This document shows positions 1 through 64,000 of a DNA stretch of 64,000 nt, in pieces (positions within the stretch are counted from its first letter, which is position 1; the number at the start of each line of letters is the position of its first letter). Origin of the DNA: Mycolicibacterium gilvum (lineage in GTDB: Bacteria > Actinomycetota > Actinomycetes > Mycobacteriales > Mycobacteriaceae); contig NZ_UGQM01000001.1 of NCBI RefSeq assembly GCF_900454025.1, positions 2,604,001 through 2,668,000 of the forward strand, written 5' to 3'. A program made the position numbers and the translations under genes. The notes beneath the pieces were generated by a model that saw only the letters and a program-made list of their open reading frames with translations, was not told where the DNA came from and did no database searches.

Positions 1-2
1 CC

Positions 3-461
3 GTCGGGTCCGGGGCGTGGACGGCGATGCACCACGCGTTCACCGCGCCGACCCCCGAGTCGGAGGCGACCTTCGACACCGACCCGGGAAGTGCCCTGTC
101 CAACGCCTACGACATCGTCTGCAACGGCAACGAGATCGGCGGTGGATCCCTCCGTATCCATCGCCGCGACGTCCAGGAGCGGGTGTTCGCGATGATGGGC
201 ATCTCCCAGGAGGAAGCCGAGGACAAGTTCGGATTCCTTTTGGAGGCGTTCACTTTCGGGGCTCCTCCGCACGGCGGCATCGCGTTCGGCTGGGATCGCA
301 TCGTCGCGCTGCTCGCCGGACTGGACTCGATCCGTGAGGTGATCGCGTTCCCGAAGTCCGGCGGTGGCGTGGACCCGCTGACCGAGGCGCCCGCACCCAT
401 CACCGCGCAGCAGCGCAAGGAATCCGGGATCGACGCCAAGCCGGGTAAAGACGGCGCGTAG
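3..461 (+). CDS. aspS: Aspartyl-tRNA synthetase, C-terminal part (5' end outside window)
   Basis: Charges tRNA with aspartate (class II synthetase, cytosol). Only the last 152 codons are present; the reading frame is open from the first full codon at position 3. The visible part starts at the conserved AMHHAFTAP stretch of the catalytic core, continues through a segment with NGNEIGGGS, and holds class II motif 3 ([16 protein letters not shown]), whose Arg contacts ATP. The tail after FPKSGGG is the usual polar C-terminus. A full bacterial AspRS is close to 590 residues, so about 440 are missing upstream. The motifs are diagnostic. Whether it is discriminating or also charges tRNA-Asn cannot be judged from this fragment. 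Confidence 0.97.
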
Positions 462-487
462 TCGACCTCCGCGCGGGTTTGCCACGG

Positions 488-493
488 TACGAT
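488..493 (+). promoter_or_regulatory. -10 box (TACGAT) for a probable leaderless start at 500
   Basis: TACGAT fits the mycobacterial -10 consensus TANNNT and lies 6 nt before the GTG at 500. No Shine-Dalgarno is present. That spacing would put the transcription start on the start codon itself. It favours GTG 500 over the in-frame TTG at 479. Confidence 0.55.
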
Positions 494-499
494 CCGCGC

Positions 500-1474
500 G
501 TGCAGCCTGAATCGGCTCCGGCAACGGATGCCACGTCTGAGACTCCCCGGTCATCGCGAGCGTTGAACGCGACCGTGCTGACCACCCTCGCCGTGGTCAT
601 CGCGGTCTACGTCGGTGCACTGGTCGGATACCGGCTGTTGGAAACGCCGCCGCAGCCCTTCGAATTCACCGAGTCCTCGGTGATCGGAGAGACGGCGGTC
701 ATCCTGCGACTGGGCAAGATGGAGACGGTCGAGAACAAGCTCACCCTCGACGTCCTCGTGCACCCGGACAGGGACCTGCTCGCCAGCGGGCCCGAGGCGG
801 CCGCCAATCCTGTTGTGCGGCTGAGCTCGTGGACGCAGGACGGGGACCTGATCCACATGCACGACGACTTGAAGAGCAACGCCTCGACGGTGGAGCTCAC
901 GGCGGTGGGCGACCCCGACCACTGGCCGTTGGACACCTACGTCAGCAACACCATCGGCGTCGAGGTCTTCTACGGCGAGGGACCGAACCGGCGCAGCGTT
1001 CCCGCCGTCATCGTCGTCGCCGGCGCGATCAACGGGTGGGACGTCGACAGCGACATGGGTGTCCTGGACGCGCCGTGGGGTCCGGTTCCGAGCGTGTCGT
1101 TCCATCTGGAGCGCACCCGCGGGGCGCATGCCGTCGATTTCGGAATTTTGCTCGTGCTGATGGTGCTCCCGGGCACCGCGTTGTTCGTCGCGATCGAGAT
1201 GCTGCTGAACCGGCGCAAGTTCCTGCCGCCGTTCATCACCTGGTACGCGGCGATGCTGTTCGCGGTCGTGCCGTTGCGCAACATCCTGCCGGGGGCGCCG
1301 CCGACAGGTGCGTGGATCGACGTGGCGGTGATCCTGTGGGTGTTGCTCGCGCTGTCCGCCGCGATGGTCGTCTTCCTGGCGGCCTGGTGGCGGCAGACCC
1401 GGGCCGAGGAGCATCCTGTCCCCAAGCCTGACCCCGACCCCAGTGCGCCGAAGGCAGGGACGATGAAGCAATGA
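500..1474 (+). CDS. DUF4436 family membrane protein
   Basis: Membrane protein of 324 residues with no known biochemical role. One hydrophobic helix lies at about residues 21-40. It is followed by a ~170-residue, probably extracytoplasmic region with beta-rich character (repeated DxxVxxD-type stretches, LDVLVHPDRD). Three further helices lie near 213-235, 241-262 and 272-297, and the tail is short, Pro- and Lys-rich (about 300-324). This layout and length match the actinobacterial DUF4436 family. GTG 500 is chosen because a TANNNT box stands 6 nt upstream; the frame is also open from TTG 479. The stop overlaps the next gene by 4 bp (ATGA), so the two are probably co-transcribed. No function can be inferred from sequence. 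Confidence 0.75.
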   Translation: MQPESAPATDATSETPRSSRALNATVLTTLAVVIAVYVGALVGYRLLETPPQPFEFTESSVIGETAVILRLGKMETVENKLTLDVLVHPDRDLLASGPEAAANPVVRLSSWTQDGDLIHMHDDLKSNASTVELTAVGDPDHWPLDTYVSNTIGVEVFYGEGPNRRSVPAVIVVAGAINGWDVDSDMGVLDAPWGPVPSVSFHLERTRGAHAVDFGILLVLMVLPGTALFVAIEMLLNRRKFLPPFITWYAAMLFAVVPLRNILPGAPPTGAWIDVAVILWVLLALSAAMVVFLAAWWRQTRAEEHPVPKPDPDPSAPKAGTMKQ

Positions 1475-1923
1475 CAGCCGACGACAAGGACAAGCTGATC
1501 GCCGACACCGCGGCTCTCGACGAATTCAACCGTGCGATCGTGGAGGAGTTCCGCGCCAACGGCGGCAAGGTCGGCGGCCCGTTCGAGGGTGCGACTCTGC
1601 TGCTGCTGCACACGACCGGCGCCAAGTCGGGTAAGACGCGGCTGTCGCCGCTGGCCTACCTGACCATCGACGGCAGGATGATCATCGTCGGCTCGTACGC
1701 GGGCGCACCGCGCCATCCGGCCTGGGTGCACAATGTCCGGGCCCACCCGAGGGCGTTCATCGAGATCGGCACGGACGCCTACGATGTCGACGTCCGCGAA
1801 CTCCCCGACGGGGAACGTGACGCGATGTATCCCAAGCTCGTCGAGTTGGCGCCCGCCTTCGGCGAGTATCAGGCCAAGACGACGCGGGCCATCCCACTGT
1901 TCGAGCTGACCCGCGCCGAGTAG
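1471..1923 (+). CDS. Deazaflavin (F420)-dependent nitroreductase family protein, Ddn-like
   Basis: Protein of 150 residues in the split-barrel family of F420H2-dependent reductases that includes mycobacterial Ddn. Visible family features are the HTTGAKSGKTRLSPL stretch (about residues 47-61), the GxxxGAPRHPAWVHNV block (about 75-90), where the deazaflavin cofactor is expected to bind, and a C-terminal helix rich in Tyr and Phe (MYPKLVELAPAFGEY). The length is typical. Some family members reduce nitroimidazoles or quinones; the physiological substrate of this one cannot be told. It overlaps the DUF4436 gene by 4 bp (ATGA) and ends 9 bp before the convergent thiolase gene. Confidence 0.85.
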   Translation: MTADDKDKLIADTAALDEFNRAIVEEFRANGGKVGGPFEGATLLLLHTTGAKSGKTRLSPLAYLTIDGRMIIVGSYAGAPRHPAWVHNVRAHPRAFIEIGTDAYDVDVRELPDGERDAMYPKLVELAPAFGEYQAKTTRAIPLFELTRAE

Positions 1924-1932
1924 CGCGACGTC

Positions 1933-3132
1933 TCAGAGTCGTTCGATGATGGTCGCGTTGGCCATTCCGCCGCCCTCGCACATCGTCTGCAACCCGTAGC
2001 GTCCTGCGCGCTGCTCCAGCGCGTTGACAAGCGTGGTCATGATGCGTGCGCCGCTGGCGCCGAGCGGGTGCCCGATCGCGATCGCACCGCCGTGCACGTT
2101 CGTCCTGGACAGCACGTCGGCGCCGTCGCCTCCACCCACGTCCGCCGCCCACGACAGCACGACCGGGGCGAACGCCTCGTTGACCTCGAACAGGTCGATG
2201 TCGGACAATGTCAAACCCGAACGGGCCAGCGCCTTTTCGGTTGCGGGGATCACGCCGGTCAGCATGTACAAGGGATCCGAGCCGACCACGACCGTGGTGT
2301 GGATGCGGGCGAGGGGCCGCAGTCCCAGCCGCCGCGCCGCGGCTCCGCTCGTGATCATCACCGCGGCGCTGCCGTCGGACAGCGGCGACGAGTTGCCCGG
2401 GGTGATCTCCCAGCCGATCTGCGGGAAGCGTGCCCCGATCGCATCGTCGAAGAACGCGGGTCGCAGGCCGGCGAGGGTCTCGACCGTGGTGTCCGGACGG
2501 ATGATCTCGTCGTACTCCAGCCCGGCGATGGGGGCCAGTTCGTTGTCGAACAGTCCGTCCTTGGTGGCGCGGGCCGCCTTCTGGTGACTCTCGGCGGAGA
2601 ACTCGTCGAGCCGGGCCCGCGACAGATTCCATTTCGCGGCGATGAGCTCAGCGCTGATGCCTTGCGACACCAGGCCTTCGGGGTAGCGTCCCGCCATGTC
2701 CCGGCCGAACGGGTTGCTGCCCGGCAGCACCGAGGAGCCCATCGGGACCCGGCTCATGGACTCGACGCCCGCGGCGATCACGACGTCGTAGGCCCCGGAG
2801 AGGACGCCCTGGGCGGCGAAGCTGATCGCCTGCTGGCTGCTGCCGCACTGACGGTCGACGGTGGTGCCCGGCACGGACTCCGGGAATCCGGCGCCGAGCA
2901 GCGCGTTGCGCGCGATGTTGACCGCCTGGTCGCCGACCTGGGTCACCGCGCCGGCGATGACGTCGTCGACCTCGGCGGGGTCGACGCCCGTGCGCCCGAC
3001 CAGTTCCCGGAGGCTGTGGGCCAGCAGGTCGGCGGGCAGCACGCCGTGCAGCGCGCCGCCGGCCTTCCCCTTTCCGACCGGGGTGCGCACCGCACCCACG
3101 ATGACGGCGTCGCGGTCTGAATGAGCGGCCAT
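1933..3132 (-). CDS. Acetyl-CoA C-acyltransferase (thiolase, FadA family)
   Basis: Thiolase of 399 residues, the usual family size. It either cleaves 3-ketoacyl-CoA (beta-oxidation) or condenses acyl-CoAs. The nucleophile is Cys96 in DRQCGSSQQA. His355 lies in the GHPLGASG motif and Cys385 in CEGGGMANA, so the full Cys-His-Cys catalytic set is present. NEAFAPV (near 320) is also conserved. The N-terminus (AVIVGAVRTPVGKGKAGG) is typical. The gene is divergent from the HxlR regulator, with a palindromic spacer between them that suggests control by that regulator. The substrate chain length cannot be read from the sequence. Confidence 0.92.
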   Translation of the reverse strand: MAAHSDRDAVIVGAVRTPVGKGKAGGALHGVLPADLLAHSLRELVGRTGVDPAEVDDVIAGAVTQVGDQAVNIARNALLGAGFPESVPGTTVDRQCGSSQQAISFAAQGVLSGAYDVVIAAGVESMSRVPMGSSVLPGSNPFGRDMAGRYPEGLVSQGISAELIAAKWNLSRARLDEFSAESHQKAARATKDGLFDNELAPIAGLEYDEIIRPDTTVETLAGLRPAFFDDAIGARFPQIGWEITPGNSSPLSDGSAAVMITSGAAARRLGLRPLARIHTTVVVGSDPLYMLTGVIPATEKALARSGLTLSDIDLFEVNEAFAPVVLSWAADVGGGDGADVLSRTNVHGGAIAIGHPLGASGARIMTTLVNALEQRAGRYGLQTMCEGGGMANATIIERL

Positions 3133-3153
3133 GGATTCCTCCGAACTCGTCGC

Positions 3154-3192
3154 TGAGTATGATTTTGTGTACTCAGGTGTAACACCTGGGTA
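3154..3192. promoter_or_regulatory. Palindromic operator candidate between thiolase and hxlR-type gene
   Basis: Positions 3170-3192 form an inverted repeat with 11-bp arms around one central A (TACTCAGGTGT, A, ACACCTGGGTA) with a single mismatch. A third half-site, TGAGTA at 3154-3159, is the reverse complement of TACTCA at 3170-3175. The spacer between the two divergent genes is only about 90 bp, so a protein bound here could control both. The regulator at 3226 is the obvious candidate; this is an inference. Confidence 0.55.
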
Positions 3193-3225
3193 TAGTCAAT
3201 ACAACCCAGCTGCGGAGTGATGTCC

Positions 3226-3714
3226 ATGACAGTGCTGCAAGGTCCGCTCGCCGACCGCTCCGCGTGGTCTGCCGTCGGCCGCTGCCCGATCGAGAAGACG
3301 ATGGCGCTCGTCGGGACCAGGTCGGCGATGCTGCTGATGCGCGAGGCGTACTACGGCACGACCCGTTTCGACGACTTCTCCCGCAGGGTCGGGATCACCA
3401 AGGCCGCGACGTCGGCGCGGCTGGCCGAACTCACCGAGGCCGGGCTGTTGACCAAGCGTCCCTACCGGGAACCCGGTCAGCGCGTCCGCGACGAATACGT
3501 GCTCACCGAGGCCGGCACGGAGTTCATGCCCGTGGTGTGGGCGATGTTCGAGTGGGGGCGCAAGCATCTTGATGACACGTCACTGCGGCTGACCCATCTG
3601 GGGTGCGGCGCCGACGCGAGCGTCGACATCGTCTGCGACAAAGGGCATTCCGTTCCGCCGGACGAGCTCGGGATGCGGCTCGTCCGGCGGAACCGGAGCG
3701 CAGATGGCGGTTAG
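3226..3714 (+). CDS. HxlR-family winged-helix transcriptional regulator
   Basis: DNA-binding regulator of 162 residues. The HxlR signature is clear: an N-terminal CPIEKTMALVG stretch with one Cys near residue 22, then the winged helix (MREAYYGTTRFDDFSRRVGITKAATSARLAELTEAGLLTKR, about 40-85) and the wing ending in YVLTEAGTEF. The C-terminal extra segment has CGADASVDIVCDKGH, two Cys and a His that could bind a metal. ATG 3226 is chosen over GTG 3217 and ATG 3220 because GGAG lies 9 nt upstream. It is divergent from the thiolase gene, and its TAG stop overlaps the stop of the convergent BtpA-family gene. Confidence 0.88.
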   Translation: MTVLQGPLADRSAWSAVGRCPIEKTMALVGTRSAMLLMREAYYGTTRFDDFSRRVGITKAATSARLAELTEAGLLTKRPYREPGQRVRDEYVLTEAGTEFMPVVWAMFEWGRKHLDDTSLRLTHLGCGADASVDIVCDKGHSVPPDELGMRLVRRNRSADGG

Positions 3715-4532
3715 CCCAGGGTGGCGCGGAAGTCGCGGGCGGCTCCCATGAGCTCCTCGACCCGGGACTTCTCGGCGGCGTTGGCGAACAGGCCGTCCTT
3801 CTTGAAATACGTTCCGACGACGGCGCCGTCGGCCACGCTGAGCTGATCGGCGACGTTCTCGGCCCGCACCCCGGTGTTGACGAACACCGGCACGTCGCCG
3901 GCGGCGGACTTCACGACCCGCAGGGCGTCGGTGTCGGTCGGGGAGCCGGCAGTCGCGCCCGACACGCAGATCCCGTCGGGGGCGGTGGCGAACACCGTGG
4001 TGCGGGTGATGGATGCCAGGTCGCGATCGGCGAGGTACGTCGCGGATTCGGGGACGATGTTGTACAGCAGCTTCACCCCGGCGCCGCCGACGCGGGCCCG
4101 GTGGCGGGCGACCTCGCCGACGTTGGTGTCCCACAGGCCGAAGTCACTGGCGTAGACACCGGTGAAGATCTCGCGCACGAACTTCGCGCCGGTCGCCACC
4201 GCGAGGTCGATCGACGCCCGCGCGTCCCACAGCACGTTGACGCCGTAGGGCACCGAGATGTCGGGCAGCAGTTCGCCGATGATGCGCGCCATCGTGATCG
4301 CGGTGATCGGCTCGGTCTTGGTGAGATACGGCAGGCTGAACTCGTTGCTGATCATCACGGCGTCGACGCCGCCGCTCTGCAGCGCTTCCAGTTCGGTGCG
4401 GGCCCGGTTCACGACGGCCGCGATCCCGCCGGCGGAGTCGTAGCCGGGATCGCCGGGCAGCGCGGACAGATGCAGCATCGCGATGACGGGCTTGGTGACG
4501 TTGAAGACCTCGTCCAGCCAGGTGGTGGTCAC
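3711..4532 (-). CDS. BtpA/SgcQ-family TIM-barrel protein
   Basis: Protein of 273 residues resembling the BtpA/SgcQ family of TIM-barrel proteins. The family features seen are KPVIAMLHLSALPGDP at the N-terminus, GVDAVMISNEFSLPY (near 55-69), PYGVNVLWDARASIDLAVATGAKFVRE (near 95-121) and the C-terminal phosphate-site-like stretch FVNTGVRAENV...VADGAVVGTYFKKDG (about 217-246). The name BtpA comes from a photosystem I biogenesis factor. Relatives in heterotrophs sit in sugar operons (SgcQ), which fits this context as the last gene of a carbohydrate ABC/kinase/dehydrogenase operon. An aldolase- or phosphosugar-type activity is plausible but unproven. A GAGGT Shine-Dalgarno precedes the GTG start. 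Confidence 0.75.
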   Translation of the reverse strand: MTTTWLDEVFNVTKPVIAMLHLSALPGDPGYDSAGGIAAVVNRARTELEALQSGGVDAVMISNEFSLPYLTKTEPITAITMARIIGELLPDISVPYGVNVLWDARASIDLAVATGAKFVREIFTGVYASDFGLWDTNVGEVARHRARVGGAGVKLLYNIVPESATYLADRDLASITRTTVFATAPDGICVSGATAGSPTDTDALRVVKSAAGDVPVFVNTGVRAENVADQLSVADGAVVGTYFKKDGLFANAAEKSRVEELMGAARDFRATLG

Positions 4533-4579
4533 TGTATTACCTCTTTCTCAACATGGGGTTCGGGGGAGACGGCCGGCGC

Positions 4580-5350
4580 TCAGTCCATGTAGGCGCCGCC
4601 GTTGACGGCCAGCGCCTCTCCGGTGATGAAGCGGGCGTCATCGGACAGCAGGAAGGCGACCGCGCGGGCCACGTCGTCGGCCTGCTCGAGGCGACCCAGT
4701 GGGGTGTCGGCGATCATCATCGCCCGCACCCCGTCGGGGGTGGTGCCGCGCAGTTCGGCCTCCCACTCCAATTCCCGTGACTGCATGGGTGTTTCGACAA
4801 AGCCGGGACACACGCAGTTGACGGTGATGCCGTGCTCGCCGAGCTCGTAGGCCATCGCCTGGGTCAGTCCGACGACCCCGAACTTCGAGGCCACGTAATC
4901 GGCCAGGAACGGCACGCGGCCCTGCTTTCCGGCCATCGACGCGGTGTTGACGATCACCCCGGGCACCCCGGACCGGACCATCTCGCGGGCCGCGGCCTGG
5001 CCGCACACGAAGACGCCCTTGAGGTTGACGTCCATCGTCTGGTCGAAGCGCTCGATCGGGGCGTCGAGAAAGCGGTGCATGAACGAGATCCCCGCGTTGC
5101 TCACCCACGCGTCCAGGCCGAACCGTTCGGCGATGTCGGAGGCCACCGCCGCGGCCGCGTCCGGTGACGTCACGTCCAGGGGGGCCGACTCGTGCCCGGC
5201 CGACGGGTTGGGCAGTTCTGCGGCGACCGAGCGTGCGGCCTCACCGTTGACGTCGGTGACGACGACCCGCCAATCCCGTTGTGCCAGTGTGCTCGCGATC
5301 GCTCGGCCGATACCCGATCCGGCACCGGTCACCACGACGGTTCTGGTCAT
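4580..5350 (-). CDS. SDR-family NAD-dependent oxidoreductase (probable sugar/polyol dehydrogenase)
   Basis: Classical short-chain dehydrogenase of 256 residues. The coenzyme motif TGAGSGIG is at 8-15, the NAG motif at 85-87, and the catalytic residues are Ser138, Tyr152 and Lys156 (YVASK). Asp33 ends the second beta strand (VVVTDVN), which favours NAD over NADP. The C-terminus GEALAVNGGAYMD is typical. It lies 14 bp after the ABC ATPase and 47 bp before the BtpA-family gene, so it probably oxidises the imported carbohydrate or polyol, or a later intermediate. The substrate cannot be assigned from sequence. An AGGAAAAGAG stretch precedes the ATG. Confidence 0.88.
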   Translation of the reverse strand: MTRTVVVTGAGSGIGRAIASTLAQRDWRVVVTDVNGEAARSVAAELPNPSAGHESAPLDVTSPDAAAAVASDIAERFGLDAWVSNAGISFMHRFLDAPIERFDQTMDVNLKGVFVCGQAAAREMVRSGVPGVIVNTASMAGKQGRVPFLADYVASKFGVVGLTQAMAYELGEHGITVNCVCPGFVETPMQSRELEWEAELRGTTPDGVRAMMIADTPLGRLEQADDVARAVAFLLSDDARFITGEALAVNGGAYMD

Positions 5351-5364
5351 GTGCAGCTCTTTTC

Positions 5365-6435
<1,071 letters not shown>

Positions 6436-6458
6436 GGAGTCCAAAAACCTATCTGTGT

Positions 6459-6462
6459 CTAG
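6459..6462. repeat. Target-site duplication CTAG, left copy
   Basis: CTAG directly flanks the left inverted repeat and is repeated directly after the right one (8160-8163). Four bp is the usual IS1380-family duplication. Because CTAG is its own reverse complement it could instead be read as part of the inverted repeats. Confidence 0.75.
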
Positions 6463-6478
6463 CCCGGATTTTGCGTGG
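6463..6478 (+). repeat. IS1380-type left terminal inverted repeat
   Basis: CCCGGATTTTGCGTGG; matches the reverse complement of 8144-8159 at 15 of 16 positions. Confidence 0.92.
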
Positions 6479-6632
6479 TAATTGGTGTGGGTTCGGTGTG
6501 ATGCCGAGTTGTGTTGTTGGGTAGTGGTTTTCGTGTGGTGGCGTAGAGGTGCTGTCCCGTGTCGCCGGGTGGGGCGGGCTTTCCTGGGGCCTGTGGGTCC
6601 TTCATCGTTGATGGGTCCGATGGGGTGGGGTG

Positions 6633-8039
6633 TTATCCGAAGGCGGTGCGGACGCGGTGCCAGGCGGCGGCGATCGCCGCCGCCCAGCGCCAGGTGGCAT
6701 CGATGCGTAGCCGCAGTTGGCGGGCGCCGCGGGTGATACGGGCGGCCACGTGCAGGACCCGGTAGCGGAACGTGGTGATCTCGACGCGGGCCAGAGCGCG
6801 ATCGCTGGCGAACCCGATGAGGCGGGTCCAGGTGACCAGGTCAGCGGCGGCCAGGACGATTTCGAGCCAGGCAGCATTGGCCCAGAAGGAGTGGCAGGGC
6901 AGGTTACGCAGCCCGGTGGCTTTGAGTTCGCGGATACGGTCCTCGACGCGGGCGTGCTGGCGGTGCCGTAGTTCCAGACCGGCGACCTGACCGGGTACGA
7001 CACCCGGTGGTGTGTCGGTGATGAACGCGGTGACCCGCATGCCGTCGGCGTCGGTGAACCGCAACTGCGCGCCGGGGTGGGGGCGTTCTTTACGCAGGAT
7101 CAGCCGGGTCCCTTCGGGCCAGGAGGCCAGGTTGACCAGGTCGGTGGCTTCAGCGACCCACGCGCCGTCGCGGATCCCGCCGTCGGTGTCGATCGCTGGA
7201 TACCAGCAATCGCCGAGGTTGAGGGTGTCCACGGCGTCCTGGACGCGGGTATCGACGGGGTACCCGAAGGAGAACCCGGCCCCGGCGGCCCGGCACGCTG
7301 CGGCGAATTTGTGGGTGGATCCGGCGGTATCGCAGCGCACCAACACCTTCGGGGCCTCGGGGTTGTCGGGATCGTCGGGGTTGGGCCGCCACGCCGCTGG
7401 CAGCGATGCCAAAGCCTGGTGCAGGACGATGATGTGGTCGGAGGCGGTGTTGGAGCCGGCGTTACCGTTGCGCAGCAACCCGGCCAGGGCTTCGCCGCCG
7501 GCGATGTCGGGGCGGTCCAGAAACGCCAGCAGCGGGTGCAGCCCGAACGTTTTCTTCCAGGTCGGCGCAGCCCCGGCCTTGTTGTCGGAGTGATCGATCA
7601 CCAGCGTGGCATCGATGTCGATATGCAGCCAGCCGCCGGTGGTGGGGGCGGCTCCGACAGCCCAGGCCGCTGCCCGCGCCGCGGCTCGGGCTGCGCGCAC
7701 CCCGGGTAGATGCGCGGCATCGATCCGCTCATCGATCAGCCGCCACATGGTGGTCGTTGAGGCCTTGGCCCCCAGGACGTGCTCCCGGTCACCGCACAGC
7801 TGACCGACCGCGTCGATGCAGTCCGCGCCGTCGGCGACCGCGGCCGCCAGATCAGCGAACACCTCCCCAGGCGCATACACCCACGGGCCGCGGTAGGTGT
7901 CGGCCAACGCGGCCGTGACCTGCGCCGATAAGCCGGTCCGGTCGGCAAGCTCACGCAGCATGCCCATCCCGGCATGCGACACAACGCCATGGCCGTCGGC
8001 GGAAACTTTCACCGGCGATGCCGCCGCGATATTCTTCAC
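6633..8039 (-). CDS. IS1380-family transposase
   Basis: DDE transposase of 468 residues, full length for the family. The catalytic acids can be placed as Asp in LHIDIDATLV (about residue 140), Asp in VRCDTAGSTH (about 238), and the conserved Glu in HARVEDRIRELK (about 360), a motif typical of the IS4/IS1380 group. The N-terminus (SPVKVSADGHGVVSHAG) is also typical of IS1380 members. The GTG start at 8039 has GGGAAGG about 13 nt upstream. No frameshift or stop interrupts the frame, so the element may still be active. Confidence 0.93.
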   Translation of the reverse strand: MKNIAAASPVKVSADGHGVVSHAGMGMLRELADRTGLSAQVTAALADTYRGPWVYAPGEVFADLAAAVADGADCIDAVGQLCGDREHVLGAKASTTTMWRLIDERIDAAHLPGVRAARAAARAAAWAVGAAPTTGGWLHIDIDATLVIDHSDNKAGAAPTWKKTFGLHPLLAFLDRPDIAGGEALAGLLRNGNAGSNTASDHIIVLHQALASLPAAWRPNPDDPDNPEAPKVLVRCDTAGSTHKFAAACRAAGAGFSFGYPVDTRVQDAVDTLNLGDCWYPAIDTDGGIRDGAWVAEATDLVNLASWPEGTRLILRKERPHPGAQLRFTDADGMRVTAFITDTPPGVVPGQVAGLELRHRQHARVEDRIRELKATGLRNLPCHSFWANAAWLEIVLAAADLVTWTRLIGFASDRALARVEITTFRYRVLHVAARITRGARQLRLRIDATWRWAAAIAAAWHRVRTAFG

Positions 8040-8143
8040 CTGCGAAGTGCCTTCCCGTCAGGGTTTTTGAACCGTAGAGAAGTCCAATTATTCCTTGCAG
8101 GACAGGCACTTTCGCTTATCTACACACCCCCACAGTCAACATT

Positions 8144-8159
8144 CCACGAAAAATCCGGG
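8144..8159 (-). repeat. IS1380-type right terminal inverted repeat
   Basis: Reverse complement reads CCCGGATTTTTCGTGG; one mismatch to the left repeat. Confidence 0.92.
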
Positions 8160-8163
8160 CTAG
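8160..8163. repeat. Target-site duplication CTAG, right copy
   Basis: Second CTAG. Its first three bases (8160-8162, read in reverse) are the TAG stop codon of the upstream permease. Confidence 0.75.
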
Positions 8164-8975
8164 AACTTGACCGCGCCGCCGCTGATGCCCTGCACCAGCT
8201 TGCGCTGGATGAAGAAGCTCGCGATGACGACGGGGACGACGGCGATCAGGATCGCCGCGCTCATCGAGCCGATCTGCACCCCGCGGAACGTGTTGAAACC
8301 GGCGATGGCCACCGGCAGGATGGCCGCCTTGCCCGGCGCCAGGATCAACCCGTAGAACAGGTCGTTCCACGAGAGGGTGAACCCGAAGATCGCGGCCGCG
8401 CCGATGCCGGGCAGCACCTGGGGCAGCACGACGAGGCGGAACGCGGCGAACCGGGTCAGCCCGTCGACCTGGGCCTGCTCCTCCAGGGAGCGCGGAACGG
8501 CTTCGAAGAAGCCGATCAGGAACCAGGTCACCACGGGCAGAACGAAACTCAGGTGCGCGAAGATCACCGGCACCAGCGTGTCGGTCAGGCGCAGCGCGTA
8601 GGCCATCGTCAGGAACGGGAACACCAGCACGGCCGGCGGAAGCACCTGCGCGGCGAGCATCCCGAAGCGCGTCAGCGTGCCGCCGGCACGGTAGCGCGCG
8701 ATCGCGTAGGCGCCCATGCTGCCCACCACGACGCTGATGCCGACCGTCACCAGCGCGACCAGAGCACTGCGGCCCGCTGCGCCGAGAATCCCGGACTCCA
8801 GCACGTTTCGCCAGCCCGAGAAGTCCGGGGTGAAGGTGAGCAGGAACGGATCATTGAGCTGCTCCGGCGTTTTCACACTGGCCAGCGCGATCCACACGAT
8901 CGGGAACAGCACCGAGATGGCGGCCGCCCACAGCAGTGCCACGCGCAGCACGGTGACCACAGAGGGACGGTTCAT
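8160..8975 (-). CDS. Carbohydrate ABC transporter permease (MalG-type)
   Basis: Inner-membrane subunit of 271 residues with about six helices. The first is at about 9-32 (VLRVALLWAAAISVLFPIVWIAL). The cytoplasmic EAA loop that docks to the ATPase is visible as EEQAQVDGLTRFAAFRLVVLPQVLPG (about 180-205). The short C-terminus ends QGISGGAVKF. The ATG at 8975 overlaps the stop of the first permease (ATGA), so the pair is translationally coupled; a longer open frame upstream is a shadow. The stop codon coincides with the CTAG target site of the IS, which leaves the protein complete. Confidence 0.92.
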   Translation of the reverse strand: MNRPSVVTVLRVALLWAAAISVLFPIVWIALASVKTPEQLNDPFLLTFTPDFSGWRNVLESGILGAAGRSALVALVTVGISVVVGSMGAYAIARYRAGGTLTRFGMLAAQVLPPAVLVFPFLTMAYALRLTDTLVPVIFAHLSFVLPVVTWFLIGFFEAVPRSLEEQAQVDGLTRFAAFRLVVLPQVLPGIGAAAIFGFTLSWNDLFYGLILAPGKAAILPVAIAGFNTFRGVQIGSMSAAILIAVVPVVIASFFIQRKLVQGISGGAVKF

Positions 8976-9832
8976 CGAATCCCCGCCTCCCTGGCCCTGT
9001 CCATCCGGCGGAACGCGAACACGATGGCCGCCAGCACCACGATCAGCACGACGAACGCCATCGACGACGCCGATCCGAGCCGGAAGAACTGGATGCCGGT
9101 CTGATAGATGAAGTACTGCAACGTCTCTGTCTCGGTGCCGGGCCCGCCACGCGTGGTGGCGAACACGTACTCGAAGACCTTCATCGCGTCCAGGGACCTC
9201 AGCAGGATCGCGACCACCAGCACCGGGGCCAGCAGCGGCAGTGTGACCCGCCGCAGCACATACAGTCCGCGCGCGCCGTCGACGCGGGCGGCGTCCAGAG
9301 GTTCCTTCGGAATGGACTCCAGCCCGGCGAGGAGCAGCAGCACCATGAACGGCGTCCACTGCCACACGTCGATGAACGCGAGGGTGTAGAGCGCGCGGCC
9401 GGGCCCGAAGAAGTCGTAGTCGATGCCGATGGCGTGCAGCATCGCCGGGATCGCGCCGAGCTGGTCGTTGAGCAGGAAGCGGAACGTCAGCCCGACGGCG
9501 ATGGGCGTGATGAACATCGGTGCCAGCAGCATCGACCGGGTGAGATCGCGTGCCCAGCGCTGCTTCTGCAGCGCGAGGGCGATCGCCAGGCCGATGACCA
9601 ATTCCAGGCCGACGGCGACGAGCACATACAGCGCGGTGGTGCCGAACGCGTTCCAGAACCCGCTGTCGCCGAACGTCGCGACGAAGTTGTCGGCGCCGAC
9701 GATGTCCGGGGCTCCCTGGTCGGTGAGCTTGTAGTCGGTGACGCTGAGATACGCCGCATATCCCAAGGGGAAACCGACCACCCCGACGAAGAGGGCGACG
9801 AGGGGGGCGACCATGCCGTGTTGGAATTTCAC
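8972..9832 (-). CDS. Carbohydrate ABC transporter permease (MalF-type)
   Basis: Membrane subunit of 286 residues with about six helices, beginning at about residue 7 (MVAPLVALFVGVVGFPLGYAAYL). The EAA docking loop reads EPLDAARVDGARGLYVLRRVTLPLL (about 190-214). The start is set at GTG 9832 because AAAGGAG lies 10 nt upstream and the family N-terminus begins there; the frame is open to 9955 without family sequence. The gene follows the binding-protein gene by 58 bp and overlaps the second permease by 4 bp. Confidence 0.92.
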   Translation of the reverse strand: MKFQHGMVAPLVALFVGVVGFPLGYAAYLSVTDYKLTDQGAPDIVGADNFVATFGDSGFWNAFGTTALYVLVAVGLELVIGLAIALALQKQRWARDLTRSMLLAPMFITPIAVGLTFRFLLNDQLGAIPAMLHAIGIDYDFFGPGRALYTLAFIDVWQWTPFMVLLLLAGLESIPKEPLDAARVDGARGLYVLRRVTLPLLAPVLVVAILLRSLDAMKVFEYVFATTRGGPGTETETLQYFIYQTGIQFFRLGSASSMAFVVLIVVLAAIVFAFRRMDRAREAGIR

Positions 9833-9890
9833 GGTGGTCTCGCTCCTTTCGTGGGGTGGTCGGTTTCCGTCTTTGGGGTGGGCTGAACTG

Positions 9891-11216
9891 CTAGCCCTGG
9901 ATCTTCTCGGCTTCGGCCTGTGCGGTGGCAAGGGCGTCGTCGACGCTCTTCTCACCGGCGACCGCTTCGTTGAGCGCGGTGCCGACGGCCTGGATCATCT
10001 CCTCGCCGCTGGGGCCCTGGGTCAGTGGCGCCGCATCGGCGAGCAGCTGCTCGACGGTCCGGTAGTACTCCTCGCCGAACTGGCCCTGCAGCACAGCGGG
10101 ATTCTGCAGCGTGCTCTTGCGGATCGCCGCGCCGCCCTTCTCGGTGCGCACGACATCGTTGGGCTTGGCGGTGATCCACGAGACGAACGCCCATGCCGCG
10201 TCGGGAGTCGCGGAGTTGGCCGGGATCGCCCAGCTCCAGGAGCCCAGCACCTGCTTGCCGCCGGGGATGGTGGCGAGCTTGATCTTGCCGGCGGCAGGTC
10301 CGGAGCCCGGCTCGTTGAGGGCGGGCAGCTGCCAGTTGTAGTTGATCATCGACGCGGACTGGTTCGCCGACACCGAGCGCTGCGCCTCGTCCATGCCCCA
10401 GCTGAGGCTGTTGGCGGGTGCGGCGGTGTTGTAGGTGTCGATGTAGGCCTCGAGCGCCCGCTTGGCCTCAGGGGTGTTCAGCGTGATCTTGCCGTCGGCG
10501 TCGTAGATCGACCCGCCCGCGGCGAAGAGCCAGTTGCCCCACTCCTCGAAGATCTTGTAGCCGCGCTGCGGCTGCATCGCGATGCCGGCGCGGTCACCGC
10601 TCTTGAGCGCCTTGCTGGTGCTGACGAGTTCGTCGAGCGTGGTCGGCACCTGCTGGTTGGCGGCGGCGAGATCGTCGGCGTTGTACAGGTATCCGAGCGC
10701 GTAGTTGTAGAACGGAACGCCGTAGCGGGTGCCGTCGACGGTGGTGATGTCGGTGAGCGGCGTGAAGAAGTCGCCGGCGTCGTAGTCGGGGGTGCTGTCG
10801 ATGCGGGCATCGAGTGGCTGCAGGAACTTCGCGTTGGCGAAGTCGACCATCCAGGGGTTGTCGACGACGATCAGGTCGTAGGCCGGCGACGAGGACTGGA
10901 ACGAGGACACCAGTTTGTCGCGCATCTGGTCGAACGTGAGCGACTCGATGTTGATCTCGACGCCCGGGTATTCGGCGTTGAAGTCGGCCACCATCGACTT
11001 GACGATGTCGGTGTCGGGCACGTTCTCCATCAGGATCCGCACGGTGCCCGAGGTGTCGGCGGAGACCTCGCCGCTTCCGGTGCTCTCGGCCTGCTCGGGT
11101 CCGCCGCTGCCGGCGCACGCGGAGAGCACCAGCGCAAGGACGGCCAACAGAGCGAGCACGGCGGAGCGGGCAGTCTTCCCGCCCCGCCGGGCAGTGGGAA
11201 TTTGGGCGAATCTCAT
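9891..11216 (-). CDS. Sugar ABC transporter substrate-binding lipoprotein
   Basis: Extracytoplasmic solute-binding protein of 441 residues, family 1 (maltose/polyol type). The signal peptide has a twin-Arg-containing n-region and a Leu/Ala-rich h-region ending in the lipobox LSAC, so Cys34 should be lipid-anchored to the outer face of the membrane. Family features are FNAEYPGVEINIESLTFDQMRDKL (about 80-103), VDNPWMVDFA, and a C-terminal half with WSWAIPANS followed by AWAFVSWIT. It is 15 bp after the kinase gene and is the specificity subunit of the importer. The ligand is not deducible; context suggests a small sugar or polyol. AAAGGAA lies upstream of the ATG. Confidence 0.92.
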   Translation of the reverse strand: MRFAQIPTARRGGKTARSAVLALLAVLALVLSACAGSGGPEQAESTGSGEVSADTSGTVRILMENVPDTDIVKSMVADFNAEYPGVEINIESLTFDQMRDKLVSSFQSSSPAYDLIVVDNPWMVDFANAKFLQPLDARIDSTPDYDAGDFFTPLTDITTVDGTRYGVPFYNYALGYLYNADDLAAANQQVPTTLDELVSTSKALKSGDRAGIAMQPQRGYKIFEEWGNWLFAAGGSIYDADGKITLNTPEAKRALEAYIDTYNTAAPANSLSWGMDEAQRSVSANQSASMINYNWQLPALNEPGSGPAAGKIKLATIPGGKQVLGSWSWAIPANSATPDAAWAFVSWITAKPNDVVRTEKGGAAIRKSTLQNPAVLQGQFGEEYYRTVEQLLADAAPLTQGPSGEEMIQAVGTALNEAVAGEKSVDDALATAQAEAEKIQG

Positions 11217-11232
11217 GACAGTGCTGTTCCTT

Positions 11233-12714
11233 TCATCGGGTGGTGCGGGCGATCTTGTGGGAGACGGGCGTCATGACCGCACCGAGCTCCCGCCATGTCT
11301 GGTACGCGTCGTCGTAGGCGTGCCGCCTGGCAGGATCAGGGCGGTAGGGCGCATCGAGGGTGATGAACCGGTCGGCGTCCGCCCAGTCGTCGAGCGCCCC
11401 GACGCCGATCGCGGCGATCACCGCCGCGCCGAGAGAGGCGCCGGGGTGACCGATGACCGGATTCATCTCGCACCCGAGCACATCGGCGTGGATCTGCTTC
11501 CACAGCGTGGATCTGGAGCCGCCGTTGGTGATCATCACCCGGGTGAACGGGATGCCGATCTCGCCGAAGACGTCGACATGGTGGCGGAAACCGAAGGCGA
11601 TCGCCTCGAGGACCGAGCGGTACATGTCGGCACGTGTGTGGCCGAGGTGCATGCCGGCGAACACGCCACGCAGGTCGGGGTCGTGCACAGGGCTCTTCTC
11701 GCCGAGAAAGTAGGGGAGGCACAGGATCTCGCCCGGTGCGCGCTGTGCGGCCTCGTCGTCGAGCTCGGTCAGTTCGGCGCCGCCGATCAGCGTCTGGAAC
11801 CAGCGGATCAGGCTGCCGCTGGTGGCCATGCAGCCGTTGGGCAGCCAGCGCCCGGGCACGGGGTGGGCGTCGAGGTAGAGCCGCTCGTCGACGATCTCGG
11901 TGTCACTGGCGACCAGGATGTCGCCCGCCCCACCGAGTTTGACGAGCGCGTCCCCGGCCCCGTTCACGCCGGCGGCGTAGGCGGACAGCACGTGGTCGGC
12001 GCCCCCGACCACCAGTGGGGTGCCCGCGCGCAACCCGGTCGCGTCCGCGGCCGCGGCGCTCAGTTCGCCCACCCGGGTGCCGGGACGCCGGAGGGGAGCC
12101 AGCGTCGCGGGGTCGAGTCCCGCGGCGCCCAGTACGGCGTCGGCGGTGTCGCCAACGATGCTGAACAGGCCGGATTCCAGCGCCCAGTTCTGCTCGACGT
12201 GGACGTCGGCGCCCAGCGCCGAGAGAACCCAGTCGTAGGAGCCGACCCAGTGCGCGGTGCGCGCATAGACCTCGGGCTCGTGCTCCCGCAGCCACACGGT
12301 GGTCGGAGCCACCGACTGCTGAGTCAACGCCGATCCGGTCAGCGTCACCAGATCCACGTCGGCCAGTGCCCCGGCCAGGTCGTCGACCTCGCGGTGGGCA
12401 CGGGCGTCGTTCTGAAGTATGGCTCGCCGCAACGGTTTTCCCGCGTCATCGATCGGTACGACGGCCGGGACCATGCCCGAGGTGGCGAGCGCGCCGATCT
12501 CGTCCGGCGCGACGCCGCTGTGTGCCAGCACTTCCCGAACCGAGTCGATCACGTTGGCGTGCCACTGGGTGGTGTCGGCCTCGGCGAAGCCGGGCGCGGG
12601 GGAGTGCAGCGCGGTTTCGCGGGATGCGGTCGCCACGATGCCCGAGGTCGTGTCCAGCAGCACCGTCTTGGTTCCGGTGGTGCCGATGTCGACTCCGATG
12701 GTGTACCGGCTCAC
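11233..12714 (-). CDS. FGGY-family carbohydrate kinase (xylulokinase-like)
   Basis: ATP-dependent kinase of 493 residues, the normal size for FGGY kinases. The N-terminal phosphate-binding loop DIGTTGTKTVLLD is at about 9-21. The second domain has VGGADHVLSAYAAG (about 240-253) with the likely catalytic Asp, and then the adenosine/phosphate-2 region with VKLGGAGDILVASD and ITNGGSRSTLWKQIHADVLG (about 400-420). It should phosphorylate the imported sugar or the ketose made by the neighbouring dehydrogenase. FGGY kinases acting on xylulose, ribulose or erythrulose cannot be told apart by eye. The GTG start overlaps the stop of the DeoR gene by 4 bp. Confidence 0.9.
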   Translation of the reverse strand: MSRYTIGVDIGTTGTKTVLLDTTSGIVATASRETALHSPAPGFAEADTTQWHANVIDSVREVLAHSGVAPDEIGALATSGMVPAVVPIDDAGKPLRRAILQNDARAHREVDDLAGALADVDLVTLTGSALTQQSVAPTTVWLREHEPEVYARTAHWVGSYDWVLSALGADVHVEQNWALESGLFSIVGDTADAVLGAAGLDPATLAPLRRPGTRVGELSAAAADATGLRAGTPLVVGGADHVLSAYAAGVNGAGDALVKLGGAGDILVASDTEIVDERLYLDAHPVPGRWLPNGCMATSGSLIRWFQTLIGGAELTELDDEAAQRAPGEILCLPYFLGEKSPVHDPDLRGVFAGMHLGHTRADMYRSVLEAIAFGFRHHVDVFGEIGIPFTRVMITNGGSRSTLWKQIHADVLGCEMNPVIGHPGASLGAAVIAAIGVGALDDWADADRFITLDAPYRPDPARRHAYDDAYQTWRELGAVMTPVSHKIARTTR

Positions 12715-13529
12715 CGGGACCCCACCGCCGAAATGTCCTGCACCGAATCCTGTTGATCGGCAACGCAGATCACCTCGACCCCGGCGTCGCGCGCGGCGAC
12801 GAGCGCGGGGTGGTCGGGCGGGCCGTCGCTGACGATGATCTGGACCTCGGCAAGCGCGGAGATGCTGACGAAGGTGACACGGCCGAGCTTGCTCTTGTCT
12901 GCGGCGACGATGACCCGGTCCGCCCGGCGGGTTGCGGCGCGCTTCACCCGGCTCTCGGCCTGGTGGTAGTCGGAGATCCCGCGTTCGCCGTCGATGCCGG
13001 CGACACCCATGACGTAGGTGTCGCAGTTGTAGTTGGCCAGTGTGTCCTCGGCGCCCGGGCCGATGAGGCTGAGTTCACTGGCACGCAGTTCGCCTCCGGT
13101 CAGCACGACCGAGGTGTCGGGCTCGTCGACGAGTGCCAGCGCCGCAAGGACGCTCGGTGTGACGACGGTGAGGCCGAGGTCGCGGCCCTTGAGCGAGTTC
13201 GCGACGGCCAGGGCGGTGCTCCCGGAGTCCAGGATGAGGGTTTCCTTGCGTCCGATCAGGTCCGCGACGACCTCGGCGATGTGCGCCTTCTCCTGCGCGG
13301 CGTCGGCGACCCGGGTGGCGAACGCCGGCTCGTTGTCCTTGCCCTGCAACGCAATCGCACCGCCGACCACACGGCGCAGAACGCCGAGGGCCTCGAGTGC
13401 CTCGACGTCGCGGCGGATGGTCATCTCGGATACGTCGAACTCTGCGGCCAGGTCGGCGAAGTTGACCTCGCGGGCGGATCGAACGCGCTGTTCGATCCGT
13501 TCCCTGCGGGTTTTCACGTCCACGGTCAC
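12711..13529 (-). CDS. DeoR/GlpR-family transcriptional regulator
   Basis: Regulator of 272 residues and first gene of the carbohydrate operon. The N-terminal DeoR helix-turn-helix is at about 5-60 (RRERIEQRVRSAREVNFADLAAEFDVSEMTIRRDVEALEALGVLRRV), followed by GGAIAL. The effector domain has the sugar-phosphate-isomerase-like features LILDSGSTALAVA, VVLTGGELR and VIVAADKSKLG. Such proteins usually repress until a phosphorylated sugar binds. GTG 13529 is used; TTG 13532 and GTG 13523 are alternatives. The downstream kinase starts inside its stop codon. Confidence 0.9.
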   Translation of the reverse strand: MTVDVKTRRERIEQRVRSAREVNFADLAAEFDVSEMTIRRDVEALEALGVLRRVVGGAIALQGKDNEPAFATRVADAAQEKAHIAEVVADLIGRKETLILDSGSTALAVANSLKGRDLGLTVVTPSVLAALALVDEPDTSVVLTGGELRASELSLIGPGAEDTLANYNCDTYVMGVAGIDGERGISDYHQAESRVKRAATRRADRVIVAADKSKLGRVTFVSISALAEVQIIVSDGPPDHPALVAARDAGVEVICVADQQDSVQDISAVGSR

Positions 13530-13553
13530 CAAGGCTTCTGTGCAAAATTAACA

Positions 13554-13565
13554 GTGGTTTACCAC
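13554..13565. promoter_or_regulatory. Short inverted repeat upstream of the DeoR operon
   Basis: GTGGT and ACCAC separated by TT lie 25 bp before the DeoR start, next to an A+T-rich stretch (13545-13551) that could hold the -10 box. The position fits an autoregulatory operator. The arms are only 5 bp, so the evidence is weak. Confidence 0.3.
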
Positions 13566-13678
13566 GCGCTAGCTGCACTTTGCGGCACCGGCGAGGCGAG
13601 TGGTGTGAATATATAACAGGAAAGTGTGTGTTGCCCACATTTGTCTGGCGACTGTTCATTTCTGGTGCTCAGCACGGT

Positions 13679-13684
13679 TAACTT
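13679..13684 (+). promoter_or_regulatory. -10 box (TAACTT) for a probable leaderless start at 13691
   Basis: TANNNT match 6 nt before the GTG start codon, with no Shine-Dalgarno between. Confidence 0.5.
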
Positions 13685-13690
13685 GCCCCG

Positions 13691-14620
13691 GTGCTGCACT
13701 TACGCGTGGTCGTTCCCGAAGACATGCGCGACGACGTCCTCGACGTGCTGCGCAGTCAGGTCGGCGTCGCCCACGTGCTGCTCCATCCGGGCGCTGCCGT
13801 CGACCCCGCCGGCGACGTGATCGCGGCCGACCTCGCTCGCGAATGCGCGAACGACGTCATCAAGAACCTCAAGGACCTCGACGCCCAGCATCGCGGTGCG
13901 ATTACCCTGACCGTCCTGGACACCGTGCTGTCGACCAGAGCCCACAGGGCCGAGGAGGAGGCCGTCGGAGATCCCGCGGACGCCGTCGTGTGGGACGAAC
14001 TCATCGGCCGCACACGGGAAGAGGCGACGCTGTCGGTCACCTTCGTGCTCTTCCTGACGTTGGCGTGTCTGCTCACCGCGATCGGCGTCGTCACCGACTC
14101 GACGGTGACCGTGGTCGGCGCCATGGTGCTCGGTCCGGAGTTCGGTCCGCTCGCCGCACTGTCGGTCGCGCTCGTGCAGCGCCGCATGGCCCTGGCCCGC
14201 CGTGCCGCCGTCGCCCTGGTCGTCGGCTTCCCGATCGCGATGGCGATCACCGCGATCGCCACCTGGGCCGCCGAGTCCCTCGGCTGGATCACCCTCGACA
14301 GCGTTGCGCACGTCGAGGAGGTCGACTTCATCTTCCGGGTCGGTCCGGTGTCGTTCATGGTCGCGCTGCTCGCCGGCGCGGCGGGCATGCTGTCGCTGGT
14401 GTCGGCGAGATCGGCCGGGCTCGTCGGGGTCTTCATCTCCGTCTACACCGTGACCGCAGCGGGATTCGCGGTGGTCGCCGCGACGGTCGGCGCCTGGGAC
14501 GTCGCGGCGAAGTCGGCACTGCAGCTGGTGGTCAACCTCGTCGGCATCGTTCTGGCCGGGGTCCTGGTGCTGGTGCTGCGTCCGCGCGGTCGTCTGGTGG
14601 CGCGCACGGCCCGCAAGTAG
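13691..14620 (+). CDS. DUF389 family membrane protein
   Basis: Protein of 309 residues. A soluble N-terminal domain (about 1-110) is followed by five or six hydrophobic helices (about 115-300). DUF389 features seen are the N-terminal RVVVPEDMRDDVLDVL, the first membrane segment LSVTFVLFLTLACLLTAIGVVTDS and the highly conserved VVGAMVLGPEFGPLAALSVALVQRR (about 138-162). The role of the family is unknown. It precedes the transglutaminase cluster by 62 bp on the same strand, which may mean shared transcription, but there is no functional link to infer. GTG 13691 is supported by the TAACTT box 6 nt upstream. Confidence 0.85.
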   Translation: MLHLRVVVPEDMRDDVLDVLRSQVGVAHVLLHPGAAVDPAGDVIAADLARECANDVIKNLKDLDAQHRGAITLTVLDTVLSTRAHRAEEEAVGDPADAVVWDELIGRTREEATLSVTFVLFLTLACLLTAIGVVTDSTVTVVGAMVLGPEFGPLAALSVALVQRRMALARRAAVALVVGFPIAMAITAIATWAAESLGWITLDSVAHVEEVDFIFRVGPVSFMVALLAGAAGMLSLVSARSAGLVGVFISVYTVTAAGFAVVAATVGAWDVAAKSALQLVVNLVGIVLAGVLVLVLRPRGRLVARTARK

Positions 14621-14682
14621 CGGACGCGCACGCGAGGGACGCAACCTGCATCGCATCCGGTGTTGTGATGGGATTGGCCGCT

Positions 14683-17600
14683 ATGGGTATCAAGGTAGCT
14701 CTGGAGCATCGCACCAGCTACACATTCGACCGCCTCGTCGAGGTTCATCCTCACGTCGTGCGGCTGCGCCCGGCCCCGCACTCGCGCACACCCATCGAGG
14801 CCTACTCCTTACAGGTCGAGCCCGCCGATCACTTCGTCAACTGGCAGCAGGACGCCTTCGGTAACTTCCTCGCGCGGCTGGTGTTCCCGACCCGCGCCCG
14901 CAGCCTGACCATCACCGTCGGCCTGATCGCCGACCTGAAGGTCGTCAACCCGTTCGACTTCTTCATCGAGGACTACGCCGAACGCGTCGGCTTCGCGTAT
15001 CCGAAGGCGCTGGCCGAGGATCTCAAGCCCTATCTGCGTCCCGTCGACGAGGACGGGGAGGGCACCGGCCCCGGCGACCTCGCCGCCGCGTGGGTGTCGA
15101 ACTTCTCCGTGGCCACGGGCACCAGGACGATCGACTTCCTCGTCGCGCTGAACCGCGCCGTCAACGCCGACGTCGGCTATTCGGTGCGGATGGAGCCCGG
15201 GGTGCAGACCCCGGACGTCACGCTGCGCACCGGGATCGGCTCCTGCCGCGACTCGGCGTGGTTGCTGGTGTCCATTCTGCGTCAGCTCGGCCTGGCGGCG
15301 CGCTTCGTGTCGGGGTACCTGGTCCAGCTGACCTCGGACGTCGAGGCGCTCGACGGCCCGTCGGGCCCGGCCGCGGACTTCACGGATCTGCACGCGTGGA
15401 CCGAGGTCTACATCCCCGGAGCCGGCTGGATCGGGCTGGACCCCACCTCCGGTCTGTTCGCCGGGGAGGGCCACATCCCGCTGTCGGCCACCCCGCATCC
15501 CGAGTCCGCCGCTCCGATCACCGGTGCCACCGAACCCTGTGAGACCGTCCTGGAGTTCAGCAACGTCGTGACCCGGGTGCACGAGGACCCGCGGGTGACG
15601 CTGCCCTACACGGACGCCAGTTGGGCCGCGATCAACGCGCTCGGCCGCCGGGTGGACGAACGGCTCCGCGAGGCCGACGTGCGCCTGACCATGGGCGGGG
15701 AGCCGACGTTCGTCTCGATCGACAACCAGGTGGATCCGGAGTGGACCACCGCCGCCGACGGACCGCACAAGCGGGAGCGGGCATCGGCGCTGACCGCGCG
15801 ACTGAAGAAGGTGTGGGCGCCGCAGGGCCTGGTGCAGCGCAGCCAGGGCAAGTGGTATCCCGGAGAACCGTTGCCGCGCTGGCAGATCGGGCTCTACTGG
15901 CGCGCCGACGGGGAACCGCTCTGGAGCGATGACCGGCTGCTTGCCGATCCGTGGCCCGAGACGCCCGGCGTTCGAGGAATCGCCCCCGATGCCCACCGCG
16001 CGCTGCTGGCCGCGATCGCCGACGGCCTCGGGCTGCCGGCAGACCGGGTCCGCCCCGCCTACGAGGACCCGCTGACCCGGCTCATCGCAGCCGTGCGCCG
16101 ACCCGAGGGGCCTCCGGTCGCCGCCGACGACGACCTGGCCGCAGACGACGCCGCGGGCCGGGCCGCACTGATGCAGCGGCTCGACGAATCGGTCGGCGAA
16201 CCAACGGCGTTCGTCCTGCCTCTGCACCGCCGCGACGACGACGCCGGCTGGGCCAGCGCGGACTGGACGTTGCGGCGCGGTCGCATCGTGCTGCTCGACG
16301 GCGACTCACCGGCGGGCCTGCGGCTGCCGCTGAACTCGATCAGCTGGAAGCCCCCCAAGCCGACGTTCGAGGCCGACCCGATCCACCGTCGCCCGGCGCT
16401 GGGACGTGGCGCCGCCCTCGCGCGCTCGGCCACCGCGACACCGGAGGAGACGTCGGACGACGACGAGTGGGTTCCGACGACGGCGCTGGTCGGTGAGATC
16501 CGCGACGGCCTGCTGTATGTGTTCCTGCCGCCCGTCGACGAGCTGGAGCACTTCATCGACCTGATCGCGCGCATCGAGAGCGCCGCGGCCTCGATCGACT
16601 GCCCCGTCGTGATCGAGGGCTACGGCCCGCCGCCGGATCCGCGCCTCACCACGATGTCGATCACGCCCGACCCGGGCGTCATCGAGGTCAACGTCGCGCC
16701 CACCGAGAGTTTCGTCGAGCAGCGCGCCCAGCTGGAGACGCTCTACCGGGAAGCCCGGCTGGCCCGGCTCTCGACCGAGGCGTTCGATGTCGACGGCACC
16801 CACGGCGGCACCGGGGGCGGAAACCACATCACCCTCGGCGGCGTCACCCCGGCCGACTCGCCACTGCTGCGCCGGCCCGACCTGCTGGTGTCGATGCTCA
16901 CCTACTGGCAGCGGCACCCGGCGCTGTCCTATCTGTTCGCCGGGCGTTTCATCGGCACCACCTCCCAGTCGCCGCGGGTGGACGAGGGGCGTCCGGACGC
17001 CCTCTACGAACTCGAGATCGCCTTCGCTGAGATCGCGCGGTTGTCGAAGGCCGAGGGGGGCGCCGCTCCGGAGCATGGTCGCTCCGCAAGCTCCGCAAGC
17101 TCCGCTCCGGAACATGGTCGCTCCGCAAGCTCCGCTCCGCCCTGGCTCGTCGACCGGGCCCTTCGTCATCTGCTCACCGACATCACCGGCAACACCCACC
17201 GTGCCGAGTTCTGCATCGACAAGCTCTACAGTCCCGACAGCGCGCGGGGCCGACTCGGGCTGCTGGAGCTGCGCGGGTTCGAGATGCCGCCGCATCCCCA
17301 GATGGCGATGGTGCAGTCGCTGTTGGTGCGCTCGCTGGTCGCCTGGTTCTGGGACGAGCCGCTGCGTGCCCCGCTGATCCGCCACGGAGCCAACCTGCAC
17401 GGCCGATACCTGTTGCCGCACTTCCTGATTCACGACATCGCCGAGGTCGCGGCCGACCTGCGCGCGCACGGTGTCGAGTTCGACACCAGCTGGCTCGACC
17501 CGTTCACCGAGTTCCGCTTCCCGAGAATCGGCACCGCCGTGCTCGGCGGGGTGGAGATCGAGTTGCGCGGCGCGATCGAGCCGTGGAACGTGCTGGGTGA

Positions 17601-18093
17601 GGAATCGACGGCCGGCGGCACCGCCCGCTACGTGGATTCGTCGGTCGAACGGCTCCAGGTGCGTCTCATCGGAGCCGACCGGTCGCGCTACCTCGTCACC
17701 GTCAACGGTCATCCGGTCCCGATGCTCGCCACCGACAACCCCGATGTCCAGGTCGGCGGTGTGCGCTACCGCGCCTGGCAACCGCCGAGCGCGTTGCATC
17801 CGACGATCACGGTGGACGGTCCGCTGCGGTTCGAGCTGATCGACGCCGCGACGGGGGTGTCACGCGGGGGATGCACCTATCACGTCTCCCATCCGGGCGG
17901 ACGTTCCTACGACAGCCCGCCGGTCAACGCGGTGGAGGCCGAGTCGCGCCGGGCGCGCCGTTTCGAGGCCACCGGGTTCACCCCCGGTGCGGTCGACCTC
18001 GCGGCGCTGCGGGAGAAGCTTGCCCGCCAATCCACCGATGTGGGCGCGCCGGGGATCTTGGATCTGCGGCGAGTGCGTACCGTTCTGCAGTAA
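14683..18093 (+). CDS. Transglutaminase-like/DUF2126 protein, large (Rv2566-like)
   Basis: Protein of 1,136 residues, close to the ~1,140 I recall for M. tuberculosis Rv2566. An N-terminal transglutaminase-associated beta domain (about 1-130, VALEHRTSYTFDR) leads to the transglutaminase core with the triad Cys188 (GSCRDSAWLLV), His237 (DLHAWTEVYIPG) and Asp253 (GLDPTSG). From about 330 to the end is DUF2126, with MGGEPTFVSID near 345 and the conserved GTGGGNHITLGG and HGANLHGRYLLPHF. ATG 14683 starts the family sequence; ATG 14668 and GTG 14665 are alternatives, and the frame is open much further up without homology. A 39-bp tandem duplication adds two 13-residue repeats at 795-820. Such proteins are cytosolic and thought to act with ATP-grasp/alpha-E partners; here that partner starts 1 bp inside the stop. 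Confidence 0.93.
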   Translation: MGIKVALEHRTSYTFDRLVEVHPHVVRLRPAPHSRTPIEAYSLQVEPADHFVNWQQDAFGNFLARLVFPTRARSLTITVGLIADLKVVNPFDFFIEDYAERVGFAYPKALAEDLKPYLRPVDEDGEGTGPGDLAAAWVSNFSVATGTRTIDFLVALNRAVNADVGYSVRMEPGVQTPDVTLRTGIGSCRDSAWLLVSILRQLGLAARFVSGYLVQLTSDVEALDGPSGPAADFTDLHAWTEVYIPGAGWIGLDPTSGLFAGEGHIPLSATPHPESAAPITGATEPCETVLEFSNVVTRVHEDPRVTLPYTDASWAAINALGRRVDERLREADVRLTMGGEPTFVSIDNQVDPEWTTAADGPHKRERASALTARLKKVWAPQGLVQRSQGKWYPGEPLPRWQIGLYWRADGEPLWSDDRLLADPWPETPGVRGIAPDAHRALLAAIADGLGLPADRVRPAYEDPLTRLIAAVRRPEGPPVAADDDLAADDAAGRAALMQRLDESVGEPTAFVLPLHRRDDDAGWASADWTLRRGRIVLLDGDSPAGLRLPLNSISWKPPKPTFEADPIHRRPALGRGAALARSATATPEETSDDDEWVPTTALVGEIRDGLLYVFLPPVDELEHFIDLIARIESAAASIDCPVVIEGYGPPPDPRLTTMSITPDPGVIEVNVAPTESFVEQRAQLETLYREARLARLSTEAFDVDGTHGGTGGGNHITLGGVTPADSPLLRRPDLLVSMLTYWQRHPALSYLFAGRFIGTTSQSPRVDEGRPDALYELEIAFAEIARLSKAEGGAAPEHGRSASSASSAPEHGRSASSAPPWLVDRALRHLLTDITGNTHRAEFCIDKLYSPDSARGRLGLLELRGFEMPPHPQMAMVQSLLVRSLVAWFWDEPLRAPLIRHGANLHGRYLLPHFLIHDIAEVAADLRAHGVEFDTSWLDPFTEFRFPRIGTAVLGGVEIELRGAIEPWNVLGEESTAGGTARYVDSSVERLQVRLIGADRSRYLVTVNGHPVPMLATDNPDVQVGGVRYRAWQPPSALHPTITVDGPLRFELIDAATGVSRGGCTYHVSHPGGRSYDSPPVNAVEAESRRARRFEATGFTPGAVDLAALREKLARQSTDVGAPGILDLRRVRTVLQ
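17065..17133 (+). repeat. Tandem 39-bp repeat inside the DUF2126 gene
   Basis: A 30-bp unit (GCTCCGGAGCATGGTCGCTC plus 10 more bases) at 17065-17094 recurs at 17104-17133 with one change. The period is 39 bp (13 codons), and a 9-bp part (GCAAGCTCC) is itself duplicated at 17095-17103. The units hold GGAGC/GCTCC inverted arms. The frame is kept, giving the repeated peptide APEHGRSASS. Confidence 0.9.
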
Positions 18094-20726
18094 TGGCCGT
18101 CCCCGCAACACCTCCGACACCCCGACTGGGTGCCGGACGGACCGACGTCGACAATCCGCTGGAGCCCTACGGCTCCATGCGGGCGCAGCCGTCGCTGTTC
18201 GACGTGGCGTCGGCGTTCGGTGGCCTGGCCGGCTACGACGAGTTCGTCGACACGGCAGGCGATGTGAGGCCCGCCTGGCAGGAACTGGCCGACTGCGTCC
18301 GTGACCGCGGCCGCGGCGGACTCGACCGGCTGCGGGCCGTGGTCCGTGATCTGGTCGACAACGACGGCATCACCTACGTCCAGACCGACCGCGAGGGAGA
18401 GCCCGTCGCCGGGCCGTGGCGACTCGATGCGCTGCCACTGGTCATCTCGGCGTCGGACTGGGATCACCTCGAGGCCGGTCTGGTCCAACGCTCGCGGTTG
18501 CTCGACGCCGTGCTCACTGACGTCTACGGCGAACGCCGGGTCGTCACCGGCGGTGTGCTGCCACCGGAGCTGCTGTTCTCCCATCCCGGCTACCTGCGGG
18601 CGGCCAACGGCATCGAGATCCCCGGCCGCCATCAGCTCTTCCTGCACGGCTGTGACATCAGCCGCAACGGCACGGGTGACTTCGTCGTCAACGCCGACTA
18701 CACGCAGGCGCCGTCGGGGGCGGGTTACGCGCTCGCCGACCGGAGGGTCGTCGCGCACGCGATCCCCGACCTCTACGAGCAGATCGGGCCGCGTCAGAGC
18801 TCGCCCTGGGCCCAGGCGCTGCGGCTGGCGCTCGTCGATGCCGCGCCCGACGCGGTCGACGAGCCGATGGTCGTCGTGCTCAGCCCCGGCATCCACTCCG
18901 AGACCGCGTTCGACCAGGCCTATCTGGCCAGCGTGCTGGGTCTTCCGCTGGTGGAGAGCGCCGACCTGGTGGTGCGCGACGGCATGTTGTGGATGCGGTC
19001 CATGGGCACCCTGAAACGGGTCGACGTGGTGCTGCGCAGGGTGGACGCCGACTACGCCGATCCGCTCGACCTGCGGCCGGCCTCCCGGCTGGGTGTGGTG
19101 GGCCTGGTGGAGGTGCTGCGCCGTGGAGCGGTCACGGTGGTCAACTCGCTGGGCAGCGGCGTGCTGGAAAGCCCTGGGCTGCTTCGCTTTCTGCCCGAGA
19201 TGGCCGAACATCTCCTCGGTGAGACACCGCTGCTGCCGACCCCGCACCTGTACTGGGGTGGTATCGATATCGAGCGCTCCCACCTGGTGAGCAACCTGGG
19301 GTCACTGGTGATCAGGCCGGTGACCGGGGGTGAGCCGATCGTCGGCGCCACGCTGTCGGCGGCTCGCCGCGAGGAACTGGCGGCCAGGATCACCGCCACC
19401 CCGTGGCAGTGGGTCGGTCAGGAACCTCCCGAGTTCTCCTCGGCCCCATCGGATTTCCTGCCCGGCGGGCTGTCCTCGTCCAGTGTCGGGATGCGGTTGT
19501 TCACCGTGTCCCAGCGCAGCGGTTACGCGCCGATGATCGGTGGACTCGGTTATCTCCTGGCTCCTGGGGCGGATGCGTACCGACTCAAAAGTGTTGCTGC
19601 CAAGGATGTCTGGGTCCGCACCGCGACCAGGGTGACCGCCGAGGCGGTTCCGCTGCCGGCGCTGGCCACCTCGAGTCCGACCCAGGAGGTCAGCTCACCG
19701 CGTGTGCTGTCGGACCTCTTCTGGATCGGCCGCTACGCCGAGCGCGCCGAGCACACGGCCCGGCTCCTCACCGTCACCCGGGAGCGCTACCACGAGTACC
19801 GGTACCGGCGCACGATGGACGGCAGTGAGTGCGTCCCGGTCCTGCTCACCGCACTCGGCGAGATCACCGGCACCGACACCGGAGCCGCCGGCGACTACGC
19901 CGAGATGGTCGCGACCGCGCCGACGACCCTGTGGTCGCTGACGGCCGACCGTCACCGCCCCGGCTCCCTGGCCCAGTCGGTCGAGCGGCTCGGCCTGGCC
20001 GCCCGTGCCGTGCGTGACCAGATGTCCAACGACACCTGGATGGTGCTGTCCGCGCTGGACCGGGCGCTGCTCAACGCGCCTGACACACCGCCGGATTCAC
20101 AGGCCGAGGGGGACGCGTTCCTCGCCTCGACCAACACCCTGGCCCTGGCCGGGATGATGGCGCTGTCGGGTGTGGCGGCCGAATCCATGGTCCACGACGT
20201 CGGCTGGACCATGATGGACATCGGCAAGCGGATCGAACGCGGACTGGCGCTCACCGCCCTGCTGCGAGCCACGCTGACCACGGTGCGCACCCCCGGCGCC
20301 GAGCAGACGGTCACCGAGTCGGCCCTCGTCGCCTGCGAGTCCCTGGTGATCTACCGCCGACGAAATCCCGGCAAGATCAGCGTCGCGGGCGTCGCCGATC
20401 TGATGCTCTTCGATGCCGACAACCCGCGCTCGCTGGCCTATCAACTCGAGCGGCTGAGAACCCATCTGCGATCCCTTCCGGAGTCGACGGGATCCTCGCG
20501 CCCCGAGCGGATGGTCGACGAGATCGCCGCCCGGCTGCGCCGGATGGAGCCGGGTGAACTGGAGGAGGTTGCCGCCGACGGCACCCGGGACGGACTGAGG
20601 GCTCTGCTCACCGCGATCCACCGCGACCTGCGCGAGCTCTCCGCTGTCATCACCACGGTCCACCTGTCGCTGCCCGGGGACATGCAGCCGCTGTGGGGGC
20701 CCGACGAACGGCGGGTGGTGCCGTGA
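18093..20726 (+). CDS. Circularly permuted ATP-grasp + alpha-E (DUF403) fusion protein (Rv2567-like)
   Basis: Protein of 877 residues with two domains. About 1-510 is a circularly permuted ATP-grasp ligase domain, with NPLEPYGSM near the start, then ISRNGTGDFVVNADYTQAPSGAGYAL, VVLSPGIHSETAFDQAYLA and NSLGSGVLESPGLLRFLPEM. About 535-870 is the helical alpha-E/DUF403 domain, opening with SDLFWIGRYAERAEHTARLL. Proteins of this fusion are predicted amide or peptide ligases whose substrate is unknown. The ATG overlaps the upstream stop by one base (TAATG), and the next gene starts inside this stop (GTGA), so the three genes are almost certainly translated as a unit. The size agrees with the ~884 residues I recall for Rv2567. 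Confidence 0.9.
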   Translation: MAVPATPPTPRLGAGRTDVDNPLEPYGSMRAQPSLFDVASAFGGLAGYDEFVDTAGDVRPAWQELADCVRDRGRGGLDRLRAVVRDLVDNDGITYVQTDREGEPVAGPWRLDALPLVISASDWDHLEAGLVQRSRLLDAVLTDVYGERRVVTGGVLPPELLFSHPGYLRAANGIEIPGRHQLFLHGCDISRNGTGDFVVNADYTQAPSGAGYALADRRVVAHAIPDLYEQIGPRQSSPWAQALRLALVDAAPDAVDEPMVVVLSPGIHSETAFDQAYLASVLGLPLVESADLVVRDGMLWMRSMGTLKRVDVVLRRVDADYADPLDLRPASRLGVVGLVEVLRRGAVTVVNSLGSGVLESPGLLRFLPEMAEHLLGETPLLPTPHLYWGGIDIERSHLVSNLGSLVIRPVTGGEPIVGATLSAARREELAARITATPWQWVGQEPPEFSSAPSDFLPGGLSSSSVGMRLFTVSQRSGYAPMIGGLGYLLAPGADAYRLKSVAAKDVWVRTATRVTAEAVPLPALATSSPTQEVSSPRVLSDLFWIGRYAERAEHTARLLTVTRERYHEYRYRRTMDGSECVPVLLTALGEITGTDTGAAGDYAEMVATAPTTLWSLTADRHRPGSLAQSVERLGLAARAVRDQMSNDTWMVLSALDRALLNAPDTPPDSQAEGDAFLASTNTLALAGMMALSGVAAESMVHDVGWTMMDIGKRIERGLALTALLRATLTTVRTPGAEQTVTESALVACESLVIYRRRNPGKISVAGVADLMLFDADNPRSLAYQLERLRTHLRSLPESTGSSRPERMVDEIAARLRRMEPGELEEVAADGTRDGLRALLTAIHRDLRELSAVITTVHLSLPGDMQPLWGPDERRVVP

Positions 20727-21655
20727 CCGCCTTCCCCGACGGTCCCGTCGCAACCGGCGGCAGCCGCTGCTACGAGGTGACGCACCGCACCGAGTACCGG
20801 TACTCCGACGTCGTCACGAGCTCGTACGGCCGCGGCTTCCTCACGCCGCGCGACTCGGCGCGTCAGCGATGCCTGTTCCACGAACTCGCCATCGAGCCCG
20901 ACGCCGCCGACAGCTCCACCAGCCGCGACGTCTACGGCAACATCAGCTCCTATTTCCACGTCACCGCACGGCACCGGCGGCTGGTCATCACGAGCCGGTC
21001 GGTCGTCGAGGTCGACCCGCCGCCGCCGGATCTGTACCAGGGGCCCTCGGCGCGCGCACCGTGGGAGATCGCGCGGCCGGTGGGCGCCGACGGCGCGCTG
21101 GCCAAGGAGTTCACGCTCGATCTGCAGCCACCCGAGATCACCGAGGAGCTGCGGGCCTACGCCGCACCGAGTTTCGTCGCCGGCCGGCCTCTGATCGAGG
21201 TGCTGCGCGACCTGAACGAGAGGATCTACACCGACTTCACCTACCGGTCCGGCTCGACGACGGTATCGACACAGGTCGCAGAGGTTTTGGCGGCGCGCGA
21301 GGGGGTATGTCAGGACTTCGCGCGGCTGGCGATCGCCTGCCTGCGTGCCAACGGTCTGGCCGCCAGCTACGTGTCTGGATACCTGGCGACGGACCCTCCG
21401 CCCGGGAAGGAACGCATGGTGGGAGTTGACGCGACGCACGCATGGGCGTCGGTGTGGACACCGCAGAATCTGTGGCTGGGCCTCGATCCGACCAACAACC
21501 AGATGGTCGACGAACGTTACGTGACGGTGGGTTTCGGGCGCGACTACGCCGACGTGCCGCCCCTGCGCGGCATCATCTACACGGATTCGGAGAGCAGCGT
21601 CATCGATGTGTCGGTCGACGTCGCGCCATACCTTGGGGGAGTACTGAATGCGTGA
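20723..21655 (+). CDS. Transglutaminase-like protein, short (Rv2569c-like)
   Basis: Protein of 310 residues. An N-terminal transglutaminase-associated beta domain (about 10-110, YEVTHRTEYRYSD) is followed by the papain-like core with Cys196 (GVCQDFARLAIACLRANGL), His239 (DATHAWASVW) and Asp255 (GLDPTN). The triad is complete, so catalysis (amide hydrolysis or transfer) is expected. It is the short, DUF2126-free relative of the first gene of the cluster. The GTG start overlaps the ATP-grasp stop by 4 bp, which decides it over the ATG 30 bp upstream. No signal peptide is seen, so it should act in the cytosol. Confidence 0.9.
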   Translation: MTAFPDGPVATGGSRCYEVTHRTEYRYSDVVTSSYGRGFLTPRDSARQRCLFHELAIEPDAADSSTSRDVYGNISSYFHVTARHRRLVITSRSVVEVDPPPPDLYQGPSARAPWEIARPVGADGALAKEFTLDLQPPEITEELRAYAAPSFVAGRPLIEVLRDLNERIYTDFTYRSGSTTVSTQVAEVLAAREGVCQDFARLAIACLRANGLAASYVSGYLATDPPPGKERMVGVDATHAWASVWTPQNLWLGLDPTNNQMVDERYVTVGFGRDYADVPPLRGIIYTDSESSVIDVSVDVAPYLGGVLNA

Positions 21656-22733
21656 CTTCACGTGCCCGAACTGCGGCCAGCGGCTGTCGTTCGAGAACTC
21701 GGTGTGTCTGAACTGCAAGAGTGCGCTGGGGTTCTCACTCGACGACATGGCGCTGCTGGTCATCGCGCCGACAGAGGAGAGCGAACACGCCGGTGCGGTC
21801 GACGAGCGGGAGTACCAGCTGTGCGCGAATCTGCATCTCGCCGAATGCAATTGGCTCGTCGAGAAGGGGCCGATCGCCAAGCTGTGCGTGTCGTGCGCAC
21901 TGACCCGGACCCGTCCGAACGACGCCGACGTGGTCGCTCTGGCCGCGTTCGCGACCGCGGAGAGCGCCAAGCGCCGCCTGATCGCCGAACTGTGCGAGCT
22001 CAAGCTCCCGATCGTCGGCCGCGATCTCGACCCGCAATTCGGTCTGGCGTTCGATCTGCTCTCGAGTCAGTTCGAGAAGGTGTTCACCGGCCATGAAAAC
22101 GGTGTCATCACACTGGATCTCGCCGAGGGCGACGACGTGCACCGCGAACAGCTGCGGATCTCGATGGACGAGCCCTACCGCACCCTGCTCGGGCATTTCC
22201 GTCACGAGATCGGCCACTACTACCAGTACCGGCTGATCGGAACGTCGCAGGACTATCTGGACCGTTACCACGAGTTGTTCGGTGACCCGGAGGCCGACTA
22301 CCAGGCTGCGCTCGACCGCCACTACAGCGAGGGTGCGCCCGCCGGCTGGGAGCAGGACTACGTGTCGTCCTATGCGACCATGCACCCCGCCGAGGACTGG
22401 GCCGAGACGTTCGCGCACTACCTGCACATCCGTGACACCTTGGACACCGCCGCGGCATTCGGGTTCGCCCCGGCCACCGCGACCTACGACCGACGCGTCC
22501 TCGGCCCCAGCGGTTTCGACACCCTCATCGATCTGTGGCTGCCGCTGTCGTGGGCGCTGAATCAGGTCAACCGGTCGATGGGCAAGGAGGACGTGTACCC
22601 GTTCGTCCTTCCGCCCCCGGTGCTGGAGAAGATGCGGTTCATCCACACGGTGATCGACGAGATCACCTCGAGCCCGGCGAAACTGGCCGAGGTCGGTGCG
22701 CCCGCGGAGGACCAGAGCCAGCAGTTGGACTGA
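21648..22733 (+). CDS. Putative zinc-binding metallopeptidase with N-terminal zinc ribbon (Rv2568c-like)
   Basis: Protein of 361 residues. A zinc ribbon is formed by Cys6, Cys9, Cys20 and Cys23 (CPNC...CLNC). The gluzincin-type motif HEIGH is at 186-190, followed by YYQYRL, and a second acidic/His stretch HPAEDWAETFAHYLH lies at about 246-260 and could give the third metal ligand. The family is annotated as putative zinc metallopeptidase. The gene overlaps the transglutaminase by 8 bp and closes the cluster, so it may remove or trim the product of the ligase/transglutaminase enzymes. That link is inferred from context only. Confidence 0.87.
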   Translation: MRDFTCPNCGQRLSFENSVCLNCKSALGFSLDDMALLVIAPTEESEHAGAVDEREYQLCANLHLAECNWLVEKGPIAKLCVSCALTRTRPNDADVVALAAFATAESAKRRLIAELCELKLPIVGRDLDPQFGLAFDLLSSQFEKVFTGHENGVITLDLAEGDDVHREQLRISMDEPYRTLLGHFRHEIGHYYQYRLIGTSQDYLDRYHELFGDPEADYQAALDRHYSEGAPAGWEQDYVSSYATMHPAEDWAETFAHYLHIRDTLDTAAAFGFAPATATYDRRVLGPSGFDTLIDLWLPLSWALNQVNRSMGKEDVYPFVLPPPVLEKMRFIHTVIDEITSSPAKLAEVGAPAEDQSQQLD

Positions 22734-22762
22734 CGCCGACAATCCGCCGAAATTGCATTCCA

Positions 22763-22789
22763 GCAGGAAAAGTTCGAGTGGACTCCTGC
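22763..22789. repeat. Small hairpin repeat, copy A
   Basis: GCAGGA (22763-22768) and TCCTGC (22784-22789) form an inverted repeat around a core AGTTCGAGTGGAC. A second element with a matching core lies at 25092-25126. It sits 30 bp after the metallopeptidase stop. Confidence 0.5.
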
Positions 22790-22873
22790 ACGGACGCAGT
22801 CTCGGCGGGACAACGGGACAAGTTAGTGGGCAACACACGGGTGACGGTCGGCCGCTCGCGGGGCGGTTCTCCC

Positions 22874-22879
22874 TAGGAT
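22874..22879 (+). promoter_or_regulatory. -10 box (TAGGAT) for a probable leaderless start at 22886
   Basis: TANNNT match 6 nt before the GTG; no Shine-Dalgarno is present. Confidence 0.55.
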
Positions 22880-22885
22880 CGCCAG

Positions 22886-23725
22886 GTGGCTGATCGCTAT
22901 GGCACCGACATCCTGGCCGACAACCCGCACCGGGCGCGCAAGCCCCGTTCCGTCGAGACACCCATCGAGATCGGGATGGTCGTCGAGGACGCCCAGACCG
23001 GGTTCGTCGGCGCCATCGTGCGCGTCGAGTACGGCCGGATGGAACTCGAAGACCGCAACGGCCGTCGTAAACCGTTCCCGGTCGGGCCGGGCTATCTGAT
23101 CGACGGCAAGCCCGTCATCCTTACCGCACCGAAGAAGGCGGGACCGGCGGCGCCGACGCGCACCGCGTCCGGGTCCGTCGCGGTCCAGGGTGCCCGCGCG
23201 AAAGTCGCACTGGCCAGCCGCATCTACGTCGAGGGGCGCCACGACGCCGAACTCGTCGAGCAGGTGTGGGGGGAGGACCTGCGCATCGAGGGCGTGGTCG
23301 TCGAGTACCTCGGCGGGGTCGACGACCTCGCCGCGATCGTCGCCGACTTCCGGCCCGGTCCGGGCCGACGGCTCGGCGTGCTGGTCGACCATCTCGTCGC
23401 AGGGTCGAAGGAGGCGCGCATCGCCGAAGCGGTGAGGCGCGGACCCGGTGGCGAACACACGCTCGTCGTCGGACACCCGTTCATCGACATCTGGGAGGCG
23501 GTCAAACCCGCCCGTCTCGGCATGAAGGCCTGGCCGGTGATACCGAAGGGGCAGGACTGGAAGCACGGCGTGTGCGCCGCGCTGGGCTGGCGGCACCGCG
23601 ACCAGGCCGACATCGCGGCGGCCTGGCAGAAGATCAGGGGTCGGGTACGGGACTGGACCGACCTGGAACCCGAGCTGATCGGCCGGGTCGAGGAGCTGAT
23701 CGACTTCGTCACCGCGCCCGTGTAA
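22886..23725 (+). CDS. DUF3097 family protein
   Basis: Protein of 279 residues, well conserved in Actinobacteria and of unknown function. The N-terminal ~75 residues (VETPIEIGMVVEDAQTGFVGAIVRVEYGRMELEDRNGR) look like a small beta barrel. From about 105 an alpha/beta domain begins with SRIYVEGRHDAELVEQVWG and continues with VVVEYLGGVDD and LGVLVDHLVAGSKEARIAEAV. The EGxxD and DH pattern resembles a TOPRIM fold, which would suggest metal-dependent nucleic acid chemistry, but this is only a resemblance. It is upstream of rarA by 9 bp on the same strand, which is compatible with a role in DNA maintenance. Confidence 0.8.
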   Translation: MADRYGTDILADNPHRARKPRSVETPIEIGMVVEDAQTGFVGAIVRVEYGRMELEDRNGRRKPFPVGPGYLIDGKPVILTAPKKAGPAAPTRTASGSVAVQGARAKVALASRIYVEGRHDAELVEQVWGEDLRIEGVVVEYLGGVDDLAAIVADFRPGPGRRLGVLVDHLVAGSKEARIAEAVRRGPGGEHTLVVGHPFIDIWEAVKPARLGMKAWPVIPKGQDWKHGVCAALGWRHRDQADIAAAWQKIRGRVRDWTDLEPELIGRVEELIDFVTAPV

Positions 23726-23734
23726 GCAGGGAGC

Positions 23735-25075
23735 GTGTCCGACAGCCTGTTCGACGTGCCCGGGGAGCCCGCGCCGCCCGCCGCGGGGCCCGTCGGCGCG
23801 TCGGTTCCGCTGGCGGTGCGCATGCGTCCGGCGAACCTCGACGAGGTCGTCGGCCAGGACCACCTGCTCAAGCCCAACTCGCCACTGCGCCGCCTCATCG
23901 AGGGTTCCGGCGCGGCGTCGGTGATCCTGTACGGCCCGCCCGGCACCGGCAAGACCACGCTCGCCTCGATGATCTCCCAGGCCACCGGACGCCGGTTCGA
24001 GGCGCTGTCCGCGCTGGCGGCGGGGGTCAAGGAAGTGCGCGCCGTCATCGATGTGGCCCGCCAGGCCGCGGTGCGCGGCGAGCAGACCGTGCTGTTCATC
24101 GACGAGGTGCACCGGTTCTCCAAGACCCAGCAGGACGCGCTGCTGGCCGCGGTCGAGAACCGGGTGGTGCTGCTGGTCGCGGCCACCACCGAGAACCCGT
24201 CGTTCTCCGTCGTCGCACCGCTGCTGAGCCGATCGCTGATCCTGCAACTGCAACCGTTGACCCCGGCCGACGTCACGACGGTGATCCGCCGCGCGATCAC
24301 CGACGAGCGCGGCCTGGGTGGCAGGGTGACCGTCAGCGACGACGCCATCGAGCAACTGGTGCTGTTGTCCGCCGGCGATGCCAGGCGCGCCCTGACCGCG
24401 TTGGAGGTCGCCACAGAAACAGTCTCCGAGTCGGGCGAGACGGTGACCGTCGAGGTGATCGAGCAGTCGCTGGACAAGGCGGCGCTGCGGTATGACCGCG
24501 ACGGCGATCAGCACTACGACGTCGTCAGCGCGTTCATCAAGTCGGTGCGCGGGTCCGACGTCGACGCCGCCCTGCACTATCTGGCCCGGATGCTGGTCGC
24601 GGGGGAGGACCCGCGGTTCGTCGCCCGCAGGCTGATGATCCTCGCCAGCGAGGACATCGGGATGGCCGACCCCACCGCGCTGCAGATCGCGGTCGCGGCC
24701 GCGCAGACGGTCCAGCTGATCGGGATGCCGGAGGCGCAGCTGACGCTCGCGCAGGCGACCGTGCACCTGGCGACGGCACCCAAGTCCAACGCGGTCACCA
24801 CCGCACTCGGGGCGGCGATGGCCGACATCCGGGCGGGCAAGGCGGGCCAGGTGCCGGCACACCTGCGCGACGGGCATTACTCGGGGGCGCAGAAGCTGGG
24901 CAACGCGGTGGGCTACAAGTACGCCCACGACCATCCCGGCGGCGTTGCGTCACAACAGTATCCGCCCGACGAGCTGGTCGGTACCGACTACTACCGGCCG
25001 ACCAACCACGGTGTCGAGCGTGAGATCTCGGCGCGTGTGGAGAAGCTGCGCGCGATCATCCGCCGTTCGCGCTGA
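23735..25075 (+). CDS. rarA: Replication-associated recombination protein A (MgsA/RarA AAA+ ATPase)
   Basis: Clamp-loader-like AAA+ ATPase of 446 residues acting at stalled replication forks. Walker A GPPGTGKT is at 67-74, Walker B LFIDEVH at 120-126, sensor 1 in VAATTENPS (about 150-158) and sensor 2 in [12 protein letters not shown]. The C-terminal half carries the RarA-specific [41 protein letters not shown] and the end-region Tyr-rich motif [10 protein letters not shown], which defines the tetramerisation domain. GTG 23735 follows DUF3097 by 9 bp; TAAGCA 6 nt upstream of it is only a partial -10 match. Confidence 0.95.
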
Positions 25076-25091
25076 GTGGCCGAAGTCCACC

Positions 25092-25126
25092 TTTTGCAGA
25101 AGAAGTGCGAGTGAACCGCAGCAAAA
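25092..25126. repeat. Small hairpin repeat, copy B
   Basis: TTTTGC (25092-25097) and GCAAAA (25121-25126) flank a core AGTGCGAGTGAAC that matches 11 of 13 positions of the core of copy A at 22771-22783. It lies 17 bp after the rarA stop. Confidence 0.5.
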
Positions 25127-25177
25127 AGCGGATTTCGAGAGACCCCGAGGACATCCTGAGCGCGCCCCAGACAAGGA

Positions 25178-25211
25178 TGATCCCGGCTGGTCGGGGGCCC
25201 AGCCGGGATCA
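25178..25211. terminator. Bidirectional terminator between rarA and the convergent glsB-type gene
   Basis: A perfect 13-bp stem (TGATCCCGGCTGG and its complement at 25199-25211) encloses an 8-nt loop. It sits between two convergent genes, 19 bp before the stop of the minus-strand gene. No clean T tract follows on either side, as is common for mycobacterial terminators. Confidence 0.75.
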
Positions 25212-25229
25212 CCAGGGTGTTGTGTCGTG

Positions 25230-25535
25230 TCAGCGAAGCGTGCCCGTGCGCCCCCGGCCCGCGACACCTGCCCGACGACCCATCAGCGCGGCGACCAGTG
25301 CCACACCGATGGCCGCGACGACGACCTGGACGAGCAGCTCCAGCCAGTCGATGCCGCTGGTGGCCGTCGGGATGCCGATCGCGCGCGCCAGCGCCGTGCC
25401 GAGGAACGCCGAGACGATGCCGACCAGGATCGTCACGAGCATGCCGATCGACTGCTTACCCGGTAGGACGAGCCGGCCGAGAACGCCGACGACGATGCCG
25501 ATGAGAATTGCGCTGATGATGCCGGTAATGGTCAT
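25230..25535 (-). CDS. GlsB/YeaQ/YmgE-type small membrane protein (transglycosylase-associated)
   Basis: Membrane protein of 101 residues. The first helix with GIISAILIGIVVGVLGRLVLPGKQ (about 4-27), a second with IGMLVTILVGIVSAFLGTALARAIG (about 29-53) and a third (about 65-88) give the Gly-rich three-helix pattern of the YeaQ/YmgE family. The motif GxLxRLxxPG is the family hallmark. Relatives are often induced by general stress; their molecular role is unknown. The ATG at 25535 is fixed by GGAGGAAG just upstream; the longer open frame lacks family sequence. The tail is Arg/Gly rich. Confidence 0.85.
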   Translation of the reverse strand: MTITGIISAILIGIVVGVLGRLVLPGKQSIGMLVTILVGIVSAFLGTALARAIGIPTATSGIDWLELLVQVVVAAIGVALVAALMGRRAGVAGRGRTGTLR

Positions 25536-25623
25536 TTCTTCCTCCAAGAGAAGTGCGGCTGCCGCAGAAATACCCTGGGCCCCCGGGCAATAAACGCTGA
25601 CGTCAAACCCGATGCCGAGTCGA

Positions 25624-25629
25624 TACCCT
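25624..25629 (+). promoter_or_regulatory. -10 box (TACCCT) for a probable leaderless start at 25637
   Basis: TANNNT match 7 nt before the GTG, with no Shine-Dalgarno. Confidence 0.45.
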
Positions 25630-25636
25630 CGACGAT

Positions 25637-26047
25637 GTGCAGACCGAGACGCTCGACATCGACACCTCCCGGCGCAGGTTCGTCGACCTGACGTCGGCCG
25701 TGCGGGATTTCTGTGCGGAACGCGGCCCTGACGCCGGCGGACTGTGCAACGTGTTCGTGCCGCACGCGACGGCGGGGATCGCGGTGATCGAGACGGGTTC
25801 GGGTTCCGACCACGACCTGATCGATGCGATCGAGCGACTCCTGCCCCGCGACGACCGATACCGCCATGCACACGGATCACCGGGGCACGGCGCCGACCAT
25901 GTGATGCCGGGGTTGGTGTCTCCGTCGGTGACGATTCCGGTGGCCGGGGGCGAGCCGCTGCTGGGAACCTGGCAGAGCGTCGTGCTCATCGATCTGAACA
26001 GGGACAATCGCCGCCGATCGGTGCGGCTGAGCTTCGTGTCGGGCTGA
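25637..26047 (+). CDS. YjbQ family protein (UPF0047)
   Basis: Protein of 136 residues, the usual size of this widespread family. The core motif VPHATAGIAVIETGSGSDHDLIDAIERLLP (about 39-68) and the metal-site region HAHGSPGHGADHVMPGLVSPSVTIPV (about 75-100) are complete, ending with LGTWQSVVLIDLN. Members form trimers, and some have weak thiamine-phosphate synthase activity; the physiological role is unsettled. It is divergent from the small membrane protein gene and 87 bp before alaS, as in M. tuberculosis (Rv2556c next to alaS). Confidence 0.9.
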   Translation: MQTETLDIDTSRRRFVDLTSAVRDFCAERGPDAGGLCNVFVPHATAGIAVIETGSGSDHDLIDAIERLLPRDDRYRHAHGSPGHGADHVMPGLVSPSVTIPVAGGEPLLGTWQSVVLIDLNRDNRRRSVRLSFVSG

Positions 26048-26084
26048 CCCCGTCGTCCGTGGGAGTGCCCGCCACCCAGACCGG

Positions 26085-26090
26085 TACTGT
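26085..26090 (+). promoter_or_regulatory. -10 box candidate (TACTGT) upstream of alaS
   Basis: TANNNT match 44 nt before the alaS start, followed by a leader with GAAGGA near the GTG. No T-box-like structure was recognised. Confidence 0.35.
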
Positions 26091-26134
26091 AGTGCGGTCG
26101 AGTATTCGCAGGGTGAACCGAAGGACGTCAGGAC

Positions 26135-28831
26135 GTGCAGACACACGAGATCAGGAAGCGGTTCCTTGATCATTTCGTGAAGGCGGGCCATACCGAGGTG
26201 CCCAGCGCTTCGGTGATCCTCGACGATCCGAACCTGTTGTTCGTCAACGCCGGCATGGTGCAGTTCGTCCCCTACTTCCTCGGGCAGCGCACCCCACCGT
26301 GGGATCGGGCCACCAGCGTTCAGAAGTGCATCCGCACCCCCGACATCGACGAGGTCGGGATCACCACCCGGCACAACACCTTCTTCCAGATGGCCGGCAA
26401 CTTCAGCTTCGGCGACTACTTCAAGAAGGGCGCCATCGAGCTGGCGTGGTCGCTGCTGACCAACCCGGTCTCCGAAGGCGGGTACGGCTTCGACCCCGAA
26501 AGGCTCTGGGCCACCGTCTATCTGGACGACGACGAGGCCATCGAGCTGTGGCAGGAGGTCGCCGGGCTGCCGGCCGAACGCATCCAGCGGCGCGGAATGG
26601 CCGACAACTACTGGTCCATGGGCATTCCCGGTCCGTGCGGGCCGTGCTCGGAGATCTACTACGACCGCGGACCCGACTACGGCATCGACGGCGGACCCGA
26701 GGCCAACGAGGACCGCTACATCGAGATCTGGAATCTCGTGTTCATGCAGAACGAGCGCGGTGAGGGCACCTCGAAGGACGACTTCGAGATCCTCGGGCCG
26801 CTGCCGCGCAAGAACATCGACACCGGGATGGGCGTCGAGCGCATCGCCTGCCTGCTCCAGGGCGTCGACAACGTCTACGAGACCGACCTGGTGCGCCCGG
26901 TCATCGACCTCGTCGCCGGAATCGCCCCGCGCGGTTACGGACAGGGCAACCACACTGACGACGTCCGCTACCGCATCATCGGCGACCACAGCCGCACCGC
27001 GGCGATCATCATCGGCGACGGGGTCACCCCCGGCAACGAGGGCCGCGGCTATGTCCTGCGGCGGCTCCTGCGCCGCATCATCCGGGCGGCCAAGCTGCTC
27101 GGTGTCGAGCAGCCGATCATGGGTGAGCTGATGGCGACGGTGCGCGACGAGATGGGTCCGTCGTATCCGGAGCTGGTGACGGACTTCGAGCGGATCAACC
27201 GCATCGCGATTGCCGAGGAGACGGCGTTCAACCGCACCCTCACGGCCGGCTCCCGGCTCTTCGAGGACGCCGCGGAGACCACCCGCAAGGCCGGGTCCAC
27301 GGTGCTCTCCGGCGACGACGCGTTCACGCTGCACGACACCTTCGGGTTCCCGATCGACCTGACGCTGGAGATGGCCGCCGAAGCGGGGCTCAGCGTCGAC
27401 GAGGAAGGCTTCCGCGGCCTGATGGCCGAACAGCGCCGTCGTGCGAAGGCCGACGCGGCGGCCCGCAAGCAGGCGCACACCGACCTGTCGGCCTACCGCG
27501 AGCTCGTCGACGCCGGCCCCACCGAGTTCACCGGCTTCGATGAATTGACCACCGAGGCAAGGATTCTCGGGATCTTCGTCGACGGCAGACGCGTTCCGGT
27601 GGTGTCGCATGTGCAGGGCGGAGACGCTCCCGGACGGGTCGAGCTGATCCTGAACCGCTCCCCGTTCTACGCCGAGTCCGGCGGGCAGATCGCCGACGAG
27701 GGCACCGTCACCGGCACCGGGGCGTCGCAGACCGCGAAGGCCGCCGTCACCGACGTGCAGAAGATCGCGAAAACGCTGTGGGCGCACCGCATCACGGTCG
27801 AGTCCGGTGAGTTCGTCGAGGGCGACACCATCGTCGCAGCCGTCGACCCCCGGTGGCGCCACGGTGCCACCCAGGGGCATTCGGGCACCCACATGGTGCA
27901 CGCGGCGCTGCGACAGGTCCTGGGCCCCAACGCCGTTCAGGCCGGATCGCTGAACCGGCCCGGCTATCTGCGGTTCGACTTCAACTGGCAGGGTGCGCTG
28001 TCCGACGATCAGCGCTCCCAGATAGAAGAAGTGACCAACGAGGCCGTCGAGGCCGACTACGAGGTGCACAACTTCACCACCGAACTGGAGAAGGCCAAGT
28101 CGATGGGCGCGATGGCGCTCTTCGGCGAGAACTACCCCGACGAGGTCAGGGTGGTCGAGATCGGCGGGCCGTTCTCCATCGAGCTGTGCGGTGGCACCCA
28201 CGTGCGAAGCTCGGCCCAGATCGGACCCGTCACGATCCTCGGCGAGTCCTCGGTGGGCTCCGGTGTGCGGCGGGTCGAGGCCTACGTCGGACTCGACTCG
28301 TTCCGTCACCTCGCCAAGGAACGCGCCCTGATGGCGGGGCTGGCGTCGTCGCTGAAGGTGCCCTCCGACGAGGTCCCCGCCCGGGTCGAGAACCTCGTGG
28401 AGCGGCTGCGGGCCGCCGAGAAGGAACTCGATCGGCTGCGGCTGGTCAACGCCCGAGCGGCGGCGGCCAACGCGGCCGCGGGCGCGGAGCAGATCGGCGG
28501 GATCAGGCTCGTCGCGCAGCGGATGGCGGGCGGGATCTCGGCCGGCGATCTGAGGTCTCTCGTCGGCGACATCCGCGGCAAGCTCGGCAGCGATCCGGCA
28601 GTGGTCGCGTTGATCTCCGAGGCGGACGACGACACGGTGCCGTTCGTCGTGGCGGTCAACCAGGCGGCGCAGGATCGTGGCCTGCGCGCCAACGATCTGG
28701 TGAAGGTGCTCGGGGCCGCGGTCAACGGCCGCGGCGGGGGTAAGGCGGACCTGGCGCAGGGGTCCGGCAAGGGGGCGGCAGGTATCGACGCCGCATTGGC
28801 AGCGATACGTGCGGAGATGGGCCGGAGTTAA
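26135..28831 (+). CDS. alaS: Alanyl-tRNA synthetase
   Basis: Class II synthetase of 898 residues, full length. The aminoacylation domain fills about 1-440, starting with [22 protein letters not shown] and including [15 protein letters not shown] and [11 protein letters not shown]. The editing domain has the zinc ligands His582 and His586 (HSGTH) and Cys685 and His689 (CGGTH), so proofreading of mischarged Ser/Gly should work. The C-Ala domain (about 770-898) ends with a Gly-rich [16 protein letters not shown] stretch. It heads a run of co-directional genes; ruvX starts 4 bp downstream. Confidence 0.98.
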
Positions 28832-28835
28832 CCCC

Positions 28836-29363
28836 GTGCCCGACACCGACTGGACCAGCCGCGTCCCCGACCGTCCCGGTGATCCGAACGCGGCCCCGGA
28901 CCCGGGGCGCGGCCGCCGGCTCGGGATCGACGTCGGCTCGGTGCGCATCGGTGTCGCGGTCAGCGATCCCGACGCGGTGTTGGCCACGCCGGTGGAGACG
29001 GTGACACGGGACCGCAGGTCCGGCAGGCATCTGCGTCGGCTGACGACGTTGGTGGGGGAGTTCGAGGCGGTCGAGGTGGTGATCGGGTTGCCGCGCACAC
29101 TGGGCAACCGGGCGGGATCCTCGGCGCAGGACGCCACCGAGGTGGCCGGCCAGCTGGCGGCGCGGATCGCGCCGGTGCCGGTGCGGCTCGCCGACGAGCG
29201 GTTCACCACGGTGACGGCGCAGCGGGAATTGCGGGAGGCGGGAGTACGGGCCCGTGGCCAGAAGTCGATGATCGACCAGGCCGCGGCGGTGGGGATCCTT
29301 CAGAACTGGCTGGACCAGCGGCGAGCAGCGTTGCCCGCACACGGAGAGGTCTTGGATGACTGA
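28836..29363 (+). CDS. ruvX: YqgF/RuvX family putative Holliday junction resolvase / pre-16S rRNA nuclease
   Basis: RNase H-fold protein of 175 residues. The first catalytic strand is [16 protein letters not shown] (about 26-41). [18 protein letters not shown] holds the second conserved region and [17 protein letters not shown] the third. The acidic residues are in place. Family members process the 5' end of 16S rRNA in E. coli and were first proposed as Holliday junction resolvases. GTG 28836, 4 bp after alaS with GGAG 8 nt upstream, is preferred to the in-frame ATG inside alaS. About 25 residues of Pro/Asp-rich N-terminal extension precede the domain. It overlaps mltG by 8 bp. Confidence 0.92.
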
Positions 29364-30603
29364 CGAATGGCAGAGTGGCCGCGCCGAGCCGCTGGCGGTG
29401 GGACCGCCGAGGCAACGGATGACGCGCCGCGAGCGCGCACGGGCCGAGCGCCAGCGGCGACGCCGCCGGGCCGGTCTGGTGATCACGCTGTCGATGCTCG
29501 TGGTGGTGGTGGTCGTCGCCGTCTTCCTGGGCTCGAAGATGTGGCACTCGCTGTTCGGCGGCACCACCGGCGACTACGCCGGTGACGGCGTCAACGACGT
29601 GGTGATCCAGGTGCACGACGGCGACTCGACCACCGCGATCGGGCAGACGCTGCAGGACAACAACGTCGTCGCCAACGTCAAGACCTTCGTCGACGCGGCC
29701 GACGGAAACTCGGCGATCTCGGCGATCCAGCCCGGTTTCTACAAGGTGCGCACCGAGATCCCGGCGTCCAGCGCGGTGCAACGCCTCGCGGATCCGGCCA
29801 ACCGGGTGGGCAAGCTGACCATCCCCGAGGGCCGCCAGCTCGACGACGTCAGGGACGTCAAGACCAACGCCGTGACCGCAGGCATCCTGACCCTGATCGC
29901 GAACGCGTCGTGCGTCGACCTCGACGGCGACCGGCGATGCGTGTCGGCCGACGACCTCAAGCAGATCGCCGGGGCAGCTGCGCCCGCCGACCTCGGCGTC
30001 CCGCAATGGGCGACCGACGCCGTCGACCGGATGGGCGCCGACCATCGCAGGCTCGAAGGCCTGATCGCGCCAGGGACCTGGAACATCGACCCGTCGGCGC
30101 AACCGCAGGACATCCTGTTCACGCTCATCTCCACCAGCGCGAGCCAGTATGAGCAGAGCGGCCTGCTCACGGCCGCCGAGTCGGTCGACCTGTCGCCCTA
30201 CGAGATCCTGACCGTCGCGTCGCTGGTGCAGCGCGAGGCCACGCCGGAGGACTTCTCGAAGGTGGCCCGCGTCATCTACAACCGGCTCGACGAGCGCCGC
30301 ACGCTGGAATTCGACTCCACGGTGAACTATCCACTGGATCGTGTCGAGGTCGCGACGACCGACGCCGACCGCGGCCAGGCCACACCGTGGAACACCTACG
30401 TGCGACCGGGGCTGCCCGCCACGCCGATCTGCTCGCCGGGCAACCCGGCACTGGTCGCCGCGGAGAACCCCGAGCCGGGCGACTGGCTGTACTTCGTGAC
30501 GATCGACCTGCAGGGCACCACCCTGTTCACCCGCGAATACGAGCAGCACCTGGCCAACATCCAGCTCGCGTTGCGCAACGGTGTCCTCGACTCCGGCCGC
30601 TGA
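29356..30603 (+). CDS. mltG: Endolytic murein transglycosylase (MltG/YceG)
   Basis: Membrane-anchored lytic transglycosylase of 415 residues that cuts nascent glycan strands. A basic cytoplasmic start ([15 protein letters not shown]) precedes one helix at about 38-60 ([20 protein letters not shown]). The LysM-like part includes [24 protein letters not shown]. The catalytic YceG domain has [27 protein letters not shown] with the conserved Glu near 295, then FDSTVNY and the [18 protein letters not shown] stretch [17 protein letters not shown]. It overlaps ruvX (8 bp) and aroE (23 bp). Confidence 0.94.
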
Positions 30604-31408
30604 TCGGCCCCGGCGGGCCGCGGTCCTGGGCTCGCCGATCGCGCATTCACGCTCCCCGCAGCTGCATCTGGCGGCCTACGCGGCGCTGGGGCTGAGCAGC
30701 TGGCGGTACGACCGCATCGAGTGCGGCGAGGACGAGCTGCCCGGCTTCGTCGCCGGTCTCGGAGACGAATGGGTGGGGCTCTCGGTGACCATGCCCGGCA
30801 AGTTCGCGGCGCTGCGCTGCGCCGACGAGGCCACCGAGCGGGCCCGGCTGGTGGGTTCGGCGAACACCCTGGTGCACACGGCGACCGGCTGGCGCGCCGA
30901 CAACACCGACATCGACGGGGTGGCGGGCGCGCTCGCCGACGCCGGAGTGTCCGGATCCGCGGTCGTCGTGGGGTCGGGCGGGACGGCGCCGGCGGTGGTC
31001 GCCGGCCTGGTCCAGCTCGGCGCGCGCCACGTCACGGTCGTCGCCCGCAACGCGGAGAAGGCCCAGGGAATGGTGGCGCTGGGGCGGCGGTGCGGTGCCA
31101 CCACCGAGTGGGTCGATCTGACCGGCGACGACGTGACCGGCGCCGTCGCTGCCGCGGACGTCGTGGTCAACACGGTCCCCGCCGACGCGGTCGCACCCTA
31201 TGCGCCGCGGCTGGCCGGAACGCCGGTGCTGCTGGACGCGATCTACGATCCGTGGCCCACACCGCTGGCCGCGGCCGTGACCGCCGCCGGCGGACGCGTC
31301 ATCAGCGGCCTGGAGATGCTGCTGAACCAGGCCTTCGCCCAGGTCGAACAGTTCACCGGGATGCCCGCGCCGCAGAAAGCGATGCGGGGGGCCCTGGGTC
31401 TGGCTTAG
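30581..31408 (+). CDS. aroE: Shikimate dehydrogenase
   Basis: Reduces 3-dehydroshikimate to shikimate in the aromatic amino acid pathway. The 275 residues contain LGSPIAHSRSPQLHLAAYAALGL (about 16-38), which binds the substrate, the catalytic Lys in VTMPGKFAAL (near 69), NTDIDGVAGAL with the catalytic Asp (near 106), the cofactor loop GSGGTAPAVVAGL and the C-terminal GLEMLLNQAFAQVEQFTG. The GTG start lies 23 bp inside mltG. The cofactor is usually NADPH; the Arg pocket cannot be confirmed by eye. Confidence 0.94.
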   Translation: MSSTPAADRPRRAAVLGSPIAHSRSPQLHLAAYAALGLSSWRYDRIECGEDELPGFVAGLGDEWVGLSVTMPGKFAALRCADEATERARLVGSANTLVHTATGWRADNTDIDGVAGALADAGVSGSAVVVGSGGTAPAVVAGLVQLGARHVTVVARNAEKAQGMVALGRRCGATTEWVDLTGDDVTGAVAAADVVVNTVPADAVAPYAPRLAGTPVLLDAIYDPWPTPLAAAVTAAGGRVISGLEMLLNQAFAQVEQFTGMPAPQKAMRGALGLA

Positions 31409-31411
31409 CCT
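31406..31411 (+). promoter_or_regulatory. -10 box (TAGCCT) for a probable leaderless start at 31418
   Basis: TANNNT match 6 nt before ATG 31418, partly inside the aroE stop codon; no Shine-Dalgarno. Confidence 0.45.
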
Positions 31412-31417
31412 CTGTTG

Positions 31418-31861
31418 ATGGGGGACGTCGCGGCGGGGGTCGCCGCCGCTGGTGTGCTGGTCTGGCTGATCGCGTTGAGCGCCTTCGACATTCGGCATCG
31501 CCGTCTCCCCAACGTGCTGACCCTGCCCGGAGCGGCGGTGATCCTGGTGGCCGCGACCGTCGTCGGCCACGGCGGCCCCGCGTTGCTCGGCGCGACCGCG
31601 TTGTTCGCCGTCTACGTGACCGTGCACCTGTTCTCGCCGGGCGCACTGGGGGCCGGCGACGTGAAGCTCGCCATCGGACTGGGCGCTCTGACGGGTGCCT
31701 ACGGCGCTGATGTCTGGGTGGTCGCTGCCCTCGGGGCCTCGCTGATGACCGGGGCGCTGGCGCTGTGCCGGCGACTGCAGGGGGCCGGGCCCGACGTGCC
31801 GCACGGACCGTCGATGTGTCTGGCTGCGGGAACCGCGCTCGGCCTGGCCGCTCTGGCCTGA
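31418..31861 (+). CDS. A24 family prepilin peptidase (short form)
   Basis: Integral membrane aspartic protease of 147 residues. The two catalytic aspartates are in FDIRHRRLPN (about residue 23) and GAGDVKLAIGLG (about residue 82), the GxGD motif. About five hydrophobic helices fill the rest. It lacks the N-terminal cytoplasmic methyltransferase domain of PilD, as do TadV/CpaA-type peptidases, so it is a protease only. No pilin or secretion genes lie in the window. Location between aroE and aroC is the same as in M. tuberculosis (Rv2551c). ATG 31418 is chosen over TTG 31415 on the basis of the TAGCCT box. Confidence 0.87.
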   Translation: MGDVAAGVAAAGVLVWLIALSAFDIRHRRLPNVLTLPGAAVILVAATVVGHGGPALLGATALFAVYVTVHLFSPGALGAGDVKLAIGLGALTGAYGADVWVVAALGASLMTGALALCRRLQGAGPDVPHGPSMCLAAGTALGLAALA

Positions 31862-31918
31862 CCGACGTCACCTGCTCGGATTTCAACGCGGCTGACCTGG
31901 CGTGCGAAACTGGGACGC

Positions 31919-35740
<3,822 letters not shown>

Positions 35741-35748
35741 CCGTCAGA

Positions 35749-36366
35749 TCAGTTGTCGCGCTTGTCGACCGGTCTGGTCTCGTCGTCGGCTACCGCCACC
35801 GACGAACTCTGTTGCTGAGACTCGGTGCCGTCGGCGTAGCGGTCGTAGTCCTCGGAGTTGCCCTCGGAGCTGCCGGTGTCGCGCACCGCGGCGAACACGT
35901 CGGTGTCGGCGCGGTCGTCGTCCTCGCGGCGGCGCTCCTGTGCCGGGGCCTTGCGGTCGACCAGCCAGTGGCCGAGCGCGACACCGATGATCGCGGAGAT
36001 GAACACCAGCAGGGCGGTGAAGGCGGCGAACGTCGTCAGCTCGTTGATGAGCCCCTCGACGTAGAGGTTCTTGTAGAACAAGCCGATGAACCAGGCGACC
36101 GCGCCGCTGACGACACCGGCGAACAGTCCGGCCAGCAGCCACGACATCGCCAGATCGTCGCGCCGGTCCGGGTCGGGATTGCGGCGGGCGTCCGACCGGC
36201 CGTCGGCGTAACCCCAGATCAGAGCCACCACCGCGTACGCCGCGACCAGCACTGCGCTGATCAGACCGGCCTTGGTCTCCCACGCGTTGATCATCGCGCC
36301 CTGCAGCAATCGGACGATGACCATCAGCGCGGCCAACACCAGTCCACGCACCAACCACTTGCTCAT
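35749..36366 (-). CDS. B-4DMT family membrane protein (Rv2536-like)
   Basis: Membrane protein of 205 residues with about four helices: about 7-25 (LVLAALMVIVRLLQG), 31-48, 74-95 (WLLAGLFAGVVSGAVAWFIGLFY) and 107-128 (FAAFTALLVFISAIIGVALGHWLV). A charged tail of ~70 residues (EERRREDDDRADTDVF...) follows. The layout and position next to pepQ match M. tuberculosis Rv2536, placed by annotation pipelines in the B-4DMT transporter-like group; no substrate is known. The ATG at 36366 is preceded by AAGGTGAGG. It is divergent from pepQ with 33 bp between the starts. Confidence 0.75.
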   Translation of the reverse strand: MSKWLVRGLVLAALMVIVRLLQGAMINAWETKAGLISAVLVAAYAVVALIWGYADGRSDARRNPDPDRRDDLAMSWLLAGLFAGVVSGAVAWFIGLFYKNLYVEGLINELTTFAAFTALLVFISAIIGVALGHWLVDRKAPAQERRREDDDRADTDVFAAVRDTGSSEGNSEDYDRYADGTESQQQSSSVAVADDETRPVDKRDN

Positions 36367-36399
36367 GGGGCCTCACCTTAGCGAGTAGCGTCACCCGCT

Positions 36400-37482
36400 G
36401 TGACGATTTCTGCGCGCCGTGACCGTCTGCGCCGCCTGCTGGCCGACGCCGGGCTGGACGCGATGCTGGTATCGGACCTGGTCAACGTGCGTTATCTGTC
36501 CGGGTTCACCGGTTCGAACGCCGCGTTGCTGGTGCTCGCACAGGACGAAACGCCGGTGCTGGCGACCGACGGGCGCTACCGGACCCAGGCCGCGCATCAG
36601 GCGCCCGACGCCGAGGTCGTCATCGAACGGGCGTGCGGTCCCCATCTGGCCGCTCGGGCGGCCGCCGACGGAGTGCGCAGGCTCGGTTTCGAGAGCCATG
36701 TCGTCACCGTCGACGCGTTCACCGCGCTGTCCGAGGCGGCCGGGAACGGCTGCGAGTTCGTCAGAGCGGCAGGCACCGTCGAGGGTCTGCGCGAAGTCAA
36801 GGACGCCGGTGAGGTGGCGCTGCTGCGGTTGGCGTGTGAAGCCGCCGACGCCGCGCTGAAGGATCTGCTCGAGCGCGGCGGGTTGCGGGCCGGACGCACC
36901 GAACGCGACGTCCGCAACGAGCTGGAGTCGCTGATGCTGGCACACGGCGCCGACGGAGCGTCGTTCGAGACGATCGTCGCCGCCGGCGCGAACTCGGCGA
37001 TCCCGCACCACCGGCCCACCGACGCGGTGCTGGCCGCAGGGGACTTCGTCAAGATCGACTTCGGTGCGCTGGTCGCGGGCTATCACTCCGACATGACGCG
37101 GACGTTCGTGCTCGCCCCGGTCGCCGACTGGCAGCGCGAGATCTACTCGCTGGTCGCGGCGTCCCAGCAGGCGGGTCGGGACGCACTCGCGCCCGGGGTC
37201 GCCCTGTCCACCGTCGACGCGGCAGCCAGGCAGGTCATCGCCGATGCGGGCTATGCGGAGAACTTCGGTCACGGCCTCGGCCACGGGGTGGGTCTCCAGA
37301 TCCACGAAGCGCCGGGAATCAACTCCGCAGCCGCCGGTACACTGCTTGCTGGCTCTGCGGTGACCGTGGAGCCCGGTGTCTATCTGCCCGACCGCGGCGG
37401 TGTCCGCATCGAGGACACGCTCGTGGTCGACAAGCACCCAGAACTATTGACCAGGTTCCCCAAGGAACTGGTCATCATCTAG
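36400..37482 (+). CDS. pepQ: Aminopeptidase P/Xaa-Pro dipeptidase family metallopeptidase
   Basis: Pita-bread fold peptidase of 360 residues that cuts bonds involving proline. The N-terminal domain (about 1-130) includes [16 protein letters not shown]. The catalytic domain has all five dinuclear-metal ligands: Asp in [17 protein letters not shown] (two Asp, near 220-230), His in [16 protein letters not shown] (near 296), Glu in [10 protein letters not shown] (near 326) and Glu in VRIEDTLVV (near 341). A TAGCGT box 8 nt before the GTG may be its -10. It is 22 bp upstream of efp, as in M. tuberculosis (Rv2535c-Rv2534c). Confidence 0.93.
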
Positions 37483-37504
37483 CAAGCTAGGAGTACAACC
37501 CACT

Positions 37505-38068
37505 GTGGCATCGACCGCCGACTTCAAGAACGGGCTCGTCCTTCAGATCGATGGCCAGCTGTGGCAGATCGTGGAGTTCCAGCACGTCAAACCCGGTAAG
37601 GGTCCCGCGTTCGTGCGTACCAAGCTCAAGAACGTGGTGTCCGGCAAGGTCGTCGACAAGACCTACAACGCGGGCGTGAAGGTCGAGACCGCGACCGTCG
37701 ACCGCCGTGATGCCACCTACCTGTACCGCGACGGTTCGGACTTCGTGTTCATGGACTCCGAGGATTTCGAGCAGCACCCGCTGCCCGAAGCGCTCGTCGG
37801 GCGCCTCGCGGGCTTCCTGCTCGAGAGCATGCCGGTGCAGATCGCGTTCCACGACGGGGTGCCGCTGTACCTGGAACTGCCGGTCACCGTGGAGTTGCTC
37901 GTCGCGCACACCGAGCCCGGACTGCAGGGCGACCGCTCCAGCGCCGGCACCAAGCCCGCGACGATGGAGACCGGCGCCGAGATCCAGGTGCCGCTGTTCA
38001 TCAACACCGGCGACAAGCTGAAGGTGGATTCGCGGGACGGAAGTTACCTGGGAAGGGTCAATGCCTGA
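37505..38068 (+). CDS. efp: Elongation factor P
   Basis: Relieves ribosome stalling at polyproline stretches. The 187 residues form the usual three beta domains. The tip loop [16 protein letters not shown] carries Lys32, the position that is modified in many bacteria; Actinobacteria generally leave it unmodified or use other routes. [13 protein letters not shown] is the domain 2 signature, and the C-terminus [19 protein letters not shown] is typical. AGGAG lies about 11 nt before the GTG. It overlaps nusB by 8 bp. Confidence 0.97.
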
Positions 38069-38555
38069 CCGGAAGGGTGATCGGGGCAGGCATCAGGCGC
38101 GCAAACGCGCCGTCGACCTGCTGTTCGAGGCCGAAGCCCGTGGGATCACTGCCGCCGAGGTCGCGGAAGCGCGAAATGCACTGGCGGACAACGGCGCCGA
38201 TGACATCGCGCCGCTGAACCCGTACACGGTGACGGTGGCGCGCGGCGTGACCGACCATGCGGCGCACATCGACGACCTGATCTCGGCCCACCTGCAGGGC
38301 TGGACGCTGGATCGGTTACCGGCCGTCGACCGGGCCGTGCTGCGGGTGGCGGTGTGGGAACTGTTGCACGCTGTGGATGTTCCCGAGCCTGTGGCCGTCG
38401 ATGAGGCGGTCGAGTTGGCGAAGCAGCTCTCGACCGACGACTCGCCGGGCTTCGTCAACGGTGTGCTGGGCCAGGTGATGCTGGTGACACCGCAGATCCG
38501 GGCGGCCGCGGCTGCCGTGCAGGCCAGCCCGGACAGCGGTAGCGCCACCCCGTAG
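38061..38555 (+). CDS. nusB: Transcription antitermination factor NusB
   Basis: All-helical RNA-binding protein of 164 residues that binds boxA with NusE for rRNA antitermination. The Arg-rich N-terminus [20 protein letters not shown] (about 7-26) carries the RNA contact, and [33 protein letters not shown] (about 74-106) and [27 protein letters not shown] (about 113-139) are family hallmarks. GGAAGG is close before the ATG, inside efp. It ends the run that starts at pepQ; the next gene is convergent, 25 bp away. Confidence 0.96.
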
Positions 38556-38580
38556 ATCTGGACCAGCGCGGCGCTGTGCG

Positions 38581-39861
38581 TCAGGCGGCTTCGAACGTGA
38601 CGAGGTCGATGCTGAAGCGGTCTTCGACAATGCTTCGCCGAGATATCCGGGTGCCCGGCAGCGGCGGCGCGATCGAGTAGTAGGTGGCGTGGGTCGGGGT
38701 GACGAACTCGGCGCGGTGCTCGCCGGCGCGCACCGAGGTGGTGACCGTCCAGCCCGGAGCTTCCTTCGCGTAGTTGCAGGCCTCGCACAGGCCGAGCCCG
38801 TTGACCGCGCTGGTTCTGCCGCCGTCGCGGTCGGGGGTGGCATGGTCGTGGTGGCGGATCGGCGCGTTGCAGTACGGAGTTCGGCATGTGCGGTCGCGGA
38901 TTCCGATGAACGCTGCCAGTCCCTTGGGGAAGGCTCGCGATCTCGACTCCATCGCGACCAGTTGGCCGCTCCCGGGATGGCGGTACAGACGCCGCAGGGT
39001 CGCCTTGACGTCCTCGTCGGCTACGGCGTCGCCGGTGAGCTTGCACGCGAATCCCGCGGGAACCGGCCCGTAGCCGTCGAGCCAGGCGGGTTCTGTGTCG
39101 TCGCCCGCCAGCGTCGTGTCGGCCATCACCAGGTTCAGTGACACCGAAACCGGTTGCGTGGCAACTTTTCCGGTGATCCGCGCGTAGGCGGTGTCGGCCA
39201 TGACCTGGCCGCGGGAACGCTCGTCGAACGTGGTGTCGGCTGCTCTTTTCAACGCGGCGTACATCCCGACCCCTTGAGCGACCGGGAGCAGGACCGTCAC
39301 GTAGACCATGCAGTTGGGTGCCGGCCGGGTGGTCACGCATCGGTCCTGTTCGGCCTTGGCGGACCGTTCCACTACCGCGGCGGCGTCGAGCCGGGCAGTG
39401 ATCCTTTTCGCTTCGGCTTCCACGCGGTTGTTGCCCCACCCCGCCAGCTTCGAGGGATCGCTGCAGAGCTCCTCATCCAGCCGACGGCGATGTTCTGCGC
39501 TCAGGCACGCGGATTCGCGCACGATCAGCGTGGCGCGGTACTCCGACAGCACCCCGCATTCCAGGGCGGCCAGAGTGTGGGGCATCTCGTGCACCAGCGC
39601 GTTGGCGAAACCGAGGTGCTGGTTACCCTTCACCGGCGCATCATGGCGGGCGAGCGCGATCTCCGAGGCGAGACCCTTCCCGCGCTTCCTCGTCCCGATC
39701 CCGGCGGCCCGCTCGGCTGCAGCACGCTTGGCAGCCCACAGCGCCGTGACGCGTGCCTGCGCGGCGGCCGCCCTCGACTTCAGCGCTTCGTACTGCTCGA
39801 CAAGGACCCGGAGCTCCTTCTCGGACGCCTCCGTGTCGTAGTCGAACAGACTTTCGAACAT
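38581..39861 (-). CDS. DUF222 / HNH endonuclease domain protein (13E12 repeat family)
   Basis: Protein of 426 residues of the mycobacterial 13E12/DUF222 family. The DUF222 part (about 10-300) includes ELRVLVEQYEALKSRAAAAQARVTALWAA and a middle region with LGFANALVHEMPHTLAALECGVLSEYRATLI. The C-terminal HNH fold has DRTCRTPYCNAPIRHHDHATPDRDGGRTSAVNGLGLCEACNYAKEA (about 315-360), with Cys pairs and the HHDH/N core intact. Family copies are numerous and often linked to mobile or repeat loci in mycobacteria; their function is unproven. ATG 39861 is preferred to TTG 39891. It lies with the next minus-strand gene at the junction between the nusB and pyr blocks. Confidence 0.88.
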   Translation of the reverse strand: MFESLFDYDTEASEKELRVLVEQYEALKSRAAAAQARVTALWAAKRAAAERAAGIGTRKRGKGLASEIALARHDAPVKGNQHLGFANALVHEMPHTLAALECGVLSEYRATLIVRESACLSAEHRRRLDEELCSDPSKLAGWGNNRVEAEAKRITARLDAAAVVERSAKAEQDRCVTTRPAPNCMVYVTVLLPVAQGVGMYAALKRAADTTFDERSRGQVMADTAYARITGKVATQPVSVSLNLVMADTTLAGDDTEPAWLDGYGPVPAGFACKLTGDAVADEDVKATLRRLYRHPGSGQLVAMESRSRAFPKGLAAFIGIRDRTCRTPYCNAPIRHHDHATPDRDGGRTSAVNGLGLCEACNYAKEAPGWTVTTSVRAGEHRAEFVTPTHATYYSIAPPLPGTRISRRSIVEDRFSIDLVTFEAA

Positions 39862-39900
39862 ATCCGGGACGCTACACCCCGGGGCCGACAAGAATCGGAC

Positions 39901-41106
39901 CTACAACTCCAACGCCTGATAGGTACTGCGCACGAACTTCGGCTGCGCCGTCTGCAGTTTGGCCAGCGACGTGTTTCCCGCTATCGCCGCCGCCACGTCG
40001 ACGCTCATACTCGGCAGATTCTGGATCAGGTAGATCAGGATGACGTCGGCGGACGGGTCGGCCTGCCACCACGTCCCGTAGGCGCCCGGCCACGAGAACG
40101 TCCCCAGCCCGCCGGGACCGAACAGCTGACGGGACTTCGCGGGATCGGTGACCACCGACAGGTTCAACCCGAACCCGCGGCCGATCCAGAACGGCGCCCC
40201 GAGGAAATCCTGACGTTTCTGCTCGGCGGTCAGCCGGTCCGTCCGCATCGACATCGCCGAGTCCTCCGACAGCACCCGGGTGCCGTCGAGCGTCCCGCCG
40301 TTCAGCAGCATCCTCGCGAACCGCAGGTAGTCGTCGACCGTCGAGAACAGTCCCGCGCCGCCCGTGCAGAACGGGGGATCGACGATCGGGGCCGGACCCA
40401 TCACGTCGTGGCGCAGCGTGCCGTCCTTGTCGAGCTGATACATCGTCGCCGCGCGACGCCGGCCCTCGGAGCCGACGCTGAACCCGGTGTCGGTCATCCC
40501 GAGGGGTTCGAAGATGCGCTCGGCGAGCACCTCGCTGAGGGGCTTGCCCTCGATCCGCGACAGCGCGATGCCCAGCACGTCGGTCGCGTGGCTGTACGTC
40601 AGACGCTCACCGGGCTGGTGCACGAGCGGAAGCGCGGAGAGTTCGGTGAGCCACCGGTCCTGGTCCTGCCGCGTGGGCAGCTTGCGGTAGGCGTCCGACA
40701 GCGGACCCAGCACCGAGAACATGTAGGCCAGCCCGCTGCGGTGGGTCATCAGATCCTCGATCGTGATGTGGCGCTGCGCGGGCACCGTGCGGTCCAGCGC
40801 GCCGCGAGGCTCCGCGAGGACACGCATGTCCGCCAGCTCCGGCAGCCACGTCGCCACCCGGTCGGTCAGAGAGAGCCGGCCCTCCTCGACGAGCGACATC
40901 GCGGCGGCGACCGTGACCGGCTTCGTCATCGACGCGATGCGAAAGATCGTGTCCCGCTGCATCGGCAGCTGCGCGTCGACATCGCGGTAGCCCAGTTCGT
41001 TGACCTGTCGCACCTCTCCGGCATGCCAGACCAGCGTCACCGCGCCGGCCAGCAGGCCGGCATCGATGGCGTCGACGATGGAGGCCTTGTTGCGGTCGAG
41101 GTTCAC
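39901..41106 (-). CDS. Beta-lactamase-fold serine hydrolase (class C/EstB-like)
   Basis: Penicillin-binding-protein-like hydrolase of 401 residues. The nucleophile motif is Ser59-Met-Thr-Lys62 (IASMTKPV), and the second motif is Tyr171-Ser-His (LTYSHATDVLG) in place of YxN, as in EstB-type esterases. TGFSVGSEGRRRAATMY and GGAGLFSTVDDYLRFARMLLNGG are typical of this esterase/transpeptidase-like group. No signal peptide is seen, so a cytosolic esterase is more likely than a true beta-lactamase. GTG 41106 is set because TAGCCT (41114-41119, minus strand) lies 7 nt upstream and the open frame above it runs into the pyr promoter region. Confidence 0.87.
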   Translation of the reverse strand: MNLDRNKASIVDAIDAGLLAGAVTLVWHAGEVRQVNELGYRDVDAQLPMQRDTIFRIASMTKPVTVAAAMSLVEEGRLSLTDRVATWLPELADMRVLAEPRGALDRTVPAQRHITIEDLMTHRSGLAYMFSVLGPLSDAYRKLPTRQDQDRWLTELSALPLVHQPGERLTYSHATDVLGIALSRIEGKPLSEVLAERIFEPLGMTDTGFSVGSEGRRRAATMYQLDKDGTLRHDVMGPAPIVDPPFCTGGAGLFSTVDDYLRFARMLLNGGTLDGTRVLSEDSAMSMRTDRLTAEQKRQDFLGAPFWIGRGFGLNLSVVTDPAKSRQLFGPGGLGTFSWPGAYGTWWQADPSADVILIYLIQNLPSMSVDVAAAIAGNTSLAKLQTAQPKFVRSTYQALEL

Positions 41107-41113
41107 CCGGCAG

Positions 41114-41119
41114 AGGCTA
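41114..41119 (-). promoter_or_regulatory. -10 box (TAGCCT) for a probable leaderless start at 41106
   Basis: TANNNT match on the minus strand 7 nt before the GTG of the serine hydrolase. Confidence 0.45.
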
Positions 41120-41192
41120 CCTGCCGGCCCGAGCCCGACTGTGGCGTGCGCTACGGAGCGCTTGCCCAGGTGCAGTTTTCGCACCCCGACCT

Positions 41193-41198
41193 GATAAG
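41193..41198 (+). promoter_or_regulatory. -10 box candidate (GATAAG) of the pyr operon
   Basis: TGATAAG lies about 35 nt before the PyrR hairpin, in the only non-coding stretch (41107-41266) upstream of the pyr genes. No clear -35 was found. Confidence 0.4.
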
Positions 41199-41228
41199 CT
41201 CGCCGCAATTTCCGACATCCTTTAACGA

Positions 41229-41246
41229 TCCGTCCCGTGAGGCGGA
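41229..41246 (+). promoter_or_regulatory. PyrR-binding hairpin in the pyr leader
   Basis: TCCG and CGGA close a 10-nt loop TCCCGTGAGG. This matches the established PyrR-binding loop consensus (UCCNGNGAGG within a short stem). It ends 5 nt before the GGAGG Shine-Dalgarno of pyrR (41250-41254), so PyrR with UMP bound could hide the ribosome site. Translational repression of this kind has been reported for mycobacterial PyrR. Confidence 0.8.
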
Positions 41247-41266
41247 GAAGGAGGTCCGGCTCCCTC

Positions 41267-41848
41267 GTGGGCGCACCCGACCAGTCCGGTTCCGACCGGG
41301 AGCTGATGTCCGCAGCGGACGTCAGCCGAACCATCGCCCGCATCGCGCATCAGATCATCGAGAAGACCGCACTCGACGGTCCCGACGGTCCGCGCGTCAT
41401 CCTCCTCGGCATCCCGACCCGGGGCGTCACGCTGGCCTCCCGGCTGGCCACCAACATCGCCGAGTTCAGCGGAGTGCAGGTCGCCCACGGCGCACTCGAC
41501 ACCACGCTCTACCGCGACGACCTGATGACCAAACCGCCCCGGGCGCTCGCGGAGACGTCGATCCCGGCCGGCGGCATCGACGGCGCGCTGGTGATCCTCG
41601 TCGACGACGTCCTCTACACCGGCCGTTCGGTGCGCTCCGCCCTGGACGCGCTGCGCGACCTCGGCCGGCCGAAAGCGGTGCAGTTGGCGGTCCTCGTCGA
41701 CCGCGGTCACCGGGAGCTGCCGATCCGCGCGGACTACGTCGGCAAGAACGTCCCGACCTCACGCAGTGAGAACGTGAAGGTCCGCCTCACCGAGAACGAC
41801 GGAGTCGACATCATCGCCATCGCACCGTACGGAGGGCCCCCGAGGTGA
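41267..41848 (+). CDS. pyrR: Bifunctional pyrimidine operon regulator / uracil phosphoribosyltransferase
   Basis: RNA-binding regulator of 193 residues, the same length as I recall for M. tuberculosis PyrR. The PRPP loop is [18 protein letters not shown] (about 108-125). [22 protein letters not shown] near the N-terminus and [17 protein letters not shown] near the end are family features. It binds the leader hairpin when UMP is high and may also make UMP from uracil. GTG 41267 follows GGAGG by 12 nt; the in-frame upstream start would overlap the hairpin. The stop overlaps pyrB by 4 bp. Confidence 0.95.
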
Positions 41849-42792
41849 AGCATCTGCTGACCGCGGCAGACCTCAGTCGCGACGACGCCACCGCGATCCT
41901 GGACAATGCCGACCGATTCCGCGAGGCCCTGGTCGGCCGCGAGGTCAAGAAGCTGCCCACGTTGCGGGGCCGCACCATCATCACGATGTTCTATGAGAAC
42001 TCCACCCGCACCCGGGTGTCGTTCGAGGTGGCCGGCAAGTGGATGAGTGCCGACGTCATCAACGTCAGCGCGTCGGGATCGTCTGTCTCCAAAGGGGAGT
42101 CGTTGCGCGACACCGCCCTGACCCTGCGCGCCGCCGGCGCCGACGCGCTGATCATCCGTCATCCCGCCTCGGGGGCGCCCCAGCAGCTGGCGGCCTGGAC
42201 GCTCGACGAGCACGGCGGACCGTCGGTCATCAATGCCGGCGACGGCACCCACGAACACCCCACCCAGGCCCTGCTCGACGCGCTGACGATCCGCCAGCGG
42301 CTCGGCTCTGTCGAGGGAAAACGGGTCGTGATCGTCGGCGACGTGCTGCACAGCCGGGTCGCCCGGTCCAACGTGGCGCTGCTGCACACGCTGGGTGCGG
42401 AAGTGGTCCTGGTCGCGCCCCCCACCCTGCTGCCGGTCGGCGTGACGGAATGGCCGGTGACCGTGTCCCACGAGCTCGACGCGGAACTGCCCCTCGCCGA
42501 CGCGGTGCTGATGCTGCGCGTGCAGGCCGAACGCATGAACGGCGGCTTCTTCCCGTCGTCGCGGGAGTACTCCGTGCGCTACGGATTGTCCGAGAAGCGG
42601 CAGTCGACCCTGGCCGAGCATGCCGTCGTGCTGCACCCCGGCCCGATGCTGCGCGGGATGGAGATCGCGTACTCGGTGGCCGACTCGTCGCAATCGGCTG
42701 TCCTGCAACAGGTTTCCAACGGTGTTCATGTCCGGATGGCGGTGTTGTTCCACCTGCTCGTCGGGTCGGAAGAGGAAGCGATCAGCGCATGA
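41845..42792 (+). CDS. pyrB: Aspartate carbamoyltransferase catalytic subunit
   Basis: Condenses carbamoyl phosphate with aspartate, the first committed step of pyrimidine synthesis. The 315 residues show the carbamoyl-phosphate loop [12 protein letters not shown] (about 51-62), [11 protein letters not shown] with the catalytic Lys (near 81), [17 protein letters not shown] and [12 protein letters not shown]. No regulatory chain (pyrI) is present, as usual for this group. It overlaps pyrR and pyrC by 4 bp each. Confidence 0.97.
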
Positions 42793-44072
42793 GCGTGGTG
42801 TTGAAGTCCGTGCGCCTCTACGGTGAGGGTGACGCCGTCGACGTGCTGGTGCGTGACGGGATCATCGCCGAGATCGGCACCGGACTGTCCGCGGACGAGA
42901 CGATCGACTGCACCGGCCGGATTCTGCTCCCCGGATTCGTCGACCTGCACACGCACCTGCGCGAGCCGGGTCGCGAGTACGCCGAGGACATCGAAACAGG
43001 TTCCGCTGCAGCCGCTCTCGGTGGCTACACCGCGGTGTTCGCGATGGCCAACACCGACCCGGTCGCCGACTCCGTGGTGGTCACCGACCACGTCTGGCAA
43101 CGCGGTCAGCAGGTCGGGCTGGTCGACGTGCATCCGGTCGGCGCCGTCACCGTCGGCCTGGCGGGCAAACAGCTCACCGAGATGGGCCTGATGGCGGCCG
43201 GTACCGGGCGGGTCCGGATGTTCTCCGACGACGGTGTGTGCGTGGACGATCCGCTGTTGATGCGGCGCGCACTCGAATACGCCTCGGGGCTCGGCGTGCT
43301 GATCGCCCAGCACGCCGAGGAGCCCCGGCTCACCGTCGGCGCGGTGGCCCACGAGGGCCCCAACGCCGCCCGTCTCGGACTGGCCGGCTGGCCGCGTGCC
43401 GCCGAGGAGTCCATCGTCGCCCGCGACGCGCTGCTCGCCCGCGACGCCGGCGCGCGCGTCCACATCTGCCACGCGTCGACCGCCGGAACGGTCGAACTCG
43501 TCCGCTGGGCCAAGGAACAGGGCATCGCGATCACCGCAGAGGTCACCCCGCACCATCTTCTGCTCGACGACACCAGGCTGGAGACCTACGACGGCCGCAA
43601 CCGGGTGAACCCGCCGCTGCGGGAGGTCAGCGACACCCTCGCGCTGCGCCAGGCACTGGCCGACGGCGTGATCGACTGTGTGGCAACCGATCACGCCCCG
43701 CACGGCGAGCACGAGAAGATGTGCGAGTTCGCCAACGCGCGCCCGGGCATGCTCGGGTTGCAGACCGCGCTGTCGGTCGTCGTCGAGACCATGGTCCAGC
43801 CCGGCCTGCTGACCTGGCGGGACGTCGCCCGCGTGATGAGCGAGGCGCCGGCCCGCATCGTCGGGCTGCCCGACCAGGGGCGGCCGCTGGAGGTCGGGGA
43901 GCCGGCCAACCTCACCGTCGTCGATCCCGATGCCCGCTGGACGGTGAGCGGTCCAGCTCTGGCCAGCCGCTCGGACAACACGCCGTACGAGGCGATGGAA
44001 CTGCCGGGGGTCGTCACCGCGACCCTGTTGCGCGGCACGGTCACCGCCCGCGACGGAAAGGCCGGCGCGTGA
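42789..44072 (+). CDS. pyrC: Dihydroorotase
   Basis: Zinc amidohydrolase of 427 residues that closes carbamoyl aspartate to dihydroorotate. Metal ligands are seen in [10 protein letters not shown] (about 52-61), in ICHAST (near 230) and in [13 protein letters not shown] (near 300). NRVNPPLRE is the substrate-binding loop and [17 protein letters not shown] the C-terminal barrel. This is the class I type dihydroorotase. ATG 42789 lies in the pyrB stop (ATGA), while the open frame further up is a shadow of pyrB. Confidence 0.97.
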
Positions 44073-44572
44073 ACACCCCGACGCTGGTCACATCCCTGGT
44101 CATGGCCGCCGTCGTCGCGATCCTGATCGCGGTGCTGATCCAGGCGATGATGCGCGGCTGGCGCCACCGGGTGGCGCGCCAGATGCAGATCATCGGAAAC
44201 CTGCCGCCGCTGCCCGATACCGTGGGCCCGACCCTGGTTCCGGCCACCAAGGGTCTCTACGTCGGCAGCACGCTGGCGCCGCACTGGAACGACAGGGTGG
44301 CCGCCGGCGATCTGGGTTTCCGCGCCAAAGCCGTCCTGACCCGCTATCCCGAAGGAATCATGTTGCAGCGCACCGGCGCCGGGCCCATCTGGATCCCCGA
44401 CGAGTCGATCGCCGAGATCCGCACCGAGAAGAGTCTTGCCGGGAAGGCACTCACCCACGAGGGAATTCTCGCGATCCGCTGGCGACTTCCGTCGGGAACG
44501 GAGATCGACACCGGATTCCGCGCAGACGACCGACGTGACTACTCGAAATGGCTCCCGGAGGAAGTGGCATGA
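44069..44572 (+). CDS. PH-domain-like membrane protein of the pyr operon (Rv1382-like)
   Basis: Protein of 167 residues. One N-terminal helix (about 7-28, [22 protein letters not shown]) is followed by a soluble beta-rich domain with [61 protein letters not shown], a pattern of bacterial PH-like domains. It stands between pyrC and carA with 4-bp overlaps on both sides, the same place as Rv1382 in M. tuberculosis. Its conservation inside the pyr operon is striking, but no role in pyrimidine synthesis is known. Confidence 0.82.
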
Positions 44573-45720
44573 CCGCACATAAGGCCCTACGCAGCGCGTC
44601 ACAGATCGCCCGGCTCGTCCTGGAGGACGGCCGCGTCTTCACCGGGACGCCGTTCGGCGCCGAGGGCGAGACCCTCGGCGAAGCGGTGTTCTCGACCGGC
44701 ATGTCCGGATATCAGGAGACGCTGACCGACCCGAGCTACCACCGCCAGATCGTCGTCGCGACCGCACCCCAGATCGGCAACACCGGGTGGAACCACGAAG
44801 ACAGCGAGAGCCGCGGCGACAAGATCTGGGTCGCCGGCTACGCCGTACGCGACCCGTCGCCGCGCGCGTCGAACTGGCGCGCCACCGGCACGCTCGACGA
44901 CGAGTTGAAGCGGCAGGGGATCGTCGGGATCGCCGGCATCGACACCCGCGCGGTGGTGCGTCACCTGCGCAGTCGCGGTTCGATGAAGGCCGGGATTTTC
45001 AGCGGTGAGCAGGCCGACGCGTCCGTCGACGATCTGATCGCGCGCGTCCGCGACCAGGCCGCGATGCTCGGCGCCGACCTCGCCGGTGAGGTCAGCACCG
45101 ACACCGACTACGAGGTCGGTTCCGAAGGGCCGCAACGGTTCACCGTCGCCGCGCTGGATCTGGGCATCAAGACCAACACGCCGCGCAACTTCGCCAAGCG
45201 TGGGGTTCGCAGCATCGTGCTGCCGTCGTCGGCGACGTTCGACCACATCGCCGAGCTGAAGCCCGACGGCGTGTTCCTGTCCAACGGTCCCGGCGACCCC
45301 GCGACCGCCGATCACATCGTCGGCGTGACGCGCGAGGTGCTCGACGCCGGGATCCCGCTGTTCGGAATCTGTTTCGGCAACCAGATCCTGGGCCGGGCGC
45401 TCGGCCTGTCGACCTACAAGATGGTCTTCGGACACCGTGGCATCAACATCCCGGTCATGGACCACACCACCGGCCGGGTCGCGATCACCGCTCAGAACCA
45501 CGGATTCGCGCTCGAAGGGGAAGCCGGGCAGACGTTCGACACCCCGTTCGGGCAGGCCGAGGTCAGCCATACCTGCGCCAACGACGGTGTCGTGGAGGGT
45601 GTTCGGCTGTCCAACGGTCGCGCGTTCTCGGTGCAGTACCACCCGGAGGCGGCCGCGGGTCCCCGCGACGCCGAGTACCTGTTCGACACGTTCATCGACC
45701 TGATGGCGGGGCAGAAGTGA
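44569..45720 (+). CDS. carA: Carbamoyl-phosphate synthase small (glutaminase) subunit
   Basis: Splits glutamine to feed ammonia to CarB. The 383 residues have an N-terminal CPS domain ([41 protein letters not shown]) and a class I glutaminase domain with the nucleophile Cys268 ([11 protein letters not shown]), FLSNGPGDP and the His/Glu dyad in [11 protein letters not shown]. It is complete. ATG 44569 has GGAGGAAG upstream and lies in the preceding stop. carB starts 101 bp later after a hairpin-containing spacer. Confidence 0.97.
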
Positions 45721-45745
45721 CGGATACCGCGCTGTCGCCGCGTGT

Positions 45746-45801
45746 GAGCGCGCGTATTTGTACGAGTTTCCTCAGCGCGTCGTGTGCAGACACGCGCGCT
45801 C
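45746..45801 (+). repeat. Inverted repeat in the carA-carB spacer
   Basis: GAGCGCGCGT (45746-45755) and ACGCGCGCTC (45792-45801) are perfect complements around a 36-nt loop. The spacer is 101 bp in an operon whose other junctions mostly overlap. It could be an RNA hairpin or a dispersed repeat. Confidence 0.6.
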
Positions 45802-45821
45802 GCGGTGAAAGGGGCCAGTAG

Positions 45822-49156
<3,335 letters not shown>

Positions 49157-49160
<4 letters not shown>

Positions 49161-49975
49161 CCGACAGCGGGTTCGGCGAGCGCCTCGCGGTCGCGAGGGT
49201 CCGGCGGGGACCGCTGTGCCTGGGCATCGACCCGCACCCGGAGCTGCTGCGGAGCTGGAATCTGGGCGTCGACGTCGACGGTCTGTCCCGCTTCGCCGAC
49301 CTGTGCGTGACGGCATTCGAGGGCTTCGCCGTCGTCAAGCCGCAGGTCGCGTTCTTCGAGGCGTACGGGTCCGCCGGCTTCGCCGTCCTGGAGCGCACCA
49401 TCGCCGCGCTGCGCGCCTCGGGCGTGCTGGTCCTCGCCGACGCCAAGCGCGGGGACATCGGCACCACGATGGCCGCCTACGCCACCGCCTGGGCGGGCGA
49501 CTCCCCGCTGGCCGCCGACGCCGTGACGGCCTCCCCGTACCTGGGCTTCGGATCGCTGCAGCCATTGCTCGACACGGCGCGGGAGAACGGCCGCGGGGTT
49601 TTCGTGCTGGCGGCAACCTCCAACCCCGAGGGCGCATCGGTCCAGCGCGCCGACGTGGCGGGGCGCACGGTCGCCCAGACCGTCGTCGACGCCGCGGCCG
49701 AGCTGAACCCGCCGGGGGCGCCCGGCTCGGTCGGCGTCGTCGTCGGCGCCACGTTGAGCGATCCGCCCGATGTCGGCGCGCTGAACGGTCCGGTGCTCGT
49801 TCCGGGGGTCGGCGCCCAGGGCGGACGTCCCGAAGCGCTGGCGGGCCTGGCAGGGGCCGGTCCGGGTCAACTGCTGCCGGCGGTGTCGCGGGAGGTGCTG
49901 CGATCCGGCCCGGACGTGGCTGCGCTGCGCGACGCGGCCGAGCGGATGCGCGACGCGGTCGCATACCTGACCTGA
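49157..49975 (+). CDS. pyrF: Orotidine 5'-phosphate decarboxylase, type 2
   Basis: Last enzyme of UMP synthesis, a TIM barrel of 272 residues. The type 2 (mycobacterial) form is shown by [14 protein letters not shown] at the start, [17 protein letters not shown], the catalytic [20 protein letters not shown] (Lys-Asp pair, about 94-101), and [14 protein letters not shown] near the end. It ends the pyr operon. A 6-bp hairpin at 50043-50058 lies 68 bp downstream. Confidence 0.95.
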
Positions 49976-50042
49976 TCCGTCGTTACCGCCCCGATGCCGA
50001 TCCGCGACACGCCCGACACGCGATGACCAGCGAAATTCTCAG

Positions 50043-50058
50043 GTCCGGTGCGCCGGAC
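50043..50058 (+). terminator. Possible terminator hairpin after pyrF
   Basis: Perfect 6-bp G+C stem (GTCCGG, CCGGAC) with a 4-nt loop, no T tract. Confidence 0.35.
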
Positions 50059-50231
50059 GGTCTCCCGAACCGGGTCGGGTGACCCCGGGATGGGCGACGG
50101 CACTGCGCGACAGCGATCAATACCCCCGCTGTGCTGGGCGTTCGCCGTTTTCCAGCGCATCCGGCGGCCCCCGAGTCGAGCGTCGGGCCGTGCGCGCGAT
50201 CGCGGCCGCCCGCGCACTACACGCTGGGCTT

Positions 50232-50262
50232 TTGACGCGATTACCGGGGGGTGGGGTTAGCT
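50232..50262 (+). promoter_or_regulatory. Promoter of mihF-gmk-rpoZ
   Basis: TTGACG at 50232-50237 and TTAGCT at 50257-50262 with a 19-bp, G-rich spacer. This is one of the few good -35/-10 pairs in the window and leaves a leader of about 100 nt before the mihF GTG. Confidence 0.5.
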
Positions 50263-50366
50263 TTCGTCAGCGACCGTGGGTACGGTCGTCCACGCTGGCT
50301 GGTTCTGGTTTACGCCACTTCCAGCCGAGACAAATCAGATGATGGTGACGAGACGGAGGAACACCC

Positions 50367-50684
50367 GTGGCCCTTCCCCAGTTGACCGACGAACAGCGCG
50401 CGGCAGCGTTGGAGAAGGCTGCTGCCGCACGTCGAGCGCGAGCCGAGCTCAAAGATCGGCTCAAGCGCGGCGGCACCAACCTCAAGCAGGTCCTCACGGA
50501 CGCCGAGACCGACGAGGTCCTGGGCAAGATGAAGGTCTCCGCACTTCTGGAGGCTTTGCCCAAGGTCGGCAAGGTCAAGGCCCAGGAGATCATGACCGAG
50601 CTGGAGATCGCCCCGACCCGCCGTCTGCGCGGCCTGGGCGACCGTCAGCGCAAGGCTCTGCTGGAAAAGTTCGACTTCTCGTAA
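50367..50684 (+). CDS. mihF: Mycobacterial integration host factor
   Basis: Nucleoid-associated DNA-binding protein of 105 residues, essential in mycobacteria and needed by phage L5 integrase. It is unrelated to the HU-fold IHF of E. coli. A basic N-terminal helix ([30 protein letters not shown]) leads to the helix-two-turn-helix region with [21 protein letters not shown] and [14 protein letters not shown] (about 63-98). GGAGGAA precedes the GTG. It is 10 bp upstream of gmk, so nucleotide kinase and rpoZ are probably on the same mRNA. Confidence 0.96.
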
Positions 50685-50694
50685 AGGGAGGTCG

Positions 50695-51306
50695 GTGAGC
50701 GAAGGTAGGGGGCCGGACAGCGCATCCGGGGCCACGGTCCTGGTGTTGTCCGGCCCATCTGCCGTCGGGAAGTCCACCGTCGTGCGCTGCCTGCGGGAGC
50801 GCGTCGCCGATCTGTACTTCAGCGTGTCGGTGACGACGCGGGCTCCGCGGCCCGGCGAGGTCGACGGGGTGGACTACTTCTTCGTGACCCCAGAGCGGTT
50901 TCAGCAGCTCATCGACGACAACGCCCTGCTCGAATGGGCGGACATCCACGGAGGCCTGCACCGCTCCGGGACGCCCGCCGCCCCCGTGCGCGAGGCCGCG
51001 GCCGCCGGCCGCCCGGTACTGATCGAAGTCGACCTCGCCGGCGCCCGCGCGGTCAAGAAGACGATGCCCGAGGCGACGTCGGTCTTCCTCGCACCGCCGA
51101 GCTGGGAGACGCTGGAGAGCCGATTGATCGGCCGCGGCACCGAGACACCCGAGGTGATCGCCCGCCGGCTGGAGACCGCCCGGGCGGAACTGGCGGCTCA
51201 GGACGACTTCGACGAGATCGTCGTCAACAGTCAATTGGAGTCTGCCTGCGCGGAATTGGTAGCCTTGCTGGTGGCCCACGCGCCGGAACGACGCGATCAG
51301 CCCTAA
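50695..51306 (+). CDS. gmk: Guanylate kinase
   Basis: Phosphorylates GMP to GDP. The 203 residues have the P-loop GPSAVGKST (about 20-28), the GMP-binding region [22 protein letters not shown] (about 43-64) and the lid region with [35 protein letters not shown] replaces the usual DIDxQGA with the Asp kept. The GTG start has AGGGAGG only 3-5 nt upstream, which is close. A 30-bp spacer leads to rpoZ. Confidence 0.95.
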
Positions 51307-51336
51307 TTTTCAGATCTTTTTCAGGAGAACCTCTAC

Positions 51337-51660
51337 GTGAGCACCCCGCTGACCCCTACGGCCGATTCGCGGCTCGCCGCGGCTGACATCGATCCGTCCG
51401 CCGCGAGCGCCTATGACACGCCGCTGGGCATCACCAACCCGCCCATCGACGAGCTGCTGGACCGGGCGTCGAGCAAGTATGCGCTGGTCATCTACGCCGC
51501 CAAGCGCGCGCGCCAGATCAACGACTACTACAACCAGCTCGGTGACGGCATCCTCGAATACGTGGGTCCGCTCGTCGAGCCGGGCCTGCAGGAGAAGCCG
51601 CTGTCCATCGCGATGCGGGAGATCCACGGCGACCTCCTCGAGCACACCGAGGGCGAGTAG
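51337..51660 (+). CDS. rpoZ: DNA-directed RNA polymerase omega subunit
   Basis: Small RNA polymerase subunit of 107 residues that supports folding of beta prime. The core [39 protein letters not shown] (about 30-68) is the omega signature, and [21 protein letters not shown] the usual actinobacterial C-terminus. The ~28 residues before it are a typical mycobacterial extension. AGGAGA precedes the GTG. Confidence 0.97.
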
Positions 51661-51669
51661 CGCGGAGCG

Positions 51670-52917
51670 GTGGCTGCCAAGCGGATCATCGTCGGCGTCG
51701 CCGGTGGCATCGCCGCCTACAAGGCGGCCACGGTCGTCCGCCAGCTCACCGAAGCCGGTCATTCCGTCCGGGTCGTCCCGACCGAATCCGCGCTGAAGTT
51801 CGTCGGAGCCGCGACGTTCGAGGCTCTGTCCGGTAATCCGGTCCACACGGGCGTCTTCGAAGACGTCCACGAGGTGCCGCACGTCCGGATCGGGCAGGCC
51901 GCCGATCTCGTCGTCGTCGCCCCGGCGACGGCTGACCTGCTGGCGCGCGCCGCGGTCGGCCGTGCCGACGACCTCCTGACCGCGACCCTGCTGACCGCCC
52001 GGTGCCCGGTGCTGTACGCGCCCGCGATGCACACCGAGATGTGGCAGCACCCCGCCACGGTCGACAACGTCGCGACGCTGCGCCGGCGCGGATGCGTCGT
52101 GATGGAACCCGCCTCCGGGCGTCTGACCGGCGCGGACACCGGCCCCGGCCGACTGCCCGAGGCCGAGGAGATCACCACCGTCGCGCAACTGCTGCTCGCC
52201 CGCGGCGACGCCTTGCCCCACGATCTCGCCGGAGTCCGGGCGCTGGTCACCGCGGGTGGCACCCGCGAACCCATCGACCCCGTCCGTTTCATCGGCAACC
52301 GCAGTTCGGGCAAGCAGGGCTATGCGGTGGCACGGGTCATGGCCCAGCGCGGCGCCGACGTCACGCTGATCGCCGGCAACACCGCGGGCCTCATCGATCC
52401 GGCCGGAGTGCACGTCGTGCACGTCGGGTCGGCGACCCAGCTGCGCGATGCGGTGTCCAAACACGCCCCCGACGCCAACGTGCTGGTGATGGCCGCGGCC
52501 GTCGCGGACTTCCGTCCCGCCCACCCCGCGACCAGCAAGATCAAGAAGGGCCCCGACGCGACGACGGACCCGGCCATCGAGTTGATCCGCAACGACGACG
52601 TCCTCGCCGGTGCGGTCCGCGCCCGCGACGACGGCCAGCTGCCCAACATGGCCGCGATCGTCGGATTCGCCGCCGAAACCGGCGACGCGAACGGGGATGT
52701 GCTGTTCCACGCCCGGGCCAAGCTGACGCGCAAAGGATGCGACCTGCTGGTCGTCAACGCCGTCGGGGAGAACCGCGCCTTCGAGGTCGACCACAACGAC
52801 GGCTGGCTGCTGTCGTCCGACGGATCGGAATCCGCGCTCGAACACGGGTCGAAGACGGTGATCGCCAGCCGTATTGTGGACGCGATCGCAGCCTTCCTGC
52901 ACTCCGGTGCGGGGTAA
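51670..52917 (+). CDS. coaBC: Bifunctional phosphopantothenoylcysteine decarboxylase / synthase
   Basis: Two steps of coenzyme A synthesis in one protein of 415 residues. The CoaC half (about 1-180) is a flavin-dependent decarboxylase with IIVGVAGGIAAYKAATVVRQL, the catalytic His in PHVRIGQAADLVVVAPATAD and PAMHTEMWQHPAT (substrate clamp). The CoaB half (about 190-415) has VTAGGTREPIDPVRFIGNRSSGKQGYAVA, AAAVADFRP, the KIKKGPD substrate loop and GFAAETGD. It follows rpoZ by 9 bp. Confidence 0.96.
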   Translation: MAAKRIIVGVAGGIAAYKAATVVRQLTEAGHSVRVVPTESALKFVGAATFEALSGNPVHTGVFEDVHEVPHVRIGQAADLVVVAPATADLLARAAVGRADDLLTATLLTARCPVLYAPAMHTEMWQHPATVDNVATLRRRGCVVMEPASGRLTGADTGPGRLPEAEEITTVAQLLLARGDALPHDLAGVRALVTAGGTREPIDPVRFIGNRSSGKQGYAVARVMAQRGADVTLIAGNTAGLIDPAGVHVVHVGSATQLRDAVSKHAPDANVLVMAAAVADFRPAHPATSKIKKGPDATTDPAIELIRNDDVLAGAVRARDDGQLPNMAAIVGFAAETGDANGDVLFHARAKLTRKGCDLLVVNAVGENRAFEVDHNDGWLLSSDGSESALEHGSKTVIASRIVDAIAAFLHSGAG

Positions 52918-53014
52918 GGCCACGAAAAAGCTGTCAGGATGCGCGTAAGGGTTGCGCGCGGCGGGGGGACAGGCTTGGGTGCGAGGGGCGCCCGGAGTCG
53001 CGCGGTCGCCTCGC

Positions 53015-53020
53015 TATAAG
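53015..53020 (+). promoter_or_regulatory. -10 box (TATAAG) upstream of metK
   Basis: TATAAG stands 48 nt before the metK GTG in a 150-bp spacer. No SAM riboswitch-like pattern was recognised in the short leader. Confidence 0.45.
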
Positions 53021-53067
53021 TTGACGTACTACCTATCTCAGGTGCGCTTGAGTGGAAGGAACCGGAC

Positions 53068-54276
53068 GTGAGTGAAGCTCGGCTGTTTACCAGTGAGTCG
53101 GTGACCGAAGGTCATCCCGACAAGATCTGCGACGCCATCAGCGACTCGGTGCTCGACGCGTTGCTCGCGGGCGACCCGAAGTCCCGTGTCGCCGTGGAGA
53201 CGCTGGTGACCACCGGACAGGTCCACGTGGTCGGTGAGGTCACCACGAACGCGAAGGAAGCCTTCGCCGACATCACCAACACCGTGCGCGAGCGCATCCT
53301 CGAGATCGGCTACGACCACTCCGACAAGGGCTTCGACGGCGAGACCTGCGGTGTCAACATCGGCATCGGACGGCAGTCGCCCGACATCGCCCAAGGCGTC
53401 GACACCGCGCACGAGACCCGCGTCGGCGGCGCGGCCGACCCGCTCGACTCGCAGGGCGCCGGCGACCAGGGCCTGATGTTCGGCTACGCGATCGCCGACA
53501 CCCCCGAGCTGATGCCGCTGCCGATCGCGCTGGCCCACCGCCTCTCGCGCAAGCTGACCGAGGTCCGCAAGAACGGCACGCTGGACTACCTGCGTCCCGA
53601 CGGCAAGACCCAGGTCACCGTGCAGTACGACGGCACCACCCCGGTCCGCCTGGACACCGTGGTGCTCTCCACCCAGCACGCTGACGGCATCGAGCTGGAC
53701 AGCCAGCTGGAGCCGGAGATCAAGCAGCACGTCATCGACGCGGTGCTCACCGAACTCGGCCACCAGACGCTGGACACCTCGAATCCGCGGATCCTGGTCA
53801 ACCCGACCGGCAAGTTCGTGCTCGGCGGCCCGATGGGTGACGCCGGTCTGACCGGCCGCAAGATCATCGTCGACACCTACGGCGGCTGGGCCCGCCACGG
53901 CGGCGGCGCCTTCTCGGGCAAGGATCCGTCGAAGGTGGACCGCTCCGCGGCGTACGCGATGCGCTGGGTGGCCAAGAATGTCGTCGCCGCCGGCCTCGCC
54001 GAGCGCGTCGAGGTCCAGGTCGCCTACGCGATCGGCAAGGCCGCACCCGTCGGGCTGTTCGTCGAGACGTTCGGCTCCGAGACCGTCGACCCGGTCAAGA
54101 TTGAGAAGGCCATCGGCGAGGTGTTCGACCTGCGTCCGGGTGCGATCGTCCGCGACCTCGACCTGCTGCGCCCGATCTACGCGCCCACCGCGGCGTACGG
54201 CCACTTCGGCCGCACCGACATCGAACTGCCGTGGGAGCAGCTCAACAAGGTCGACGACCTGAAGTCAGCCGTCTAG
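53068..54276 (+). CDS. metK: S-adenosylmethionine synthase
   Basis: Makes SAM from methionine and ATP. The 402 residues show [16 protein letters not shown] (about 6-21), [12 protein letters not shown] (signature 1), [21 protein letters not shown], and [19 protein letters not shown] (signature 2, about 276-294). It is complete. AAGGAA precedes the GTG. The TAG stop overlaps the TAG stop of the convergent monooxygenase in a shared CTAG (54273-54276). Confidence 0.98.
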
Positions 54277-55766
54277 GACACGGCGAACTCGTAGTCGTCG
54301 ATCGGGAAGCTGCGGCTGCGCCAGTGCGCCTCCAGCGTGCTGGCCGGCCGCAGCGGCACGTCCCCGTGCTGATCGAAGTAGTAGCTGTTCGACAGGCGGC
54401 AGCTGTCCTGCCAGAAGATCTGGCGGTGCCGTTTGCGCATCATCTCGGCGAAGTACCGGTCGTTGGCCTCGCGGCGCACCTCCACCCGTGACGCGCCGCG
54501 CCGACCGGCCTCGGCCAGGCAGCGCACGATGTGGCGGGTCTGTGCCTCGATCAGCGCGAAGTACGAGGAGCCGACGTAGCCGTACGGCCCGAACACCGTG
54601 AAGAAGTTCGGGAAGCCCGGCACGCTCACCCCCTCGTAGGCCTGCAGCCGGTTCTCCTCCCAGAATCGGGACAGGGAACGCCCGCCCGAACCGGTCACCC
54701 GGTAGGTCGGGACGTTCTCGGTGTCGAGCACCTTGAACCCCGTCGCGAGGATCAGCACGTCGGCGTCGCGCAGCTGCCCGTCCGTGGTCGCCACGCCGGC
54801 ACCGGTGATCTTGTCGATGGGTTCGGTCACCAGCTCGACGTTGTCGCGGTTGAACGTCGCCAGGTAGGTGTTGTGGAACCCCGGGCGTTTGCAGCCGACG
54901 GCGTAGCGCGGCGTCAGCTTCTCGCGCACCACCGGATCCTTCACCTGGCGACGCAGGTAGGCCAGGCCCATTCTGCTCATCCGCTTCGCCATCGGGTTCA
55001 CGGTGAAGTACTGCGCCGCCAGCGGGAACGTCAGCTCCACGTAGGCCTGGCTGAGGAAGCGCTGCAGCGTCTGGCCGAACGGCAGCCGCATCATCGCCCT
55101 CGCCGTCCTCGACAGCGGGACGTCGAACTTCGGGAAACACCAGATCGGGGTGCGCTGAAAGACCGTGAGCCGCGCCACGATCGGCGCGATCTCGGGGATG
55201 ACCTGAACGGCCGACGCCCCGGTGCCGATGATCGCGACGCGCTTGCCCGTGAGGTCGACGTCGTGGTCCCAGCGTGCGGTGTGGATCGTCGTGCCCGCGA
55301 AGGAGTCGACGCCCGGGATGTCGGGCAGGTTCGGCACCGTCAGGGCGCCGCCGGCGTTGATCACGAACCTGGCCGTCACCGTGCTCTGCACGCCGCCCGA
55401 CTCGACGGCCAGCCGCCAGAGACCCGCGGAATCGTCGAACTCGGCGCTGCGCACGGTCGTCGCGAACCGGGTCCTCGACCGCAGCCCGTACTTGTCGAAA
55501 CAGTGGTCGGCATAGGACTTGAGCTCCCTCCCCGGCGCATAGGTCCGGGACCACTCGGTGCTCTGCTCGAACGAGAACTGGTAGGAGAACGACGGAATGT
55601 CCACTGCGACACCGGGATAGGTGTTCCAGTACCACGTGCCGCCGGGCTCGTCGCCGGCCTCGACGATGAGGAAGTCCGGCATGCCGGCGCGATCGAGCTG
55701 GATGGCCGCCCCGATCCCGGAGAATCCTGCGCCGACGATGACGGTGTGGAAGTCGGGCTTGGTCAT
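54273..55766 (-). CDS. Flavin-containing monooxygenase, Baeyer-Villiger type (Rv1393c-like)
   Basis: FAD/NADPH enzyme of 497 residues. The FAD loop [13 protein letters not shown] is at about 11-23. The Baeyer-Villiger fingerprint reads [12 protein letters not shown] (about 154-165), which fits FxGxxxHxxxW. The NADPH loop [13 protein letters not shown] is at about 179-191. [11 protein letters not shown] (about 345-355) is the late FAD-site motif. The substrate is unknown; family members oxidise ketones or sulfur compounds such as ethionamide. AAGGAG lies close before the ATG. It probably forms a pair with the esterase gene 18 bp upstream on the same strand, which would suit cleavage of the ester product. 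Confidence 0.92.
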
Positions 55767-55784
55767 GGCGCTCCTTCGGTCAAC

Positions 55785-56711
55785 TCACGCTAGCGCGGCA
55801 CGCAAGGCCTCCAGGCCACGTTCGGTGGCCTCGGTCGCGGCCGGAACGATGCCGGCGTAGCCGAGGTAGCCGTGCACCAGCGACTCGGCGTGGTGCAGTT
55901 CGACCGGCACCCCGGCCGCGGTGAGCAGCTCCGCGTACCTGACCCCGTCGTCGCGCAGCGGGTCGTGGCCCGCCACCGCGATGTACGCCGGCGGCAGACC
56001 CGTCAGATCACCGCGGGCCGGCACCAGGGTGACGGGGGGCCCCGACGGTCCGGACAGATCGAGGTCACCGACGTACCAGCGGCTGAAACCCTTGCAGGAG
56101 GCCAGGTCGAGGATCGGCGCGTCCGCGTTCTCCCGGAACGACGGCAGTGAGGTGTCGAACGTCGTCGACGGGTACCAGAGCAGCTGGAAGCGCAAGGCGA
56201 TGCCGGCGTCGCGGGCCGACTGGGCCGTCACCGCGGCGAGGTTGCCGCCGGCGGAATCCCCGGCCACCGCGACCCTGTCCGCGTCGGCGCCGATCTGGTC
56301 GGCGTTGTCGGCCACCCAGCGCGTCGCGGCCCACACGTCCTCGACGGCCGCCGGATAGGGATGTTCGGGGGCGAGGCGGTAGTCGACGGACACGACGACC
56401 GCCCCGGCGCCGGCGGCGTGCATCCGTGCCTGCCCGTCGTAGGTGTCGAGATCGCCGACCGTCCAGCCGCCGCCGTGGAGGAAGACGACGACCGGGAGCA
56501 CCGACTGCTCGGTCGGAGGGCGGTAGATGCGCAGCGCGATCGGGCCCGCCGGACCGTCGATGGCACGGTCCTGCGTTTCGACGTCCGGGTGGACCGGGCT
56601 GCGCGGCAGATCCCGGAAGCGTCGGCGCGCCGCTTCCGGTCCGCCGTCGGTCGTCAGCTGGAACGGGACGGCGTCGAGAACCGTCTGCAGAACCGGATCG
56701 AGGGCAGCCAT
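55785..56711 (-). CDS. Alpha/beta hydrolase, hormone-sensitive-lipase family (NlhH/LipI-like)
   Basis: Carboxylesterase of 308 residues. The oxyanion-hole motif HGGGW is near 80-84. The nucleophile Ser is in GDSAGGNLAA (about 152-161), the acid Asp in VAGHDPLRDDG (near 250) and the His in HGYLGYAG (near 282). It resembles M. tuberculosis NlhH and LipI, which occupy the matching place before Rv1401 and priA. ATG 56711 is set by a TACGGT box 6 nt upstream; GTG 56717 and the longer frame to 56762 would overlap the divergent promoter and gene. It is transcribed toward the monooxygenase gene. Confidence 0.92.
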   Translation of the reverse strand: MAALDPVLQTVLDAVPFQLTTDGGPEAARRRFRDLPRSPVHPDVETQDRAIDGPAGPIALRIYRPPTEQSVLPVVVFLHGGGWTVGDLDTYDGQARMHAAGAGAVVVSVDYRLAPEHPYPAAVEDVWAATRWVADNADQIGADADRVAVAGDSAGGNLAAVTAQSARDAGIALRFQLLWYPSTTFDTSLPSFRENADAPILDLASCKGFSRWYVGDLDLSGPSGPPVTLVPARGDLTGLPPAYIAVAGHDPLRDDGVRYAELLTAAGVPVELHHAESLVHGYLGYAGIVPAATEATERGLEALRAALA

Positions 56712-56717
56712 GCCCAC

Positions 56718-56723
56718 ACCGTA
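56718..56723 (-). promoter_or_regulatory. -10 box (TACGGT, minus strand) for a leaderless start at 56711
   Basis: TANNNT match 6 nt before the ATG of the esterase gene. Confidence 0.5.
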
Positions 56724-56748
56724 CGCACCCCGCCACGAGCCGAGGCGA

Positions 56749-56754
56749 TAGCTT
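56749..56754 (+). promoter_or_regulatory. -10 box (TAGCTT) for a leaderless start at 56761
   Basis: TANNNT match 6 nt before ATG 56761, 25 bp from the opposing box of the esterase gene; no Shine-Dalgarno. Confidence 0.55.
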
Positions 56755-56760
56755 CTGTGC

Positions 56761-57459
56761 ATGACTCGGACGCTGTGGATCTCGGCCGCGGTCGTGGCGG
56801 CGGCCTACGGGGTGTTCCTGATCGTCGCCGCGACCCAGGTGCACGCCGGTGCGGAGCTGACCGGGCGGTTCGTCCTGCAACCGGCGGTCAAGGCCCTGGC
56901 CGCGGTGCTGCTCGCCGGGGCGGCGCTGACCCACGGTGTGGTGCGGGAACGGGTCTGGCTCGTCGGGGCGCTGCTGTTCTCGGCGGCCGGGGACTACCTG
57001 CTGGCGATGCCGTGGTGGGAACCGTCGTTCGTGCTCGGACTCGCGGCGTTCCTGGTCGCCCACCTGTGTTTCCTGGCCGCGCTGCTCCCGCTGGCCCGGC
57101 GCACCCCCGTGCGGGTCGCCGCGGTCATCGTCACCGTCCTCGCGTGTGCGGCACTGCTGGTGTGGTTCTGGCCGCGGCTGCTCGAGCAGGGGATGGCGGT
57201 GCCCGTCACCGCGTACATCGGCGTGCTCGGCGCGATGGTGTGTGTCGCGTTGCTCGCCGATCTGCCCACGCCGTGGACGGCGCTGGGCGCGGTGTGCTTC
57301 GCGGTGTCGGACGCGATGATCGGCATCAACGTCTTCGTGCTCGGGTCCGAGGCGTTGGCGGTGCCGATCTGGTGGGTGTACGCCACATCGCTGCTGCTGA
57401 TCACGGCGGGACTGCTGTTCGGCAGAAGGTCGGAGCCCTCTGCTACACCTGCGCTGTGA
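56761..57459 (+). CDS. YhhN/TMEM86 family membrane protein (Rv1401-like)
   Basis: Protein of 232 residues with about eight hydrophobic helices. YhhN-family features are [19 protein letters not shown] (about 62-80) with the conserved GD, the helix [20 protein letters not shown], and [17 protein letters not shown] (about 178-194) with the conserved SD. The animal relative TMEM86B is a lysoplasmalogenase; whether bacterial members hydrolyse ether lipids is not settled. It overlaps priA by 4 bp and shares its place with Rv1401 in M. tuberculosis. Confidence 0.82.
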
Positions 57460-59465
57460 CCGGGACGACCACCGCGCGCCACGCCGCCGAACACGAGCCG
57501 ATCGCCCGTGTGCTGCCGATGCTGACGGTGCCCCATCTCGACCGCGAGTTCGACTACCTGGTGCCCGCCGAGCAGTCCGACGACGCCCAGCCCGGCGTGC
57601 GGGCCAAGGTCCGCTTCCACGGCAGGCTCGTGGACGCCTTCGTCCTCGAAAGACGTTCCGACACAGATCATGTGGGCAAACTCGGGTGGCTCGACAAGAT
57701 CGTCTCACCCGAGTGTGTGCTGACCCACGACGTACGGCGGCTCGTCGACGCCGTGGCCGCCCGATACGCCGGTACCCGCGCCGACGTGCTGCGGCTCGCC
57801 GTTCCACCCCGGCACGCGACCGTGGAGAAGAAGCCCCCGGTTCCGGTGGAACCGTTCACTGTCGCGCCGGTCGACACCGCCGCGTGGGCGGCCTACAGCG
57901 GCGGGGCGCAGTTCGTCTCGGCGCTGCAGGATGCCCGGGCCGCGCGTGCGGTGTGGCAGGCGCTGCCCGGCGAAACGTGGCCGCACCGGCTGGCCGAGGC
58001 GGCCGCGGTGACCGTGGGCGCCGGGCGGGGGGTGCTCGCGGTGGTTCCCGACCAGCGCGATGTCGACCTGTTGCACGCCGCCGCGATCGAGCGGGTCGAC
58101 GCCGGTCGGGTCGTCGCGCTGTCGGCGGGCCTCGGCCCGGCTGAGCGGTACCGGCGGTGGCTCTCGGTTCTGCGCGGGCAGGCCCGGGTCGTCATCGGCA
58201 CGCGCAGCGCGGTTTTCGCACCCGTCGCCGATCTGGGTCTGGTGTTGATGTGGGACGACGGAGACGACTCGCTCGCCGAGCCGCGGGCGCCCTACCCGCA
58301 CGCCCGCGAGGTCGCGATGCTGCGGGCCCATCAGCTGCGGTGCGCGGCGATGGTCGGCGGCTACGCCCGCACGGCCGAAGCGCAGGCGCTGGTCCGCAGC
58401 GGGTGGGCGCACGACCTGACGGCGACCCGGCAGACCGTCCGCGCCCACGCGCCGCGCGTGATCGCGCTGGAGGACAGCGCCTATGCCCACGAGCGCGATG
58501 CCGCCGCCCGCACCGCGAGGTTGCCGACCGTCGCCCTCGACGCCGCCCGCTCCGCGCTGGCCGCGAACATGCCCGTCCTCGTCCAGGTGCCGCGGCGCGG
58601 ATACGTGCCGGCGCTGTCGTGCGCGAAATGCCGCGCCGTCGCCCGCTGCCGACACTGCACGGGTCCGCTGTCGCTGCCGGCCCGCGACGCTCCGGGCGTG
58701 GTGTGCCGCTGGTGTGGACGCGAAGAGCTGTCGATGCGCTGCGCGCGGTGCGGATCCGACGCGATCCGCGCGGTCGTCGTCGGCGCCCGCCGTACCGCCG
58801 AGGAACTCGGCCGCGCCTTCCCCGGCGCCCAGGTGATCACCTCCGGCGGTGACGACGTCGTCGCCTCGGTGCCGCAGCGCGCCGCCGTCGTCGTCGCGAC
58901 CCCGGGCGTCGAGCCGGTCGCCGACGGCGGCTACGGCGCCGCGCTGCTGCTCGACAGTTGGGCACTGCTGGGCCGCCAGGATCTGCGCGCCGCCGAGGAC
59001 ACCCTGCGACGCTGGATGGCGGCGTCGGCGATGGTCCGCAGCCGTGCCGACGGGGGTGTGGTCGCGGTGGTGGCCGAATCCGCGATCCCGACGGTGCAGG
59101 CGCTGATCCGCTGGGACCCGGTCGGTCACGCGGAGGCCGAACTCGACGGTCGCACCGAGGTCGGGTTGCCGCCGGCGACGCACATGGCCGCCCTCGACGG
59201 TGTCCCGGCTGCGGTCGACGCGCTGCTGCACGCGGCCGCACTGCCCGACGGCGCGGAGGTGCTCGGGCCGGTCGACCTACCCGTCGGCGCGCGCCGCCCG
59301 GCCGGCATCGCCGTGGATGTGACGGTGAGCCGGATGCTGGTACGGGTGCCGCGTGACGGCGGCCTGGAGCTGGCCGCGGCGCTGCGACGCGCGACGGTGG
59401 TGCAGAGTGCACGCCACGATCACGAGCCAGTCCGCGTCCAGATCGACCCGTTGCACATAGGGTGA
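57456..59465 (+). CDS. priA: Primosomal protein N', helicase-defective actinobacterial form
   Basis: PriA homologue of 669 residues that should mark arrested forks for replisome reloading. The N-terminal 3'-DNA-binding domain begins [19 protein letters not shown]. The zinc-binding region has eight Cys in four CxxC-like pairs, CAKC, CRHC, CRWC and CARC (about 389-430). Walker A is absent: the place of GxTGSGKT reads [14 protein letters not shown], and the DEAH box is replaced by [17 protein letters not shown] is kept. This agrees with mycobacterial PriA, annotated as lacking helicase activity. GTG 57456 overlaps the YhhN stop (GTGA); the open frame further up has no homology. Confidence 0.92.
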
Positions 59466-61300
59466 TGCCCATGACGGCGGGGCGGGTGCTCAAGGCGCTG
59501 ATTCCGTTGATCTTGATCGCGTTCGGGGTGCTGTGGCCGGTGGTCTTCGACGGCGGGTCCGGCGACCCCACCGACATCGACGACCCGGTCGTGATCAGCC
59601 ACTACGACGTGAACATGGCCATCGCCGCCGACGGCACGATGACCGCGGTCGAGACCATCACGACGGAGTTCTACAGCACCGACCGCCACGGCATCTTCCG
59701 GTACTGGGACGTGGCCAACCAGAACGACCCCCACCTGCGCCAGAAGCCCGAGATCCAGTCGATCCTGCTCGACGGCCGACCGGTCACCTACCAGATGCTC
59801 TGGGAGGACGCCGGTCGCTTCCGGGTGGCCAAAATCGGCGACGCCGATCGCTATCTCAGCGACGGCACCCACGTCTTCGAGATCCGCTACACCATCCCCA
59901 GTGTCCTCGACCCCGGCGATGTCGGCGCCGACCGTCAGTTCGCCGAGACGGTCGGCGGGGGAACACCATCTGAAAGCGTCTTCTTCTGGAACGTGATCGC
60001 CCCCGCCTGGAACAACCGCATCGAACGCGCCGACGTCACGCTGACCCTGCCGGGCGGGGCCGGCGCCGCACAGTGCTCGGTCGGATTCGGTGTCGGACGC
60101 GCATGCGACGGCCTGACCGTCGACGGCAACCGCGTCCGGTTCAGCGCACAGGACCTGCCGCCGCGCACCCCGGTGACGGTGCGCGCCGGCGTGGACGTGC
60201 CCACCCCGCCGCGCGCCACCCTGCCCTGGCCCTACACCTGGGACCGTGTGCTCGGACAGTCCGTCAGCGGTGCGGTGGGGGTCGGCGCGCTGGCGGTACT
60301 GCTCGGTGCCATCGCGCTGCTGTGGTTCCGCAGCGTGCTGGAGAAGCCGCCGGGCTTCCCGCTGCAGTACGCACCTCCGCCGGGGCTGGGCCCGGTGCAG
60401 GCCGAATACATCCGCACGGAGTCGGTGTCCAAGCACGGGCTCACCGCCACCCTGTTCTATCTCGCCGAGCAGGACCTGATCCGTCTGCGGCAGGTCAACG
60501 ACACCCACTGGAAGATCACCAGCACCGCCGAGCCCGGGCGATGGGGTGACATCGATCCGGTCAGCGTGGCGGTGGCGTCGCGGTTGAAGATCATCAACAG
60601 AGGGTCGGAGTTCGAGGCGAAGAAGACTGCCAAATCGGGCGAGAAGCTCAACAAGGCCAAGACGGACATGGCCAAGGCGGTCGAGTCGTGGGCCCTCGAC
60701 ACCGGGCTGATGGTGCCGCGCAAGAAGGAGCTGTGGTTGCGTGCGGCCAACGCCGTCGCATTCATCCTGATGGTCTGCGCGTTCTTCCGCTGGGGATTCC
60801 CGGCCACCATGTGGGCGGTGCCGTTCGCGGTGTTCTTCCTGCTCTCGGCGGGGTCCTGGCGCGACGGAGTGGGCACCCGGCGCACCGCGGCGGGCCGCGA
60901 CCTCTGGTCGCGGGTCGGTGGCTTCCACCGCTTGTTGTCCACCGATTCGGCGGAGAGCCGGTTCGACTTCTCGGCGCGCAAAGACCTCTACATCGCCTAC
61001 GTGCCGTTCGCCGTCGCCGCGGGCGTCGCGGCGGTATGGGCGCAGAAGTATCAGGATTACACCGGTTCGGTTGCGCCCCAACCGGAGTGGTATGGATCAT
61101 CGCACTCGTCGAGCTCCGGAACCGCCTTCTCGGGTGGGGCCGGAGGCGGTGATTTCGACAGCTTCGAATCGGCGCTGTCGTCCTCGATCGGCGCCTACAC
61201 CGCGTCGCAGGCGTCGTCCTCGTCCTCGGGCGGCGGAAGCAGCTTCAGCAGTGGCGGGGGAGGCGGCGGGGGCGGCGGAGGAGGAGGTGGATCGTGGTGA
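59465..61300 (+). CDS. DUF2207 membrane protein with Gly/Ser-rich C-terminus
   Basis: Protein of 611 residues. One N-terminal signal-anchor helix (about 8-25) leads to the extracytoplasmic DUF2207 domain (about 40-240, ISHYDVNMAIAADGTMTAVETITTEF...HGIFRYWDV). Next come a helix near 265-287, a cytoplasmic segment (about 290-430), two helices near 430-465, and one near 510-525. The last 75 residues are almost only Ser and Gly, ending in a run of 13 Gly and then SW. This tail is typical of DUF2207 and YgcG-type proteins. It overlaps priA by 1 bp and lemA by several bp. The function is unknown. Confidence 0.85.
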   Translation: MPMTAGRVLKALIPLILIAFGVLWPVVFDGGSGDPTDIDDPVVISHYDVNMAIAADGTMTAVETITTEFYSTDRHGIFRYWDVANQNDPHLRQKPEIQSILLDGRPVTYQMLWEDAGRFRVAKIGDADRYLSDGTHVFEIRYTIPSVLDPGDVGADRQFAETVGGGTPSESVFFWNVIAPAWNNRIERADVTLTLPGGAGAAQCSVGFGVGRACDGLTVDGNRVRFSAQDLPPRTPVTVRAGVDVPTPPRATLPWPYTWDRVLGQSVSGAVGVGALAVLLGAIALLWFRSVLEKPPGFPLQYAPPPGLGPVQAEYIRTESVSKHGLTATLFYLAEQDLIRLRQVNDTHWKITSTAEPGRWGDIDPVSVAVASRLKIINRGSEFEAKKTAKSGEKLNKAKTDMAKAVESWALDTGLMVPRKKELWLRAANAVAFILMVCAFFRWGFPATMWAVPFAVFFLLSAGSWRDGVGTRRTAAGRDLWSRVGGFHRLLSTDSAESRFDFSARKDLYIAYVPFAVAAGVAAVWAQKYQDYTGSVAPQPEWYGSSHSSSSGTAFSGGAGGGDFDSFESALSSSIGAYTASQASSSSSGGGSSFSSGGGGGGGGGGGGGSW

Positions 61301-61833
61301 GTTTCCTGCTCGCCGTCATCCTGGTGGTGGCCGTGCTGGTCCTCATCGGTTTCGTGATGGGCTACAACAGGATCCGGTCGGCCGATGTGCGGGTCGCCGA
61401 GGCGCTGTCGGGCATCGACGTCGAGCTCACGCGACGCGCGTCGCTGATCCCGAGCCTCGTGCACACCGTGCAGACCTTCGCCGCGCACGAGAAGGCCGTC
61501 CTCGACCACGTGACCGATGCCCGGGCGGCACTGACCTCGGCGACGGGGGGCAATTCGGTCGCCGAACGCAGCGCGGCCGAGCAGCGCCTCGATTCGGCGC
61601 TGGAGCCGCTGTGGGCGCTGGGTCAGTCCTATCCGCAGCTGAACTCGTCGACCAACTTCCTCGACCTGCAACGCAATCTGGCCGACACGGAGGACAAGCT
61701 CGCGTTCGCGCGGCAGTACTACAACGACGCGGCGGCCACCCTCAACCGGCAACTGTCCACGATTCCGTGGATGTTCGTCGCGCCGCTGACCGGTGTGACC
61801 GAGAAGGAGTACTACCAGACGCCCCGGGCTTGA
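61294..61833 (+). CDS. LemA family protein
   Basis: Protein of 179 residues. An N-terminal helix (about 3-22, SFLLAVILVVAVLVLIGFVMGY) anchors a four-helix domain with the LemA hallmarks NRIRSADVRVAEALSGIDVELTRRASLIPSLVHTVQ and YPQLNSSTNFLDLQRNLADTEDKLAFARQYYNDAAATLN. The C-terminus should face the outside. GTG 61294 or GTG 61297 may be the start; the second lies in the upstream stop (GTGA). LemA and DUF2207 genes are often adjacent, suggesting a membrane complex of unknown purpose. Confidence 0.92.
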   Translation: MVSFLLAVILVVAVLVLIGFVMGYNRIRSADVRVAEALSGIDVELTRRASLIPSLVHTVQTFAAHEKAVLDHVTDARAALTSATGGNSVAERSAAEQRLDSALEPLWALGQSYPQLNSSTNFLDLQRNLADTEDKLAFARQYYNDAAATLNRQLSTIPWMFVAPLTGVTEKEYYQTPRA

Positions 61834-61849
61834 TCGTCCGGCTCCTCCC

Positions 61850-61855
61850 TAGACT
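61850..61855 (+). promoter_or_regulatory. -10 box (TAGACT) for a probable leaderless start at 61862
   Basis: TANNNT match 6 nt before the fmt GTG; no Shine-Dalgarno. Confidence 0.55.
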
Positions 61856-61861
61856 GTCTCG

Positions 61862-62794
61862 GTGCGTCTCGTCTTCGCCGGCACCCCGGAACCCGCCCTC
61901 CCGTCCCTGCAGCGGCTGATCGATTCCGCCCGCCACGACGTGATCGCCGTCCTGACCCGCCCCGACGCGGCCGCGGGGCGGCGCGGCCGGCCGAGCCCGT
62001 CGCCGGTGGCCGAGCTGGCCGCCGCGCACGGTATCCCGGTGCTGAAGCCGCCGCGGCCCAACTCGGAGGAGTTCGTCGCCGAACTCGCCGCGCTGGCACC
62101 GGACTGCTGCGCCGTCGTCGCCTACGGCGCCCTGCTGCGCGAGGAACTGCTCACAGTCCCTGCCCACGGCTGGGTGAACCTGCATTTCTCGGTGCTGCCT
62201 GCATGGCGCGGCGCCGCGCCGGTGCAGGCCGCGCTCGCCGCGGGCGACGAGGTCACCGGCGCCACGACGTTCCAGATCGAACTCAGCCTCGACTCCGGTC
62301 CGGTCTACGGGGTGGTCACGGAGACGATCCGGCCCACCGACACCGCTGGCGACCTGCTCGGCCGGCTCGCCGAGTCCGGGGCCGGCCTGCTGGAGGCGAC
62401 CATGGACGGGATCGAGGACGGCACACTGACCGCGGTGCCGCAGCCCGCCGAGGGGGTCAGCATCGCGCCCAAGGTCAGCGTCGACGACGCCCGCATCCGT
62501 TGGGAGCTACCGGCGCACGTGGTCGACCGGCGGATCCGTTCGGTCACTCCGAACCCGGGCGCCTGGACCATGGCCGGCGAACTGCGCATCAAGGTCGGGC
62601 CCGTCACGGTGCCCGAGGACGGACCGAAAGATCTTGAGCCGGGGGAGATCCGGGTGGGCAAGAAGCATGTACACGTCGGCACCGCAACGGACGCGGTGCT
62701 GCTCGGCACGGTGCAGCCGCCGGGCAAGAAGTCGATGAACGCCGCCGACTGGGCGCGTGGCGCGCGCGCCGAGGACATCCGGAGGGCCCGATGA
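61862..62794 (+). CDS. fmt: Methionyl-tRNA formyltransferase
   Basis: Formylates initiator Met-tRNA with 10-formyl-tetrahydrofolate. The 310 residues keep the catalytic Asn106, His108 ([16 protein letters not shown]) and Asp144 (LDSGPV) at the same numbers as E. coli Fmt. [15 protein letters not shown] begins the Rossmann domain, and the C-terminal OB-type domain starts near 210 ([17 protein letters not shown]). A TANNNT box 6 nt before the GTG supports the start. The stop overlaps rsmB by 4 bp (ATGA). Confidence 0.96.
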
Positions 62795-64000
62795 CGCGAC
62801 CCGACAAGAAGCGTCCGCCCCGCCGCAAGCGGCTGGATCCGGCTCGGCAGGCGGCCTTCGATGTGCTGCGTGCGGTCTCCGAGCGCGACTCCTACGCCAA
62901 CCTGGCACTGCCGGCGCTGCTGCGGGACCGCCGGATCACCGGGCGCGACGCGGCGTTCGCCACGGAGCTGACCTACGGAACGTGCCGCGCCAAGGGACTG
63001 CTGGACGCGGTGATCGCGGCCGCGGCGGGCCGCCCGGTCGACCACATCGACCCGATCCTGCTGGATCTACTGCGGCTCGGCGCGTATCAAATCCTGCGCA
63101 CTCGCGTCGACGACCACGCCGCGGTGTCGACGACCGTCGAGCAGGCGGGTCTCGAATTCGACACGGCGCGAGCAGGTTTCGTCAACGGGGTGCTGCGCAC
63201 CATCGCACGCCGTGACGAGGCGGACTGGGTCGCCGAACTCGCCCCGCCGGCGGCCACCGACCCGGTCGGGCACCTCGCGTTCGTCCACGCCCACCCCCGG
63301 TGGATCGGCCAGGCGTTCGCCGATGCGCTGGGCGCGCGGGCCGGTGAACTGGGCGCACTGCTGGCCAGCGACGACTCCCGACCCGAAGTTCACCTCGCGG
63401 CCCGGCCGGGGATGCTCACCGCCGCCGAACTCGCCGAACAGACCGGCGGCACCGTGGGCAGGTACTCGCCGTACGCGGTGTACCTCGGCGACGGCGATCC
63501 CGGTGGCGTCGCCGCGGTGCGCGAGAGCCGCGCCCTGGTGCAGGACGAGGGCAGCCAGCTCGTCGCCCGCGCGCTGACCCTGGCCCCGGTCGACGGCCCC
63601 GACGGTGGCCGCTGGCTGGATCTGTGCGCCGGCCCGGGTGGCAAGACGGCGCTGCTGGCCGCGCTGGGACAGCCGTCGGGCGCGACGGTGACCGCGGTAG
63701 AACCCGCCCCGCGGCGCGCCGAGCTCGTCGAGCAGAACACCGCGGGCCTGCCGGTGGACGTGGTCCGGGTCGACGGCCGGGAGTCAGGGCTGACGCCGGG
63801 CTTCGACCGGGTGCTCGTGGACGCGCCGTGCACCGGTCTCGGTGCGCTGCGGCGCAGACCCGAAGCCCGCTGGCGGCGTCAGCCCGGCGACGTGCCCGCG
63901 CTGGCCAAGCTGCAACGCGAGTTGCTCGCCGCCGCGATTCGGCTGACCAGGCCGGGAGGAGTGGTGCTCTACGCGACATGTTCGCCGCACCTGGCCGAGA
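62791..64000 (+). CDS. rsmB: 16S rRNA m5C967 methyltransferase, 5' part (runs off window)
   Basis: SAM-dependent rRNA cytosine methyltransferase. 403 codons are visible and the frame is still open at the end of the window. The N-terminal NusB-like RNA-binding domain is at about 15-150 ([37 protein letters not shown]). The Rossmann domain has motif [19 protein letters not shown] (near 272-289). The two catalytic cysteines are Cys347 ([18 protein letters not shown]) and Cys397 (YATCSPH). Only about 40-60 residues should be missing. It is coupled to fmt by ATGA, the same pair as in M. tuberculosis (Rv1406-Rv1407). Confidence 0.95.

Follow-up and report, generated by a model that had tools for sequence, protein, structure and literature searches.

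The four-gene module at positions 14683 to 22733 of the window, a 64,000-nucleotide stretch of the 6.43 Mb genome of Mycolicibacterium gilvum, is a real and conserved variant, equipped with a zinc peptidase, of a system predicted in 2008–2009. The reading preferred here, at a probability of roughly 0.45, is that of a cytosolic amide- or peptide-bond-making system that also carries enzymes to trim what it makes, the labour being divided among genes A to D. Gene structure, the motifs kept or lost, and genomic coupling were established directly, while the folds of A and D were obtained by prediction. The module lies wholly on the plus strand in the order A-B-C-D, with successive overlaps of 1, 4 and 8 bp, and the single overlapping unit described in an earlier sequence-only reading was recovered at identical coordinates:

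14683..18093, plus strand: gene A, 1136 aa, transglutaminase-like domain plus DUF2126 (predicted glutamine-synthetase-fold carboxylate-amine ligase)
15115..15444, plus strand: Transglut_core of gene A, residues 145-254
15532..18069, plus strand: DUF2126 of gene A, residues 284-1129
18093..20726, plus strand: gene B, 877 aa, circularly permuted, degenerate ATP-grasp fused to alpha-E
18435..19550, plus strand: degenerate ATP-grasp of gene B, residues 115-486, ExN replaced and glycine loop shortened
19698..20660, plus strand: alpha-E of gene B by Pfam, residues 536-856
20723..21655, plus strand: gene C, 310 aa, GTG start, second transglutaminase-like protein (C196-H239-D255)
21648..22733, plus strand: gene D, 361 aa, zinc ribbon plus zinc metallopeptidase (H186-E187-H190, Y242, E249)

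An alternative start for gene A is offered by an in-frame ATG at 14668. Pfam recovered every domain previously named from the letters alone: Bact_transglu_N, Transglut_core and DUF2126 (1156 bits) in gene A, CP_ATPgrasp_1/2 (401 and 416 bits) and Alpha-E (235 bits) in gene B, Bact_transglu_N and Transglut_core in gene C, and Zn_ribbon_DZR_6 plus Peptidase_Mx (339 bits) in gene D. A corresponding NCBIfam search returned no matches over cut-off, and a promoter and terminator scan (no promoter-like and five terminator-like sites, 2.3 of the latter being expected) was uninformative. Fusion of a transglutaminase to a carboxylate-amine ligase is a feature of the ATP-grasp/alpha-E peptide-synthesis system, and the module contained that fusion together with permuted ATP-grasp, alpha-E and transglutaminase-like genes.

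Both transglutaminase triads, Cys188-His237-Asp253 in gene A and Cys196-His239-Asp255 in gene C, were confirmed at these positions, and counts that include the window's own sequences indicated retention in 46 of 47 gene-A-type proteins (the remaining one being a gap) and in all 51 of the gene-C type; the triad was likewise kept in 11/11 stand-alone-type transglutaminase-like sequences, the reference counted. The structural model of DUF2126 aligned to glutamine synthetases and YbdK, predicting a glutamine-synthetase fold, and acidic and basic residues of the domain were invariant across 20 sequences; on this modelled basis, DUF2126 in gene A is likely to be the ligase of the module.

By way of contrast, the ATP-grasp of gene B did not share in this conservation, so that the earlier statement that all catalytic motifs were intact held for both triads and the zinc-peptidase site, each kept in relatives, and failed for gene B, the ExN motif being complete in none of 56 fused sequences. 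ExN is the metal motif of the family, and the roles of ExN, the conserved lysine and the glycine-rich loop are those established by ATP-grasp enzymology. Where the stand-alone class reads E-D-N, gene B reads A-D-Y, the Glu and Asn being replaced by Ala201 and Tyr203; Arg408 occupies the position of the lysine, and residues of the glycine-rich loop are missing. Among the 56 fused ATP-grasps (30 from mycobacteria, counting the window's own, 18 from other actinobacteria and 8 from Pseudomonadota), the glutamate was present in one (locus L145) and the asparagine in none, the lysine position was K in 18, and the glycine-loop columns were gapped in 47, whereas nine of nine stand-alone ATP-grasps retained all four features. 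The eight Pseudomonadota sequences in this sample indicate that motif loss is a property of the fused class. In a loose-threshold Pfam scan, the host's stand-alone ATP-grasp also touched further ATP-grasp families, at scores under their cut-offs, and gene B did not; this result, together with the motif losses, makes gene B most likely an alpha-E-carrying pseudo-enzyme, with an ATP-grasp part that is probably, to judge from its residues, a non-catalytic scaffold. That the domain might be active through other residues, gene B itself then being the ligase, is considered highly improbable: the fold and many structural residues do persist (Asp188 in 56/56 and Arg468 in 55/56 fused sequences, with the solved homologue 3n6x aligning over most of the length of the ATP-grasp part) and L145 retains the glutamate, but against this stand the near-uniform loss of ExN, the gapped glycine loop and the unconserved lysine. 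The Pfam notes for PF14403 and PF04168 reportedly distinguish active from inactive ATP-grasp forms, the inactive ones being fused to alpha-E; if so, the degeneracy was also predicted earlier.

Gene D combines an HExxH motif, a conserved candidate third ligand and a zinc ribbon. Residues H186, E187, H190, Y242 and E249 were identical in 59/59 aligned sequences, as were the zinc-ribbon cysteines 59, 67 and 80, and cysteines 6, 9, 20 and 23 were present in 46 to 54 of the 59, the exceptions being mostly gaps. The predicted catalytic fold appears to be common to gluzincins, possibly including the M34 lethal-factor domain, the Pro-Pro endopeptidases, 4l7a and the M1 aminopeptidases; gene D differs from these metallopeptidases in its low identity (9–17%) and its N-terminal zinc ribbon, and no secretion or toxin parts were seen. 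Its closest relatives among the best 80 of 542 loci came from Mycolicibacterium, Mycolicibacter and Mycobacterium and were up to 91% identical, and the host genome contained no Peptidase_Mx besides gene D.

Gene order was found to be conserved beyond chance. In the best 80 of 542 related loci, a set biased toward close relatives, ATP-grasp/alpha-E genes lay in the sequence fetched on either side of the peptidase gene in 49 and were unlinked in 30, the remaining locus (L034) being a contig end at which only a relative of gene C adjoins the peptidase. The 32 mycobacterial loci of this best 80 of 542, to which two actinobacterial metagenome-assembled genomes (L026 and L045) were assigned by likeness, consisted of 22 with all genes on one strand, nine with C-D facing B-A, and L034; four of the nine were from the slow growers colombiense, szulgai, scrofulaceum and asiaticum. 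The DeoR-like, kinase, DUF389, DUF3097, RarA and YjbQ genes that surround the module could not be matched by tblastn at E 1e-20 in any of the 48 non-mycobacterial loci of the best 80 of 542. When 19 of the 30 genomes with unlinked loci (best 80 of 542) were searched, alpha-E was detected in all 19 and DUF2126 in 13.

Within Pseudomonadota, at least 10 of 39 full-length peptidase copies were located no more than 10 kb from DUF2126 or alpha-E, the gene order and strand varying between copies. Individual layouts included the module's four genes with D reversed (L143), both ligase sets plus D in one stretch (L140), a contiguous D/alpha-E/ATP-grasp operon adjoining the proteasome-like Anbu (L139), and D, Anbu, ATP-grasp and alpha-E together (L138); the Anbu neighbours in the latter two loci matched a designed Anbu at ~1e-80 and natural solved Anbu structures at 2e-56 to 6e-73. 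The layouts beside Anbu, and the presence of alpha-E in the unlinked genomes, indicate that the peptidase belongs to the alpha-E system at large, even in the absence of DUF2126.

Surveys of whole genomes confirmed this coupling in three phyla. Among 158 genomes of the host phylum, the peptidase was detected over cut-off in eight (five of them from one genus), DUF2126 in exactly those eight, and alpha-E in 29, all eight included. The corresponding figures for 199 Pseudomonadota genomes were 37 with the peptidase, 119 with alpha-E and 36 with both (Fisher 1e-8, a value that ignores relatedness and genome size), and DUF2126 was present in 62 genomes, 26 of them with the peptidase and all 62 with alpha-E. 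In 198 Bacteroidota genomes there were three full-length peptidases, all three accompanied by alpha-E, as against alpha-E in 76 of the 198 overall; alpha-E was common in Bacteroidota genomes of 2–3 Mb, and its spread is therefore not explained by large genomes. Full-length Peptidase_Mx thus occurred with alpha-E in 8/8, 34/35 and 3/3 genomes respectively, a total of 45 of 46, or 42 of 43 on leaving out three centres picked for carrying the peptidase (G000, G173 and G176); the sole exception was G262. Set aside from this count were short matches below cut-off in the host phylum (G117, G144 and G003, without alpha-E), two of the 37 Pseudomonadota genomes with broken or short matches only (G335 and G346, both with alpha-E) together with seven short or broken match rows from that phylum, and, from Bacteroidota, a short match over cut-off at 28.7 bits (G412, without alpha-E) and three below it (G461 and G545 without, and G453 with, alpha-E).

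The implication is one-way: the peptidase goes with alpha-E, and the reverse fails, with 83 of the 119 alpha-E-positive Pseudomonadota genomes lacking the peptidase. Whether the four genes always occur together, a question raised by the sequence-only reading, thus has an answer that runs in one direction: the full-length peptidase kept company with alpha-E in all but one genome, but it was absent from those 83 genomes and unlinked in 30 of the best 80 of 542 loci. That the peptidase genuinely belongs with the ligase system, and is not a peculiarity of one genome, was borne out by these same surveys and by linkage in 49 of the best 80 of 542 loci.

A second set was located elsewhere in the host genome, at 3.99 Mb, where ATP-grasp, alpha-E and transglutaminase genes stand in a row, the ATP-grasp having all motifs intact; the 3.9 kb examined there held no peptidase. 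Anbu was rejected as a component of the window's unit, the host's three PF00227 matches lying at 3.49 and 3.90 Mb and the window at 2.60–2.67 Mb, and the 12 kb surrounding the third proteasome-like gene, at 3.90 Mb, contained no recognised ligase gene. A search for a tag or precursor gene deployed 1,478 ORFs of 25–120 aa from the vicinity of the 49 linked loci, which formed 104 clusters. A Pup-like tag gene in the vicinity of the module was rejected in turn, none of the 104 clusters joining mycobacterial with other linked loci among the 49; 25 of the 104 comprised non-mycobacterial loci with none from mycobacteria, and the 15 largest of these 25 drew on Nocardia loci only. The module accordingly differs from the Pup ligase, GCS2 and YbdK ligases in having no Pup-like small gene nearby, as well as in the transglutaminase fused to its ligase.

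The module's homologues in M. tuberculosis, Rv2566-Rv2569c, featured in screens and lists only within the literature examined, as seen in part. The sequence-only reading had presented the module as the window's candidate for an undescribed system, a description that must be withdrawn for the ligase/alpha-E/transglutaminase part. In the sections available of the 2008 analysis, the Rv2566 family, of gene A type, was described as joining a transglutaminase and a carboxylate-amine ligase in one protein, and peptide metabolites were favoured over protein conjugation (PMC2588565); these sections match the two-domain build of gene A, and mention neither the zinc peptidase nor gene B. A role in making or modifying peptides was proposed by Iyer et al. 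(2009) for sets of ATP-grasp, alpha-E and transglutaminase with Anbu, as relayed in excerpts of PMC6376114 and PMC5666114. Like the operon described there, the module unites ATP-grasp, alpha-E, transglutaminase-like genes and a peptidase in one unit; unlike it, the module has its ATP-grasp and alpha-E fused and the former degenerate, carries a second transglutaminase fused to DUF2126, and substitutes a zinc peptidase for Anbu. According to the same excerpts, the ATP-grasp of the Yersinia Anbu operon freed phosphate from ATP; Anbu itself left every test peptide uncut, and its pull-down yielded no specific operon partner (PMC6376114). A cloned set of ATP-grasp, alpha-E, transglutaminase and protease genes is listed as antinematode in one table row citing a thesis (PMC7764037, seen in part). 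The RimK/RimB and Pseudomonas RloA/B/C systems also pair an ATP-grasp with a peptidase, and Rlo includes a transglutaminase-like protein; there, however, the peptidases are aspartic, those of Rlo bear signal peptides, and the Rlo transglutaminase is called inactive (PMC12239564, in the portion consulted). Within the portions seen of the open-licence PMC literature, no description of Peptidase_Mx with an alpha-E/ligase system was found, nor, in the literature examined, any product of alpha-E systems.

For the preferred reading, a cytosolic location, the chemistry, the division of labour and the joint action of the two sets are what we infer. The DUF2126 half of gene A would couple an ATP-activated carboxylate with an amine, much as glutamine synthetase and the gamma-glutamyl ligases do, while gene B would hold the substrate or a partner without catalysing. 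The transglutaminases of the gene A N-terminus and gene C would act on glutamyl or peptide bonds in that compound, by cleavage or by transfer, gene D would trim the product or recycle a wrong or used one, and the second set at 3.99 Mb would supply an intact-motif ATP-grasp, alpha-E and transglutaminase. The literature cited, together with the lack of a small ORF common to mycobacterial and other loci, weakly favours a small peptide or amide as the product over a protein tag.

The make-and-remove idea of the sequence-only reading, a protein tagging cycle in which A would ligate a peptide or amino acid onto proteins and D, with A or C, would remove it, is thought unlikely. It would account for two types of bond-forming or bond-transferring enzyme beside a dedicated peptidase, a partner could dock on the zinc ribbon of D, tagging was previously proposed for the Anbu operon (PMC6376114, in part), and in RimK/RimB there is already an example of a ligase paired with a peptidase that undoes the modification (PMC12239564, in part); yet the small-ORF search (0/104 clusters), the 2008 argument for peptide metabolites, the Anbu pull-down and cleavage results, and the absence of the peptidase from most alpha-E genomes (83/119 in Pseudomonadota) all weigh against it. 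Equally doubtful is nitrogen scavenging, whereby the hydrolases would degrade amides or peptides under nitrogen limitation and the ligase part would be regulatory or make a storage amide. In the excerpts consulted, Burkholderia cenocepacia genes for an ATP-grasp, alpha-E and two transglutaminases were NtrC-dependent under nitrogen limitation (table values of -6.0 to -9.4 in an ntrC mutant; PMC5491218), Anbu was raised in Pseudomonas putida under nitrogen limitation (work cited in PMC5666114 and PMC6376114), and module-type domains in marine metagenomes correlated with urea-metabolism domains (PMC3597751); regulation, however, says nothing of chemistry, and the term transglutaminase was absent from the nitrogen papers among the matches listed.

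That the peptidase is a bystander, placed in the unit for convenience of expression and acting on unrelated proteins, is very unlikely. Such a role would be compatible with its unlinked state in 30 of the best 80 of 542 loci, with Rhodococcus, Gordonia and Pseudomonas loci of that same 80 of 542 whose fetched flanks held no ligase gene, and with G262, but not readily with alpha-E in 19/19 unlinked genomes searched and in 45/46 genomes with a full-length copy across three phyla, with the Pseudomonadota copies (at least 10 of 39) near DUF2126 or alpha-E in differing orders, or with the contiguous operon of L139. A bolder reading, rather improbable, would cast Peptidase_Mx as the enzyme dedicated to deconjugation or product release in a widespread ATP-grasp/alpha-E conjugation system, with or without DUF2126, the pseudo-ATP-grasp serving as a substrate clamp and Anbu and Peptidase_Mx being interchangeable or successive.

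Alpha-E is widespread, exceeding cut-off in 29/158, 119/199 and 76/198 genomes of the three phyla. The tie to the zinc peptidase and the likely dead ATP-grasp copies provide two handles on the product, namely the substrate of the peptidase and ligation by DUF2126 rather than by the fused ATP-grasp. The peptidase partnership is the part worth following: the zinc peptidase keeps company with the alpha-E system in several groups of bacteria, where it may trim the product.

Gene A, which encodes the transglutaminase/DUF2126 protein and is the first of the four overlapping module genes, is directly preceded by a predicted membrane protein gene, presumably of the DUF389 type, relatives of which were found at only seven of the best 80 of 542 related loci.

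Features by locus (L) or window position
13691-14620, window: predicted membrane protein gene
L064:10001-11029: Serratia inhibens peptidase
L148:7475-8440: full-length peptidase of genome G262
L138:7409-11774: Peptidase_Mx, Anbu, ATP-grasp, alpha-E
L139:6699-11120: Peptidase_Mx, Anbu, ATP-grasp, alpha-E
L157:5667-6473: proteasome-like NTN hydrolase (own genome, 3.90 Mb; PF00227, ~32 bits)
L140:5192-15894: fused and stand-alone ligase sets, peptidase

Among the same best 80 of 542 loci, the Serratia inhibens peptidase exhibited 64% identity to the mycobacterial enzyme, whereas those of Pseudomonas and Nevskia reached only 45–47%, a disparity which suggests that the peptidase gene has been transferred. 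Of the genomes sampled, G262 alone carried a full-length peptidase and lacked alpha-E; its peptidase fell in a lower-scoring group (~265–276 bits).

The proteasome-like peptidase Anbu was grouped with alpha-E, ATP-grasp and Peptidase_Mx in both L138 and L139, and no transglutaminase was detected within the fetched stretches of either. The own genome carries a third proteasome-like gene (L157), the other two forming an adjacent pair at 3.49 Mb. In L140 (Pseudomonadota), both ligase sets and the peptidase were located within ~11 kb, a stretch that constitutes a good model locus.
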